DNA of 32,422 nucleotides from a virus, in IMG/VR virus record IMGVR_UViG_3300036770_000539, positions 1-32,422 of that record; one strand, written 5' to 3'. The notes beneath the pieces are model-generated. The model saw only the letters and a program-made list of their open reading frames with translations. It was not told the DNA's origin and searched no databases. The translations under genes were made by a program, and so were the position numbers. How positions within the stretch are numbered: the first letter of the stretch is position 1; every line of letters begins with the position of its first letter. Below, piece by piece: positions 1-32,422 of this stretch.

Positions 1-843
1 ACCCATTGACCAAACTCCTGTGCTTTCTCCGTTAATGTTGTTTTCGCTATGGTGTGAAACTTGGTGGTTATGTCCAAAGATAGTAGAAGATTTAGCCTTT
101 AAGAACATCCCTCTTGCTGGGTTAACAGGACTAAATACACTCTCACCCATTTCGTGACCGTGTAATACATTTAACTTGCCCAACTTTATAATCTCTCTGT
201 TTACTAACTCAATTTTAAACTCACTCAAAGAAAGCAAGTTTTCAAACTTTAGATTGTCAACGTCACTAAACTCTTTTGCTTGTCTTAAAAGAAAGTTTTT
301 AACTCTCTCTTCGTGGTTACCTAATTTGTAGTAAATAGGAATCTCAGGGAATAACTCTCTTAGGTAAGTGAAAAATGCTTTAGTCATTTCTATCTCTTCT
401 CGTAAAGATGGCATACCAACTTCTTTAATGAAAGAACTAACGGGATAGCAGTCCATGACATCCCCATTAAGAACAATGCAGTCAACGTCGTTATTTAAAC
501 CCCATTCTAAAGCTGTGGTTAAAGCGTCTTCATCGTGGTAAGGTATGTGTATATCTGATAGAATTAAATAGCGTCCTTGAACTAAATGAACATTCTGCAT
601 CTCTTTGTTGTGAGATTGCACTTTAAGTTTTTGCAAACCTTCTTGTATGGTAGATTTCGTGTGCATTTTTGCGTATTTAAAGTTTTTAACTCCCATAGAT
701 CCAGTAACGTGTCTAATACTACTTCTTATAGATTCAATTGTACCAATAGTTGGGTTTTCTTCAAGTATTATTTTAGCTAAAGTTCTTTTTGGGTGATCAG
801 GGTACTTCTCAATGTAGTGATAAACTATGTCTTGCATTTTCAT
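1..843 (-). CDS. Calcineurin-like metallophosphoesterase, 5' part (residues 1-281)
   Basis: This gene has no stop inside the left edge; it continues from the right end of the window (stop at 32278-32280), giving a 326-residue protein. The metallophosphoesterase motifs are in order: D-I-H (residues 97-99), G-D (127-128), G-N-H-E (175-178), H-G-H (228-230) and G-H-N-H (257-260). These are the metal ligands of a two-metal phosphoesterase fold. The first ~50 residues look like a small helical DNA-binding-type domain (KRTLAKI, SSIRHVTG), an arrangement seen in phage enzymes of this family. Its ATG overlaps the stop of the upstream gene as ATGA. It probably hydrolyses a phosphodiester or phosphomonoester; the substrate cannot be told from sequence. 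The family call is firm. Confidence 0.93.
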   Translation of the reverse strand, partial: MKMQDIVYHYIEKYPDHPKRTLAKIILEENPTIGTIESIRSSIRHVTGSMGVKNFKYAKMHTKSTIQEGLQKLKVQSHNKEMQNVHLVQGRYLILSDIHIPYHDEDALTTALEWGLNNDVDCIVLNGDVMDCYPVSSFIKEVGMPSLREEIEMTKAFFTYLRELFPEIPIYYKLGNHEERVKNFLLRQAKEFSDVDNLKFENLLSLSEFKIELVNREIIKLGKLNVLHGHEMGESVFSPVNPARGMFLKAKSSTIFGHNHQVSHHSENNINGESTGVWSMG

Positions 844-1163
844 AGTAATATTGACAAAATCAAAACAGACCAACTGATAATACAAAAATCTCTGTACCTA
901 TTTAGTTGACCTTTTATTTCAAAGTTGTCGTTCTTTAGTTTGATTATTTGACTGTGCTGCTCTTGAATTGTGGCACTATCTAAACTCGCCAAAACTATGT
1001 ATTTTTCCTGTTTTTGGCGGCATTTGTGAAGTTCTAACAGACGCAAATTAATTTCTTTTATCGTGCTGTCTGAGTATTGACAGAAGACTCTCTGTGGTGT
1101 TAACAGAAGTAATGCTATCAGCAAAGACTTTGTAAATACTGTCGTGCTTTTTTTCAATCTCAT
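840..1163 (-). CDS. Signal peptide / coiled-coil / C-terminal TM protein, possible outer spanin partner
   Basis: A 107-residue protein. It begins with a basic stretch and a hydrophobic segment (about residues 13-28, LLIALLLLTPQRVFCQ) typical of a signal sequence. A charged, probably coiled-coil middle follows (about 33-90), then a short hydrophobic C-terminus (FCIISWSVLILSILL). The gene starts 116 bases inside the gene before it, in another frame. The nested start recalls Rz/Rz1 spanin pairs. A cysteine follows the signal segment (VFC-Q), but it is not a clean lipobox, so outer-membrane attachment is not shown. Such signal-coil-TM proteins are common next to lysis genes in Bacteroidota phages. 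The lysis role is inferred from topology and position only. Confidence 0.6.
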   Translation of the reverse strand: MRLKKSTTVFTKSLLIALLLLTPQRVFCQYSDSTIKEINLRLLELHKCRQKQEKYIVLASLDSATIQEQHSQIIKLKNDNFEIKGQLNRYRDFCIISWSVLILSILL

Positions 1164-1308
1164 AGATTTCTCTGATAATTATTAGCCTACTCGTATCAGG
1201 TTGGGATGTCGCAGTAGGATTCGAGGTAGGGCGTGTTAACACTAACACTAATAGAATGACCAGCAACAACGTCTGTGCTGCTATCAAAAAATGGTTCTGC
1301 TGCTGCAT
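1048..1308 (-). CDS. N-terminal TM plus coiled-coil protein, possible inner spanin
   Basis: An 86-residue protein with one strong N-terminal membrane segment (about residues 8-25, LIAAQTLLLVILLVLVL). A proline/threonine-rich linker and a charged helical tail (IREIYEIEKKHDSIYKV) follow. This is the topology of an inner-membrane spanin (Rz type), but there is no recognisable family motif. The only ATG gives a 113-base overlap with the end of the preceding gene, and the next gene starts inside this one. Three genes in three staggered frames therefore share this stretch, which is unusual compression even for this phage. Confidence 0.6.
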   Translation of the reverse strand: MQQQNHFLIAAQTLLLVILLVLVLTRPTSNPTATSQPDTSRLIIIREIYEIEKKHDSIYKVFADSITSVNTTESLLSILRQHDKRN

Positions 1309-1633
1309 TTACAATAAGTTCAAAATCTGTTTCAGTCACGTTTCTTCTAAGAAGTGTGACAATGTCTAAAATAATTCCTGCACTATCACTAAGCACTTCG
1401 ATAGTGTTAGAGCTACTTTCAAAGGCTCTATCCATTACCATAAGTTCAAAGTTGTAAGTGACTAATCTTGTTTCTGTGTTAAACTGAAAACCATTAGGAA
1501 CTAACCAAACGAGAGGGTAGTATTTAACCTCTTCAACTGCAAAATCAAAGTCAGCCCCTACTGCGAACTTTCCCACCATTTTGTGGGACTCTGCTTGAGT
1601 CTGAATTTTTTGGATAATCTGATTTAACGTCAT
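1196..1633 (-). CDS. Probable tail terminator / neck protein
   Basis: A 145-residue protein that starts with an amphipathic helix (LNQIIQKIQTQAESH). A mostly beta region follows, with an 'YNFELMVMDR' strand and a helix-rich centre. This pattern, and its place after the portal and connector genes, fits the small tail-terminator or neck proteins of siphoviruses. I see no catalytic motif. The last ~38 codons overlap the downstream membrane-protein gene. The call is by position and general form, not by a diagnostic motif. Confidence 0.55.
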   Translation of the reverse strand: MTLNQIIQKIQTQAESHKMVGKFAVGADFDFAVEEVKYYPLVWLVPNGFQFNTETRLVTYNFELMVMDRAFESSSNTIEVLSDSAGIILDIVTLLRRNVTETDFELIVNAAAEPFFDSSTDVVAGHSISVSVNTPYLESYCDIPT

Positions 1634-1671
1634 AAAGTTTAATTAGTTTCTGTTCGTTTTTTAACCGCCAT

Positions 1672-2229
1672 TTATTCTTGTGGGAAGTCATAGTTATAAA
1701 AGCAATCGTCATCTGTGCCAGGCATATACATTCCACCAAACAAAGCCGTGTTTTTTGGTTTGATGACATCGAAGCCACTACCAGGATTTAAATACTTAGG
1801 GTAAATCTGTGGGTACTCCTTTAAAAAGTTACGCAATCTTTCAGCGTAATACTCAGCCTTGTCTCTGTAGCGTTGTTCTATTAGAGTTAATTCCTGAGGT
1901 GTAACAGGTTGAGCAAACTCTGCCTGTCTTGAACTTACGGACTTATTCAAGAATTTAAAAGTCATCGGAAGCATTGACTCTACAAGAGTGTAGTACTTCA
2001 AGCAAGGTGCTATATATGAATCTAAAAGAGTCGTATTGTCAGCAGTTACAGAACCATCAAAAGTCTGCTGTTGCAGTTCGTCATATATACCGCTACCAAT
2101 GATGTCACGAATATACACTTCTTGTGCCTCTTTTATAGCACTTTTAAGTAATTTATCATCAAGATTTTCATTGATGGGTGTGTTATCCTTTAAAAAGGTA
2201 ACTGAAATGAAATATACAAAGTTAGCCAT
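1672..2229 (-). CDS. Head-tail connector protein (DUF6712-like)
   Basis: A 185-residue protein. After a short N-terminal strand it is largely helical: DDKLLKSAIKEAQEVYIRD, then 'IIGSGIYDEL', a 'YIAPCLKYYTLVESM' helix and a long 'RYRDKAEYYAERL' helix. This resembles the helical-bundle head completion/adaptor proteins of Bacteroidota phages. It follows the portal gene with an 8-base overlap, the usual place for an adaptor that docks under the portal. No enzyme motif is present. A 10-codon ATG micro-ORF overlaps its stop at 1671 and was not annotated. Confidence 0.62.
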   Translation of the reverse strand: MANFVYFISVTFLKDNTPINENLDDKLLKSAIKEAQEVYIRDIIGSGIYDELQQQTFDGSVTADNTTLLDSYIAPCLKYYTLVESMLPMTFKFLNKSVSSRQAEFAQPVTPQELTLIEQRYRDKAEYYAERLRNFLKEYPQIYPKYLNPGSGFDVIKPKNTALFGGMYMPGTDDDCFYNYDFPQE

Positions 2230-4000
2230 TGATTTTTCTTCTTAATAATTGTGATTTCCAAATGTGTCTGCAGTAAGGTACGTGAATAGCAGGAGAAGAG
2301 CCTTTTACTGTCATCCAACCGCCTCTTCTTTCCCAAGCTGAATAACCAGGCTCATTATATTCTGCAGCCAAAATAGAACTGATTTGGTCGATGTCCTCTC
2401 TTGAATAAACTCTATTCAATGAAATTAATCTTCTGCAAAAATCTCTTGAAGTAGGAATAATTTCAGAGCCGCTTATTCCAGGTGCTTTTTCGTAGGTATA
2501 ACGCACTACAAGTTCAGTTCCTAAGCCTGAATCAACAAGCGTCTTAGTTCCTTGCTCTGTTACGTTTAAAATGTTATCTGCTGAGGTGATTAAGCCGTCA
2601 TTGATAAGTTTGGTTACTGCCTCCGCTACTTTGTCAGCATCTTGCTTAATGTTGTTCGCAAGGTCTTGAAGTGTTAACTCTGTGTTTCCGTTCAGAAACT
2701 GCAGAATGATAAGTTCAAGAGCAGAGGCAAAATCAAAAGGGACTTTTTCAAACTTAGAAGCTAATTCACCGAATTGCTCAAATACTGCAAGGTCTTTGTC
2801 GTCATCCCAGCCGAAAGGATTGTGATTGCAATTAGAATGTGAAGACATTGCAACGGTGTCACTCATGCCTAATTCTCTTCGTGCTTCAGCTTGTGAGATA
2901 ATGCCTTTCTCAAATAGTTCAACATAGTTCAAACCGATAGGAGGCTTATTTTTACTTTTTAGGGTTACAGGCACAATAAACTTAAAAATAGAAGTCAACG
3001 CTCTATCCATTTGAGTCTGACGTGGTTCAATGTATGCAGTTTGGAAAGCCTCGTAAGCCTCAATTAGTTCTGAACGTCCACCAAGTTGCCCTTCTGTTTT
3101 GATACCAAACAACATCGGAGAGGTTACACGATGAGCCATCAATATTTCCTGCTGAACTGTTTGGTTTAATAGGTCAAACTGCTTGTCGAAATCAGATGGT
3201 GCTAAGTTATTGACAACTGACGGAGTTTCGTTTGGATCGTTAAACTGAATGATTATAGAACCTGCATTATCTGTGCCGCTAAAGTTTTCTTTGAAACGCT
3301 TAATAGTCTGTCTCATCTCTTCAGGTGTAGGAACGCCTTTGAAGAGTTGTAAGAGAGTTTGTGCAGAGAAACCACTCTTTATACTATTAAGGTGGAAATT
3401 TGCAATCTCAGTGTCTATTTCGATGTATTTTAAAGCACTTTGATAAGGTGCAGTAGGATATTCCCCTTGACCTGCTTTGTACATTTTAAAATAGTACAAC
3501 TGCTTATTCTCACGGGTAATGGGATTCCAGCAATAATAATAAATAGGATCTAACTTTCTATCGCTCCAATCTTCAGCGTACCAATAGTGACCGTCAAGAG
3601 AAATACGGACATTTTGAAATGGCAAGTGATAAATCTCAGCTATGGAGGTTTTCGCCTTATTCCAAATAATCTCCAATGCAAATCCATCAAATAGTTCAAG
3701 GTCAGCAGCAATCTTGCTTTTAACGTCATCAAATGACTCGTAAGAGTTAATAGAAGCAAGTCTATCCTTTGCAATGGTTAGTTGCTCTGTGTTGTTGGCT
3801 ATAACCTCAGTTTTGTCACCTGCTATATATTGAGCCTTTTGACTTACGATTGCTCCGTGTTTAGGAGAAGAGTTGTAAAGGTCAATTAACATCTGTGGGT
3901 ACTTGTTATCAGTACCGTATGTGATATAGTTCTTTGCCTTATTTTCTTTGAAAACAGGTATCTTGCTTTCGGCAAAGTTTATTCTTGCAAATTCTGTCAT
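2222..4000 (-). CDS. Portal protein with C-terminal winged-helix and MuF-like domain
   Basis: A 592-residue protein. The first ~410 residues have the character of a phage portal: SPKHGAIVSQKAQYIAGD near the N-terminus, a 'HLPFQNVRI' strand, and the QEILMAHRV / SELIEAYEAFQTAYIEPRQ helices of the stem region. Residues ~430-490 look like a winged-helix domain (LTLQDLANNIKQDADKVAEAV). The last ~90 residues carry SRDFCRRL, YSREDI, W-E-R-R-G-G-W and PYCRHIW, the Cys/His pattern found at the C-terminus of Mu gpF-like minor head proteins. Portal genes are usually separate from gpF genes, so this appears to be a fusion. The gene starts in an ATGA overlap with the small basic gene before it. Confidence 0.85.
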   Translation of the reverse strand: MTEFARINFAESKIPVFKENKAKNYITYGTDNKYPQMLIDLYNSSPKHGAIVSQKAQYIAGDKTEVIANNTEQLTIAKDRLASINSYESFDDVKSKIAADLELFDGFALEIIWNKAKTSIAEIYHLPFQNVRISLDGHYWYAEDWSDRKLDPIYYYCWNPITRENKQLYYFKMYKAGQGEYPTAPYQSALKYIEIDTEIANFHLNSIKSGFSAQTLLQLFKGVPTPEEMRQTIKRFKENFSGTDNAGSIIIQFNDPNETPSVVNNLAPSDFDKQFDLLNQTVQQEILMAHRVTSPMLFGIKTEGQLGGRSELIEAYEAFQTAYIEPRQTQMDRALTSIFKFIVPVTLKSKNKPPIGLNYVELFEKGIISQAEARRELGMSDTVAMSSHSNCNHNPFGWDDDKDLAVFEQFGELASKFEKVPFDFASALELIILQFLNGNTELTLQDLANNIKQDADKVAEAVTKLINDGLITSADNILNVTEQGTKTLVDSGLGTELVVRYTYEKAPGISGSEIIPTSRDFCRRLISLNRVYSREDIDQISSILAAEYNEPGYSAWERRGGWMTVKGSSPAIHVPYCRHIWKSQLLRRKING

Positions 4001-4113
4001 CTTCCTTGTCCGTTATATGGTTTAGTTGATTTGTGTTTATTCTTGTGTTTGGTGTGCCTTCTAAGTTTTTTAGTTGGCTTTGCTTTAAATAAGTTAATTT
4101 GCTGCTTTGCCAT
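3997..4113 (-). CDS. Small, very basic protein (38 aa)
   Basis: Translating back from the portal start gives a 38-residue ORF beginning MAKQQINLFKAKPTKKLRRH and ending YNGQGR. About a third of the residues are Lys, Arg or His. It ends in an ATGA overlap with the portal ATG, and its own start overlaps the preceding membrane-protein gene by 20 bases, so it fills an otherwise empty slot in a tightly coupled operon. Short basic proteins ending in GQG-(K/R) occur in this position in related phages. It may bind nucleic acid, but that is a guess from charge only. Confidence 0.7.
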   Translation of the reverse strand: MAKQQINLFKAKPTKKLRRHTKHKNKHKSTKPYNGQGR

Positions 4114-4264
4114 CTTTTGAAAATAAAAGTAGTAAACCTCCGCCAATAAATGCCGTAAACTCAGTTAATGTTGCTTTTTCAAACCACACGAGAATAAAGC
4201 CTACAGCCATAACGCCAAGCCCTAAGGAGGTAGATTTCCAATTTTTAAATATACGGTCAATCAT
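4094..4264 (-). CDS. Small two-TM protein, holin-like
   Basis: A 56-residue ORF starting MIDRIFKNWKSTSLGLGVMA. It has two hydrophobic segments (about residues 13-27 and 36-49, the second rich in Gly/Leu) joined by a short charged turn (WFEKATLTEF), and a polar end (FSKDGKAAN). The 'KNWK(S/T)T-xxG' opening and the 'LLLFSKD' end match a small membrane-protein type common in Bacteroidota phages. Its start overlaps the stop of the preceding 36-residue gene by 8 bases. A holin role is plausible, because it lies beside a second membrane protein, but it is not shown. Confidence 0.72.
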   Translation of the reverse strand: MIDRIFKNWKSTSLGLGVMAVGFILVWFEKATLTEFTAFIGGGLLLLFSKDGKAAN

Positions 4265-4367
4265 TGTATTTATCGTAAGTTTTGTAATCTATATAATGAG
4301 TGTAGCCTTGACAATCTTCAACGATGTAACCTCCTTCTACTTCGTTAATTATTACCCACTCTTTCAT
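4257..4367 (-). CDS. Small hypothetical protein (36 aa)
   Basis: A 36-residue acidic ORF, starting MKEWVIINEVEGGYIVEDCQ. It begins in an ATGA overlap with the preceding holin-like gene and runs 8 bases into the next one. The tight coupling on both sides is the main argument that it is translated. It is likely a small beta-strand protein. I do not recognise the family and infer no function. Confidence 0.6.
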   Translation of the reverse strand: MKEWVIINEVEGGYIVEDCQGYTHYIDYKTYDKYND

Positions 4368-4534
4368 TTTCTTAGTTTTTTAATGTAGTAAATAGCACCA
4401 AGTAAACCTGTAACTATTGCGATAATCCCACCGATAGCAGAGATGATAGGATTCCAAGTCGTTGCAATGCTACTGAAAGCCCCGACAAAGGAGGTTGTTG
4501 TTAAAGCGTTAGCGGTTGTATCAGTTAGTTTCAT
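4364..4534 (-). CDS. Small membrane protein, candidate holin
   Basis: A 56-residue ORF, MKLTDTTANALTTTSFVGAF at its start. A moderately hydrophobic segment (about 14-24) is followed by a strong one (about 32-49, IIAIVTGLLGAIYYI) and a basic tail (KKLRK). This is a typical small-holin layout: short, one or two membrane segments and a positive C-terminus. It overlaps the stop of the gene before by 14 bases and ends in ATGA with the next gene. The lysozyme is far away by coordinates but in the same leftward late operon. Holin function is inferred from form. Confidence 0.7.
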   Translation of the reverse strand: MKLTDTTANALTTTSFVGAFSSIATTWNPIISAIGGIIAIVTGLLGAIYYIKKLRK

Positions 4535-4763
4535 CGAATGGGTTAGGTTGTATTACTTCAAATTCTATTGGTTCACCTAAAATAGGCAGTAAAGATTCGT
4601 CATAGGTTATATACCAAAATTGCGGCTCATTTAATTCTGCAAAGTTATATCCTACCCAATGTTGAGTTACATCATCGGGACTTTTAGGAATGCCATAATA
4701 TGCGTCACATTGTTGACGTGCTGATATTGCTTCGGGTTCGGTTGTGTATTTGTAGCCTTGCAT
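4521..4763 (-). CDS. Hypothetical protein next to tail fibre (80 aa)
   Basis: An 80-residue acidic protein, with 'DAYYGIPKSPDDVTQHWVGY' and 'QFWYITYDESLLPILG' as its most distinctive parts. It starts one base after the tail-fibre stop region (4763 is shared), as expected for a coupled gene. The aromatic-rich, W-Y pattern is like small proteins that follow fibre genes in Bacteroidota phages and may be fibre chaperones or accessory structural proteins. I see no membrane segment or catalytic motif. The function is unknown. Confidence 0.7.
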   Translation of the reverse strand: MQGYKYTTEPEAISARQQCDAYYGIPKSPDDVTQHWVGYNFAELNEPQFWYITYDESLLPILGEPIEFEVIQPNPFDETN

Positions 4764-5749
4764 TAGTAGATAGAGTAAAATGAGTTTATGTTGGTTTCTA
4801 TGCCTGTGCGGTTTGAGGATTGGTTTGATGGATAAAAAATCATTTCCTGCATATTGCCTAAAAAATAAAATTGAATCACATTACTTGCATTTGGAGAACC
4901 TCCAATACTTATCGGTCTATTGGCATTATTTGTACTTGTACTAGCATTTATTGCGTTATTTTCTTGAAATGTCCCCCCATTAGATGCTATTCCACTTCTT
5001 TTTGAAACGGTAGAATTTGACACATCGGAATACAAAGTATTTAAAAATTGAACATTAGCATTTTGATAATTATTTGCAAGGTTAACAACTACATCTAGGT
5101 TAGGTACACCAATCAAATGAAACAATGCGTTATTCCTTGGTATGGTTAATCTATCGTCATATAAATATTGAGCACCATTTTGTAAAACTGTTGAACTATT
5201 CCCCCAAATAGCCATAATTACATTTGGGTCAGATGTATTGCCAATTTTTAAAACTGAAAAATTATAAAAAATACCCGATTGATGCAAAAAGTTCCAATCG
5301 GTCGCAGTCGATGCCGTTAATACATTTGACGTACCGTTGAATTGTGCTGCTGGTTTACCTCCTTCTGTTAACACACTACCACTACTAACTATTTGCGGTT
5401 GATTTGATGCTGTCGTTTGTGTTACATTTCTTCCGTTACCTGATTGGTCATACCAAGTAGTGACAAATCCATTTGTACCGCTACAAAAAGATGTTAGTGA
5501 AGATGTGTCAAGTACATTATCAACAAAGCCGATATTTTGCTCCGTGTTATCTGATGCCCTACGAACACCAATTGCACTACCTGTGTAGGCACTTCTTAAT
5601 TTACGCAAAGAATAGGCAGCAGCCGCACCACTATAAGTGTCAAGTAAATAGGCATAACTACTCCAAACCTCATTAGTGCCTAAATAGACTTTTTGCACCT
5701 CATTAGTGCCTAAATAAACGCTACTTATATCGTTCGTCCCTAACTTCAT
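4763..5749 (-). CDS. Tail fibre / receptor-binding protein with LGTNEV repeats and AbfB-like lectin domain
   Basis: A 328-residue protein. The first 28 residues hold three tandem copies of L-G-T-N-(D/E) (MKLGTNDISSVYLGTNEV and onward), probably the part that attaches to the virion. Residues ~40-110 read AYSLRKLRSAYTGSAIGVRR, then D-N-V-L-D-T-S-S-L and TTWYDQSGNGRNVTQT. This resembles the arabinofuranosidase-B / concanavalin-like domains found in Bacteroidota surface and phage fibre proteins. The rest is Asn/Ser-rich beta structure. It likely binds a host glycan; hydrolysis is not shown. It follows the other fibre gene with one shared base. Confidence 0.78.
   Translation of the reverse strand: MKLGTNDISSVYLGTNEVQKVYLGTNEVWSSYAYLLDTYSGAAAAYSLRKLRSAYTGSAIGVRRASDNTEQNIGFVDNVLDTSSLTSFCSGTNGFVTTWYDQSGNGRNVTQTTASNQPQIVSSGSVLTEGGKPAAQFNGTSNVLTASTATDWNFLHQSGIFYNFSVLKIGNTSDPNVIMAIWGNSSTVLQNGAQYLYDDRLTIPRNNALFHLIGVPNLDVVVNLANNYQNANVQFLNTLYSDVSNSTVSKRSGIASNGGTFQENNAINASTSTNNANRPISIGGSPNASNVIQFYFLGNMQEMIFYPSNQSSNRTGIETNINSFYSIY
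5663..5749 (-). repeat. Tandem repeats coding the LGTN(E/D)V motif
   Basis: The start of the fibre gene contains three imperfect tandem copies of an approximately 30-base unit, each with the + strand core 'gtgcctaaata' or 'gtccctaactt'. Two copies are nearly identical over more than 15 bases. The unit codes for a 10-residue repeat that ends L-G-T-N-E-V. Such a repeat can expand or contract by recombination and so vary the length of the fibre's attachment end. Confidence 0.7.
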
Positions 5750-6795
5750 TAGATAATAAAGTAAAGTGTTGTTGCACTCTTTGTACCTATTGCATCATAT
5801 TCTGCTTGTGTAACGGCAGCCAAAGCCGTAACATCGTAAGTTGCTCCGTCATAGGTAGCAATCTTTGCGTTTAACTGCGTCTGCACCGCACTCGTAACGC
5901 CACTTACATACCCTAACTCAGTAGATGTAACTGAACTGACTGCAACCTTTCCGTTTCCGTCAGATACTAACGCCCTTGAAGCCGTTAAATCTTCGGTGTC
6001 GATAGTTGTTGCTGCTCCTGTTATCGTTGCTTGTTTGCCGTTTAATTGCGTTTGAATGTCGCTTGTTACACTTCCTAAATACTGAAATTCAGCATTTGTA
6101 ACACTTCCATCCGCAATTTTGGTTGCATCAATTCCGCTTGGTAAATCAGTTGCTTCTATATCTGCCCCAGCGGTTACTAAACCTTTTGCGTCATAGGTTA
6201 TCTTCGTTTTTGTCGCTCCTATTATTGCAGAGTTTTCGTCTACTTTACCGTCTAACTGCGTTTGAATTGCAGAGGTTACACCGTTAAGATATTGAAACTC
6301 CGCATTGCTTACACTTCCGTCAGCCAATTTAGCAGCGTCTATTCCTGTTGCAATTTTATCGTTGTTTACAACACCGTTATCTATTGTCCAAGTTGCTCCA
6401 CTTGCAGAAACTGTAATGTCTCCTTTGTCACCGTCAGAGATGCCACCACCTCCAACTGTAATATCTCCGCTACCTAAGAGAGTTTCTCCGTTAATTGTCT
6501 TAATATTAGTGCCGCTAACTAAAGTCGCTTGTTTACCGTTTAAAGCTGATTGTGTCGCACTTGAAATAGGCTTGTCAGCGTCAGCAGTATTGTCCACGTT
6601 ACCCAAACCTACATCACCCTTAACAAGAGTGACTGTTCCCGTTTTACCTGCAACACTTTGAACAGGTGCTTCACTTTTAATTTGAGCAATGCTTATTTTT
6701 TTTGTAGTAGATGCTGAATTGTCAACGATAGGTAGAACGTCGTCTGTTGCTATCGTAACTATGGCATCTAAGGCACTAATTTTTTTATCTGGCAT
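5749..6795 (-). CDS. Tail fibre protein with repeated beta units
   Basis: A 348-residue Ala/Thr/Ser/Gly-rich protein. It opens with KKISALDAIVTIATDDVLPI, a motif common at the start of Bacteroidota phage fibres. A 'SVAGKTGTVTL-KGDVGLGNVDNT' segment follows, known from many phage fibre proteins. Then come at least three repeats of 'DGSV-NAEFQYL-xVTS-IQTQL-GK'. These repeats suggest a trimeric beta-helical or coiled shaft. It shares one base with each neighbouring gene. The opposite strand is open over part of this gene, which is a by-product of its composition. Confidence 0.85.
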   Translation of the reverse strand: MPDKKISALDAIVTIATDDVLPIVDNSASTTKKISIAQIKSEAPVQSVAGKTGTVTLVKGDVGLGNVDNTADADKPISSATQSALNGKQATLVSGTNIKTINGETLLGSGDITVGGGGISDGDKGDITVSASGATWTIDNGVVNNDKIATGIDAAKLADGSVSNAEFQYLNGVTSAIQTQLDGKVDENSAIIGATKTKITYDAKGLVTAGADIEATDLPSGIDATKIADGSVTNAEFQYLGSVTSDIQTQLNGKQATITGAATTIDTEDLTASRALVSDGNGKVAVSSVTSTELGYVSGVTSAVQTQLNAKIATYDGATYDVTALAAVTQAEYDAIGTKSATTLYFII

Positions 6796-7244
6796 TATAG
6801 TAAAATTTTTGAGTCATCTTCTTGAAGCAAGAAATCACCGCTTTCCAACAATAGGTAAGCAATGGTCTCAGGTGCTTCGATTTCGTATATTTTTTCGTTG
6901 AGTTCAACGGTGTATTGCGTCGCTGCTGTCGGATTAAAGTCAACTTTTACAAGCCCTTCTTCTACTAACTCGTTAGCAAGTTCAGGATTTGTATTAACTG
7001 ATGAAGTCTGAGCGTAGATTCTATACAGATATTCTCCTGCATCAAGAGTAACGGTTGCACCTTCTGTAATTGCAAACTCGTTATAACGCTCTTTGTAAGT
7101 AGAAATATCAGTTAAAAGAAAGTTGTATTCTACGGCAGTTAAACGATGTTTAAGGCTAAATAAATAGTAAGGATTAGAGATAGTGGTTTTCTCTGTTAAA
7201 GTCAAATACCAATTCTTGCTCTCTGCCTTATTTATCTGTAGCAT
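6795..7244 (-). CDS. Fibre-associated structural protein
   Basis: A 149-residue, mostly beta protein opening MLQINKAESKNWYLTLTEKT and ending YLLLESGDFLLQEDDSKILL. The ending resembles the 'LLLESG-xLLLE' repeats of Bacteroidota phage structural proteins, and 'TLDAGEYLYRIYAQ' is a recognisable core. It is the first gene after the strong terminator at 7281-7309 and the first of the fibre group, so it may be the adaptor that connects fibres to the tail. The name is by position and pattern only. Confidence 0.68.
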   Translation of the reverse strand: MLQINKAESKNWYLTLTEKTTISNPYYLFSLKHRLTAVEYNFLLTDISTYKERYNEFAITEGATVTLDAGEYLYRIYAQTSSVNTNPELANELVEEGLVKVDFNPTAATQYTVELNEKIYEIEAPETIAYLLLESGDFLLQEDDSKILL

Positions 7245-7259
7245 CTATACTTAAATAAT
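7242..7259 (-). promoter_or_regulatory. Shared 18-base start-region motif, copy 1
   Basis: On the minus strand the bases ATTATTTAAGTATAGATG run up to and include the start codon of the gene at 7244. The identical 18 bases precede the tail gene at 15899. This copy comes just after a strong terminator, so a promoter must lie between 7245 and 7280 if the fibre genes are expressed separately. The motif does not match TAnnTTTG, so it could be a late, phage-specific element or a translation signal. Confidence 0.5.
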
Positions 7260-7280
7260 AAAAATCAATTTTTGGCAAAT

Positions 7281-7309
7281 AAAAAAAGGGTGACCGAAGC
7301 CACCCCTTT
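7281..7309 (-). terminator. Rho-independent terminator with UUCG loop
   Basis: On the minus strand AAGGGGTGGC-TTCG-GTCACCCTT forms a 10-bp stem (two G-U pairs) closed by a UUCG tetraloop, followed by a run of T. It lies directly downstream of the tube-like gene at 7330, which is downstream of the major capsid gene. It should end most transcripts from the capsid region and separate them from the fibre genes. It is the strongest simple terminator in the window. Confidence 0.9.
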
Positions 7310-7329
7310 AATAAAGAAACTATGAAAAC

Positions 7330-7836
7330 TTAAATCGAGAGAGCAGTCACAACAGAAGCCTGAACTAAATAAGGTGCTTCAGACTCAATAGCACTCAAAG
7401 TGAAATTGTAGCCGTAGTTATCACCCATTGCAGTTCCTGTTTCAGCAGTCATAGCTGTGATGTCACAACCGTATTCGTTACCAACAAGCCAGTAAATGTC
7501 GTTGTTATCTTGAACAATACAGAATACTCTGTTCTGAGCAAGTAATTTCAACTCGTTACGCTTAGTAGTAGCAAGTTTTCTCAAACGAGCAACTACGTCA
7601 GTTTGGTTAAATACAGTTCCGTTTTCAGTGGAAACGTTAGTAGTGGTAGTCATAGAACCCACACCCTTAGGCATCTCGTAAGTGTATACGCTGCCTGAAG
7701 CGATGGTGGTAGCAGTAACCTCTCCACCGCTAACGGTAAATCCTGTTGATGCAAAGTCAATCAAATGGATAGCTTTAACGCCACCTACTGAATCTTTGCA
7801 ATCTAAAGTAAAACCTGCGGTTAAGTTACAAGCCAT
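7330..7836 (-). CDS. Structural protein after capsid, probable tail tube protein
   Basis: A 168-residue protein starting MACNLTAGFTLDCKDSVGGV. The opening with the 'C-K-D-S-V-G-G-V-K' pattern and the 'FTLSAIESEAPYLV' end are typical of abundant tube-like structural proteins that follow the major capsid gene in Bacteroidota phages. A very strong Shine-Dalgarno (TAAGGAGGT) lies 6 bases before the ATG and a strong terminator follows. Both point to high expression as a major virion component. There is no tail-tube motif that would prove it. Confidence 0.68.
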   Translation of the reverse strand: MACNLTAGFTLDCKDSVGGVKAIHLIDFASTGFTVSGGEVTATTIASGSVYTYEMPKGVGSMTTTTNVSTENGTVFNQTDVVARLRKLATTKRNELKLLAQNRVFCIVQDNNDIYWLVGNEYGCDITAMTAETGTAMGDNYGYNFTLSAIESEAPYLVQASVVTALSI

Positions 7837-7847
7837 TTTCTACCTCC

Positions 7848-8783
7848 TTATGCTAATTTAAACTGAACGATTTGGTCAGGGAATGCAAACTGAACACCAT
7901 ACTTCATAGTAGCACGGAAACGAACTTCGTCTGCGTCAGTTGAGTACCAAAATCTGTATTCTTCTTGTTCGTTTGCAAGGTCAGTACCTATGAATAGGTT
8001 AGACAAACGAGCTAAGAACATTCTGTTAGTGCCATTCAATCCACCTACAGCAATCATTTTCACGTTAGTTGCAGGAATCATGATTTCCATTCCTTCGCTA
8101 TCAGCAGCGTAGTGGAATAAGTTAGATGCTCTTAATGCAGTGCTATACTTTTTGAAAGTATCAATACCTACAAACAAAACCAAGTCAGAAGCGTCAGCGA
8201 TGTCTGCAGGTACTACGTTGTAGATGTTATCAATCAAATCTTCTACGTTTGCGGTAGTGATTGCAGTTGCAGAAGAAGTGTTACCAGCAACAGTAGAAGC
8301 AGAAGCAGCGTCAATCAACTTGATGAAACCGTCAAACTTGTTAGTGTTAGGGTTAGTGTTGGTTGTTGCTGTGTCACCTTGCCACATTGCTACTTCTAAC
8401 AATTTTGCAATGTTGTTTGCTTTGTCTTGTCCGATTTGCTCCTCAAAAGGAACTGAAGTTGGAGAACCTGCAGCGATTTGAGTCTGCATCCACTTTGCTT
8501 CTAAAGTCTTAGGGCACAAAGTCTCTTCAACTTTGATTTTACCTACAGTGATGTTACGCTGAGAGAAAGTAGTGTTACCTGAAGCGGTGTAACCACAACC
8601 ATCAGTTTGAAAGTAAACGTCAGAAGTAAGGATGTTCAAAGCCTCTGCAGACTTTACACCTACTTGAACTTGACCTGCTGCTTGTAAAATAGAAGCAGTT
8701 TTGCTACCAAACAAAGACTTAAGTACTAACTCTGTAGACTGCTCGTTGGTGTAATTTGCTAAGGCTGATACGTTAAATGCCAT
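7848..8783 (-). CDS. Major capsid protein (HK97-like)
   Basis: A 311-residue protein preceded by a scaffold and a protease gene and followed by a tube-like gene. Features that fit an HK97-fold capsid are the helical N-terminus (STELVLKSLFGSKTASILQA), a spine region (FEEQIGQDKANNIAKLLEVAMWQGD), 'LVLFVGIDTFKKYSTAL' and a C-terminal beta region that ends 'RFRATMKYGVQFAFPDQIVQF'. The length is normal for a short MCP without a delta domain. The Ala/Thr-rich composition and the context make the call firm. Confidence 0.9.
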   Translation of the reverse strand: MAFNVSALANYTNEQSTELVLKSLFGSKTASILQAAGQVQVGVKSAEALNILTSDVYFQTDGCGYTASGNTTFSQRNITVGKIKVEETLCPKTLEAKWMQTQIAAGSPTSVPFEEQIGQDKANNIAKLLEVAMWQGDTATTNTNPNTNKFDGFIKLIDAASASTVAGNTSSATAITTANVEDLIDNIYNVVPADIADASDLVLFVGIDTFKKYSTALRASNLFHYAADSEGMEIMIPATNVKMIAVGGLNGTNRMFLARLSNLFIGTDLANEQEEYRFWYSTDADEVRFRATMKYGVQFAFPDQIVQFKLA

Positions 8784-8787
8784 TTTT

Positions 8788-9342
8788 TTATTTATTTTTT
8801 AGGGTTTGTGCAATTTTCATGATGTTAGCAAACTGCTCTTCTTTCTTAGAAAGTTTTGCAGGTGCTTTTTGTGGTTCTTCAGATGGTAAATCTGCTACTT
8901 TTTCAACTAAGTCAACGGTCTTAGAGAAGATGTCTTTCATTGAGTTGAACTCAGCATTCTTAGCCTCAAGTGCTTTCTCTAATTTCTCAACACGAGCAAT
9001 AGCCTCAGCGAATCGATTTGCCAATTCGTTAAAAGATTCAACGGTTGCAAACTCAGTTGCTGCAACTTCTACTTCTACTTCTTGTTCGATTTCTACGATT
9101 TCGGTAACGATACCGCCTTCAGTAGTTACAAGCATACCCCCCTCTACTTGATGTACGGCATCAGGAGCGGGTATTAAGCCTTCGCCAGTTTGTACGAAAA
9201 TTGCAGTACCTACTGCAAGTTCGCCTTCCCATTCAATGATCGTGCCATCTACTAACGTGGCAGTTTCCATCTTCACCTCTTGTTTCTCTTCTGAGAAACC
9301 TAACAAGGTTCTGATTTCTTGGATTACTTCTTTTGAATTCAT
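8788..9342 (-). CDS. Capsid scaffolding protein
   Basis: A 184-residue, strongly acidic protein. Residues ~25-95 are Glu/Val/Thr-rich (EIVEIEQEVEVEVAATE). Residues ~100-150 form a clear coiled coil (FAEAIARVEKLEKALEAKNA). The end is basic and helical (KKEEQFANIMKIAQTLKNK), as in scaffolds that bind the capsid through a basic C-terminal helix. It lies between the prohead protease and the major capsid gene, the classic scaffold position. Confidence 0.82.
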   Translation of the reverse strand: MNSKEVIQEIRTLLGFSEEKQEVKMETATLVDGTIIEWEGELAVGTAIFVQTGEGLIPAPDAVHQVEGGMLVTTEGGIVTEIVEIEQEVEVEVAATEFATVESFNELANRFAEAIARVEKLEKALEAKNAEFNSMKDIFSKTVDLVEKVADLPSEEPQKAPAKLSKKEEQFANIMKIAQTLKNK

Positions 9343-9375
9343 TTTATATATAATTAGTGGTTTGTTTTTTTTGGC

Positions 9376-10275
9376 TCAATTTTTACCGTCCCATTGTTCT
9401 AACACTCTCTTTAATTTCTTCATCATAGCGTTGGCAATCTTATCTTCTACCGTCTCTTCAAAGTCAAAGAATCCTTCTACAGAGAAACCTTTGAACTCAC
9501 CCTCTTTTACTCTCTGCCATATAGATTCATCGTTTACTATGTAAGATAAAAACCAACTTCCGTCAGCTACTTCTTCGTAACCTTTTGGAGGCATTATGCC
9601 ACGCTCTCTGTCAACGATAAATGATTCAAATAGAGAAAGTCCGTTAATGGCTTTGTCGTGATGAATGTTTACTGCGTCGTACTTGTCGCCTCTTGCCCAT
9701 TTCTTAGCAATTTCAAAAATGGTTTCTTTGTCAAATACAACGTAGTATTCACCTCTCATATCGTCGTATCTGTAAATCGGTAAATCTGCAATCATTGCAG
9801 CACCTGAGATAATACGCTTCTCTTCGTTCTGAATCTCAAATCTTGCTTTTCTTGCTTTGCTCAATTCTAACTCTTCAAGTTTGCGTTCGGTCCATCTCAA
9901 CATCTCTTCACCACCCCATAACAAATAAGAGATAGTTCCACAGGCTTTAGTGTCTGATGGGTTATAATATTCTTTAGCCCTTGACAAATAAGAGTAAGTA
10001 CGTTTAATTGTTTCAATAGACAGATTCTCGTTTGCCACTAACTGCCTTGCTCTGTTCTTGCCTACCAAAGTTGCACACTCATTTCCTATAGCCTCGTTTA
10101 GATTGATTCCTCTCTGTGCGTTTTGACTTGCCGCCTTTGGATAGTCATTGAAGAACTCTTGCTTATTGAAATATTGAAAATCTTTTTCTATTGCAGGGTT
10201 AGTCACAAGTGACACGAACTCTACGCCTGTTTCATCTTCAGGATTGATTACTAATTTGTAAACTGGTAAATCCAT
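9376..10275 (-). CDS. Prohead protease-like protein (XkdF type) with inserted domain
   Basis: A 299-residue protein. Its N-terminus (VYKLVINPEDETGVEFVSLV, then TNPAIE) and C-terminal half (IPIYRYDD-like strand, YYVVFDKETIFEIAKKWARG, then FKGFSVEGFF) match the XkdF/phage prohead protease group. Residues ~48-130 form an extra domain, with GINLNEAIGNECATLVGKNR and 'SYLSRAKEYYNPSDTKACGT', which is found fused to such proteases or to head proteins in Bacteroidota phages. It should process the scaffold and prohead proteins encoded just downstream. I could not assign catalytic residues with certainty. Confidence 0.78.
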   Translation of the reverse strand: MDLPVYKLVINPEDETGVEFVSLVTNPAIEKDFQYFNKQEFFNDYPKAASQNAQRGINLNEAIGNECATLVGKNRARQLVANENLSIETIKRTYSYLSRAKEYYNPSDTKACGTISYLLWGGEEMLRWTERKLEELELSKARKARFEIQNEEKRIISGAAMIADLPIYRYDDMRGEYYVVFDKETIFEIAKKWARGDKYDAVNIHHDKAINGLSLFESFIVDRERGIMPPKGYEEVADGSWFLSYIVNDESIWQRVKEGEFKGFSVEGFFDFEETVEDKIANAMMKKLKRVLEQWDGKN

Positions 10276-10313
10276 TCTATTATAATTATTGATTGTTAAT
10301 TTTTGGCTTTGTT

Positions 10314-11963
10314 TTATCCACCTAACACGCTCACATTCTGATTAGTCGCTGCTCTTCGTTGTGTTCTTGTGATGTCACCTTCTAACACAAATACTCTTCT
10401 CTCTTGTGTCAAAATGTCCTGACCTTGTGGAAGTCTTGTAGTTGGTGCATTAAATGTATTTAGATTGCCTCCTGTACTTGGAACTGAACCTGTTGATGGA
10501 GTTGTTGCACCTTGAAACTTTTGATTTCTAATCTGCTGAATTTTAGCAATACCGAAAGCCGCTGCAATACCTGCCTGAACAAATGGATATGCTGGAAAGA
10601 AAGCCGTAATGGGTGAATCTTGTGCGGTTTTAAATGCGTTTATTGTACCTTCAACTGCTGAAATAGTTGCAGATGCCAATGCAAGACCTTTTCTAATTTC
10701 AAATGCTTTTTTCTGACTCTTTTCTGATTCGTTACCAAATGCAAGTTCAAGTTGAGCAATAGCCTCAAAGATATTTACAAAAGTGTTGTAAGTATCCTGA
10801 GCAAATAAGTCGTAGCCCATTTTTAAACGGTCTATACTTGATACTGAATTATCAGTCGCTTGACTTACTATGATAGCATTGGCGTCAACTATTTTTTGTG
10901 TTTGCTGAGATATAGTAAAATCAAGGTTTTGTAATTGCTGACCTTGAACACCTTCTAACTCTTTAGCAGACCTTTCACGTTCTTTCTTTAACCATTCCTC
11001 GTACTCATTGACAACTTTCTTTTCTTCTTGCTTACCTTGAGAAACTGTTTTGGTAGTTGTTTTTATTTCTTGTTTTTTGATTTCTTCTAAACGCTTAGAT
11101 AGTTTTAATTGTTCGTTTAGTAATTGTTCGTTTTCAAGTGCCTGTGCTTTTATTTTTTCGTTACGTCTATCAATTTCAGATTGCCTTACTTGATTACCCA
11201 GAGCCTCAACACCTCTATAATATTCTTCATTGAATTGTTTTTGACGCTTTAATTCATCCTGACCTGCTTTTAGTCTTGCTTGCGTTGTTCTTAGTGTTTC
11301 TTCAACTACTGCTTTTTCACCTTCTAATAAAAGTTTACGTTCATTCCTTAGAGCGGTTAATTGGTCATTATATTTTTTCTGTGCTTCAGTAGCTTGTTCT
11401 GATGCTTCCTTTAATCTAAGGAAATTAGCAACCAACGCACCAACTGCAATAACCGCTGCACCAATACCACTTGATATAAGAGCGTTTCTCATTCCTGTAA
11501 ATGCAGGAATCAAAAAGTTCTTTATGTTAGTAGCAATTCCAATGATCGCACCTTTGAATTCATTAAGGTCTTTTAAGCCTTGTGCTAACACCATAGCACC
11601 TTGAACCTTGATTAGTAACTTTTCAAGTTCTTGACTTTCAGTCCCTACAATAGCCATAGCACCTGCAGCAATCTCAAAACCTGCAGCAAGTCCTTGAACT
11701 GACCTAAATAGTTGGTCTGCACCTCCTCTATTCGCGTCAATGGCTTGGTCTAATTGTTCAAGTTGACCTTTATATTCACCCGCTCTTCTAATTGCCTCTT
11801 TTGTTCGTTCATCGTTTATACCAAATTGCAAGGCTAATTTCTCTGCTTCTCTCTGGGTATTCGCAAACGCATCACCCAAATCTTCATAAACTGTTGCTGC
11901 CTGTTGAACGGTTTGTATGCCGTTAACATCTACGTCTATTTTAACTGCTGTTTCTATTGCCAT
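10314..11963 (-). CDS. Tail tape measure protein (short)
   Basis: A 549-residue protein. The start is typical for tape measures (TAVKIDVDVNGIQTVQQAAT). A hydrophobic central region (IIGIATNIKNFLIPAFTG and onward, about residues 140-195) is followed by a long coiled coil (~195-320, e.g. RTTQARLKAGQDELKRQKQF). A second hydrophobic helical part and a low-complexity end rich in Thr/Gln/Asn complete it. Its length would imply a short tail of about 80 nm. It lies after the two large tail genes and before the protease, whereas tape measures usually come before the distal tail genes. Confidence 0.78.
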   Translation of the reverse strand: MAIETAVKIDVDVNGIQTVQQAATVYEDLGDAFANTQREAEKLALQFGINDERTKEAIRRAGEYKGQLEQLDQAIDANRGGADQLFRSVQGLAAGFEIAAGAMAIVGTESQELEKLLIKVQGAMVLAQGLKDLNEFKGAIIGIATNIKNFLIPAFTGMRNALISSGIGAAVIAVGALVANFLRLKEASEQATEAQKKYNDQLTALRNERKLLLEGEKAVVEETLRTTQARLKAGQDELKRQKQFNEEYYRGVEALGNQVRQSEIDRRNEKIKAQALENEQLLNEQLKLSKRLEEIKKQEIKTTTKTVSQGKQEEKKVVNEYEEWLKKERERSAKELEGVQGQQLQNLDFTISQQTQKIVDANAIIVSQATDNSVSSIDRLKMGYDLFAQDTYNTFVNIFEAIAQLELAFGNESEKSQKKAFEIRKGLALASATISAVEGTINAFKTAQDSPITAFFPAYPFVQAGIAAAFGIAKIQQIRNQKFQGATTPSTGSVPSTGGNLNTFNAPTTRLPQGQDILTQERRVFVLEGDITRTQRRAATNQNVSVLGG

Positions 11964-11964
11964 T

Positions 11965-14721
11965 TTAGTGTCCGTGTGTTATAATCCAATATTGAGTGCC
12001 ATCTGATACTACTTGATCGTAGCCGTTTTTGGCGTTATCTGTGTGCGAGGTTGCGTCATCTATTAAAATAGAGCCATCACCTGCGTTTATAGTAACTGAG
12101 TGATTACTTGCTGTCTTTTTAATTGTGTACATTTTACCGCTATTTGCTGCCGTTGGTGTTGGAAGAGTTACGGTTATTGAACCTGCGTTAGTGTCGCAAA
12201 GTATTAGCCAATCTTCTAAAGTAGCCAAATAAGGACTATCAGCGTCTGTAATGCTCGTAACTTTCCCTCCTGACATCCAACTACCTAAGCATGGATAGTT
12301 TTCTACATAAAGCCTCTCTGTATAAGGTACATTGTACTCGTTGCATCTGATAGCAGTTACATTCTCGTAGTTGTCAGGAATCACTACACGCTCTGAACTT
12401 GTAACTACATTGTGACTACCTCCTATTGCGTTAAGGTTTCCAACTACTACGTTTTCGCCTCCACGACCTGTGTTGTTTCCGACATAAACGCCACGAGTTG
12501 AAGAGCCTGTTGAATTGGTCTTGTTTCCAAATGGAATAACTTCAGCTCCGCCACCAGTGTCAACTACATCAGAGAAGCCTAACTGCTTTTTAGTTCTTGA
12601 AAAAGGTGGGTAGTATTTAGCAAGTAAAAACTCACACTCATATACGTCGTCAACTAAAGGGTTGTAATCGGTAATCTTTTGCAATCTCCAATATTGTCCC
12701 TCAAAGAAATAAAGGTTTGACATCTTCATTGTCTGCCAATCCTTCGTAGTGATTCTGAAATACCCTTTAAATATCTTTGAATCCCTATCTGCAATCTCTG
12801 TGAGCGTCTTGTAGTAATATAAATTTACGAGATTCTGATTTGTATATTCAATTCCTAACTTTGTATCGACATAAACAGGCATTCCGAAGTTTAAATCGAA
12901 ATTCATGTCTTGAGTGTCATCGATATGAAGCGTTAACGGATAGACATTTTTAATATCAGAAATAGTTTTACCGCCTGAGTTATACAAATAGTAGAACGGA
13001 CAAGTAACTGCACCGTAATAGTAAAGTATTCTCAGTTCACCTATTTGACCATCGGGCGTAGTACACATAGAATAGAATCTACGAGTTCCAAAGTCCTCAG
13101 TCATCATAGTAGGTACAAATGTCACCTCTATCTTTTTCTCTTGCTTTACAAAGTCGTTATCTATTCTGTAGGTGCGTTCACCGTAAACCTGAGCCGTCTG
13201 AGTTTTGTAGACTTCATTCTCTTCGTCCTTCCCTTCTTTGTAAGTAAACTTGTATGGATTACCTTGCAAATCTCCGTAAGGCACAATCTCATAAGGTTGT
13301 GAATAATCTAACTTTTGAGAATAGTCAACTGAACCTGAGTAGAAGTCATCTCTTGGAACAATCCTTAAAGTCTTTGAATCCTGAGTAGGCTCAATGTAAA
13401 GATTAAACATCTTGATGAAATTCGTCAAGAGTTCTGTTTGAGTGTAATCACCTACAAAGAACGAAGCAAAATCTACAGGGTTATCATAGAAGAAGCCTGA
13501 TGACGTACTTAAAACGTACCAATATGATTCAGGGTTTACATTAATTTGATACGCTGTTCGTGTTATCAGGTTATTGTCTTGAGCCAAAGAGTCATAGAAC
13601 TTTAATTCTACTTCATCTCCTTGTATTAAAGGAACTATTGCTGAAGATGATTGCTCAAAAACTGCTTGATTTGATTGTATAGTAGTTTTTAATTCAATCT
13701 GATTCTTCATCACCCCATTGACCATAATTGCAAAAATTGTAAATGCTGGTCTATTATTGGTAGCAGTAAAGTTGAAGTTACCGTCTAAGTATATACCAAA
13801 CTCATAATTTGCTGATACAGGAGCAGTATATTTATAGGTAGTAGTATTGTAATTCCCACCGTTGTCAAAGTTACCTCCTGTTGAATCGTTAGATGCAGGA
13901 AATATGTCTCCAACATTTCCATAACCTATTGTATTTAAAGTAGTAGCACCTGTAACCTGAGCACGGAACATTCTTTCCTCAATATCGTTGTCGCTTACTT
14001 TGAATCCGTAGTTGGTGTACGGAATAATTAGGTTCTTGAAACGTGTGCTATTGAAAAATGAATCTCCTGTGTATCTATAGCCTTGATTTTCAAATATCTT
14101 GTCTACTACCGTCTTTGCGTAAAGGCATGGCGTATGGTCAGCAACAGACCACTCTTGAGAGTTATTGCCTTTAGTTTCCCTTTTTGGAAACATTTGTGCA
14201 TACACATATCCTCTACCTTTTTCAAATGTCACTCCTGTTCCGTCAACGATAATCTCTGTATCCCATGAGTTAATGACGTTTGTTCTATTTAAAACGTGGT
14301 TATACTCGCTGAAATCAAGGTCCGATAGTTTAAGGTCCTTAATGTTCGTAAATAGGTCAGCAGTCTCACCGTGAACGGTACACACATACTCAATATCATT
14401 TGTGCCTTTAACAGTTACCTCTGTCAATCTCAGAAAGCCTCTGAGTTGCTCCATGCCGTGAGCAATAATAACGCATTGAGCCTTCTTGTTTACCTTGAAG
14501 TCAGATATCTGCTGAATGTTACCGCCTATGGTTGACTTGCCTACTTCAAAGAAAGCGTTAAAGAACTTGTTATTTACTTTAGTACCGGGAAGAGTAAAAC
14601 TTTTTGACCAATCACTTGTTCTCTTTTCAGGCTCTCTGATATCTGCTATTTGTCGAGTAATTAATATTTGTAAGTCACCGCCTACCTCTAACTGGTAGCC
14701 TTCCGCAATTATTTCTATCAT
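11965..14721 (-). CDS. Large tail/baseplate protein (Tal-like) with C-terminal fibre domain
   Basis: A 918-residue protein, the largest here. The N-terminal ~500 residues begin with a beta region (EGYQLEVGGDLQILITRQIA; 'PEKRTSDWSKSFTLPGTKVN'), a pattern seen in baseplate proteins of Bacteroidota phages. A 'MFNLYIEPTQDSKTLRIVPRD' strand occurs in many Tal-like proteins. Near residue 760 are glycine-rich repeats (NNTGRGGENVVVGNLNAIGG). The last ~85 residues are a small beta domain (ITVTLPTPTAANSGKMYTIK) common at fibre tips. It likely forms the tail tip and contacts the host surface. It overlaps the preceding gene by 4 bases. Confidence 0.75.
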   Translation of the reverse strand: MIEIIAEGYQLEVGGDLQILITRQIADIREPEKRTSDWSKSFTLPGTKVNNKFFNAFFEVGKSTIGGNIQQISDFKVNKKAQCVIIAHGMEQLRGFLRLTEVTVKGTNDIEYVCTVHGETADLFTNIKDLKLSDLDFSEYNHVLNRTNVINSWDTEIIVDGTGVTFEKGRGYVYAQMFPKRETKGNNSQEWSVADHTPCLYAKTVVDKIFENQGYRYTGDSFFNSTRFKNLIIPYTNYGFKVSDNDIEERMFRAQVTGATTLNTIGYGNVGDIFPASNDSTGGNFDNGGNYNTTTYKYTAPVSANYEFGIYLDGNFNFTATNNRPAFTIFAIMVNGVMKNQIELKTTIQSNQAVFEQSSSAIVPLIQGDEVELKFYDSLAQDNNLITRTAYQINVNPESYWYVLSTSSGFFYDNPVDFASFFVGDYTQTELLTNFIKMFNLYIEPTQDSKTLRIVPRDDFYSGSVDYSQKLDYSQPYEIVPYGDLQGNPYKFTYKEGKDEENEVYKTQTAQVYGERTYRIDNDFVKQEKKIEVTFVPTMMTEDFGTRRFYSMCTTPDGQIGELRILYYYGAVTCPFYYLYNSGGKTISDIKNVYPLTLHIDDTQDMNFDLNFGMPVYVDTKLGIEYTNQNLVNLYYYKTLTEIADRDSKIFKGYFRITTKDWQTMKMSNLYFFEGQYWRLQKITDYNPLVDDVYECEFLLAKYYPPFSRTKKQLGFSDVVDTGGGAEVIPFGNKTNSTGSSTRGVYVGNNTGRGGENVVVGNLNAIGGSHNVVTSSERVVIPDNYENVTAIRCNEYNVPYTERLYVENYPCLGSWMSGGKVTSITDADSPYLATLEDWLILCDTNAGSITVTLPTPTAANSGKMYTIKKTASNHSVTINAGDGSILIDDATSHTDNAKNGYDQVVSDGTQYWIITHGH

Positions 14722-15899
14722 CTTCTTTGTGATTTGTCCATTGCACTAACTTCAACTTCTAAATTCAAATTAAACACCTTGTCATTGACGTGGTATTTCC
14801 TTTCGTACTCACTTGTTTTGATATTGACCGCTTTTAGTGTTCCGTCATACATCCAAACGTAAGGACTGCCTATTAACTCTTTTAACCAATCTGCTTCTGC
14901 TTCAGTGATAAAGTCCGAGTTTAGAGTAAATCTAGTAATTTCGTCAATATAGTAATCAGTTTTCCAATGGCTTTCAGCATCGTAAGTGTAAGTAATTGCC
15001 GTATTGTCTAAGGTGTATGGATTTCGATTGTAGGACTTCCTATTGTAGTTGACGCTTTGACGCTTCAGCATATTGAACCTGAATGATTCAACGCCTCCTA
15101 AACGGTTTAAAAAGTATAAATCTACCGTTGAGTACTTACTACATCGGTCATCAATAGTAATTGTGTACGGACTGCCTATTGTAGTTCCTGCGGAATTCTT
15201 AGGAGTGATAGTGTAGGACTTTGTTCCAACAGGTATGCCACCTGGTATGTTTGCCCCAATCGGAAAACGAGTAATGTCCTGAGCCGTGCCAGTGATAGTA
15301 GTAGAACCACTTGGGCTAAAACTAACATCCAAACGATTAAGTACACCAGCGTGGAGAGCATAGAGCCAATCTTTTTGATCAATGTGAATTCTTTTATTTA
15401 GGTTATGCGTCAAGAAGTTTGCATTTGAGCCTGTTGCCATTCTGTAATCCTCTTCAGCGTAGTTCATTAACTCTTCAGGCGTAAGAGCAGCGTTCCAAAC
15501 TTTTCTAACACCCTCATTGGTTACTCCTGTAGATAACACTATCGGAGACGTTGCCCCTGTGCTATACTCGTAGCCAAACTTTGACTGATATGCAAAAACT
15601 GAATTTATACAGCCACTTGCTGCACTATCGTTGTAGTCCCAATCGTAGCTAACGTAGTTTTCAAGAATGCGACCAATGTTAAAAACGCCCTTGTTAGTGC
15701 TACCGTAGTAAATAGGTGCTTTGAGCATTGTAATTGAAAAAGGTAGCCCTCCATTGTAGTCCTGAACGACGCAGTTGAATCTAAAGTTAAACTGAGAATA
15801 TGTACCTGAGGCAGATTCTGAAACGACATAAATATTGTCGTTGTATGCAGGAAGAAAACTTGTGCCTGATGTTGGTTGGTGCTTGAAACTTAAAGCCAT
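14718..15899 (-). CDS. Distal tail / baseplate structural protein
   Basis: A 393-residue, mostly beta protein. It begins SFKHQPTSGTSFLPAYNDNI, with 'YSQFNFRFNCVVQDYNGG' soon after. It contains a CBM/Ig-like stretch (GTKSYTITPKNSAGTTIGSP) and a 'RCSKYSTVDLYFLNRLGGVE' segment. The latter resembles a conserved region in tail proteins of Bacteroidota phages. It comes directly after the tRNA genes and begins the late structural block. It carries the same 18-base start-region motif as the gene at 7244. The exact place in the tail (distal ring or baseplate wedge) is inferred. Confidence 0.68.
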   Translation of the reverse strand: MALSFKHQPTSGTSFLPAYNDNIYVVSESASGTYSQFNFRFNCVVQDYNGGLPFSITMLKAPIYYGSTNKGVFNIGRILENYVSYDWDYNDSAASGCINSVFAYQSKFGYEYSTGATSPIVLSTGVTNEGVRKVWNAALTPEELMNYAEEDYRMATGSNANFLTHNLNKRIHIDQKDWLYALHAGVLNRLDVSFSPSGSTTITGTAQDITRFPIGANIPGGIPVGTKSYTITPKNSAGTTIGSPYTITIDDRCSKYSTVDLYFLNRLGGVESFRFNMLKRQSVNYNRKSYNRNPYTLDNTAITYTYDAESHWKTDYYIDEITRFTLNSDFITEAEADWLKELIGSPYVWMYDGTLKAVNIKTSEYERKYHVNDKVFNLNLEVEVSAMDKSQRR

Positions 15900-15914
15900 C
15901 TATACTTAAATAAT
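15897..15914 (-). promoter_or_regulatory. Shared 18-base start-region motif, copy 2
   Basis: Identical to the motif at 7242-7259 (minus strand ATTATTTAAGTATAGATG, the last three bases being the start codon). It lies between tRNA-Gln and the first structural gene. The sequences before the two copies differ, so the identity is not part of a larger duplication. Confidence 0.5.
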
Positions 15915-15943
15915 TTTCAAGACAAAATGACCCAAATCAATCG

Positions 15944-16014
15944 TTGCCCCGTGAGGACTCGAACCTCAACGCTCTCAGTCAAAGTGAGATGAACTTCCAT
16001 TATTCTACAGGGCA
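15944..16014 (-). tRNA. tRNA-Gln (anticodon TTG)
   Basis: On the minus strand: acceptor TGCCCTG pairs with CGGGGCA (one G-U), then T8-A9, and a short D arm with the usual AATGG in its loop. The anticodon stem TCTCA/TGAGA closes the loop CTTTGAC with anticodon TTG. A 4-base variable loop and T stem TGAGG/CCTCA with loop TTCGAGT follow. The discriminator base is A and no CCA is encoded. The D stem is weak (three clear pairs). The gene begins at the base after a 26-bp repeat shared with the neighbouring tRNA-like gene. Confidence 0.93.
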
Positions 16015-16040
16015 ATGTTGCTCGTCTTTCCGAGCCGTCA
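16015..16040 (-). repeat. 26-bp hairpin leader repeat, copy next to tRNA-Gln
   Basis: These 26 bases are identical to 16272-16297. On the minus strand they contain the hairpin GCTCG-GAAAGA-CGAGC and end CAACAT exactly at the 5' end of the tRNA. The matching position in both copies suggests a processing or recognition element for the tRNA 5' end. Confidence 0.9.
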
Positions 16041-16128
16041 AAGTATTGTTGTTACGAGTGTACTTAAACCTCGTGTTCACTTTCTTTTAAACATATCCGT
16101 TGTGAACAATGGCGTTGATATGTCTTCG

Positions 16129-16271
16129 TAGTCAGGACAGGACTCGAACCTGTAATTATGTTTCAAAGCCCGAGTCCAAAACATAAATATTGTGTTGAGG
16201 TATTGATCTTCATCGGTCATTCTACCAACCCTCTCTACCACACTTGCGTCTACCAATTCCGCCACCTGACT
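16129..16271 (-). tRNA. Expanded tRNA-Leu-like RNA gene (143 nt, no normal anticodon arm)
   Basis: The ends are those of a tRNA of the Leu type: a perfect 7-bp acceptor (AGTCAGG/CCTGACT), a D arm (GCGGAATTGGTAGACGC) and a T arm (ACAGG-TTCGAGT-CCTGT), with discriminator A. Between D and T arms are 92 bases (16154-16245) instead of about 32. I find no 5-bp stem with a 7-base anticodon loop. The insert has its own structure: GTGT/ACAC (16240-16243 with 16192-16195) around a region with internal hairpins, then an 8-bp perfect stem (16156-16163 with 16179-16186) with a 15-base loop. It could be a decayed tRNA-Leu, a tRNA with an atypical small insertion, or a tRNA-like RNA with another role. Confidence 0.7.
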
Positions 16272-16297
16272 ATGTTGCTCGTCTTTCCGAGCCGTCA
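16272..16297 (-). repeat. 26-bp hairpin leader repeat, copy next to tRNA-Leu-like gene
   Basis: Second copy of the 26-bp direct repeat. As in the other copy, the CAACAT end abuts the first base of the tRNA acceptor (here AGTCAGG). The conserved 5-bp stem GCTCG/CGAGC and GAAAGA loop are intact in both. Confidence 0.9.
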
Positions 16298-16340
16298 GCG
16301 TTCTATGTCTATTGAGAAGTTTTCGCCTATACTCTTGTAG

Positions 16341-16371
16341 CAAATTTAATTACAATAACTCATTCAAACAA
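16341..16371 (-). promoter_or_regulatory. Candidate promoter for tRNA and structural operon
   Basis: On the minus strand, -7 box TAAATTTG at 16341-16348 matches TAnnTTTG. A TTG lies at 16369-16371 with a 20-base spacer, and a TTTG at 16365-16368 with 16. The box overlaps the end of the long tail-chaperone reading frame and lies about 45 bases before the first tRNA leader repeat. Confidence 0.6.
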
Positions 16372-17083
16372 GCACAAACATAAGATTCAAAACCTTGTTG
16401 TGCTGCCTTTTCAAGTCTCTTCTGTTGTTGTCGTTTTACAGTAATATGAAATGATAAAGTATTCAAAAACTCCTTTAATGGCATATTTAGAATCATATCC
16501 CATTCATTACGTTTGCCTCCTGCTAATCGGTCAATTAGTCCAAGCCATCCGAAAGCATCTCCTTCATCTTCGCTTCCTTCTCCTTCAAATAGATTAGGGT
16601 AGCCTCTAATAACTTCGGATAAAGTTGAGAAAAAAAAACTGCGTAATTGTAGAAGTTAACCAATGGCAAATCTGCGAAGTCTTTTACCTTTTGCTCATAG
16701 TCATCTTCTTTCTTTCGCCCAAAGATGTTTACGCTATAAGATAGGCACGCTATTATTTCAGGAAGCACTTCAATAGTGTCTTTCTTCATTAACTCTTGCA
16801 GTTCGATGAAATGGTGAGCCTTCATTTCCTTTGCAGTCTTAACAAGTCTGTATCGTTTGCCTTTGTGCTTAAACGTGAACTTTAATTTGCTCTTAGGTAT
16901 CTCTTGTAAAAATGTCAAGTCGATTGACCGTAATTTGTCAAGTGTCCATTGCTCTACTTCTTCGTAGGGCGTTTCAGTTAAAATAGATACTACCCAAGCC
17001 GTTCTTTCAATAGCATTGCAGTTCTTGTCTATCTCGTTAATCTCTTGTAGTTTTTTGATTGTTATGTTGTTCCAATTAAGCAT
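16350..17083 (-). CDS. Tail assembly chaperone, -1 frameshift (GT-like) product, 244 aa
   Basis: The first 151 codons are those of the 182-residue chaperone below. A run of nine T (minus strand, 16638-16630) lies near its end. A -1 slip there opens 93 more codons to the stop at 16350. The extension contains YPNLFEGEGSEDEGDAFGWL and 'IDRLAGGKRNEWDMILNMPL', the acidic linker and 'FGWLG-IDRLAGG-W-xIL' pattern found in tail chaperone C-terminal parts. Tail chaperones of siphoviruses often come as short and -1 frameshifted long forms (G and GT in lambda). Here the tape measure is separated from them by two tail genes and the tRNAs. A sequencing error in the T9 run is the main alternative. Confidence 0.68.
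16535..17083 (-). CDS. Tail assembly chaperone, short (G-like) product, 182 aa
   Basis: The unshifted frame codes for 182 residues: MLNWNNITIKKLQEINEIDK, a 'IERTAWVVSILTETPYEEVE' helical segment, a beta pair (KLKFTFKHKGKRYRLVK) and a helical end (KEKEAKMKEMLSDGLD). This is the form of a phage pre-tape-measure chaperone N-domain. The part after the T9 run is a coherent helix, so both frames look used. It starts 8 bases inside the end of the large terminase gene. Confidence 0.75.
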   Translation of the reverse strand: MLNWNNITIKKLQEINEIDKNCNAIERTAWVVSILTETPYEEVEQWTLDKLRSIDLTFLQEIPKSKLKFTFKHKGKRYRLVKTAKEMKAHHFIELQELMKKDTIEVLPEIIACLSYSVNIFGRKKEDDYEQKVKDFADLPLVNFYNYAVFFSQLYPKLLEATLIYLKEKEAKMKEMLSDGLD

Positions 17084-18263
17084 AAAAAAATAATCCTTTT
17101 TTGTTGTGTTGTTTGCAATCCCACGCCAAAGCCAACGACATTACGCAGTCATCGTGAAGCCCTTGTGGTGCGGTATATTTTACTCCTGTTCGGGAATATT
17201 CAAACTCAAAGTTACGCATTTCATCAGCAATATTACCGTCAGGGAATCCTATTTGCCTCTGTTGTACTGCCATCACTAAGCCTTCAATCAGTTGTTGTTT
17301 GCTCTGTGATGTAAATTTAAAGCCTACTACTCTTGGGTGCTTACGTTGTAATTGCTCTACGATTGGATCACCAACTCCAGTAGAATCTAAATAGGTCGGA
17401 GTGTTTCCTATTAAGTTAGAAATCTTTGTCATAGTCTGTGACCAATCCATTTGAAACCTCTCAAAGTGACATACATTGCCTTGTTCGTTGAGTCCTATGA
17501 TAACAGTCCAGTCTGTGTACTTTGCTAAGTCAATGCCATATGCTGTAACTATACCCGTTTGTTTGGGAATTATGCAGTTTTCTATATTATCGTAGCCGAA
17601 AGGGTTGCTATTGTCGTCAGCAGGTTCAGCAAGGTACAACTCTTTGAAAACATAGTCAGGTAGGTCACGCTTTGCCTGTTCTATTTCCTCAACATCTAAG
17701 ATGCCCTCTTTGGCTGCATCGTAAGCCGTGATTTTGAAGTATTCTAAATTCGGTTCGCCTCCTTTGGCTTTTTCGCCTAACTTGTAAAACCAATTCTTTT
17801 TACCTTTGACGTTACCGATTAGTTTGCATTTGCCTTTCGTAGCAGTCAACGTAGAACGCAAAGCAAACCATGATTCTTCTCTTGCTCTACTTGCCTCGTC
17901 AAATACCGCAGCATAAACGTCATCACCGTAAAGGTTATCAGGTTTCTCTGCAGATTTAAACTCTATCCGTGAGCCTATTGGAGTAGTGAGTACAAGTTTA
18001 GATTCATTACTCTGAAAGAAGTCACGAGAGTTGACCTGTGCTTTCATTCGTCGAAATGCTATCTCCGCTTGTTGGTACACAGGAGCAACCCACCAAACTG
18101 CTTGGTTTTCTTTTAATTTTAAACTCTCTTCAAACAACCAAATTATATGAGATGCAGTTTTACCAGTCTTAGTTGAGGCTGCCGTAATTGTGTAACGTGC
18201 AGGGCTGTCTAAGATGGCTTTCTGATAACTCGTTAAAAATGGTCGCTTGTAGTTTATTTGCAT
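17076..18263 (-). CDS. terL: Terminase large subunit
   Basis: A 395-residue ATP-driven DNA packaging motor and nuclease. The Walker A motif is A-S-T-K-T-G-K-T (residues 29-36) and Walker B is VYAAVFDEA (residues 116-124) with E123 as the likely catalytic base. The C-terminal RNase H-fold nuclease has D245 (GIDLAKYTDW), D293/D299 (YLDSTGVGDP) and D371-D372 (GLHDDCV). The length is normal to slightly short. It is separated from the small-subunit candidate by a glycosyltransferase and two small genes. Confidence 0.95.
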   Translation of the reverse strand: MQINYKRPFLTSYQKAILDSPARYTITAASTKTGKTASHIIWLFEESLKLKENQAVWWVAPVYQQAEIAFRRMKAQVNSRDFFQSNESKLVLTTPIGSRIEFKSAEKPDNLYGDDVYAAVFDEASRAREESWFALRSTLTATKGKCKLIGNVKGKKNWFYKLGEKAKGGEPNLEYFKITAYDAAKEGILDVEEIEQAKRDLPDYVFKELYLAEPADDNSNPFGYDNIENCIIPKQTGIVTAYGIDLAKYTDWTVIIGLNEQGNVCHFERFQMDWSQTMTKISNLIGNTPTYLDSTGVGDPIVEQLQRKHPRVVGFKFTSQSKQQLIEGLVMAVQQRQIGFPDGNIADEMRNFEFEYSRTGVKYTAPQGLHDDCVMSLALAWDCKQHNKKGLFFYA

Positions 18264-18312
18264 ATCGTGTTGTTATGTTCACCGAATTGATACCATGTCG
18301 TTGACGTCAACG

Positions 18313-19338
18313 TTATGGTCTACACACTCTCTGTAACAAATCTATTCTTTTTTTGTTAATCTCTTGAATGTTGTGATGCTCGTTGCAGTAGTTGTAGTTT
18401 ATCTCTCCGACTTCTTTACTCTTTCCGCTTTCAATAAGCTGCGTTAATGGTGTAGTCCAATCGTTGTTTTGCACAAAGAAAACTCCCAAGTTACTTTTGT
18501 GGTTGGTGTATGGCTCTACACTTGACACTAAAATAGGTCGTTTGTAAGCAGCAGCCTCAACGATCTTTAACTCTGACTTATATCGGTTAAATGTCTGAGC
18601 CGTCAAAGGTGCTAAACAAATATCTATCTCTGAGTAAATCTCAGCGTACTTATCAGGTGTTGTCCCTACTCTTGTTTCAAACCATGTCGGTCTATTTTTT
18701 TGGCTTTCTCCTGTAACTGCTTTCTCCATCTCTGCCCACATTCTACTATTCTCGTGGTGTCCGCCCATTATAAAGCGATAGCCGTACTTCTCACAGATAG
18801 GTCTTATTTGATTTGTAAGCAACTTTATGTCCTCAACGTGACTTATACCACCAACCCAACCGATTGTAGATGTATGGTCTTTATTTACGCCCCATTGAGG
18901 CTGTGTAAAGTCAACAGCGTTTTCTGCGATAGTAATGTTGTCGCCTTTGTAAAACTCCTTTATTTTTTCTGCGAGTTGTGGAGTAGTTACCTGAACTCCA
19001 TCTGCATAGGTTAAAGCGTTTTTTACTCCGTCTTTAATGTAGGCTCTGTAAAACTTGTATGCTGGGTTGTACTTCGGAAGTACCCAGTAGTCGTCAAGGT
19101 CAACGATGTAAGGCACTTTGTATTTTGCAAGTAGCGGAAGTATATTGTACTGATACCTTCCTAACCAACGATTAAAAATAACGCAATCGTATTGCTCATA
19201 GTCAAGGTTTAACCAATCCTCATGATTAATACTTACATCTACGGTAATGCCGTGGTCTTGTTGTAAACGAAGATAGGGAGTGTACAATCTATGAAAGGAC
19301 ACTCCATTCGCTCCGTCAAGTAGACAAATTACTCTCAT
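18313..19338 (-). CDS. GT-B fold glycosyltransferase (family 4-like)
   Basis: A 341-residue protein with two Rossmann-like halves. The first half contains DGANGVSFHRLYTPYLRLQ and 'YDCVIFNRWLGRYQ', with the acceptor-site stretch 'VPYIVDLDDYW'. The second half starts at IGWVGGISHVEDIKLL and has the donor-site E-x7-E region in 'SELKIVEAAAYKRPILVSS'. It should transfer a sugar from a nucleotide sugar; the acceptor (virion protein, phage DNA or host surface glycan) is unknown. It lies inside the packaging operon, one base from the SSB-tail-like gene, so it is co-expressed with late genes. There is no membrane segment. Confidence 0.85.
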   Translation of the reverse strand: MRVICLLDGANGVSFHRLYTPYLRLQQDHGITVDVSINHEDWLNLDYEQYDCVIFNRWLGRYQYNILPLLAKYKVPYIVDLDDYWVLPKYNPAYKFYRAYIKDGVKNALTYADGVQVTTPQLAEKIKEFYKGDNITIAENAVDFTQPQWGVNKDHTSTIGWVGGISHVEDIKLLTNQIRPICEKYGYRFIMGGHHENSRMWAEMEKAVTGESQKNRPTWFETRVGTTPDKYAEIYSEIDICLAPLTAQTFNRYKSELKIVEAAAYKRPILVSSVEPYTNHKSNLGVFFVQNNDWTTPLTQLIESGKSKEVGEINYNYCNEHHNIQEINKKRIDLLQRVCRP

Positions 19339-19560
19339 CTAAAAGGGTAAATCATTCTTTGGCTTTGGAACAGCTACTGAGTGAGTCGCTTTGCTCTTCT
19401 CGTTCTGTTGCTTCAGTTTCTGTACTCGTACTCTAACATCACCGTATTTGTTTACTTCTAACTTTCCGCTTTTAATTGCGTCATTTAGTTTCTCGATGTT
19501 GATGCTGACATTTAAGCCGTAGTCATCTGACCAGGCATTACCTAAGTAAGTTGTTTCCAT
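19339..19560 (-). CDS. Small protein with SSB-like C-terminal tail (NDLPF)
   Basis: A 73-residue protein, METTYLGNAWSDDYGLNVSI at its start. It has a short beta/helix core (INIEKLNDAIKSGKLEVNKYGDVRVRV), a Lys-rich linker and the last residues KNDLPF. The D-L-P-F end is like the acidic tip of single-stranded DNA-binding proteins that recruits replication and repair partners. The core is too short for a full OB fold, so it may only mimic that tip. It overlaps the preceding 51-residue gene by 23 bases. The function is unproven. Confidence 0.65.
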   Translation of the reverse strand: METTYLGNAWSDDYGLNVSINIEKLNDAIKSGKLEVNKYGDVRVRVQKLKQQNEKSKATHSVAVPKPKNDLPF

Positions 19561-19693
19561 TTCTTTTAAAATATTCGTTTATAATTGTATCAAGTGCTAT
19601 TCCTATTTGCGTTGGATTCGGCATTTCAATATCCTCTCCTCTTCTCCAATCGTTGTAGTAAATCAGAAAAATGATTGCTTCCTTTTCTGTCAT
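19538..19693 (-). CDS. Small hypothetical protein (51 aa, WRRG motif)
   Basis: A 51-residue ORF, starting MTEKEAIIFLIYYNDWRRGE and containing PNPTQIGIALDTIINEYFK. The 'FN-WRRG-(E/D)' and 'P-P-x-(E/Q)-IG-AID' pattern is frequent in small proteins of Bacteroidota phages. It starts in a TAATG overlap with the stop of the small-terminase candidate and overlaps the next gene by 23 bases. The role is unknown; it is probably a small helical protein. Confidence 0.75.
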   Translation of the reverse strand: MTEKEAIIFLIYYNDWRRGEDIEMPNPTQIGIALDTIINEYFKRNGNNLLR

Positions 19694-20046
19694 TAATCTA
19701 AGTTTAGTGTTACATTTATTACTTTTGCTTCTACGGTAGCCTCTACTGATTCTTTTGGTTTTCCGTATACTCTTGATAGCAAAGTGTCCATTGAATAAAG
19801 TGAGCCTTTCTCGTAGCTCTTTATTATAGCCTTTGCAACGGTCTTTTCAAGCATGGTTGCCTCATCGTTTTTAAGCACGTCTTTTATTTGCTTTTCGTCC
19901 ATTGACATAATTACCTGAATTGAATCGTTCACCTGAGAAAGTGAGTAGCCGTTCTCTTTCATCAATGTAGTAAACTTCTTAGGTCTGCCGTTAGGATTGT
20001 GAACCTCTCCTTTTTTAAATGGTTTTAAGTTCTGCTCGTTTGCCAT
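19693..20046 (-). CDS. Probable terminase small subunit (DUF5681-like)
   Basis: A 117-residue protein with the KKGEVHNPNGRPKKF opening typical of DUF5681-like/terminase-associated proteins. A helical middle follows (TTLMKENGYSLSQVNDSIQV, an HTH-like arrangement) and a beta end (EATVEAKVINVTLNLD). It lies upstream of the large terminase in the same operon, the expected place for the DNA-recognition subunit. 'NPNGRPK' is a phage DNA-binding hallmark rather than proof of TerS. Confidence 0.7.
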   Translation of the reverse strand: MANEQNLKPFKKGEVHNPNGRPKKFTTLMKENGYSLSQVNDSIQVIMSMDEKQIKDVLKNDEATMLEKTVAKAIIKSYEKGSLYSMDTLLSRVYGKPKESVEATVEAKVINVTLNLD

Positions 20047-20071
20047 AGTTTCACTTTTGTTTCACTATTTT

Positions 20072-20287
20072 TTAAAGACTTATCCCTCTATCAAATAGCA
20101 TCTGTCTTAGTTGCTCTCTTGTATCTTCAAGTAGAGCGTATTCCTTTTCTTCAAGTTCGCTATACTTGATTTTCTGACGTAGAAATTCGTCGAATTCGCA
20201 TAGCACACAGAAGTAGTCGAATCCTTTGTTTGCAAAGTTATATTGCTCCTGGTCTTCAGGTAGTTCAAATTCTATTGTTGCTTTCAT
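20072..20287 (-). CDS. Small acidic protein of a common phage family (71 aa)
   Basis: A 71-residue protein, MKATIEFELPEDQEQYNFAN at its start, followed by 'GFDYFCVLCEFDEFLRQKIK'. The order 'F-LPED-EE-(F/Y)' then 'VL-E-D-LR-K-KY' is a well-recognised small family in phages of several phyla, of unknown function. It is placed 25 bases before the small-terminase candidate in the late operon. There is no catalytic or membrane motif. Confidence 0.82.
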   Translation of the reverse strand: MKATIEFELPEDQEQYNFANKGFDYFCVLCEFDEFLRQKIKYSELEEKEYALLEDTREQLRQMLFDRGISL

Positions 20288-20297
20288 TTTCTTTCGT

Positions 20298-20915
20298 TCA
20301 TTTTAACTTATTTCTAACGTCTTCACCAAATAACTCATATAATTTTCTTTCTTCAACAATTTCATTTCTATTAGATTTGTTTTTGTGAAACCAATTATGA
20401 CACTTAATACAAAGATTCATTAAATTTCTTTTATTATGTAAATGTTCGTGTAATGGCTTTTCACTTCTATAAATTACATGATGCATTTCCCATTTATATG
20501 TTTGATTTGTATTACATCTCTCACAAAATAAATAACCATACTTCAAAAGCATATCAGATCTTATTTCATTTCTATTTCTTAAATATAATTTTTGACCTTC
20601 ATCTGTTCTTGAACTTTCCCTTGTATACATACCGCTTTTAAATGCAGGATTATTTATACCTGTTCTTTTTTCTGTTGATTCTTTATTCCATCTTCTTGTC
20701 CTTTTAGATTTCATGTTTTCTATCCTGCAATTTGCAGAGCAAAACTTATCCAAAGAAGTGTAAGGTGTAAATTCTTTATTGCAACATTTACATACTTTTA
20801 TTCCTGGTTTTTTTGATCTATTTTGTGCTTCAACTTTTGATTTACATTTTTTTGAGCAATATTTATTAATTATTGATTTTTGTTGAAATTCATTATTGCA
20901 ATAAACACATTTCAT
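20298..20915 (-). CDS. HNH endonuclease with zinc-ribbon N-terminus
   Basis: A 205-residue protein. Two zinc knuckles open it (CVYCNNEF with C-S-K-K-C; CKCCNKEF with C-S-A-N-C). The HNH domain comes after residue ~130: C-E-R-C, EMHHVIYRS, NLMNLCIKCHNWFH. The H-H, N and final H residues and the metal-binding Cys pairs are present, so it should be an active DNA nuclease. Its A/T-rich codon use and its own -7 box at 20920-20927 suggest a free-standing mobile gene. Placement next to terminase could also mean a packaging-associated HNH, but the small neighbours are between them. Confidence 0.88.
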   Translation of the reverse strand: MKCVYCNNEFQQKSIINKYCSKKCKSKVEAQNRSKKPGIKVCKCCNKEFTPYTSLDKFCSANCRIENMKSKRTRRWNKESTEKRTGINNPAFKSGMYTRESSRTDEGQKLYLRNRNEIRSDMLLKYGYLFCERCNTNQTYKWEMHHVIYRSEKPLHEHLHNKRNLMNLCIKCHNWFHKNKSNRNEIVEERKLYELFGEDVRNKLK

Positions 20916-20919
20916 TTAA

Positions 20920-20927
20920 CAAATATA
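20920..20927 (-). promoter_or_regulatory. Candidate -7 box upstream of HNH gene
   Basis: TATATTTG on the minus strand matches TAnnTTTG, 4 bases before the HNH start codon. I see no good TTG at the -33 distance, so the promoter is weak or incomplete. With so short a leader the transcript would be nearly leaderless. Confidence 0.35.
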
Positions 20928-20967
20928 CGCATTAGTTGTGATATATCTACTGCGTTCTAAATATATT

Positions 20968-21129
20968 TTAACGTGCTTTTTCATCTAAAAACATATCAAA
21001 CAGTAAATCTGTTGGTACTTGTGACATCCCTTTGCTTTCAGAACACCAATAGTAAATAAAGTCGTGCTCATCGCAGCAAGTCCAATGATTCTCTGCAATC
21101 CACTCTGCAAATTTAATTTCAAATAACAT
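20968..21129 (-). CDS. Small FAEW-type protein (53 aa)
   Basis: A 53-residue ORF starting MLFEIKFAEWIAENHWTCCD. It overlaps the end of the methyltransferase gene by 11 bases. The 'KFAEW-AEN' opening and the 'YYW' core are shared with the gene at 21660-21839 ('IKFAEWLAHNDYHLYD... YW'), so the two are probably diverged copies of one small family. About 52 untranslated bases separate it from the HNH gene. Confidence 0.75.
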   Translation of the reverse strand: MLFEIKFAEWIAENHWTCCDEHDFIYYWCSESKGMSQVPTDLLFDMFLDEKAR

Positions 21130-21688
21130 CTTTCTTAAATAGCAGTGACCACTTTGTAGGTTTATCCATTTCTAACAGAAGTGTAAATCCACATTGCTCA
21201 AATAGATGTACCCAGTGTGCTTTTGGTTTTATGTTTATATGCCCCCATTCTTTGTCAAAGTTAGAATAGTGAGGAGTAGAACTGAAGTGAAAGTATCTGC
21301 AATCTAAACGAGATAAAAACGGTTTGAGTTTGTCGTCTTCGATATGCTCCATTACTTCAATGCAGGAAACAAAGTCAGCCTTTATTTTCTTTGTTGTAAA
21401 GTCACAGATATGGTATTCATCGGCAACGTCACGAGAGTGTGCGTATTCGTAGTGATGCTCATTCAGGTCGTAGTAAATAGTCTTGATACCTTTCTTTTTC
21501 ATTGCTAAACAATAAGCACCTACTCCACCGCCTAAATCTGTGTGTGTTCGAATATCCAACAAAGTTGTGATTGAATTTACAACATCGTCATACATATTTA
21601 CAAATGATGGGTTATCTAAATGGATGCCGTTACGCATCTCGTAGTCAAAGCATTGCTGGTTATTCCAAGTTCCGCCGAATGAGTTCAT
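21119..21688 (-). CDS. SAM-dependent methyltransferase (class I)
   Basis: A 189-residue protein with motif I T-D-L-G-G-G-V-G-A-Y (residues 50-59), an acidic residue ending strand 2 (YYDLNEHH), and the post-motif strand FVSCIEVMEHIED typical of Methyltransf_11/23-like enzymes. It lacks the N-P-P-Y motif of DNA adenine methyltransferases and the P-C motif of cytosine enzymes. A small molecule, sugar or protein substrate is therefore more likely than DNA. It lies in the late-side operon that also has a glycosyltransferase, so the two could modify the same glycan. That link is an inference. Confidence 0.82.
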   Translation of the reverse strand: MNSFGGTWNNQQCFDYEMRNGIHLDNPSFVNMYDDVVNSITTLLDIRTHTDLGGGVGAYCLAMKKKGIKTIYYDLNEHHYEYAHSRDVADEYHICDFTTKKIKADFVSCIEVMEHIEDDKLKPFLSRLDCRYFHFSSTPHYSNFDKEWGHINIKPKAHWVHLFEQCGFTLLLEMDKPTKWSLLFKKDVI

Positions 21689-21839
21689 ATTCCCTTAGTA
21701 GTTGTTTTGTTGTTTTTGTTTCTTTGCCATTGCTCCAATAACTAACACCTCTGACTATGTCATAAAGGTGATAGTCGTTGTGTGCTAACCATTCAGCAAA
21801 TTTAATTTGTTCTTCTCTTTCTTTTTGGTTTTTGCTCAT
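21660..21839 (-). CDS. Small FAEW-type protein (59 aa)
   Basis: Start taken at MSKNQKEREEQIKFAEWLAH (an upstream ATG adds three residues, MQM). It overlaps the preceding gene by 38 bases and the methyltransferase by 29. The protein is a charged helix, a 'W-xN-Y-L-YD' core and a Leu/Arg-rich helix (KTTKQLLREYELIRRNL). It resembles the 53-residue gene at 20968-21129. The function is unknown. Confidence 0.75.
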   Translation of the reverse strand: MSKNQKEREEQIKFAEWLAHNDYHLYDIVRGVSYWSNGKETKTTKQLLREYELIRRNLE

Positions 21840-22077
21840 CATCTGCAATAGTAGCTGCTTGAATTTCTTGTTGTGCTTCTGCTCTTACAATTAACGAATA
21901 AAGTGACTCAACGAAACAATTAGAGCAGGTAGGCATTGGTCTGCCCATCTCTCTGAAATAGATGTCTCTGACTTTAACTGAGTCCTCTGGTGATAACCTC
22001 ATAAAACCACTGTGCTTCCATTTAGTGAAGTGTGGTTGAATTTCGGTGATGATGTAGTTTATTTCTTCTTGTGTCAT
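21802..22077 (-). CDS. Hypothetical protein with CSNC motif (91 aa)
   Basis: A 91-residue protein beginning MTQEEINYIITEIQPHFTKW. 'LSPEDSVKVRDIYFREMGRP' leads to 'CSNCFVESLYSLIVRAEAQ' and a basic tail (KPKRKRRTN). One C-x-x-C pair may bind zinc with partners I cannot place, or may be structural. Proteins of this order ('NY-F-W... CS-C') occur in Bacteroidota phages. It overlaps the preceding gene with ATGA. Confidence 0.72.
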   Translation of the reverse strand: MTQEEINYIITEIQPHFTKWKHSGFMRLSPEDSVKVRDIYFREMGRPMPTCSNCFVESLYSLIVRAEAQQEIQAATIADDEQKPKRKRRTN

Positions 22078-22306
22078 AATTTTTCAATTTCTTGTTTTAC
22101 TTGTTGCCAGTATTGTTTTGCGTCTGCGACAGATCTATAAAAATTATCTTCGTCATCATAACAAAAAAAAGGTGCAGAATTGATAACTTCATCAACTGCA
22201 ATCAATGCACACTCTTTAGCAAACATTAAAGTAATATCACTCGCAGAGTTAGAATGTGCGGCATACATTTTTTAATTAATTCATCTGCTTTATCTTTTGC
22301 TATCAT
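22074..22306 (-). CDS. Small phage protein interrupted by an A6 frameshift site (77 aa if -1 shifted)
   Basis: The gene before it ends in ATGA at 22303-22306, and that ATG starts MIAKDKADELIKK. This frame stops soon after, but a -1 slip on the AAA AAA codons (22273-22268) joins it to the downstream frame (MYAAHSNSASDITLMFAKEC and onward). The joined 77-residue product ends YWQQVKQEIEKL. It matches a family of small Bacteroidota phage proteins that begin 'A-EKA-EL' and contain 'A-(E/Q)CALIAVDE'. It could be programmed frameshifting, a real mutation or a sequencing error. Without the shift, translation could begin at 22268 and give 64 residues. Confidence 0.6.
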
Positions 22307-22506
22307 AAGTATTTATTTATAATCGTTGCACTTGCTGCTGCTAAAAATGCTAAGGGTATGCCCTCAATGGAATGAAACCAAAATAGGCTAACCCAAAACG
22401 ATAGACACAACTCACATGACAAAGGCTTTTTAAATCTGTAGCCAAACTCACGCACCCAAATAATGCTCATCGATGCTATCCCCAAAATTTGCAACAAGTC
22501 TTTCAT
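22303..22506 (-). CDS. Small membrane protein with CELC motif (67 aa)
   Basis: A 67-residue protein, MKDLLQILGIASMSIIWVRE at its start. 'FKKPLSCELCLSFWVSLFWF' follows, and a hydrophobic Ala-rich end (IPLAFLAAASATIINKYL). The C-x-x-C-L-S-F-W signature with flanking membrane segments is a small integral-membrane family common in phages of Bacteroidota. It overlaps the sigma-like gene by 59 bases. The role is unknown. Confidence 0.72.
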   Translation of the reverse strand: MKDLLQILGIASMSIIWVREFGYRFKKPLSCELCLSFWVSLFWFHSIEGIPLAFLAAASATIINKYL

Positions 22507-23005
22507 TTATTTCTTTTTTGATTGTGTTAATTACTCTGAGTATTTCCTGTCTACTGATATCGGTTGCTCTGCTTATGCTTCTTGCCGATCGTGGTTTAAT
22601 TTCAAGTTTGTTGTCTCCTTCACAGTACAATGTCCAAATCTTTTGCTCATACCACTCTTTAGAACTTACAATGTCGTCAATAGTGCTATATAGTGCCTCT
22701 TTGTACATCGAATCGTTTTCTTCTATTATCTCAATGCCTTCGGTGTCATATAAGCCTATTGGTCTGATAAAGTTCTTTGAGAAGTTAGTGTATTTGCCGT
22801 AATATTGATTTAAACAGATGCGAATGACAAAACCTTCCCAATATCCGCTCTTGTACTTTTCTTCTATCCATTCGTCTGTTTTCTCGCATAAAATTACAAA
22901 TAGTTCTTGATATAAGTCGCTTGAAAGTTCACCTGCAATCTTTATGCAGAACTCACGCAGCCATGTTGACTGCGTTAGCTCCGATATTATTTGATGCTTT
23001 TTGAT
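22448..23005 (-). CDS. Sigma-factor-like HTH protein, start codon not canonical (about 185 aa)
   Basis: The open frame runs from a TAA at 23006-23008 to the stop at 22448 but has no ATG, GTG or TTG before residue ~100. The first codons read ATC-AAA-AAG-CAT, i.e. (I)KKHQIISELTQSTWLREF. The N-terminal half resembles sigma region 2 (AGELSSDLYQELFVILCEK; GYWEGFVIRICLNQYY). The C-terminal part is a helix-turn-helix like region 4 (RSARSISRATDISRQEILRV). Starting at the first ATG (22708) would lose region 2. This kind of short sigma-like protein is known in Bacteroidota phages, often next to the DnaA-domain gene. It may direct host RNA polymerase to late promoters. The start could be AUC/AUA or the sequence may hold an error. 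Confidence 0.68.
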   Translation of the reverse strand: MKKHQIISELTQSTWLREFCIKIAGELSSDLYQELFVILCEKTDEWIEEKYKSGYWEGFVIRICLNQYYGKYTNFSKNFIRPIGLYDTEGIEIIEENDSMYKEALYSTIDDIVSSKEWYEQKIWTLYCEGDNKLEIKPRSARSISRATDISRQEILRVINTIKKEINERLVANFGDSIDEHYLGA

Positions 23006-23038
23006 TTAACAAATTTCTTTTTAATTTGACCAAAGTTA

Positions 23039-23158
23039 TCAATATTGTTTCCACACTATCTTAGTTGTAAGTGATTCGTCAACTGATACTAATTCCCATC
23101 CTAACTTTGTGTACTTTCTCCAGTAATAGATGACTTCCTCTTCATTGTTAAGACAAAT
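23039..23158 (-). CDS. Small protein with no ATG start (39 aa)
   Basis: Translation from ATT at 23156-23158 gives (I)CLNNEEEVIYYWRKYTKLG, then WELVSVDESLTTKIVWKQY and a stop at 23039. The acidic start, 'YW-KY-K-GWELVS' core and basic end look like a real small protein of the kind seen in Bacteroidota phage replication operons. An ATG at 23143-23145 in another frame gives only 14 codons. The ATT would overlap the end of the DnaA-domain gene by 11 bases, in line with the spacing of other genes here. Confidence 0.45.
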   Translation of the reverse strand: MCLNNEEEVIYYWRKYTKLGWELVSVDESLTTKIVWKQY

Positions 23159-23633
23159 ATGGAGATATTCTCGTGACCTCCGTAAGGTAATCGTCAGGAA
23201 TCGCATTTAGTCTTGATTTAATTCTGTTGTGCATTGCAGTCTCAAACTTCATATTAATGTCTAAATAGTCGCCTATCATATCTCTGCCGTGTATTACTGT
23301 GCTATGGTCACGGTTTAAATATAGCCCGATTTTCTTGAGTGATTGATTTAGCTCGTTGTATGCAAAGAAACAAAACATTGCTCTTGCTATTACATACTCA
23401 CGCTTTCTTGACCGAGAGAAAAAGTCTTTAGGGATAACGTTAGATTCCTGACAAACTATTCTGAGTAGTTCATCAAAGTTCTTGTCAACCTTTTTTGTTT
23501 TCTGCTCAGGCTTTAAGATCATTTGTCTTAACTCCTGAATCTCTCTCTTAGCACTTTCAAGCTTGTTTTCGTACGTTGTTTTTAAACGAGTGTGTGCTGC
23601 TTTTAATTTGATGTATTCGTATTCGTAGTTCAT
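23148..23633 (-). CDS. DnaA domain IV replication protein
   Basis: A 161-residue protein. The N-terminal ~40 residues form a coiled coil (KTTYENKLESAKREIQELRQ). After a Lys-rich linker, residues ~70-125 match the DNA-binding domain IV of DnaA. The recognition loop is R-D-H-S-T-V-I-H (residues 108-115) and the preceding helix is SRKREYVIARAMFCFFAYNE. The AAA+ ATPase domain is absent. It probably binds DnaA-box-like sites in the phage or host DNA; it may help origin opening or titrate host boxes. It overlaps the helicase stop in the usual ATGA manner. Confidence 0.88.
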   Translation of the reverse strand: MNYEYEYIKLKAAHTRLKTTYENKLESAKREIQELRQMILKPEQKTKKVDKNFDELLRIVCQESNVIPKDFFSRSRKREYVIARAMFCFFAYNELNQSLKKIGLYLNRDHSTVIHGRDMIGDYLDINMKFETAMHNRIKSRLNAIPDDYLTEVTRISPYLS

Positions 23634-24847
23634 AGTATTTCTTTATATCGTGTGTAACGCCCTTCAAATGAAATCGGTACAACTCCGCATTGACCGTGTC
23701 TGTTCTTTGCAATAATTAATTCAGCATCCATTTCAATGTCAGGTCTTGTGTCCTCGTAGTAACTTGGTCTGAATGGAAATAGAATAACGTCTGCGTCTTG
23801 TTCTAATTGACCGCTTTCTTTTAAGTCTGAAAGTGTTGGTTGCGTCTTTGCTGATTCTTCTCTTTTTAACTGAGCCAGTGCAATGATTGTAATTCCTAAT
23901 TCTTTAGCTAACTGTTTTAATCTTTTACTTGCATCTGATACCATTTCGTACCTTGTCTTTCCGTGTCCTTCGATTAGCTGCAAATAGTCAAGCACAACGA
24001 CATCTAAACCAAACTTTACTTTATGCAATCTTATTTGTGCGGTAATGTGGTCTATTTTTCTATTATTAGCGTCTATGATGTGAAAATCTTTTCCAAGTGA
24101 GTACATCTGTGTTGAAATGCGTTCAATGTCCTGTAATGTCATAGATGCGTTTCTTATTTTGTAGTTTTCAATTTGAGCAAAATAACTGATGTATCTCTGT
24201 GCTAATTCTTCTTTGCTCATTTCAATAGTGTAAAGTAAAACATTTGCCCATTTGCAGCAGTCAACTGAGAGTGATAAACCTAATGCAGTTTTACCCATAC
24301 CAGGACGACCACCTACAATAATTAGGTTTCCTTTGTGGTAACCACCAATGAACTTGTCTAAGTATCTCCACCCTGTACTTATGCCCTGCAAATTTGTTCC
24401 CTGTTCAACTGCTTTTGTAATTACATCTAACACACCACCTGCAACCTTAGATATTGTATAAGAACGGTCTAAAACAGATATTCGTGAACGCTCTAAAATC
24501 TCCATTAATTCATTCTGTATAGTATCAATGGGTTTGCGTTCATCAATGGTCATGATGCCCTCAATTAATATTTTCTTTTTATAGTCAAGTTCTAAAATAA
24601 GCAAATCTCTTTCTATTGACTTATCAGAACATAGAGCAGTAAATATCTGAGATAATTCAAATGCCTTATTTGGAAACATCTTATAAAGTGCATTTACAGA
24701 TATAACGGTGTTCGAATGGTACATATCTTTCATGGCTCTCATAATATCCTTGTGAAAGCCTGAGAACCATTCTGGATCTGTTTTACCGATAAATGCTTTT
24801 GCGTAATCCGTCTGCATCATTGCAGATATCACATTTATTTCAATCAT
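23630..24847 (-). CDS. dnaB: Replicative DNA helicase (DnaB-like)
   Basis: A 405-residue protein with a short N-terminal domain (~1-120, VISAMMQTDYAKAFIGKTDP) and a RecA-fold helicase domain. Walker A is G-G-R-P-G-M-G-K-T (residues 179-187), Walker B is VVVLDYLQLI (residues 283-292). The H3/H4 region is 'ALAQLKREESAKTQPTLSDL' with 'SGQLEQDADVILF'. This is the standard phage DnaB layout. It starts 8 bases inside the end of the O-like initiator gene, so loader/initiator and helicase are co-translated, as in lambda O-P type modules. Confidence 0.95.
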   Translation of the reverse strand: MIEINVISAMMQTDYAKAFIGKTDPEWFSGFHKDIMRAMKDMYHSNTVISVNALYKMFPNKAFELSQIFTALCSDKSIERDLLILELDYKKKILIEGIMTIDERKPIDTIQNELMEILERSRISVLDRSYTISKVAGGVLDVITKAVEQGTNLQGISTGWRYLDKFIGGYHKGNLIIVGGRPGMGKTALGLSLSVDCCKWANVLLYTIEMSKEELAQRYISYFAQIENYKIRNASMTLQDIERISTQMYSLGKDFHIIDANNRKIDHITAQIRLHKVKFGLDVVVLDYLQLIEGHGKTRYEMVSDASKRLKQLAKELGITIIALAQLKREESAKTQPTLSDLKESGQLEQDADVILFPFRPSYYEDTRPDIEMDAELIIAKNRHGQCGVVPISFEGRYTRYKEIL

Positions 24848-25505
24848 TTAAATTAAGTTTAGAGTAAGACTTAGATACTGTTTCAATTTGTTTTGACTTA
24901 TAAGGCATTTCATCTTGCCACTTTTTTAGATTTATATATTTTTCAAAATAAGGTAAAAATTGTAACTTATCATTATCTATATGATTTTTAACGTATAAAG
25001 GTAAATGTTCTTCAATTGCCTCAATAGTCTTCTTTGATAGTTTTTTAAACCTATCTAATGATGTTTGCTTTGTACCTCTTTTTGTATATGTATTCCAAAG
25101 TTTTTCAAACCTTTCTATTATACTATTATTATTATTTGTATTACTATAATTATTACTGTCGCAATCCTGCGGTGAGGGGTAGTCGCAATCCTGCGGTGAG
25201 GGTATACGCATTTCTGCGGTGGGGTTCAATGTGTCAACTACAAATATCTTTCTGCTTACAATTTCATTTTTATCATTCCTGGTAATAACTCTTCTTATAA
25301 GTTGTTTTGATTCTAAAAATGTTAAATCTCTTTGCAATGAATCAACTGAACAGTTTAATATTTCAGATAGTGTTTTATTACTTGCATAGCAATAACCTTC
25401 ACGCTTTGACATACCATTTAACACACCAAGCAAAATTGCTTGTCTATGCGTAGTCTTGTCTAAAATAAAAGTTTGAAATATTACGAATTTACCTGCTGAG
25501 TCCAT
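24840..25505 (-). CDS. O-like replication initiator with winged-helix domain and internal iterons
   Basis: A 221-residue protein. Residues ~10-95 are a winged-helix/HTH (HRQAILLGVLNGMSKREGY; 'YASNKTLSEILNCSVDSLQR'). The middle (~95-130) is low complexity and codes the repeated 'PSPQDCD' plus an Asn-rich stretch. The C-terminal ~90 residues (ERFEKLWNTYTKRGTKQTSL) resemble the helicase-interacting end of phage O/DnaD-type proteins. The low-complexity part coincides with tandem dyads and an AT-rich tract, so the gene probably contains the origin it acts on. The start at 25505 overlaps the preceding gene by 25 bases. Confidence 0.8.
   Translation of the reverse strand: MDSAGKFVIFQTFILDKTTHRQAILLGVLNGMSKREGYCYASNKTLSEILNCSVDSLQRDLTFLESKQLIRRVITRNDKNEIVSRKIFVVDTLNPTAEMRIPSPQDCDYPSPQDCDSNNYSNTNNNNSIIERFEKLWNTYTKRGTKQTSLDRFKKLSKKTIEAIEEHLPLYVKNHIDNDKLQFLPYFEKYINLKKWQDEMPYKSKQIETVSKSYSKLNLND
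25104..25222. other. Candidate replication origin: three iterons with dyads plus AT-rich tract
   Basis: Three tandem units of 23-24 bp lie at about 25155-25222. Each has a dyad with arms CGCA and TGCG around a 4-base centre: CGCAATCCTGCG at 25160-25171 and 25184-25195, and CGCATTTCTGCG at 25207-25218. The arms are conserved while the centre differs in the third unit. A stretch that is almost only A/T (25112-25158) is next to them and could be the unwinding element. The arrangement inside an initiator gene is that of the lambda O gene origin. Confidence 0.72.
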
Positions 25506-25684
25506 AAAGCTGATTTTATTTCATTAATGTTTTCAGGAGTACCCCAATATTTACCTGATATATGCTCAATGTAATGAGCAAATTCTTCAACGTAAAAGTA
25601 ATACTCTGTTAAAAATTCTCCGTTTTTGTAAAGGTCAATTACTACTTCATTGCCTTCAATTCTTGTTTTTGTTTTAAAATTCAT
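25481..25684 (-). CDS. Small hypothetical protein behind the structured RNA (67 aa)
   Basis: Start taken at MNFKTKTRIEGNEVVIDLYK because an upstream ATG (25702) lies inside the terminator stem. The protein is acidic and beta/alpha mixed (GEFLTEYYFYVEEFAHYIEH). It is the first gene of the replication operon and lies only 5 bases after the T run of the terminator. It is therefore expressed either by read-through of that terminator or from another start. I do not recognise the family. Confidence 0.68.
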   Translation of the reverse strand: MNFKTKTRIEGNEVVIDLYKNGEFLTEYYFYVEEFAHYIEHISGKYWGTPENINEIKSALWTQQVNS

Positions 25685-25689
25685 TGCAT

Positions 25690-25838
25690 AAAAAAAGCCC
25701 ATCAGATTTACGGTAGTGAAGGTACGCGTAAACCCAACGGGCTAATATCTTTTTAACTTTTGGAATCCTTCACATTCCAGTTAGTTGCTATTTTAACAGA
25801 GAGGAAGCAGGTGTTGTTACTACCCCTCTGATTTGGTG
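25690..25838 (-). ncRNA. Structured RNA with three hairpins, kissing-loop-like contact and terminator
   Basis: On the minus strand this 149-base intergenic stretch has: (a) hairpin 1, CAGAGGGG/CCTCTCTG (25823-25830 with 25797-25804, one G-U); (b) hairpin 2, TGGAAT/ATTCCA (25774-25779 with 25761-25766) with a 7-base loop GTGAAGG; (c) hairpin 3, a 17-bp stem AGCCCGTTGGGTTTACG / CGTAAATCTGATGGGCT with four G-U pairs and a 14-base loop, followed by six T. The loop of hairpin 3 contains CCTTCAC (25716-25722), the exact complement of the whole hairpin 2 loop. A promoter precedes it. It may be a stand-alone small RNA or a leader that controls read-through into the replication genes. Confidence 0.75.
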
Positions 25839-25842
25839 TATG

Positions 25843-25873
25843 CAAATATAAACTAAATTTCTGGATTTTCCAA
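25843..25873 (-). promoter_or_regulatory. Promoter of the structured RNA
   Basis: On the minus strand TTG (25871-25873), a 20-base spacer and TATATTTG (25843-25850), a full match to TAnnTTTG. It overlaps the last codons of the 70-residue gene upstream. The start point would be near 25838, a few bases before hairpin 1. Confidence 0.7.
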
Positions 25874-26065
25874 CTGAATAAATCCAGTATGTCGATTACT
25901 TCCCATTTCTTTTAAAAATTGCACTTCTACTTTTGCAGAGTTAATGATTACCTGTGCAACCTCGCTGATTGCTCTTGCCTTCTCTATTTCCATGTCTCCG
26001 TCTTTAAGCATTTCAATAGTTTCAAATAGATGGTGTCTCAGGTCTTGAATTTTGTCTTTTGCCAT
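25853..26065 (-). CDS. Small helical phage protein (70 aa)
   Basis: A 70-residue protein starting MAKDKIQDLRHHLFETIEML. 'KARAISEVAQVIINSAKVEV' forms its second helix. The order 'DLR-HLF-(T/A)-(I/L)E-LKD' then 'A-(A/S)I-EVAQ-IINSAKVEV-(F/Y)LK' is a well-known small family in Bacteroidota phages, always near replication genes. Its function is unknown. It overlaps the end of the HNH gene by 44 bases, and its 3' end contains the promoter for the structured RNA. Confidence 0.8.
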   Translation of the reverse strand: MAKDKIQDLRHHLFETIEMLKDGDMEIEKARAISEVAQVIINSAKVEVQFLKEMGSNRHTGFIQLENPEI

Positions 26066-26651
26066 GTTCTGTTATTAATTTAGTTATGTTCTTTTTTAAA
26101 TGTATTAATTCCTGTAATTCTTCAGGTAAATGTACCCAGTGATTACGTTGCATATGTTCTTGTCGTGAAATTAGTTTTAGATTTGAGATATCTAAGTTCT
26201 TTGGATTTCGGTCTAAAAATATTACTACTTCGTAAGGATCTAATTTAATGCCGTGATGCTCTTCGTATATTATTCTATGCTTAGCTCTATACTTGCCGTT
26301 GTGCTTTATTTCAATGTAGCCGTCTTTTGAGATTCTTTCTGTTCCATCAGGTTTCCAATTGTGAGGTGTTTGACCTTTTTTGAATTGAGTATGAATACCT
26401 CCTATAATTATTCCCTTTTTACCTTTGTTCCAGCTTGTCATACCCTTTTTAAATTGAGTAGGTACATTTGGCTTTACATTAAAGCAATGGGCTTTCTTAT
26501 ATTCTTCTGAACGTGATATGTTGTAACGCTGAGCAGCACAGTAAATAACGTGTCTCTTAGTACCAAAGAATTGACAAATTTCGTCAATATGAGTGTCAAT
26601 GTATAACTCTCTTAGTTTATCAATTTTCTCAGGTGTCCAACGAAATCTCAT
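26022..26651 (-). CDS. HNH endonuclease with N-terminal DNA-binding domain
   Basis: A 209-residue protein. The first ~50 residues look like a Myb/HTH-type domain (RWTPEKIDKLRELYIDTHID; 'GTKRHVIYCAAQRYNISRS'). Two 'FKKG-(M/Q)T' motifs follow (residues ~67-95), as in homing-type nucleases. The HNH part has AKHRIIYEEHHG, 'PYEVVIFLDRNPKNLDISNL' and 'SRQEHMQRN'. Where the classic motif has V-H-H-x-D, this one has V-I-F-L-D, as in a phage subfamily. It is free-standing, overlaps its neighbours and is probably a mobile gene that has become part of the operon. Confidence 0.85.
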   Translation of the reverse strand: MRFRWTPEKIDKLRELYIDTHIDEICQFFGTKRHVIYCAAQRYNISRSEEYKKAHCFNVKPNVPTQFKKGMTSWNKGKKGIIIGGIHTQFKKGQTPHNWKPDGTERISKDGYIEIKHNGKYRAKHRIIYEEHHGIKLDPYEVVIFLDRNPKNLDISNLKLISRQEHMQRNHWVHLPEELQELIHLKKNITKLITEHGKRQNSRPETPSI

Positions 26652-26943
26652 AGCCTAAATCTTGTTTTACTTCTTCCTGTTGTTCTAAGCGTTTCTGATA
26701 GCGTTCACCTCTTAAATGAGGATAGTGCATTTGTAGTTTGCGTCTTATTCGTGAAATGGTTGAAGCATTGGTCACTTTGCCCTGATAAAGCATATTGAAG
26801 AATTCATGCGTTTTGTATGCGTAGCTATCGTTGTCGTTCATTTCCATCTTCCAGAACTCAACAAGTAAAACATTATCGTTATCTCTTGCTTCAGGGTGAT
26901 TCAACAAAACTGCAGCCACTCTTTGTTCTATTAGTTTATTCAT
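26629..26943 (-). CDS. Phage protein of unknown function (104 aa)
   Basis: A 104-residue helical protein: MNKLIEQRVAAVLLNHPEAR, 'DNDNVLLVEFWKMEMNDNDS', then 'NASTISRIRRKLQMHYPHLR'. The pattern 'HPE-R-(N/D)D-(L/V)L' followed later by 'I-R-RRK-Q-(E/H)-P-LR' is common among phages and is usually found beside replication or HNH genes. The second helix pair could be a DNA-binding HTH. It has the GGAGATAACAA ribosome site variant before its ATG. Confidence 0.75.
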   Translation of the reverse strand: MNKLIEQRVAAVLLNHPEARDNDNVLLVEFWKMEMNDNDSYAYKTHEFFNMLYQGKVTNASTISRIRRKLQMHYPHLRGERYQKRLEQQEEVKQDLGYEISLDT

Positions 26944-27125
26944 TTGTTATCTCCTTGTTTTTTTAATTCAACCAACTTATAATACAACTTTGGCATCTCA
27001 TTGCTTTCTATCAATTTTTCTATATTGGTAGATTCCCCAAATTGTTCATTCATATCAGTTATACTTTTTTCAATAAAATCAATCATATCTAACAATAGTT
27101 TATATGGAATTATTAAGTCGCTCAT
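26940..27125 (-). CDS. Small hypothetical protein (61 aa)
   Basis: A 61-residue acidic, helical protein, MSDLIIPYKLLLDMIDFIEK at its start, ending LVELKKQGDNK. It begins behind a strong ribosome site of the recurring junction type and ends in ATGA with the next gene. There is no known motif. The end 'GDNK' comes from the ribosome-site bases of the next gene being translated. Confidence 0.65.
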   Translation of the reverse strand: MSDLIIPYKLLLDMIDFIEKSITDMNEQFGESTNIEKLIESNEMPKLYYKLVELKKQGDNK

Positions 27126-27143
27126 TTGTTACCTCCGTATGTT
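27123..27143 (-). repeat. Junction cassette repeat (Shine-Dalgarno + ATG), 21-bp copy
   Basis: On the minus strand AACATACGGAGGTAACAA followed by ATG. The 21 bases are identical to 27359-27379. A 7-base core GGAGGTA lies 5 bases before the start codon, a consensus ribosome site that is unusual for Bacteroidota genes. Confidence 0.85.
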
Positions 27144-27361
27144 TATTCTTCTCCTAATCTAATTAAAACCTCATTAATCATAATAACTTCTTCGAATAGT
27201 CTATGTTTTTCTTCTTCTGAAAGTTTCAAATAAGACAAACAGCAATCTAAATCTACATCACAAGTATCTTGCATCAGTTGTAGCGTATACTCTGTTGATT
27301 TGTCTTCTGCATCACATAATTGGTGAACTGCTGCTAATTTTAGTTTGGTTATGTATTTCAT
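27143..27361 (-). CDS. Small cysteine-containing hypothetical protein (72 aa)
   Basis: A 72-residue helical protein: MKYITKLKLAAVHQLCDAED, 'LMQDTCDVDLDCCLSYLKLS', then 'EEVIMINEVLIRLGEE'. It has four cysteines in the middle but no paired zinc pattern that I can place. It starts with the junction ribosome site and an ATGA overlap with the previous gene's stop. The function is unknown. Confidence 0.65.
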   Translation of the reverse strand: MKYITKLKLAAVHQLCDAEDKSTEYTLQLMQDTCDVDLDCCLSYLKLSEEEKHRLFEEVIMINEVLIRLGEE

Positions 27362-27528
27362 TTGTTACCTCCGTATGTTAAAATTTCTTTTTTATTAAAT
27401 GTAATTTGAGTAAGATTCCACCCGTCCTTATCAAATATATTTAATTCAAACCTATCAGAAAATACAATTTTAATTATTGCACTTATTTTATAAATAAGTA
27501 TCAATGTTCTATTTTTAATTACTCTCAT
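27358..27528 (-). CDS. Small basic hypothetical protein (56 aa)
   Basis: A 56-residue ORF starting MRVIKNRTLILIYKISAIIK and ending KKEILTYGGNK. It begins 9 bases after a GGAGACA-type ribosome site and ends in ATGA with the next gene. The last residues YGGNK are the translated junction cassette. It fills a gap of 175 bases that would otherwise be empty. It is likely a beta-strand protein of unknown role. Confidence 0.65.
   Translation of the reverse strand: MRVIKNRTLILIYKISAIIKIVFSDRFELNIFDKDGWNLTQITFNKKEILTYGGNK
27359..27379 (-). repeat. Junction cassette repeat (Shine-Dalgarno + ATG), 21-bp copy
   Basis: Identical to 27123-27143. Here the cassette also codes the YGGNK end of the upstream gene, so stop codon, ribosome site and next start are all within it. 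Confidence 0.85.
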
Positions 27529-27538
27529 TTGTGTCTCC

Positions 27539-27751
27539 TTATAAGTTTATCCAATCTTCAAATTTTATTACAGGAATCTTTTCGTTTATACATTTAAAAC
27601 AAAATGCTGAATACAAATGTGATTGCTCCTTCTCCATTTCTTTGAATATCTCCACAATCTCTTGAATTCTATCACCATCACCTTGCAAAAATCCATTCTC
27701 GTAAAGTGCTATTGCTAATTGTTCTACTGCCGTTTGTTGTTTATTGCTCAT
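27539..27751 (-). CDS. Small phage protein, KEMEKEQ family (70 aa)
   Basis: A 70-residue protein, MSNKQQTAVEQLAIALYENG at its start, then 'RIQEIVEIFKEMEKEQSHLY'. The 'TAVE-L' opening and 'A/F-KEMEK-Q' helix are marks of a small protein family found in multiple copies in Bacteroidota phages and their relatives. The gene at 30307-30543 is a second, more diverged member in this genome. The function is unknown. Confidence 0.72.
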   Translation of the reverse strand: MSNKQQTAVEQLAIALYENGFLQGDGDRIQEIVEIFKEMEKEQSHLYSAFCFKCINEKIPVIKFEDWINL

Positions 27752-27960
27752 TTGTTACCTCCTTTGTGAATAGGGTTAGAACAGTTGCCTTTGTGAGTAA
27801 AATAACCGTCGTATGTCTTCATTAGATACTCACAACTGTCAATCTTTATTGATTCTATTATATGTCCATTACACTCATAGAATTTGATAACTTTGTCTTT
27901 TTGCTCTGTGCAACCACCCATCATTCCGATGAGTAATGTTGCTAATAATAATTTTTTCAT
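27748..27960 (-). CDS. Small secreted lipoprotein candidate (70 aa)
   Basis: Start taken at MKKLLLATLLIGMMGGCTEQ, a short signal peptide with a cysteine after M-M-G-G that could be lipidated; an upstream ATG adds eight residues and spoils the signal. The mature part has two more cysteine pairs (YECNGH... DSCEYL... GNCSNP). It ends in GGNK, the translated junction cassette. A lipoprotein made early could act on the host envelope, for example in superinfection exclusion. That role is only a possibility. Confidence 0.68.
   Translation of the reverse strand: MKKLLLATLLIGMMGGCTEQKDKVIKFYECNGHIIESIKIDSCEYLMKTYDGYFTHKGNCSNPIHKGGNK
27749..27762 (-). repeat. Junction cassette repeat, 14-bp copy
   Basis: On the minus strand GGAGGTAACAAATG, the core shared by all good copies of the junction cassette. 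It covers the stop of the lipoprotein gene and the start of the gene at 27751. Confidence 0.8.
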
Positions 27961-27965
27961 AGTTT

Positions 27966-28163
27966 TTAGTTTTTTGTGTACCATGCTAAATCAAAAGCCC
28001 ATGTAGGTGTTATTGGTTCTTTTAAATATATAACCCAAAAATCAGCTGACTTACCATAAGAAAAGTCAGGATCATTATATCGTGAGTAATCAATGTTACC
28101 ATGCAGTAAATAACTTTTCATTACTGCCTTATACTGGTTTATTGTTAGTAGTAAGTGCTTCAT
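27966..28163 (-). CDS. Small hypothetical protein (65 aa)
   Basis: A 65-residue aromatic-rich protein: MKHLLLTINQYKAVMKSYLL, 'DYSRYNDPDFSYGKSADFWV', 'TPTWAFDLAWYTKN'. It overlaps the preceding gene with ATGA and lies 5 bases before the lipoprotein ATG. There is no known motif and no strong membrane segment. Confidence 0.6.
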   Translation of the reverse strand: MKHLLLTINQYKAVMKSYLLHGNIDYSRYNDPDFSYGKSADFWVIYLKEPITPTWAFDLAWYTKN

Positions 28164-28390
28164 GATAATTTAGTTTTACCTCTGTACATTGTTTTACGAA
28201 CTTTAGCCTGGTGCTTCATTACCTCGTTAAAGTGAGCAGGATCAACATAAGGTCTTTCCTGCTCTTGGAATGGCTCAGCTTCTTTTTGCTCTTGGTTAAA
28301 CTCTTGTACCTTTATTGCAAGATACCATAGTAAGTACGCTACTGCAAAGAATAGTATACAAACGATTTGAAAATAGTGGTGTTGTGTCAT
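28160..28390 (-). CDS. Single-TM protein (76 aa)
   Basis: A 76-residue protein with one membrane helix (residues ~7-26, FQIVCILFFAVAYLLWYLAI) and a long charged cytoplasmic part (EFNQEQKEAEPFQEQERPYV, then 'HFNEVMKHQAKVRKTMYRGK'). It comes 20 bases after the 42-residue membrane peptide gene, so two membrane proteins are made together early. The role is unknown. Confidence 0.65.
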   Translation of the reverse strand: MTQHHYFQIVCILFFAVAYLLWYLAIKVQEFNQEQKEAEPFQEQERPYVDPAHFNEVMKHQAKVRKTMYRGKTKLS

Positions 28391-28410
28391 CTTAGTTATT
28401 TTTTATTTCG

Positions 28411-28539
28411 TTATGTTAAAATATAGTCTATAAAGGATAAAATAACTATAAATATTGCCAAAACGCTAACACAAACAGCAACACATATTACTGCAATTAT
28501 AAGCGCATTAATTCCTTTATCAAGTTTTTGATTTTTCAT
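28411..28539 (-). CDS. Small membrane peptide (42 aa)
   Basis: A 42-residue ORF: MKNQKLDKGINALIIAVICV at its start, then a continuous hydrophobic helix up to 'FIVILSFIDYILT'. More than 25 residues in a row are suitable for a membrane. It fills the 162-base gap between two genes. No Shine-Dalgarno is visible (TTAATTGAACAA before the ATG). The size and form fit small phage membrane peptides that disturb or exclude, but there is no direct evidence. Confidence 0.6.
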   Translation of the reverse strand: MKNQKLDKGINALIIAVICVAVCVSVLAIFIVILSFIDYILT

Positions 28540-28552
28540 TTGTTCAATTAAT

Positions 28553-28798
28553 TTATTTAATTCCAAATGGTTTTAACGCATCTATAAATATAGGATGTAA
28601 AGCACTTGATTTTTTATTTTCAAGTGCTTTTTTCTTGTTTAAGAATTTACCCCAAAGTTTCAAAAGTGTTTTGTTGTCTTCACCAAATTCAGAATCTAAT
28701 TTTCTTAATTCATCCATTGCATATTCAAGGTCAGCAATGTCAGTACAGTTACTTATTTTTAAGTAAGGGTTGTTTTTGATTTTTTCTGCAAGTGTCAT
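28553..28798 (-). CDS. Lys-rich hypothetical protein (81 aa)
   Basis: An 81-residue charged helical protein: MTLAEKIKNNPYLKISNCTD, 'LEYAMDELRKLDSEFGEDNK', 'LWGKFLNKKKALENKKSSAL'. It is the first gene behind the promoter at 28821-28852. There is no known motif. The helix pair could mediate protein binding. Confidence 0.65.
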   Translation of the reverse strand: MTLAEKIKNNPYLKISNCTDIADLEYAMDELRKLDSEFGEDNKTLLKLWGKFLNKKKALENKKSSALHPIFIDALKPFGIK

Positions 28799-28820
28799 AT
28801 TGTTTCGTTTAATTGTATAG

Positions 28821-28852
28821 CAAAAATACAGCCTTTTACCATATATGCAAAA
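28821..28852 (-). promoter_or_regulatory. Early promoter P2
   Basis: On the minus strand TTTTG (28848-28852), a 19-base spacer and TATTTTTG (28821-28828), a full match to the Bacteroidota -33/-7 consensus. It lies in the 89-base gap between the exonuclease gene and the 81-residue gene. It would drive the block of small accessory genes. Confidence 0.75.
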
Positions 28853-28862
28853 TATTTTTTTC

Positions 28863-28884
28863 TTTTTGCAATTATTTTTGCAAT
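28863..28884. repeat. Two direct 10-bp repeats upstream of promoter P2
   Basis: TTTTTGCAAT occurs at 28863-28872 and again at 28875-28884, 12 bp apart. They lie 11-32 bases upstream of the -33 box, in an activator or operator position, about one helix turn apart. Confidence 0.55.
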
Positions 28885-28887
28885 ATC

Positions 28888-29538
28888 TTACAATCTGATG
28901 ACATTATTCAACAACTCAGCAGCAGCATTTAGCTTCTCGTCAATCTCATCTTGGACTAAATGGCGTTCTATTTCTGCCACGTGAATGAACTTTCCTTGTG
29001 GCATTCGTGGATCGTAAGAAACAAAGTAGCCTTTATCTAAATCAGAAGCAATCATTCCGAGTTGCATTTGCCAATAATACTCTGGGTGCAAAGCCTTTAA
29101 ACTATCTGCATCGTAGATAGTAAAGTTTTTAAGGTGAATTGCTGAATTGTAGGGGCATTTAATTTCTAAGATGGCATCTTTACTCAAACCGTCGGGAGAA
29201 TATCCGCTATGGTCTCCGTATGGTATAAAAACATAAGTTTCTCCACCGTAGTAGGTAAACTCTTCAAAGGTAATTAGCGAAAAATAATGGAATGCGAATG
29301 ATTCGTAGTTCTTACCCCATTCAAGAGCATCTCCGAAAATTGCCTTTCTCTGACCTGTGAGAATCTCCGCTGCTTTCTCGTATACAAAAGTCTCAGCCGT
29401 TTTGCTTAGTACATCACCGCTGCGAGAACTTCCCATCAGCTTATGAATCTCTGAGGCAGTGAAGCGAGATAGTCTCGCCTCCTGCCAAAGTTCTTCCTGT
29501 TGTGTTATTGTAATTTCCATCCTTGTGATATCATTCAT
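28888..29538 (-). CDS. YqaJ-like viral recombinase / 5'-3' exonuclease
   Basis: A 216-residue protein of the lambda exonuclease-like (PD-(D/E)xK) fold. 'ASEIHKLMGSSRSG' is the family's N-terminal motif. The nuclease core has D116 (GYSPDGL) and E125-x-K127 (AILEIKCPYN). E79 and Y-containing helices before it complete the usual pattern. It should degrade one strand from DNA ends to provide the single strand used by the ERF protein, whose gene lies directly upstream with an ATGA overlap. Confidence 0.92.
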   Translation of the reverse strand: MNDITRMEITITQQEELWQEARLSRFTASEIHKLMGSSRSGDVLSKTAETFVYEKAAEILTGQRKAIFGDALEWGKNYESFAFHYFSLITFEEFTYYGGETYVFIPYGDHSGYSPDGLSKDAILEIKCPYNSAIHLKNFTIYDADSLKALHPEYYWQMQLGMIASDLDKGYFVSYDPRMPQGKFIHVAEIERHLVQDEIDEKLNAAAELLNNVIRL

Positions 29539-30071
29539 TTAGTAGCGGTCAAAATAGCAATGTTATCTGAACTTACAATGTACTTGTCAGTAACGTCAGA
29601 AATAGAACCGCCCTTTGCGATGTGGTCAACTGCTTTCTTCCACAATGGGTGCTTAGGTGTCATCTCTTCTTTTACTGCTTTCACCTGGTAGCCTGTTGCA
29701 GTATTTGCGTCATCGTCTTCCTGATTGAGATTAAATATAGAAGCTAAGGCATAACGTCTTGCGTAAGTAATGGAAGAGCCTTGCTGCTGAGGGTTGTTCA
29801 AATCTTTCATTCTTAGAACTTGTTCACTCTGCATCCATTCACCACTATCAGCGTGGTAAACGGTAGTTACAAGACTATCTTCATTTGGATGTTGTGTAAC
29901 CAGTAGACCGCATTCTATCATAATTGGATTGATTACTTCAAGAATAGCCGATAGGTCAGCATACTTGCTTTTAAAATGTGGGTTGTTAGCAGATTTCTTA
30001 ACTGCTGATACTTTGGTCTGAAAGCAAAACATTGCCTTAGTTAAATTTGTGATTTTCTCTGATGTTTTCAT
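29535..30071 (-). CDS. ERF family single-strand annealing protein
   Basis: A 178-residue protein. It has the family core 'NPHFKSKYADLSAILEVINP', 'SLVTTVYHADSGEWMQSEQV' and 'NPQQQGSSITYARRYALAS', ending with E-D-D-D. It forms with the YqaJ exonuclease a two-part recombination system that can circularise or repair phage DNA. The usual ERF C-terminus is present but short. It is in the first early transcription unit. Confidence 0.95.
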   Translation of the reverse strand: MKTSEKITNLTKAMFCFQTKVSAVKKSANNPHFKSKYADLSAILEVINPIMIECGLLVTQHPNEDSLVTTVYHADSGEWMQSEQVLRMKDLNNPQQQGSSITYARRYALASIFNLNQEDDDANTATGYQVKAVKEEMTPKHPLWKKAVDHIAKGGSISDVTDKYIVSSDNIAILTATK

Positions 30072-30310
30072 AATGTCTCTTGAATTACTCTATATAGTTC
30101 TTGTTCTTTAATGTGTTCTAAGTCAACTCTGTAAGTTACCTCATAAGGACTGCTGTCGTCATCTTTAGAAATAACCTCTTCAAATTTCTTAAAATAGTGT
30201 TCAATAATTGCGTCCTCAACTTCTTGTCTGTCGTAGATAAAAGTAAAAGAGTCATCAAATACTACTTGTACTTCTTTGTCGTGTACATACACGTTTACTT
30301 CAACTTTCAT
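30068..30310 (-). CDS. Acidic hypothetical protein (80 aa)
   Basis: An 80-residue protein with an N-terminal beta hairpin (KVEVNVYVHDKEVQVVFDDS) and a highly acidic helical part (VEDAIIEHYFKKFEEVISKD). It starts behind the junction ribosome site and ends in ATGA with the ERF gene. Its charge could mimic DNA, but no motif supports a role. Confidence 0.68.
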   Translation of the reverse strand: MKVEVNVYVHDKEVQVVFDDSFTFIYDRQEVEDAIIEHYFKKFEEVISKDDDSSPYEVTYRVDLEHIKEQELYRVIQETL

Positions 30311-30543
30311 TTGTTACCTCCGTAAATTTCATTATAATAATCTTCTCCCTCTAATCCTCTAAATGGCAAGGGAAAGCCATCAACAGCGTTAACTATTTCT
30401 ACCTTGTGCATTTCTTTTGCAGGATAGAAAATATTGTGTTTCATGATTCTAAAATCTCTCTCGCTAATTTCGTATGAAAGGTATTTTTCAAGTAGCAGAT
30501 TAATCTGTTGCTCGTACCATTCTATTGATGATTCTTGTTTCAT
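30307..30543 (-). CDS. Small phage protein related to the KEMEKEQ family (78 aa)
   Basis: A 78-residue protein, MKQESSIEWYEQQINLLLEK at its start, then 'FRIMKHNIFYPAKEMHKVEI' and VNAVDGFPLPFRG. 'S/T-(A/S)-(V/I)EW-EQ' and 'AKEM-K-(E/Q)I' match the family of 27539-27751. It ends YGGNK, the translated junction cassette. It overlaps the HTH gene with ATGA. The function is unknown. Confidence 0.75.
   Translation of the reverse strand: MKQESSIEWYEQQINLLLEKYLSYEISERDFRIMKHNIFYPAKEMHKVEIVNAVDGFPLPFRGLEGEDYYNEIYGGNK
30308..30324 (-). repeat. Junction cassette repeat, 17-bp copy
   Basis: On the minus strand TACGGAGGTAACAAATG, identical over 17 bases to the copies at 27123 and 27359, about 3 kb away. 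Confidence 0.82.
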
Positions 30544-30719
30544 CTTGATACCTCCTCTAGTGCAGTTTTAATAACCAACATAGCCTTTGGGTTAATAACA
30601 TCACCGTCAAGATACTTTCTAACGGTAGGCATAGATACGCCTGTTTGCTCGGATACTCGCTTCACAAGTCCGTGCTTTCTTTTTACTTTAATAAGATTTA
30701 TGATTTCTTGTAGTTCCAT
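30540..30719 (-). CDS. Small HTH transcriptional regulator (59 aa)
   Basis: A 59-residue ORF starting MELQEIINLIKVKRKHGLVK. The HTH is 'RVSEQTGVSMPTVRKYLDGD' (about residues 21-40), with a Thr-Val-Arg-Lys recognition helix like those of Cro-type proteins. It is the first gene of the early transcript and ends in ATGA with the next. The promoter just upstream has a 16-bp palindrome, so it likely regulates itself and the recombination genes. At 59 residues it escapes common length cutoffs. Confidence 0.82.
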   Translation of the reverse strand: MELQEIINLIKVKRKHGLVKRVSEQTGVSMPTVRKYLDGDVINPKAMLVIKTALEEVSR

Positions 30720-30723
30720 GCAG

Positions 30724-30764
30724 CAAAGATAAAATAAATTTCCTTAATAGAAAAATATTTTTCT
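30724..30764 (-). promoter_or_regulatory. Early promoter P1 with palindromic operator
   Basis: On the minus strand TATCTTTG (30724-30731) is a full match to the -7 consensus, 4 bases before the HTH gene's ATG. A perfect 16-bp palindrome AGAAAAATATTTTTCT lies at 30749-30764, centred about 25 bases upstream of the -7 box and covering the -33 position. It is placed to be an operator. An A/T-only terminator is less likely because there is no G/C stem. Confidence 0.68.
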
Positions 30765-30776
30765 TTATTGACAGAA

Positions 30777-31295
30777 CTATGACGCTAACGAGTCAGCAAT
30801 ATACCTACCGATTCTATCAACAAGTGTTTGTTTCATTTTATTGGTTAATACAGGAGAGATGAACGGTCTTGCCTTAGTACCTTTACGGTGAATCTTTCTT
30901 GCAATTACATAAGCAAGGCTCTTAACCGTTTCAGCTCGTGACTGATTTTTGGAGGTTCTTGTTTGAATACCTTTATTTATAATCCACTGCTCAATAGATT
31001 TTTGAAGCGTTAAATTAGATGGAGTTTTAGTGTTTGTTGGTGGTCTACCGTCTTCAACCCACTTGTAGTAATCAAGCATTTTAATTTGCAGACTGTAGCC
31101 TGTTTTTGTTGGCAGAATATCAGACTCAATCTCTGAGTAAAGTCTGCGAGATGCTAAACTTTTATTCTTTTGAAGATTAGCACGAAATTTAGCAATAACT
31201 TCATTGCCCCAATTTTGGAGTATTCCCTGAATCCCTTTGTCACCAGCAGGATTAAAGTCACTAAACTTCTTGCCTATGTCGTCTAAGGTTGCCAC
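30777..31295 (-). CDS. HK97 gp10-like tail completion / neck protein
   Basis: A 172-residue protein with a helical start (GIQGILQNWGNEVIAKFRAN). 'LQIKMLDYYKWVEDGRPPTN', a helix pair, and 'KIHRKGTKARPFISPVLTN' follow. The 'Y-Y-x-W-VE-GR-P' and 'G-T-(K/R)-(A/P)-R-PF' patterns are typical of the gp10-like family that completes the neck or tail terminator. It is the last gene of the late operon, after the lysozyme and away from other head-tail joining genes at 1.2-2.2 kb. It overlaps the lysozyme gene by 13 bases. Confidence 0.82.
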   Translation of the reverse strand: MATLDDIGKKFSDFNPAGDKGIQGILQNWGNEVIAKFRANLQKNKSLASRRLYSEIESDILPTKTGYSLQIKMLDYYKWVEDGRPPTNTKTPSNLTLQKSIEQWIINKGIQTRTSKNQSRAETVKSLAYVIARKIHRKGTKARPFISPVLTNKMKQTLVDRIGRYIADSLAS

Positions 31296-31858
31296 TGACG
31301 TTGTGCGTAAATATAGAAGTCTTGCAATCTATTTATCCAACCTTTGCCAAAGTCTTTGAATGAAGTTAGGCTTTGAAGAAAGTGAACTCTCCATGAGTAG
31401 CAAGATTCAAACACCCATTTCTCACCACGACGCTCAATAAGGCTATTTAAGGCACTAATTGTAAATTGCCCTATCTTACCATCAACTTTCAAATTAAAGC
31501 CGTGAGAATTGAGAAAACGCTGTAATTGTCGTGATGCACCGCCTATTCCTGAACCCCATGCAAAGTCTGCCCAAAATTCAGCTATTATCTGAGATTCAAT
31601 TTTAGTGCAGTTTAAACCGTCCCAATAGCGTTGGTAAATCTGAATCCACTTGTCCTTTGGCATTTTGTAAAAAGATTCTATTGACTCGTTGTTAGTTCCG
31701 AAAATTCCCTTCCAAACCATCCAAGTGATTCCTTTATTTGTGTGGTATCCGCTTCCGTCAGGAACTGGGTGACGTGATGCTGTGTCCGCTTTGTGCTTAC
31801 TTAGACCACCTTCCCACTTTAGGATATAGTCAATATTAGAGAGTTCTATTCTTGCCAT
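31283..31858 (-). CDS. Endolysin, GH108-like N-acetylmuramidase
   Basis: Start taken at MARIELSNIDYILKWEGGLS, giving 191 residues. E16 in W-E-G-G is the expected catalytic Glu of GH108 (ZliS-type) lysozymes. 'NKGITWMVWKGIFG', 'YWDGLNCTKIESQIIAEFWA', 'GGASRQLQRFLNSHGFNLKV' and 'DGKIGQFTISALN' continue the family pattern, the last being the peptidoglycan-binding C-domain. It cleaves the glycan strands of the host wall. The open frame extends to 31981 and would add a hydrophobic N-terminus, but that part overlaps DUF3310 coding and is probably chance. Confidence 0.92.
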   Translation of the reverse strand: MARIELSNIDYILKWEGGLSKHKADTASRHPVPDGSGYHTNKGITWMVWKGIFGTNNESIESFYKMPKDKWIQIYQRYWDGLNCTKIESQIIAEFWADFAWGSGIGGASRQLQRFLNSHGFNLKVDGKIGQFTISALNSLIERRGEKWVFESCYSWRVHFLQSLTSFKDFGKGWINRLQDFYIYAQRQWQP

Positions 31859-32057
31859 TGATTTCAATAAGTTTGTTGAGATACCATTGTGCTTTGAGTA
31901 AATCTTCTTGTCCATTTTTACGAGTAAACCGCATAAGATACTTAATGCAGTTACCGTGTAAATAACCTTTAAATGCTTCATTTGTCATTGCTGATTCAAT
32001 CGCATCTATGGCTTCTACTTTACCCTGATAGTGTGCTGGTTTGTTAACTACGTCCAT
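31836..32057 (-). CDS. DUF3310 family protein (73 aa)
   Basis: A 73-residue protein: MDVVNKPAHYQGKVEAIDAI, then 'FKGYLHGNCIKYLMRFTRKN' and 'DLLKAQWYLNKLIEI'. The P-A-H-Y-Q, E-A-I-D, G-N-x-I-K-Y-L-x-R and K-A-x-W-Y-L motifs are the DUF3310 (nucleotide kinase-like small protein) signature. It is found in many phages, with no proven function. It overlaps both neighbours, by 10 and 23 bases. Confidence 0.92.
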   Translation of the reverse strand: MDVVNKPAHYQGKVEAIDAIESAMTNEAFKGYLHGNCIKYLMRFTRKNGQEDLLKAQWYLNKLIEINGKNRTL

Positions 32058-32281
32058 AGTGCTTCAAATTCATTTAACGGCAAATCTATTAAAAAAGTAT
32101 GACCACCTGTGCAATATATTTGTGTTAATTCGTAAAATTCTGACGCGGCGATGACATGATTAAGGTCTAACCAACCCTCTTCAACTATTTCAAAAGCGTC
32201 AGCATCCATTTCTAAACCCAACTTTTTGTAAATTGGATCTACTTGGTCTTCTTGAAAAACAAAGTTTACTTTTACTCTCAT
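32048..32281 (-). CDS. Acidic hypothetical protein (77 aa)
   Basis: A 77-residue protein starting MRVKVNFVFQEDQVDPIYKK. It has an aromatic/acidic pattern: 'DADAFEIVEEGWLDLNHVIA', 'YCTGGHTFLIDLPLNEFEAL'. It begins in ATGA with the phosphoesterase stop, so it is coupled to that enzyme. It has a beta-rich look and no known motif. Confidence 0.68.
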   Translation of the reverse strand: MRVKVNFVFQEDQVDPIYKKLGLEMDADAFEIVEEGWLDLNHVIAASEFYELTQIYCTGGHTFLIDLPLNEFEALWT

Positions 32282-32422
32282 ATTATTTTGCCCTCAATGA
32301 TTTTCATGTTATTGACGTGAAAGGTTAAATCTTCGTTAACATCGACACAAGCAAAGCCGTGTGACCACTTAGTGTACGCATATGGTCTGTAATCAGGTGA
32401 CAAACTACACAAGCAACCCATT
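32278..32422 (-). CDS. Calcineurin-like metallophosphoesterase, 3' part (residues 280-326)
   Basis: Reading on from residue 281 across the circle junction gives C-L-C-S-L-S-P-D-Y and 'YTKWSHGFACVDVNEDLTFH', the usual C-terminus of phage phosphoesterases (G-C-L-C-x-L-x-P-x-Y, then K-W-x-H-G-F). The frame is kept if the 7-base overlap at the window ends is removed. The stop is part of the ATGA of the next gene. Confidence 0.92.
   Translation of the reverse strand, partial: MGCLCSLSPDYRPYAYTKWSHGFACVDVNEDLTFHVNNMKIIEGKII

Follow-up and report, generated by a model that had tools for sequence, protein, structure and literature searches.

A tRNA-Leu-like phage gene without an anticodon arm, probably a member of a class of non-decoding RNAs with exchangeable interiors

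What is encoded by a gene that has the acceptor stem, D arm and T arm of tRNA-Leu and no anticodon arm? Such a gene lies on the minus strand of the 32,422-nt stretch of viral DNA analysed here (the window), which is the record of a 32.4-kb phage with terminase, portal and DnaB genes. The original prediction for this locus described a perfect 7-bp acceptor stem, D and T arms and a 92-base region between them, all of which holds on the minus strand. Read from 5' to 3', the gene consists of AGTCAGG, TG, GCGGAATTGGTAGACGC, 92 nt, ACAGGTTCGAGTCCTGT, CCTGACT and A. The features of the gene and its surroundings are given below; the gene as a whole, its D and T arms, the 3' strand of the acceptor stem and the discriminator are read directly from the sequence.

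16129..16271, minus strand: tRNA-like RNA gene, 143 nt including the discriminator A, also present in L309, L514, L515 and L516
16265..16271, minus strand: 5' strand of the acceptor stem, AGTCAGG, paired 7/7 with 16130-16136
16246..16262, minus strand: D arm of the tRNA-Leu type, GCGGAATTGGTAGACGC
16154..16245, minus strand: interior of 92 nt, in place of the anticodon and variable arms
16192..16243, minus strand: 52-nt hairpin arm at the anticodon position, base GUGU/ACAC, predicted from the MFE fold of relatives
16156..16186, minus strand: predicted variable arm with 8 Watson-Crick pairs (12 when extended) and the loop CUCGGGC
16137..16153, minus strand: T arm, ACAGG-TTCGAGT-CCTGT, 5 bp (ACAGGTTCGAGTCCTGT)
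16130..16136, minus strand: 3' strand of the acceptor stem, CCTGACT
16129, minus strand: discriminator A73, CCA not encoded
16272..16297, minus strand: leader TGACGGCTCGGAAAGACGAGCAACAT with a hairpin, directly upstream of the tRNA-like gene
15943..16014, minus strand: ordinary tRNA-Gln (TTG), called by ARAGORN and Rfam
16015..16040, minus strand: the leader again, identical in sequence, here upstream of tRNA-Gln

The tRNA-Leu features of the gene are the 7-bp acceptor stem, the D arm, which together with the preceding T and G forms the same anchor as in canonical tRNA-Leu, and the 5-bp T arm with its T loop, all pairs being present. The third acceptor pair is U3-A70 by sequence. The gene is ~58 nt longer than tRNA-Leu, close to the 60 extra bases that had been estimated, and the absence of an anticodon arm is borne out: the interior contains no direct 5-bp/7-nt anticodon arm with U33 and a leucine anticodon. 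When the window was searched with ARAGORN, as had been proposed, and with Rfam, the neighbouring tRNA-Gln is called, and the 143-nt gene is not.

The whole RNA folds better than its dinucleotide shuffles (z = -2.9; 1/200 as good). Its interior forms nested arms without a pseudoknot, in a two-helix arrangement that ~1.6% of shuffles reach (p about 0.016). The 8-bp stem reported at 16156-16186 is present as a 31-nt hairpin with 8 Watson-Crick pairs, or 12 once G-U pairs are added. The MFE structures of L309, L514 and L515 consist of the acceptor stem, the D arm, a long hairpin at the anticodon position, a 12-bp variable arm and the T arm, and the window copy adopts this five-armed structure once the shell is imposed. 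Comparison with relatives, a further check suggested at the outset, thus gives a five-armed fold in three of them, with an interior conserved at ~98%. When the window copy is folded free, GGACTCG pairs with its own T arm, and this fold is favoured by 4 kcal/mol. The complementarity of GGACTCG to CGAGTCC noted in the original prediction therefore exists in the window copy, but it is not kept, because this position reads CGAATCC or CAAATCC in relatives that share the interior, and the alternative fold is impossible in them owing to their different T loops. A switch based on this pairing is accordingly rejected. The window fold has no covariation support, because the relatives are ~98% identical and a divergent homologue of the interior is lacking, so that the structure of this interior is to be taken as a prediction from folding.

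In the window, each of the two tRNA genes begins immediately after a copy of the 26-nt leader, which contains the hairpin GCTCG-GAAAGA-CGAGC and has no Rfam match there. The hairpin recurs in viral contigs, in at least 119 stretches (L083-L200), its stem varying with compensation (GCCCG/CGGGC, CCTCG/CGAGG), and it precedes tRNAs, tRNA-like genes and protein genes, with a near match in Vibrio phages. It is rejected as a specific partner of the tRNA-like RNA, because it also lies 5' of ordinary tRNAs and protein genes.

The interior of the window gene is conserved in several contexts. Of the four records returned by a scan for it, two are contigs that the set already contains as L033 and L023. 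Among the other records that carry the gene, L516 has the sequence of L309, and the flanks of L514 differ from those of the window, L514 being otherwise a different phage, which indicates that the gene moves between phages. The site itself was compared at 55 loci that encode terminase relatives together with both flanking genes. A Leu-like gene is present at four of them and another tRNA only at three, and 48 are called empty, including a few with long intervals (e.g. 1296 bp in L032). L020 has the same leader as the window, its upstream flank is 97% identical and its D and T arms hardly differ, but its interior of 82 nt is unrelated. L033 has the interior of the window (90/92, 98%) together with the spacer of L020 (43/44), which is unrelated to the window spacer, and L162 has the spacer, leader and tRNA-Gln of the L020/L033 type with a third interior. 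The T arm, spacer, leader and tRNA-Gln of L020, L033 and L162 are 95-100% alike and their interiors differ, those of L033 and L020 being unrelated. This combination of the same ends with different interiors at one site, in these three and in the window, indicates that recombination swaps the interior and leaves the ends as they are. The YqaJ recombinase and HNH endonucleases encoded by the window phage are compatible with such an exchange, and are not evidence of its mechanism.

Viral contigs were scanned with two patterns, one for the 3' end of such genes, with T arm and acceptor, and one for their 5' start, with acceptor and D arm. With fusions removed, these scans yield at least 314 elements, mostly with the acceptor AGTCAGG, with a median length of 106 nt (range 69-191). 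Clustering of the interiors in a set of 320 sequences gives about 230 components among the matches listed, mostly singletons; the tRNA core nucleotides are kept across the set, and the interiors are mutually unrelated. Among the loci listed, 64 of 207 carry two or more elements, with a maximum of nine, and in mapped arrays the elements are interspersed with ordinary tRNA genes. Because these elements are found through their acceptor and T arm, their pairing is in part a product of selection, an effect limited by a control with foreign acceptors, in which a T arm and acceptor are found in 3.7%. Among 84,980 collected genomes, no more than 6 contigs, each from a metagenome-assembled genome, contain an exact match to the AGTCAGG T-arm/acceptor end, and a host origin of the shell is rejected on this basis. 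Several elements depart from the common plan. L093 7081, L097 259, L238, L392 and L393 have an extra stretch in the D loop, often a hairpin (e.g. GGTTAGGGATGTCCCTGACGT), and the interior of a 184-nt element in L448 seems to include part of another tRNA, with a second T arm. A match to the freshwater-1 RNA family (RF02979), near threshold (70/72 bits), lies at 8501-8562 of L379, minus strand, within an array of tRNA and tRNA-like genes. L409, L417, L424, L428, L431, L435 and others contain only the 5' half of tRNA-Leu (GCGGATG TGGCGGAATTGGTAGACGCGCTAGTTTCAGGT...) and continue with unrelated sequence, an arrangement that resembles an attachment site.

Since the first scans selected one acceptor, the search was repeated with the Leu D arm only. 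It yields 82 distinct complete genes, 58 of which are canonical tRNA-Leu genes (80-86 nt, plus one of 110 nt; leucine anticodon in 57) and 24 of which, at 94-224 nt, are odd genes that lack a canonical anticodon arm. The odd genes form a separate size population and not a tail of ordinary tRNA-Leu. Their 17 distinct acceptors are paired at 7.00/7, as compared with a mean of 3.87 (maximum 4.88) for shuffled partners, and their T stems are paired at 5/5. A73 is found in all 58 canonical genes and in 17 of the 24 odd genes, being relaxed in the other seven.

The tRNA core was tallied with one representative per interior family (n=229). U8 is kept in 225 of them, the GG of the D-loop zone in 220, and a T immediately 5' of the T stem, corresponding to U48 of the Leu-type core, in 196; a T loop of the TTCRANN type is nearly universal. 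A 5-bp/7-nt arm with U33 is possible in 19 of 206 AGTCAGG-type elements with a Leu D arm, as compared with 5.6% of shuffled interiors. ARAGORN assigns varied anticodons to 62 elements, and the loops inspected by eye rarely have tRNA geometry. The shorter elements of L230, L211, L251 and L209 have 8-nt loops at the anticodon position (TAATGAAT, TTAGTAAT, TTCAAGGT), as in tRNAs with four-base anticodons. In exploratory alignments, interior families A, C, E, H, I and J have 5-10 compensatory pairs each. Some interiors, e.g. those of L213, L287 and L030/L331, have H-type pseudoknots located just 3' of the D arm and just 5' of the T arm, and others have nested arms. In each fold class, pseudoknot or nested, about one-fifth of the families reach p <= 0.05, as compared with 5% expected. 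Canonical tRNA-Leu genes reach this level at 95% with nested arms and at 19% in the pseudoknot test, so that the latter test is weak alone. Taken together, the interiors of all families are modestly more structured than shuffles, and no more. One pseudoknot common to all interiors is rejected, because only about one-fifth beat shuffles, others are better described by nested arms, and the window interior is nested too.

When deposited phages were searched with the D arm, unannotated complete genes of the same design are found in cultured phages. The window type is present in Bacteroides phages BS-TP2 and BF1-TP2 and in Flavobacterium phage FL-1. A second type, also unannotated (L517-L532), is found in Firmicutes phages, namely Bacillus phages SPP1 (between genes 9 and 11; X89721, about 3423-3532), phi3T and KLEB27-1, Lactobacillus phages phiJL-1 and Lenus, Weissella phage WC29P3, Listeria phage B025, Brochothrix phage BtpYZU01, Enterococcus phages VEsP-1 and EFDG1, and Leuconostoc phages Ln-9 and phiLM33. 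Its T stem is 6 bp long, the acceptor-T domain being 7+6 bp, and its T loop reads TGCAAAT (G at 55). Ten genes of this type that were tested have nine distinct acceptors, paired at a mean of 6.9/7. The Firmicutes D arm matches 79 deposited records at E up to 1, some of which are ordinary tRNA-Leu genes, the complete gene having been checked in a minority. The element of VEsP-1 (39 kb) is shared with EFDG1 (148 kb, Herelleviridae) at 201 of 204 nt, so that, by sequence comparison, two Enterococcus phages of unlike size and type have one element in common. In Listeria phage B025 (L520), the tRNA-like gene is flanked by an rliG/rli62-like RNA (below threshold) and an mcrA RNA (352-589, 875-925).

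A gene of this kind could be a dead tRNA-Leu, the arms of which were destroyed by insertion or drift and the ends of which survive by chance or gene conversion. It agrees with this possibility that ARAGORN and Rfam do not call the gene, and that most close relatives lack it, only the four Leu-like genes being present at the 55 loci. However, the 143-nt gene is ~98% conserved in other contexts, including a different phage, the 17 different odd acceptors of the acceptor-blind sample are all fully paired, which decay would have abolished, and the odd genes form a size population of their own. Random changes in the acceptor and T stem of relatives, by which the original prediction would have recognized a dead gene, are not seen; these stems stay paired over many acceptor sequences, and neither unpaired changes nor a loss of conservation, as expected for a pseudogene, is found in the window gene. 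Decay, one of the three options first considered, is therefore very unlikely. A decoding tRNA with a removable insertion or intron, the mature form of which has an ordinary anticodon arm, is most unlikely. The D arm, A73 and the overall class are those of tRNA-Leu, and group I introns in tRNA-Leu(UAA) occur in bacteria. However, excision of any one segment from the 92-nt interior fails to create an arm with U33, a purine at 37 and a leucine anticodon, although 15% of shuffled interiors give such an arm, no Rfam intron family is found at E up to 1, and related elements have no common exon-like interior ends. A group I intron core in an anticodon loop is likewise not found, the interior being 92 nt long, with no intron family match and no anticodon exons. 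An unknown insertion, in its simple form, is thus disfavoured, and the normal anticodon that a better alignment might have revealed appears neither directly nor after removal of one segment. The third option, a repurposed tRNA-like RNA, is supported.

If the RNA is a non-decoding mimic, its use may be translational or metabolic, as a substrate charged by LeuRS that is a sink for leucyl-RNA, a donor of it, or a regulator. The host LeuRS is not known to read the anticodon, and the Leu-type D loop, the dominance of A73 (17/24 odd, 58/58 canonical) and the U48 kept before the T stem in most families are in favour of such a use. We nevertheless consider it unlikely, because A73 is relaxed in 7/24 odd genes and because the extreme variety of the interiors and their exchange point to the interior as the functional part. 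It is quite unlikely that the interior acts by base pairing, as an antisense or regulatory RNA, on mRNAs of the phage or the host, with the tRNA shell providing stability. The shell would supply maturation and stability, but the longest antisense match between the window interior and the phage genome has 13 nt, as compared with a mean of 11.2 and a maximum of 15 for shuffles, and the compensatory pairing in interior families points to a structured RNA and not to free sequence. An antisense action within the phage genome, for which there is no excess over shuffles, is rejected. A small protein from the interior ORF (MTDEDQYLNTIF...) is rejected too, because neither PHROG nor tblastn against phages gives a match for it and the frame ends differently in L309. 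A known RNA family is also rejected: Rfam gives the generic tRNA model only, plus unrelated neighbours, and no Rfam 15 family covers the interiors tested.

The window gene thus probably encodes a non-decoding tRNA-like phage RNA, in which a constant shell surrounds a structured interior that varies by phage and is swapped by recombination. The class itself, of functional non-decoding RNAs with a tRNA shell, very probably exists, judging from sequence comparison. The shell, the absence of a usable anticodon arm, acceptor covariation, compensatory interior families, exchange at one site and occurrence in cultured phages are all seen at the level of sequence. The window gene shares the paired acceptor and T arm, the D arm, the core nucleotides, the absence of an anticodon arm and an unrelated interior, its structure being that given by folding. 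To judge from the shell, the gene would be transcribed together with the neighbouring tRNA genes, and the transcript would be cut by RNase P and 3' tRNA enzymes and then receive CCA, such that the mature RNA would fold with an L-shaped core. In the window copy, the 52-nt hairpin arm would stand for the anticodon arm and the 31-nt hairpin would be the variable arm. The shell may provide stability or bind a tRNA-handling protein, and the interior may bind or mislead a fast-evolving partner. A fast-changing partner is likeliest because the interior differs between close relatives, transfers whole and is absent from most relatives. We tentatively suggest, at somewhat less than even odds, that the shell stabilises the RNA or binds a tRNA-handling protein and that the interior binds or misleads a host defence factor, such as a tRNA-targeting nuclease, or a competing phage. 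With nearly even confidence, it may be proposed more broadly that phages of Bacteroidota and Firmicutes have a separate class of tRNA mimics, in which a constant shell processed by the host displays a hypervariable, swapped RNA module, a counterpart of exchangeable counter-defence or competition modules that was overlooked even in SPP1 and phi3T. If so, annotation pipelines overlook a widespread RNA class or mislabel its members as undetermined or wrong tRNAs, a non-decoding use is added for phage 'tRNA' genes, the purpose of which is a long-standing question, and the tRNA-scaffold principle has a natural instance. The class is directly testable, because SPP1 and phi3T infect laboratory strains of Bacillus subtilis. 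Within the searchable literature it is apparently undescribed: no description of such RNAs is found in the open-access papers searched.

Among known RNAs, tmRNA has a tRNA-like domain and a large structured insert that replaces the anticodon arm. The class described here shares this plan, but it lacks the G3-U70 pair and is much shorter; at E up to 1 the tmRNA model matches nothing in the window, and SPP1 scores 13.8 bits against a cut-off of 47. Bacterial Y RNAs of the YrlA type, known in some phages, are likewise non-coding RNAs with a tRNA-mimicking module. This module is internal in Y RNAs, the ends of which form the Ro-binding stem, whereas the ends of the window RNA form an acceptor stem, and a Y RNA match is not found by Rfam in the window. 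Allo-tRNAs and other non-canonical tRNAs keep the anticodon arm and decode, and a review of them does not mention phages (PMC7609411). An unusual architecture is common to them and the present class, and the 7+6 = 13 bp of the Firmicutes phage type resembles tRNA-Sec, but the present class does not have the arm with which these RNAs decode. For phage tRNA genes, a role against host tRNA nucleases has been proposed or demonstrated, in which the tRNA is a cleavage-resistant substitute, a supplement or a possible decoy (PMC10264068; PMC11555353; PMC13096335). These defence-evading tRNAs decode and have changes in the anticodon or variable loop, whereas the anticodon arm is absent here; replacement of a depleted tRNA is therefore impossible, and the roles of decoy, inhibitor or scaffold remain. 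The closest likeness is to canonical phage tRNA-Leu, with which the class shares the 7-bp acceptor stem, the D arm GCG GAATTGGTAGA CGC, the 5-bp T arm with a TTCRANN loop, A73 and U48, and alongside which its members often lie in one tRNA array. A tRNA shell as such is familiar, and its pairing with exchangeable interiors is unmatched by tRNA, tmRNA, Y RNA or intron-containing tRNA. Compared with canonical tRNA-Leu, the RNAs would form a new class without an anticodon arm, in which the interior is 92 nt long in the window instead of ~32 nt, and in which one shell is combined with many unrelated interiors.

Follow-up and report, generated by a model that had tools for sequence, protein, structure and literature searches.

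The stretch of DNA analysed here, referred to as the window, is an IMG/VR virus record of 32,422 bases. Profile scans of 30 window proteins identified replication functions (an HTH_36 initiator, DnaB and a DnaA C-terminal domain), the recombination genes ERF and YqaJ, and HNH endonucleases, terminase, portal and other structural proteins; no integrase or lysogeny gene was found among these 30. The RNA described below lies on the minus strand, as do all window features given here, between a 70-aa gene assigned to PHROG 2044 (25853-26065) and the replication genes. The first open reading frame on its 3' side (25481-25684; 67 aa, ATG at 25684) has no Pfam or PHROG match. It is followed by the first replication gene of the operon, the HTH_36 initiator (24840-25505), a DnaB-like helicase (23630-24847) and the protein with a DnaA C-terminal domain (23148-23633). 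PHROG 2044 is named RNA polymerase beta subunit, a doubtful name for a 70-aa gene given its size, and its relatives are present in many phages that have no such RNA. The window also carries a tRNA-Gln gene with anticodon TTG (15943-16014).

The RNA spans positions 25838 (approximately) to 25690. As originally predicted, a promoter of the form TTG-N20-TATATTTG is present, together with hairpins and a T-run. The promoter is of the Bacteroidota type (25843-25873) and overlaps the end of the upstream gene, with the TTG at 25873-25871 and TATATTTG at 25850-25843 after the 20-nt spacer. In the minimum free energy fold, hairpin 1 occupies about 25797-25830 and hairpin 2 occupies 25761-25779. Hairpin 2 has a 6-bp stem (arms 25779-25774 and 25766-25761), a 7-nt loop, GTGAAGG (25767-25773), and an outer AACT/AGTT stem beneath. 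The A-rich linker seen in the alignment (25743-25760) starts with AGTT, which can pair into this outer stem and leave about 11 nt single-stranded. The intrinsic-terminator hairpin (25697-25742) has a wobble-rich middle stem and a 7-nt loop, CCTTCAC (25716-25722), and is followed by a run of seven Ts (25690-25696) that is invariant in the seed alignment. All 7 nt of the two loops are exact complements, which confirms the match claimed at the outset. The four G·U pairs claimed for the terminator stem are also there, but the stem has 16 bp and, beyond a bulged C, another 3 bp, rather than the 17 bp first counted. The 149-nt RNA has a minimum free energy of -48.3 kcal/mol, compared with -29.1 ± 3.8 for shuffled sequences (z = -5.1; 0 of 200 shuffles). 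Rough helix-length estimates, which rest on an assumed rise per base, give only a hint that the outer stem, the kiss and the full terminator might together need a sharp bend. Right behind the T-run, ATGCAATGA at 25689-25682 holds a two-codon open reading frame (ATG CAA TGA) that overlaps the 25684 start codon. The ATGNNATGA arrangement after the T-run recurs in loci L004, L010, L011, L014, L050, L053 and L083.

Used as a direct DNA query against named phages and plasmids, the window RNA gave no match, and the family was reached via neighbouring proteins. Searching with the initiator protein yielded 42 viral loci, several of which showed the same arrangement with loops that were different but matched. 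More than 300 further loci, partly overlapping, were collected through the terminator pattern, PHROG 2044, the DUF6291 replication protein and two other replication proteins. Bacterial and archaeal genomes scanned with one pattern and one protein profile contained no member. A MAFFT alignment was dropped because it misaligned hairpin 2 in divergent members; a covariance model lacking the kiss took its place. This model, R1, derives from 15 seed sequences, encodes nested pairs only and no loop–loop pairing, and finds 62 distinct homologues. Its seeds were picked by a detector that required loop complementarity; most of its hits are non-seeds, and its alignment is biased to the nested structure, not to the kiss.

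At gathering thresholds, Rfam 15 matched only the tRNA in the window and nothing in 15 member loci, in line with the earlier statement that no named RNA family is known with this exact set of features. Low-score matches to MESTIT1 and mir-305 were attributed to chance. The titles and abstracts returned by searches of open-access literature contained no description of the RNA; subscription papers lay outside the scope of that search, and a prior description is possible. The window RNA belongs to a large RNA family that is apparently undescribed, widespread and located at a likely control point of phage replication.

The search for compensatory changes by covariance model, proposed together with the original prediction, showed changes on both sides for all seven kissing pairs across the 62 homologues. 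The same holds for 10 of 10 hairpin 2 pairs, inner and outer (5 of 5 aligned pairs in the inner stem), and for 18 of 19 terminator pairs. Of the cells at these pairs, 96% are paired, and the covariation score of the whole structure is 0.672, compared with 0.192 for shuffled and at most 0.096 for slid versions. The loop–loop cells of the 62 homologues comprise 414 Watson–Crick, 2 wobble and 3 mismatched pairs; L139, L143 and L152 are misaligned at the loops, and each has its own 6-nt complement. There are 17 exact 7-nt codes in this aligned set. Mean loop pairing is 7.0 for a molecule's own loops and 4.1 when partners are swapped, with none of 272 swaps fully paired. A chance match of the loops (4^-7 per register) is ruled out because pairing is kept across 62 homologues and 17 codes.

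Genes for relatives of the L033 and L286 replication proteins supplied a further set of upstream regions, a few of whose loci repeat earlier contigs. Among 85 distinct regions, 38 have a terminator-like T-run and 34 a terminator hairpin. In 30 of these 34, a stretch of 6 nt or more is complementary to the loop of the terminator, as against 120 of 1122 combinations with partners swapped, a figure inflated by shared codes. Some sequences in this set could not be aligned with the window RNA. Taken together with the cultured phages considered below, the two sets hold about 30 codes, natural kissing-loop pairs that would make useful parts for RNA engineering.

Loop–loop complementarity is kept by covariation, as in a kissing RNA, and the locus almost certainly encodes an RNA fold with matched loops. 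The original prediction of a structured kissing-loop RNA with a terminator at the head of the replication operon stands on this covariation, on position and on the absence from Rfam. It had named conserved sequence with unconserved pairing as the observation that would speak against it; the homologues show the opposite, with the sequence changing and the pairing staying. A long inverted repeat adjoining replication genes could also act as DNA, for instance as an origin palindrome or a protein site. This is highly improbable given that conserved G·U pairs break a DNA palindrome, as had been argued from the window, that the covariation fits the RNA strand, and that promoter and T-run are kept.

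The conserved core of the family consists of hairpin 2, the linker and the terminator, within a predicted RNA of about 100–150 bases that many phages of Flavobacterium-like bacteria appear to produce. Of the three hairpins proposed as a set, two thus belong to the core, while only 13 of 62 distinct members have hairpin 1 or some other additional leader hairpin, and hairpin 1 is dispensable. Hairpin 1 is found in the window clade (25830-25797) and varies among relatives (L004, L014, L080). It is terminator-like in some, with a T-run behind it, and the leader might in such cases hold two tandem attenuators. The -7 box TAnnTTyG is found upstream in 67 of 67 members and the full promoter TTG-N18-22-TAnnTTyG in 49 of 59. 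In all 60 members with a called open reading frame, the first one starts 0–11 nt past the RNA end or T-run. A stem and T-run accordingly lie between promoter and gene, which is the architecture of an intrinsic terminator or attenuator. The basal three pairs of the terminator contain no wobble; in the next seven (pairs 4 to about 10) wobble pairs reach 15–74%, and above these they are mostly rare, a pattern that is purely descriptive since the baseline for ordinary terminators is two hairpins. Folding of truncated transcripts revealed no alternative antiterminator, and a candidate antiterminator from the 5' arm (a CCC-GUU-GGG mini-hairpin) was rejected as not conserved. A consensus scan up to 200 nt downstream found an antisense promoter in 1 of 59 members.

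The first gene 3' of the RNA, as classified by Pfam in 40 loci, is DUF6291 in 20 and HTH_36 in 4, and the RNA still heads the replication operon where the first gene belongs to another family. About half of the examined DUF6291 phage loci are without the RNA, so it is not essential to the DUF6291 gene. Its own promoter and terminator would make a complete small RNA gene, and it could merely end at the T-run with the replication genes expressed by other routes. Such a free small RNA, with the linker acting on host or phage targets, the hairpins as scaffold and the position incidental, is improbable: the single-stranded linker is poorly conserved beyond its outer-stem part, and the operon-head position is kept whatever the family of the first gene.

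Promoter, terminator and start-codon position instead point to an attenuator. A start codon 0–11 nt past the T-run leaves no room for another promoter, and the first gene should therefore need read-through of the terminator and opening of its stem. As judged from sequence, the RNA is probably a promoter-proximal leader attenuator that gates the replication operon, with a strict kissing code, specific to each phage, setting the terminator. The lack of an antiterminator fold in the truncated transcripts and the RNA's absence from about half of the examined DUF6291 loci count against this reading. It is plausible that hairpin 2 decides whether the terminator forms, as originally suggested for hairpins 1 and 2 together. 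Hairpin 2 would fold first and capture the terminator loop as this loop exits the polymerase, and the kiss, on a stem whose middle is weakened by wobble pairs, would set how often the terminator completes.

The loops are spaced 45–51 nt centre to centre in 65 members, and this spacing is near-constant even among members that could not be aligned, which favours a contact in cis. A purely structural contact could explain the constrained spacing, and the covariation of the central kissing pairs, which resembles that of stems, agrees with it. The kiss would then serve to make the terminator compact or strong, or to protect the 3' end from decay, while the code drifted through compensatory changes and had no identity role. 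We regard this as rather unlikely: wobble intermediates are nearly absent from the kiss (2 of 419 cells) compared with the terminator stem (228 of 1145), and the replacement of whole RNAs among near-identical phages resembles exchange, not drift.

This replacement is seen in several comparisons. Between the window phage and the L004 contig, neighbouring genes are 96–98% identical and the RNAs 58–63%. Two contigs of sample 3300043464 have different codes and RNAs with 61% identity between flanks that are 97% identical. L146 and L151 have flanks that are 95–100% identical and differ in both halves of the code (GTCGCAG against GTGGTAG). The called codes, that is the complementary segments, differ in 129 of 211 pairs having at least one flank at 85% identity or more (the pairs are not independent), and at least seven called-code changes, one of them probably a mis-call, were placed on a 20-row tree. 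Conversely, L048 and L050 have identical RNAs in unrelated contexts. Flanks that are near-identical around a divergent RNA and code indicate that the RNA was exchanged, or changed, as a unit in close phages, and exchange occurred without a matching protein gene.

Such exchange favours a role in specificity and hence an action in trans. The terminated leader's hairpin 2 loop could target the terminator loop of nascent leaders with the same code and so close the replication operon of superinfecting or extra copies. P4 CI RNA and plasmid incompatibility RNAs are the models for such immunity or copy control. All of the exchange data agree with this proposal. Near-constant spacing, even in unalignable members, argues instead for an intramolecular contact; the window holds no convincing trans target apart from the RNA itself, and the lack of a lysogeny gene among the scanned proteins also speaks against it. 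The proposal is credible at somewhat less than an even chance, and the same grade applies to a trans identity role of the code in general. Cis and trans contacts are compatible if leaders of the same code compete with the contact in cis. Terminated leaders of same-code phages could, within the attenuator proposed above, compete in trans for the kiss, and this would explain why codes are readily swapped between near-identical phages. A yet more tentative version sees a new class of phage RNA, with one RNA carrying both halves of a phage-specific code, the terminator loop as lock and the upstream hairpin loop as key, so that recognition of self and non-self leaders would gate replication. If true, phages would possess an RNA-coded form of immunity or copy control that needs neither an antisense RNA nor a repressor protein. 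A loop code so strict and so fast exchanged offers a direct test of whether RNA-coded identity decides between replication and exclusion.

Endonuclease-like genes of the HNH and GIY-YIG types lie between the RNA and the replication gene at L014:2306-2560, at L017:557-856 and, by inspection only, in L032 between 2523 and 3001, as if the spot right behind the RNA were an insertion site for such genes. With HNH or GIY-YIG genes adjoining the RNA in several members, homing endonucleases might drive the sequence divergence while pairing was kept for structure only. This appears quite improbable, as many members with different codes have no such gene separating the RNA from the replication gene and DUF6291 is directly downstream in 20 of the 40 classified loci.

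Several known systems resemble parts of this arrangement. The immunity RNA of P4, CI RNA, is a processed RNA that acts through Rho-dependent termination. Like it, the window RNA is predicted to be a leader with internal complementary segments that stands at the start of a replication operon and regulates this operon through termination; unlike in P4, the target loop is borne by an intrinsic terminator. ColE1 RNA I and RNA II form kissing loops between two RNAs from opposite strands. Common to both cases is a fully complementary 7-nt loop–loop helix of variable sequence tied to replication control, whereas the window family has both loops on one strand of one RNA, with no antisense promoter seen. 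The countertranscript attenuators of pT181 and pIP501 likewise have a replication-gene leader with an intrinsic terminator but require an antisense RNA; the single consensus antisense promoter among 59 members, from a consensus scan only, gives no indication of countertranscript control of the ColE1, pT181 or pIP501 type. The order of promoter, upstream structure, terminator and gene is that of intrinsic terminators and riboswitch-type attenuators. Unlike the latter, the family has no ligand-type conserved core, and matched loops of variable sequence are conserved instead.

Of 120 phage records with a relative of a DUF6291 replication protein, 93 are Flavobacterium phages. Matched loops of at least 7 nt are present in Cellulophaga phages phi19:3 and phi13:2, in Flavobacterium Lillamyvirus, Muminvirus and Hattifnattvirus, in elemoA and in Olleya Harreka_1. 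The loop pair sits 5' of the DUF6291 gene or of a small gene before it, with a spacing of 48–63 nt. The first detector, which required tight stems, overlooked the Lillamy/Mumin-type and elemo cases and picked up Harreka only in part; a wider detector recovered all of these. No matched loop pair was found in Aeromonas 4_L372X, Pseudoalteromonas PS_L5 or a Spirosoma plasmid. The promoter type suggests a host of the window phage among the Bacteroidota, and the presence of the RNA in cultured phages supports this. With the RNA in cultured Flavobacteriia phages, the hypotheses above are testable now.

Two other leaders were noted. The viral contigs L077, L078 and L104 also have a Bacteroidota-type promoter, but the conserved leader behind it is a different one, which ends in TTGATGGGCTTTTTTTATGCCC and lies outside the loop-code family as far as seen. 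The leader at L112:7379-7490 combines matched loops (GTGGAAA/TTTCCAC) with a long terminator, has no Bacteroidota promoter box, and is possibly an independent case of the same design.
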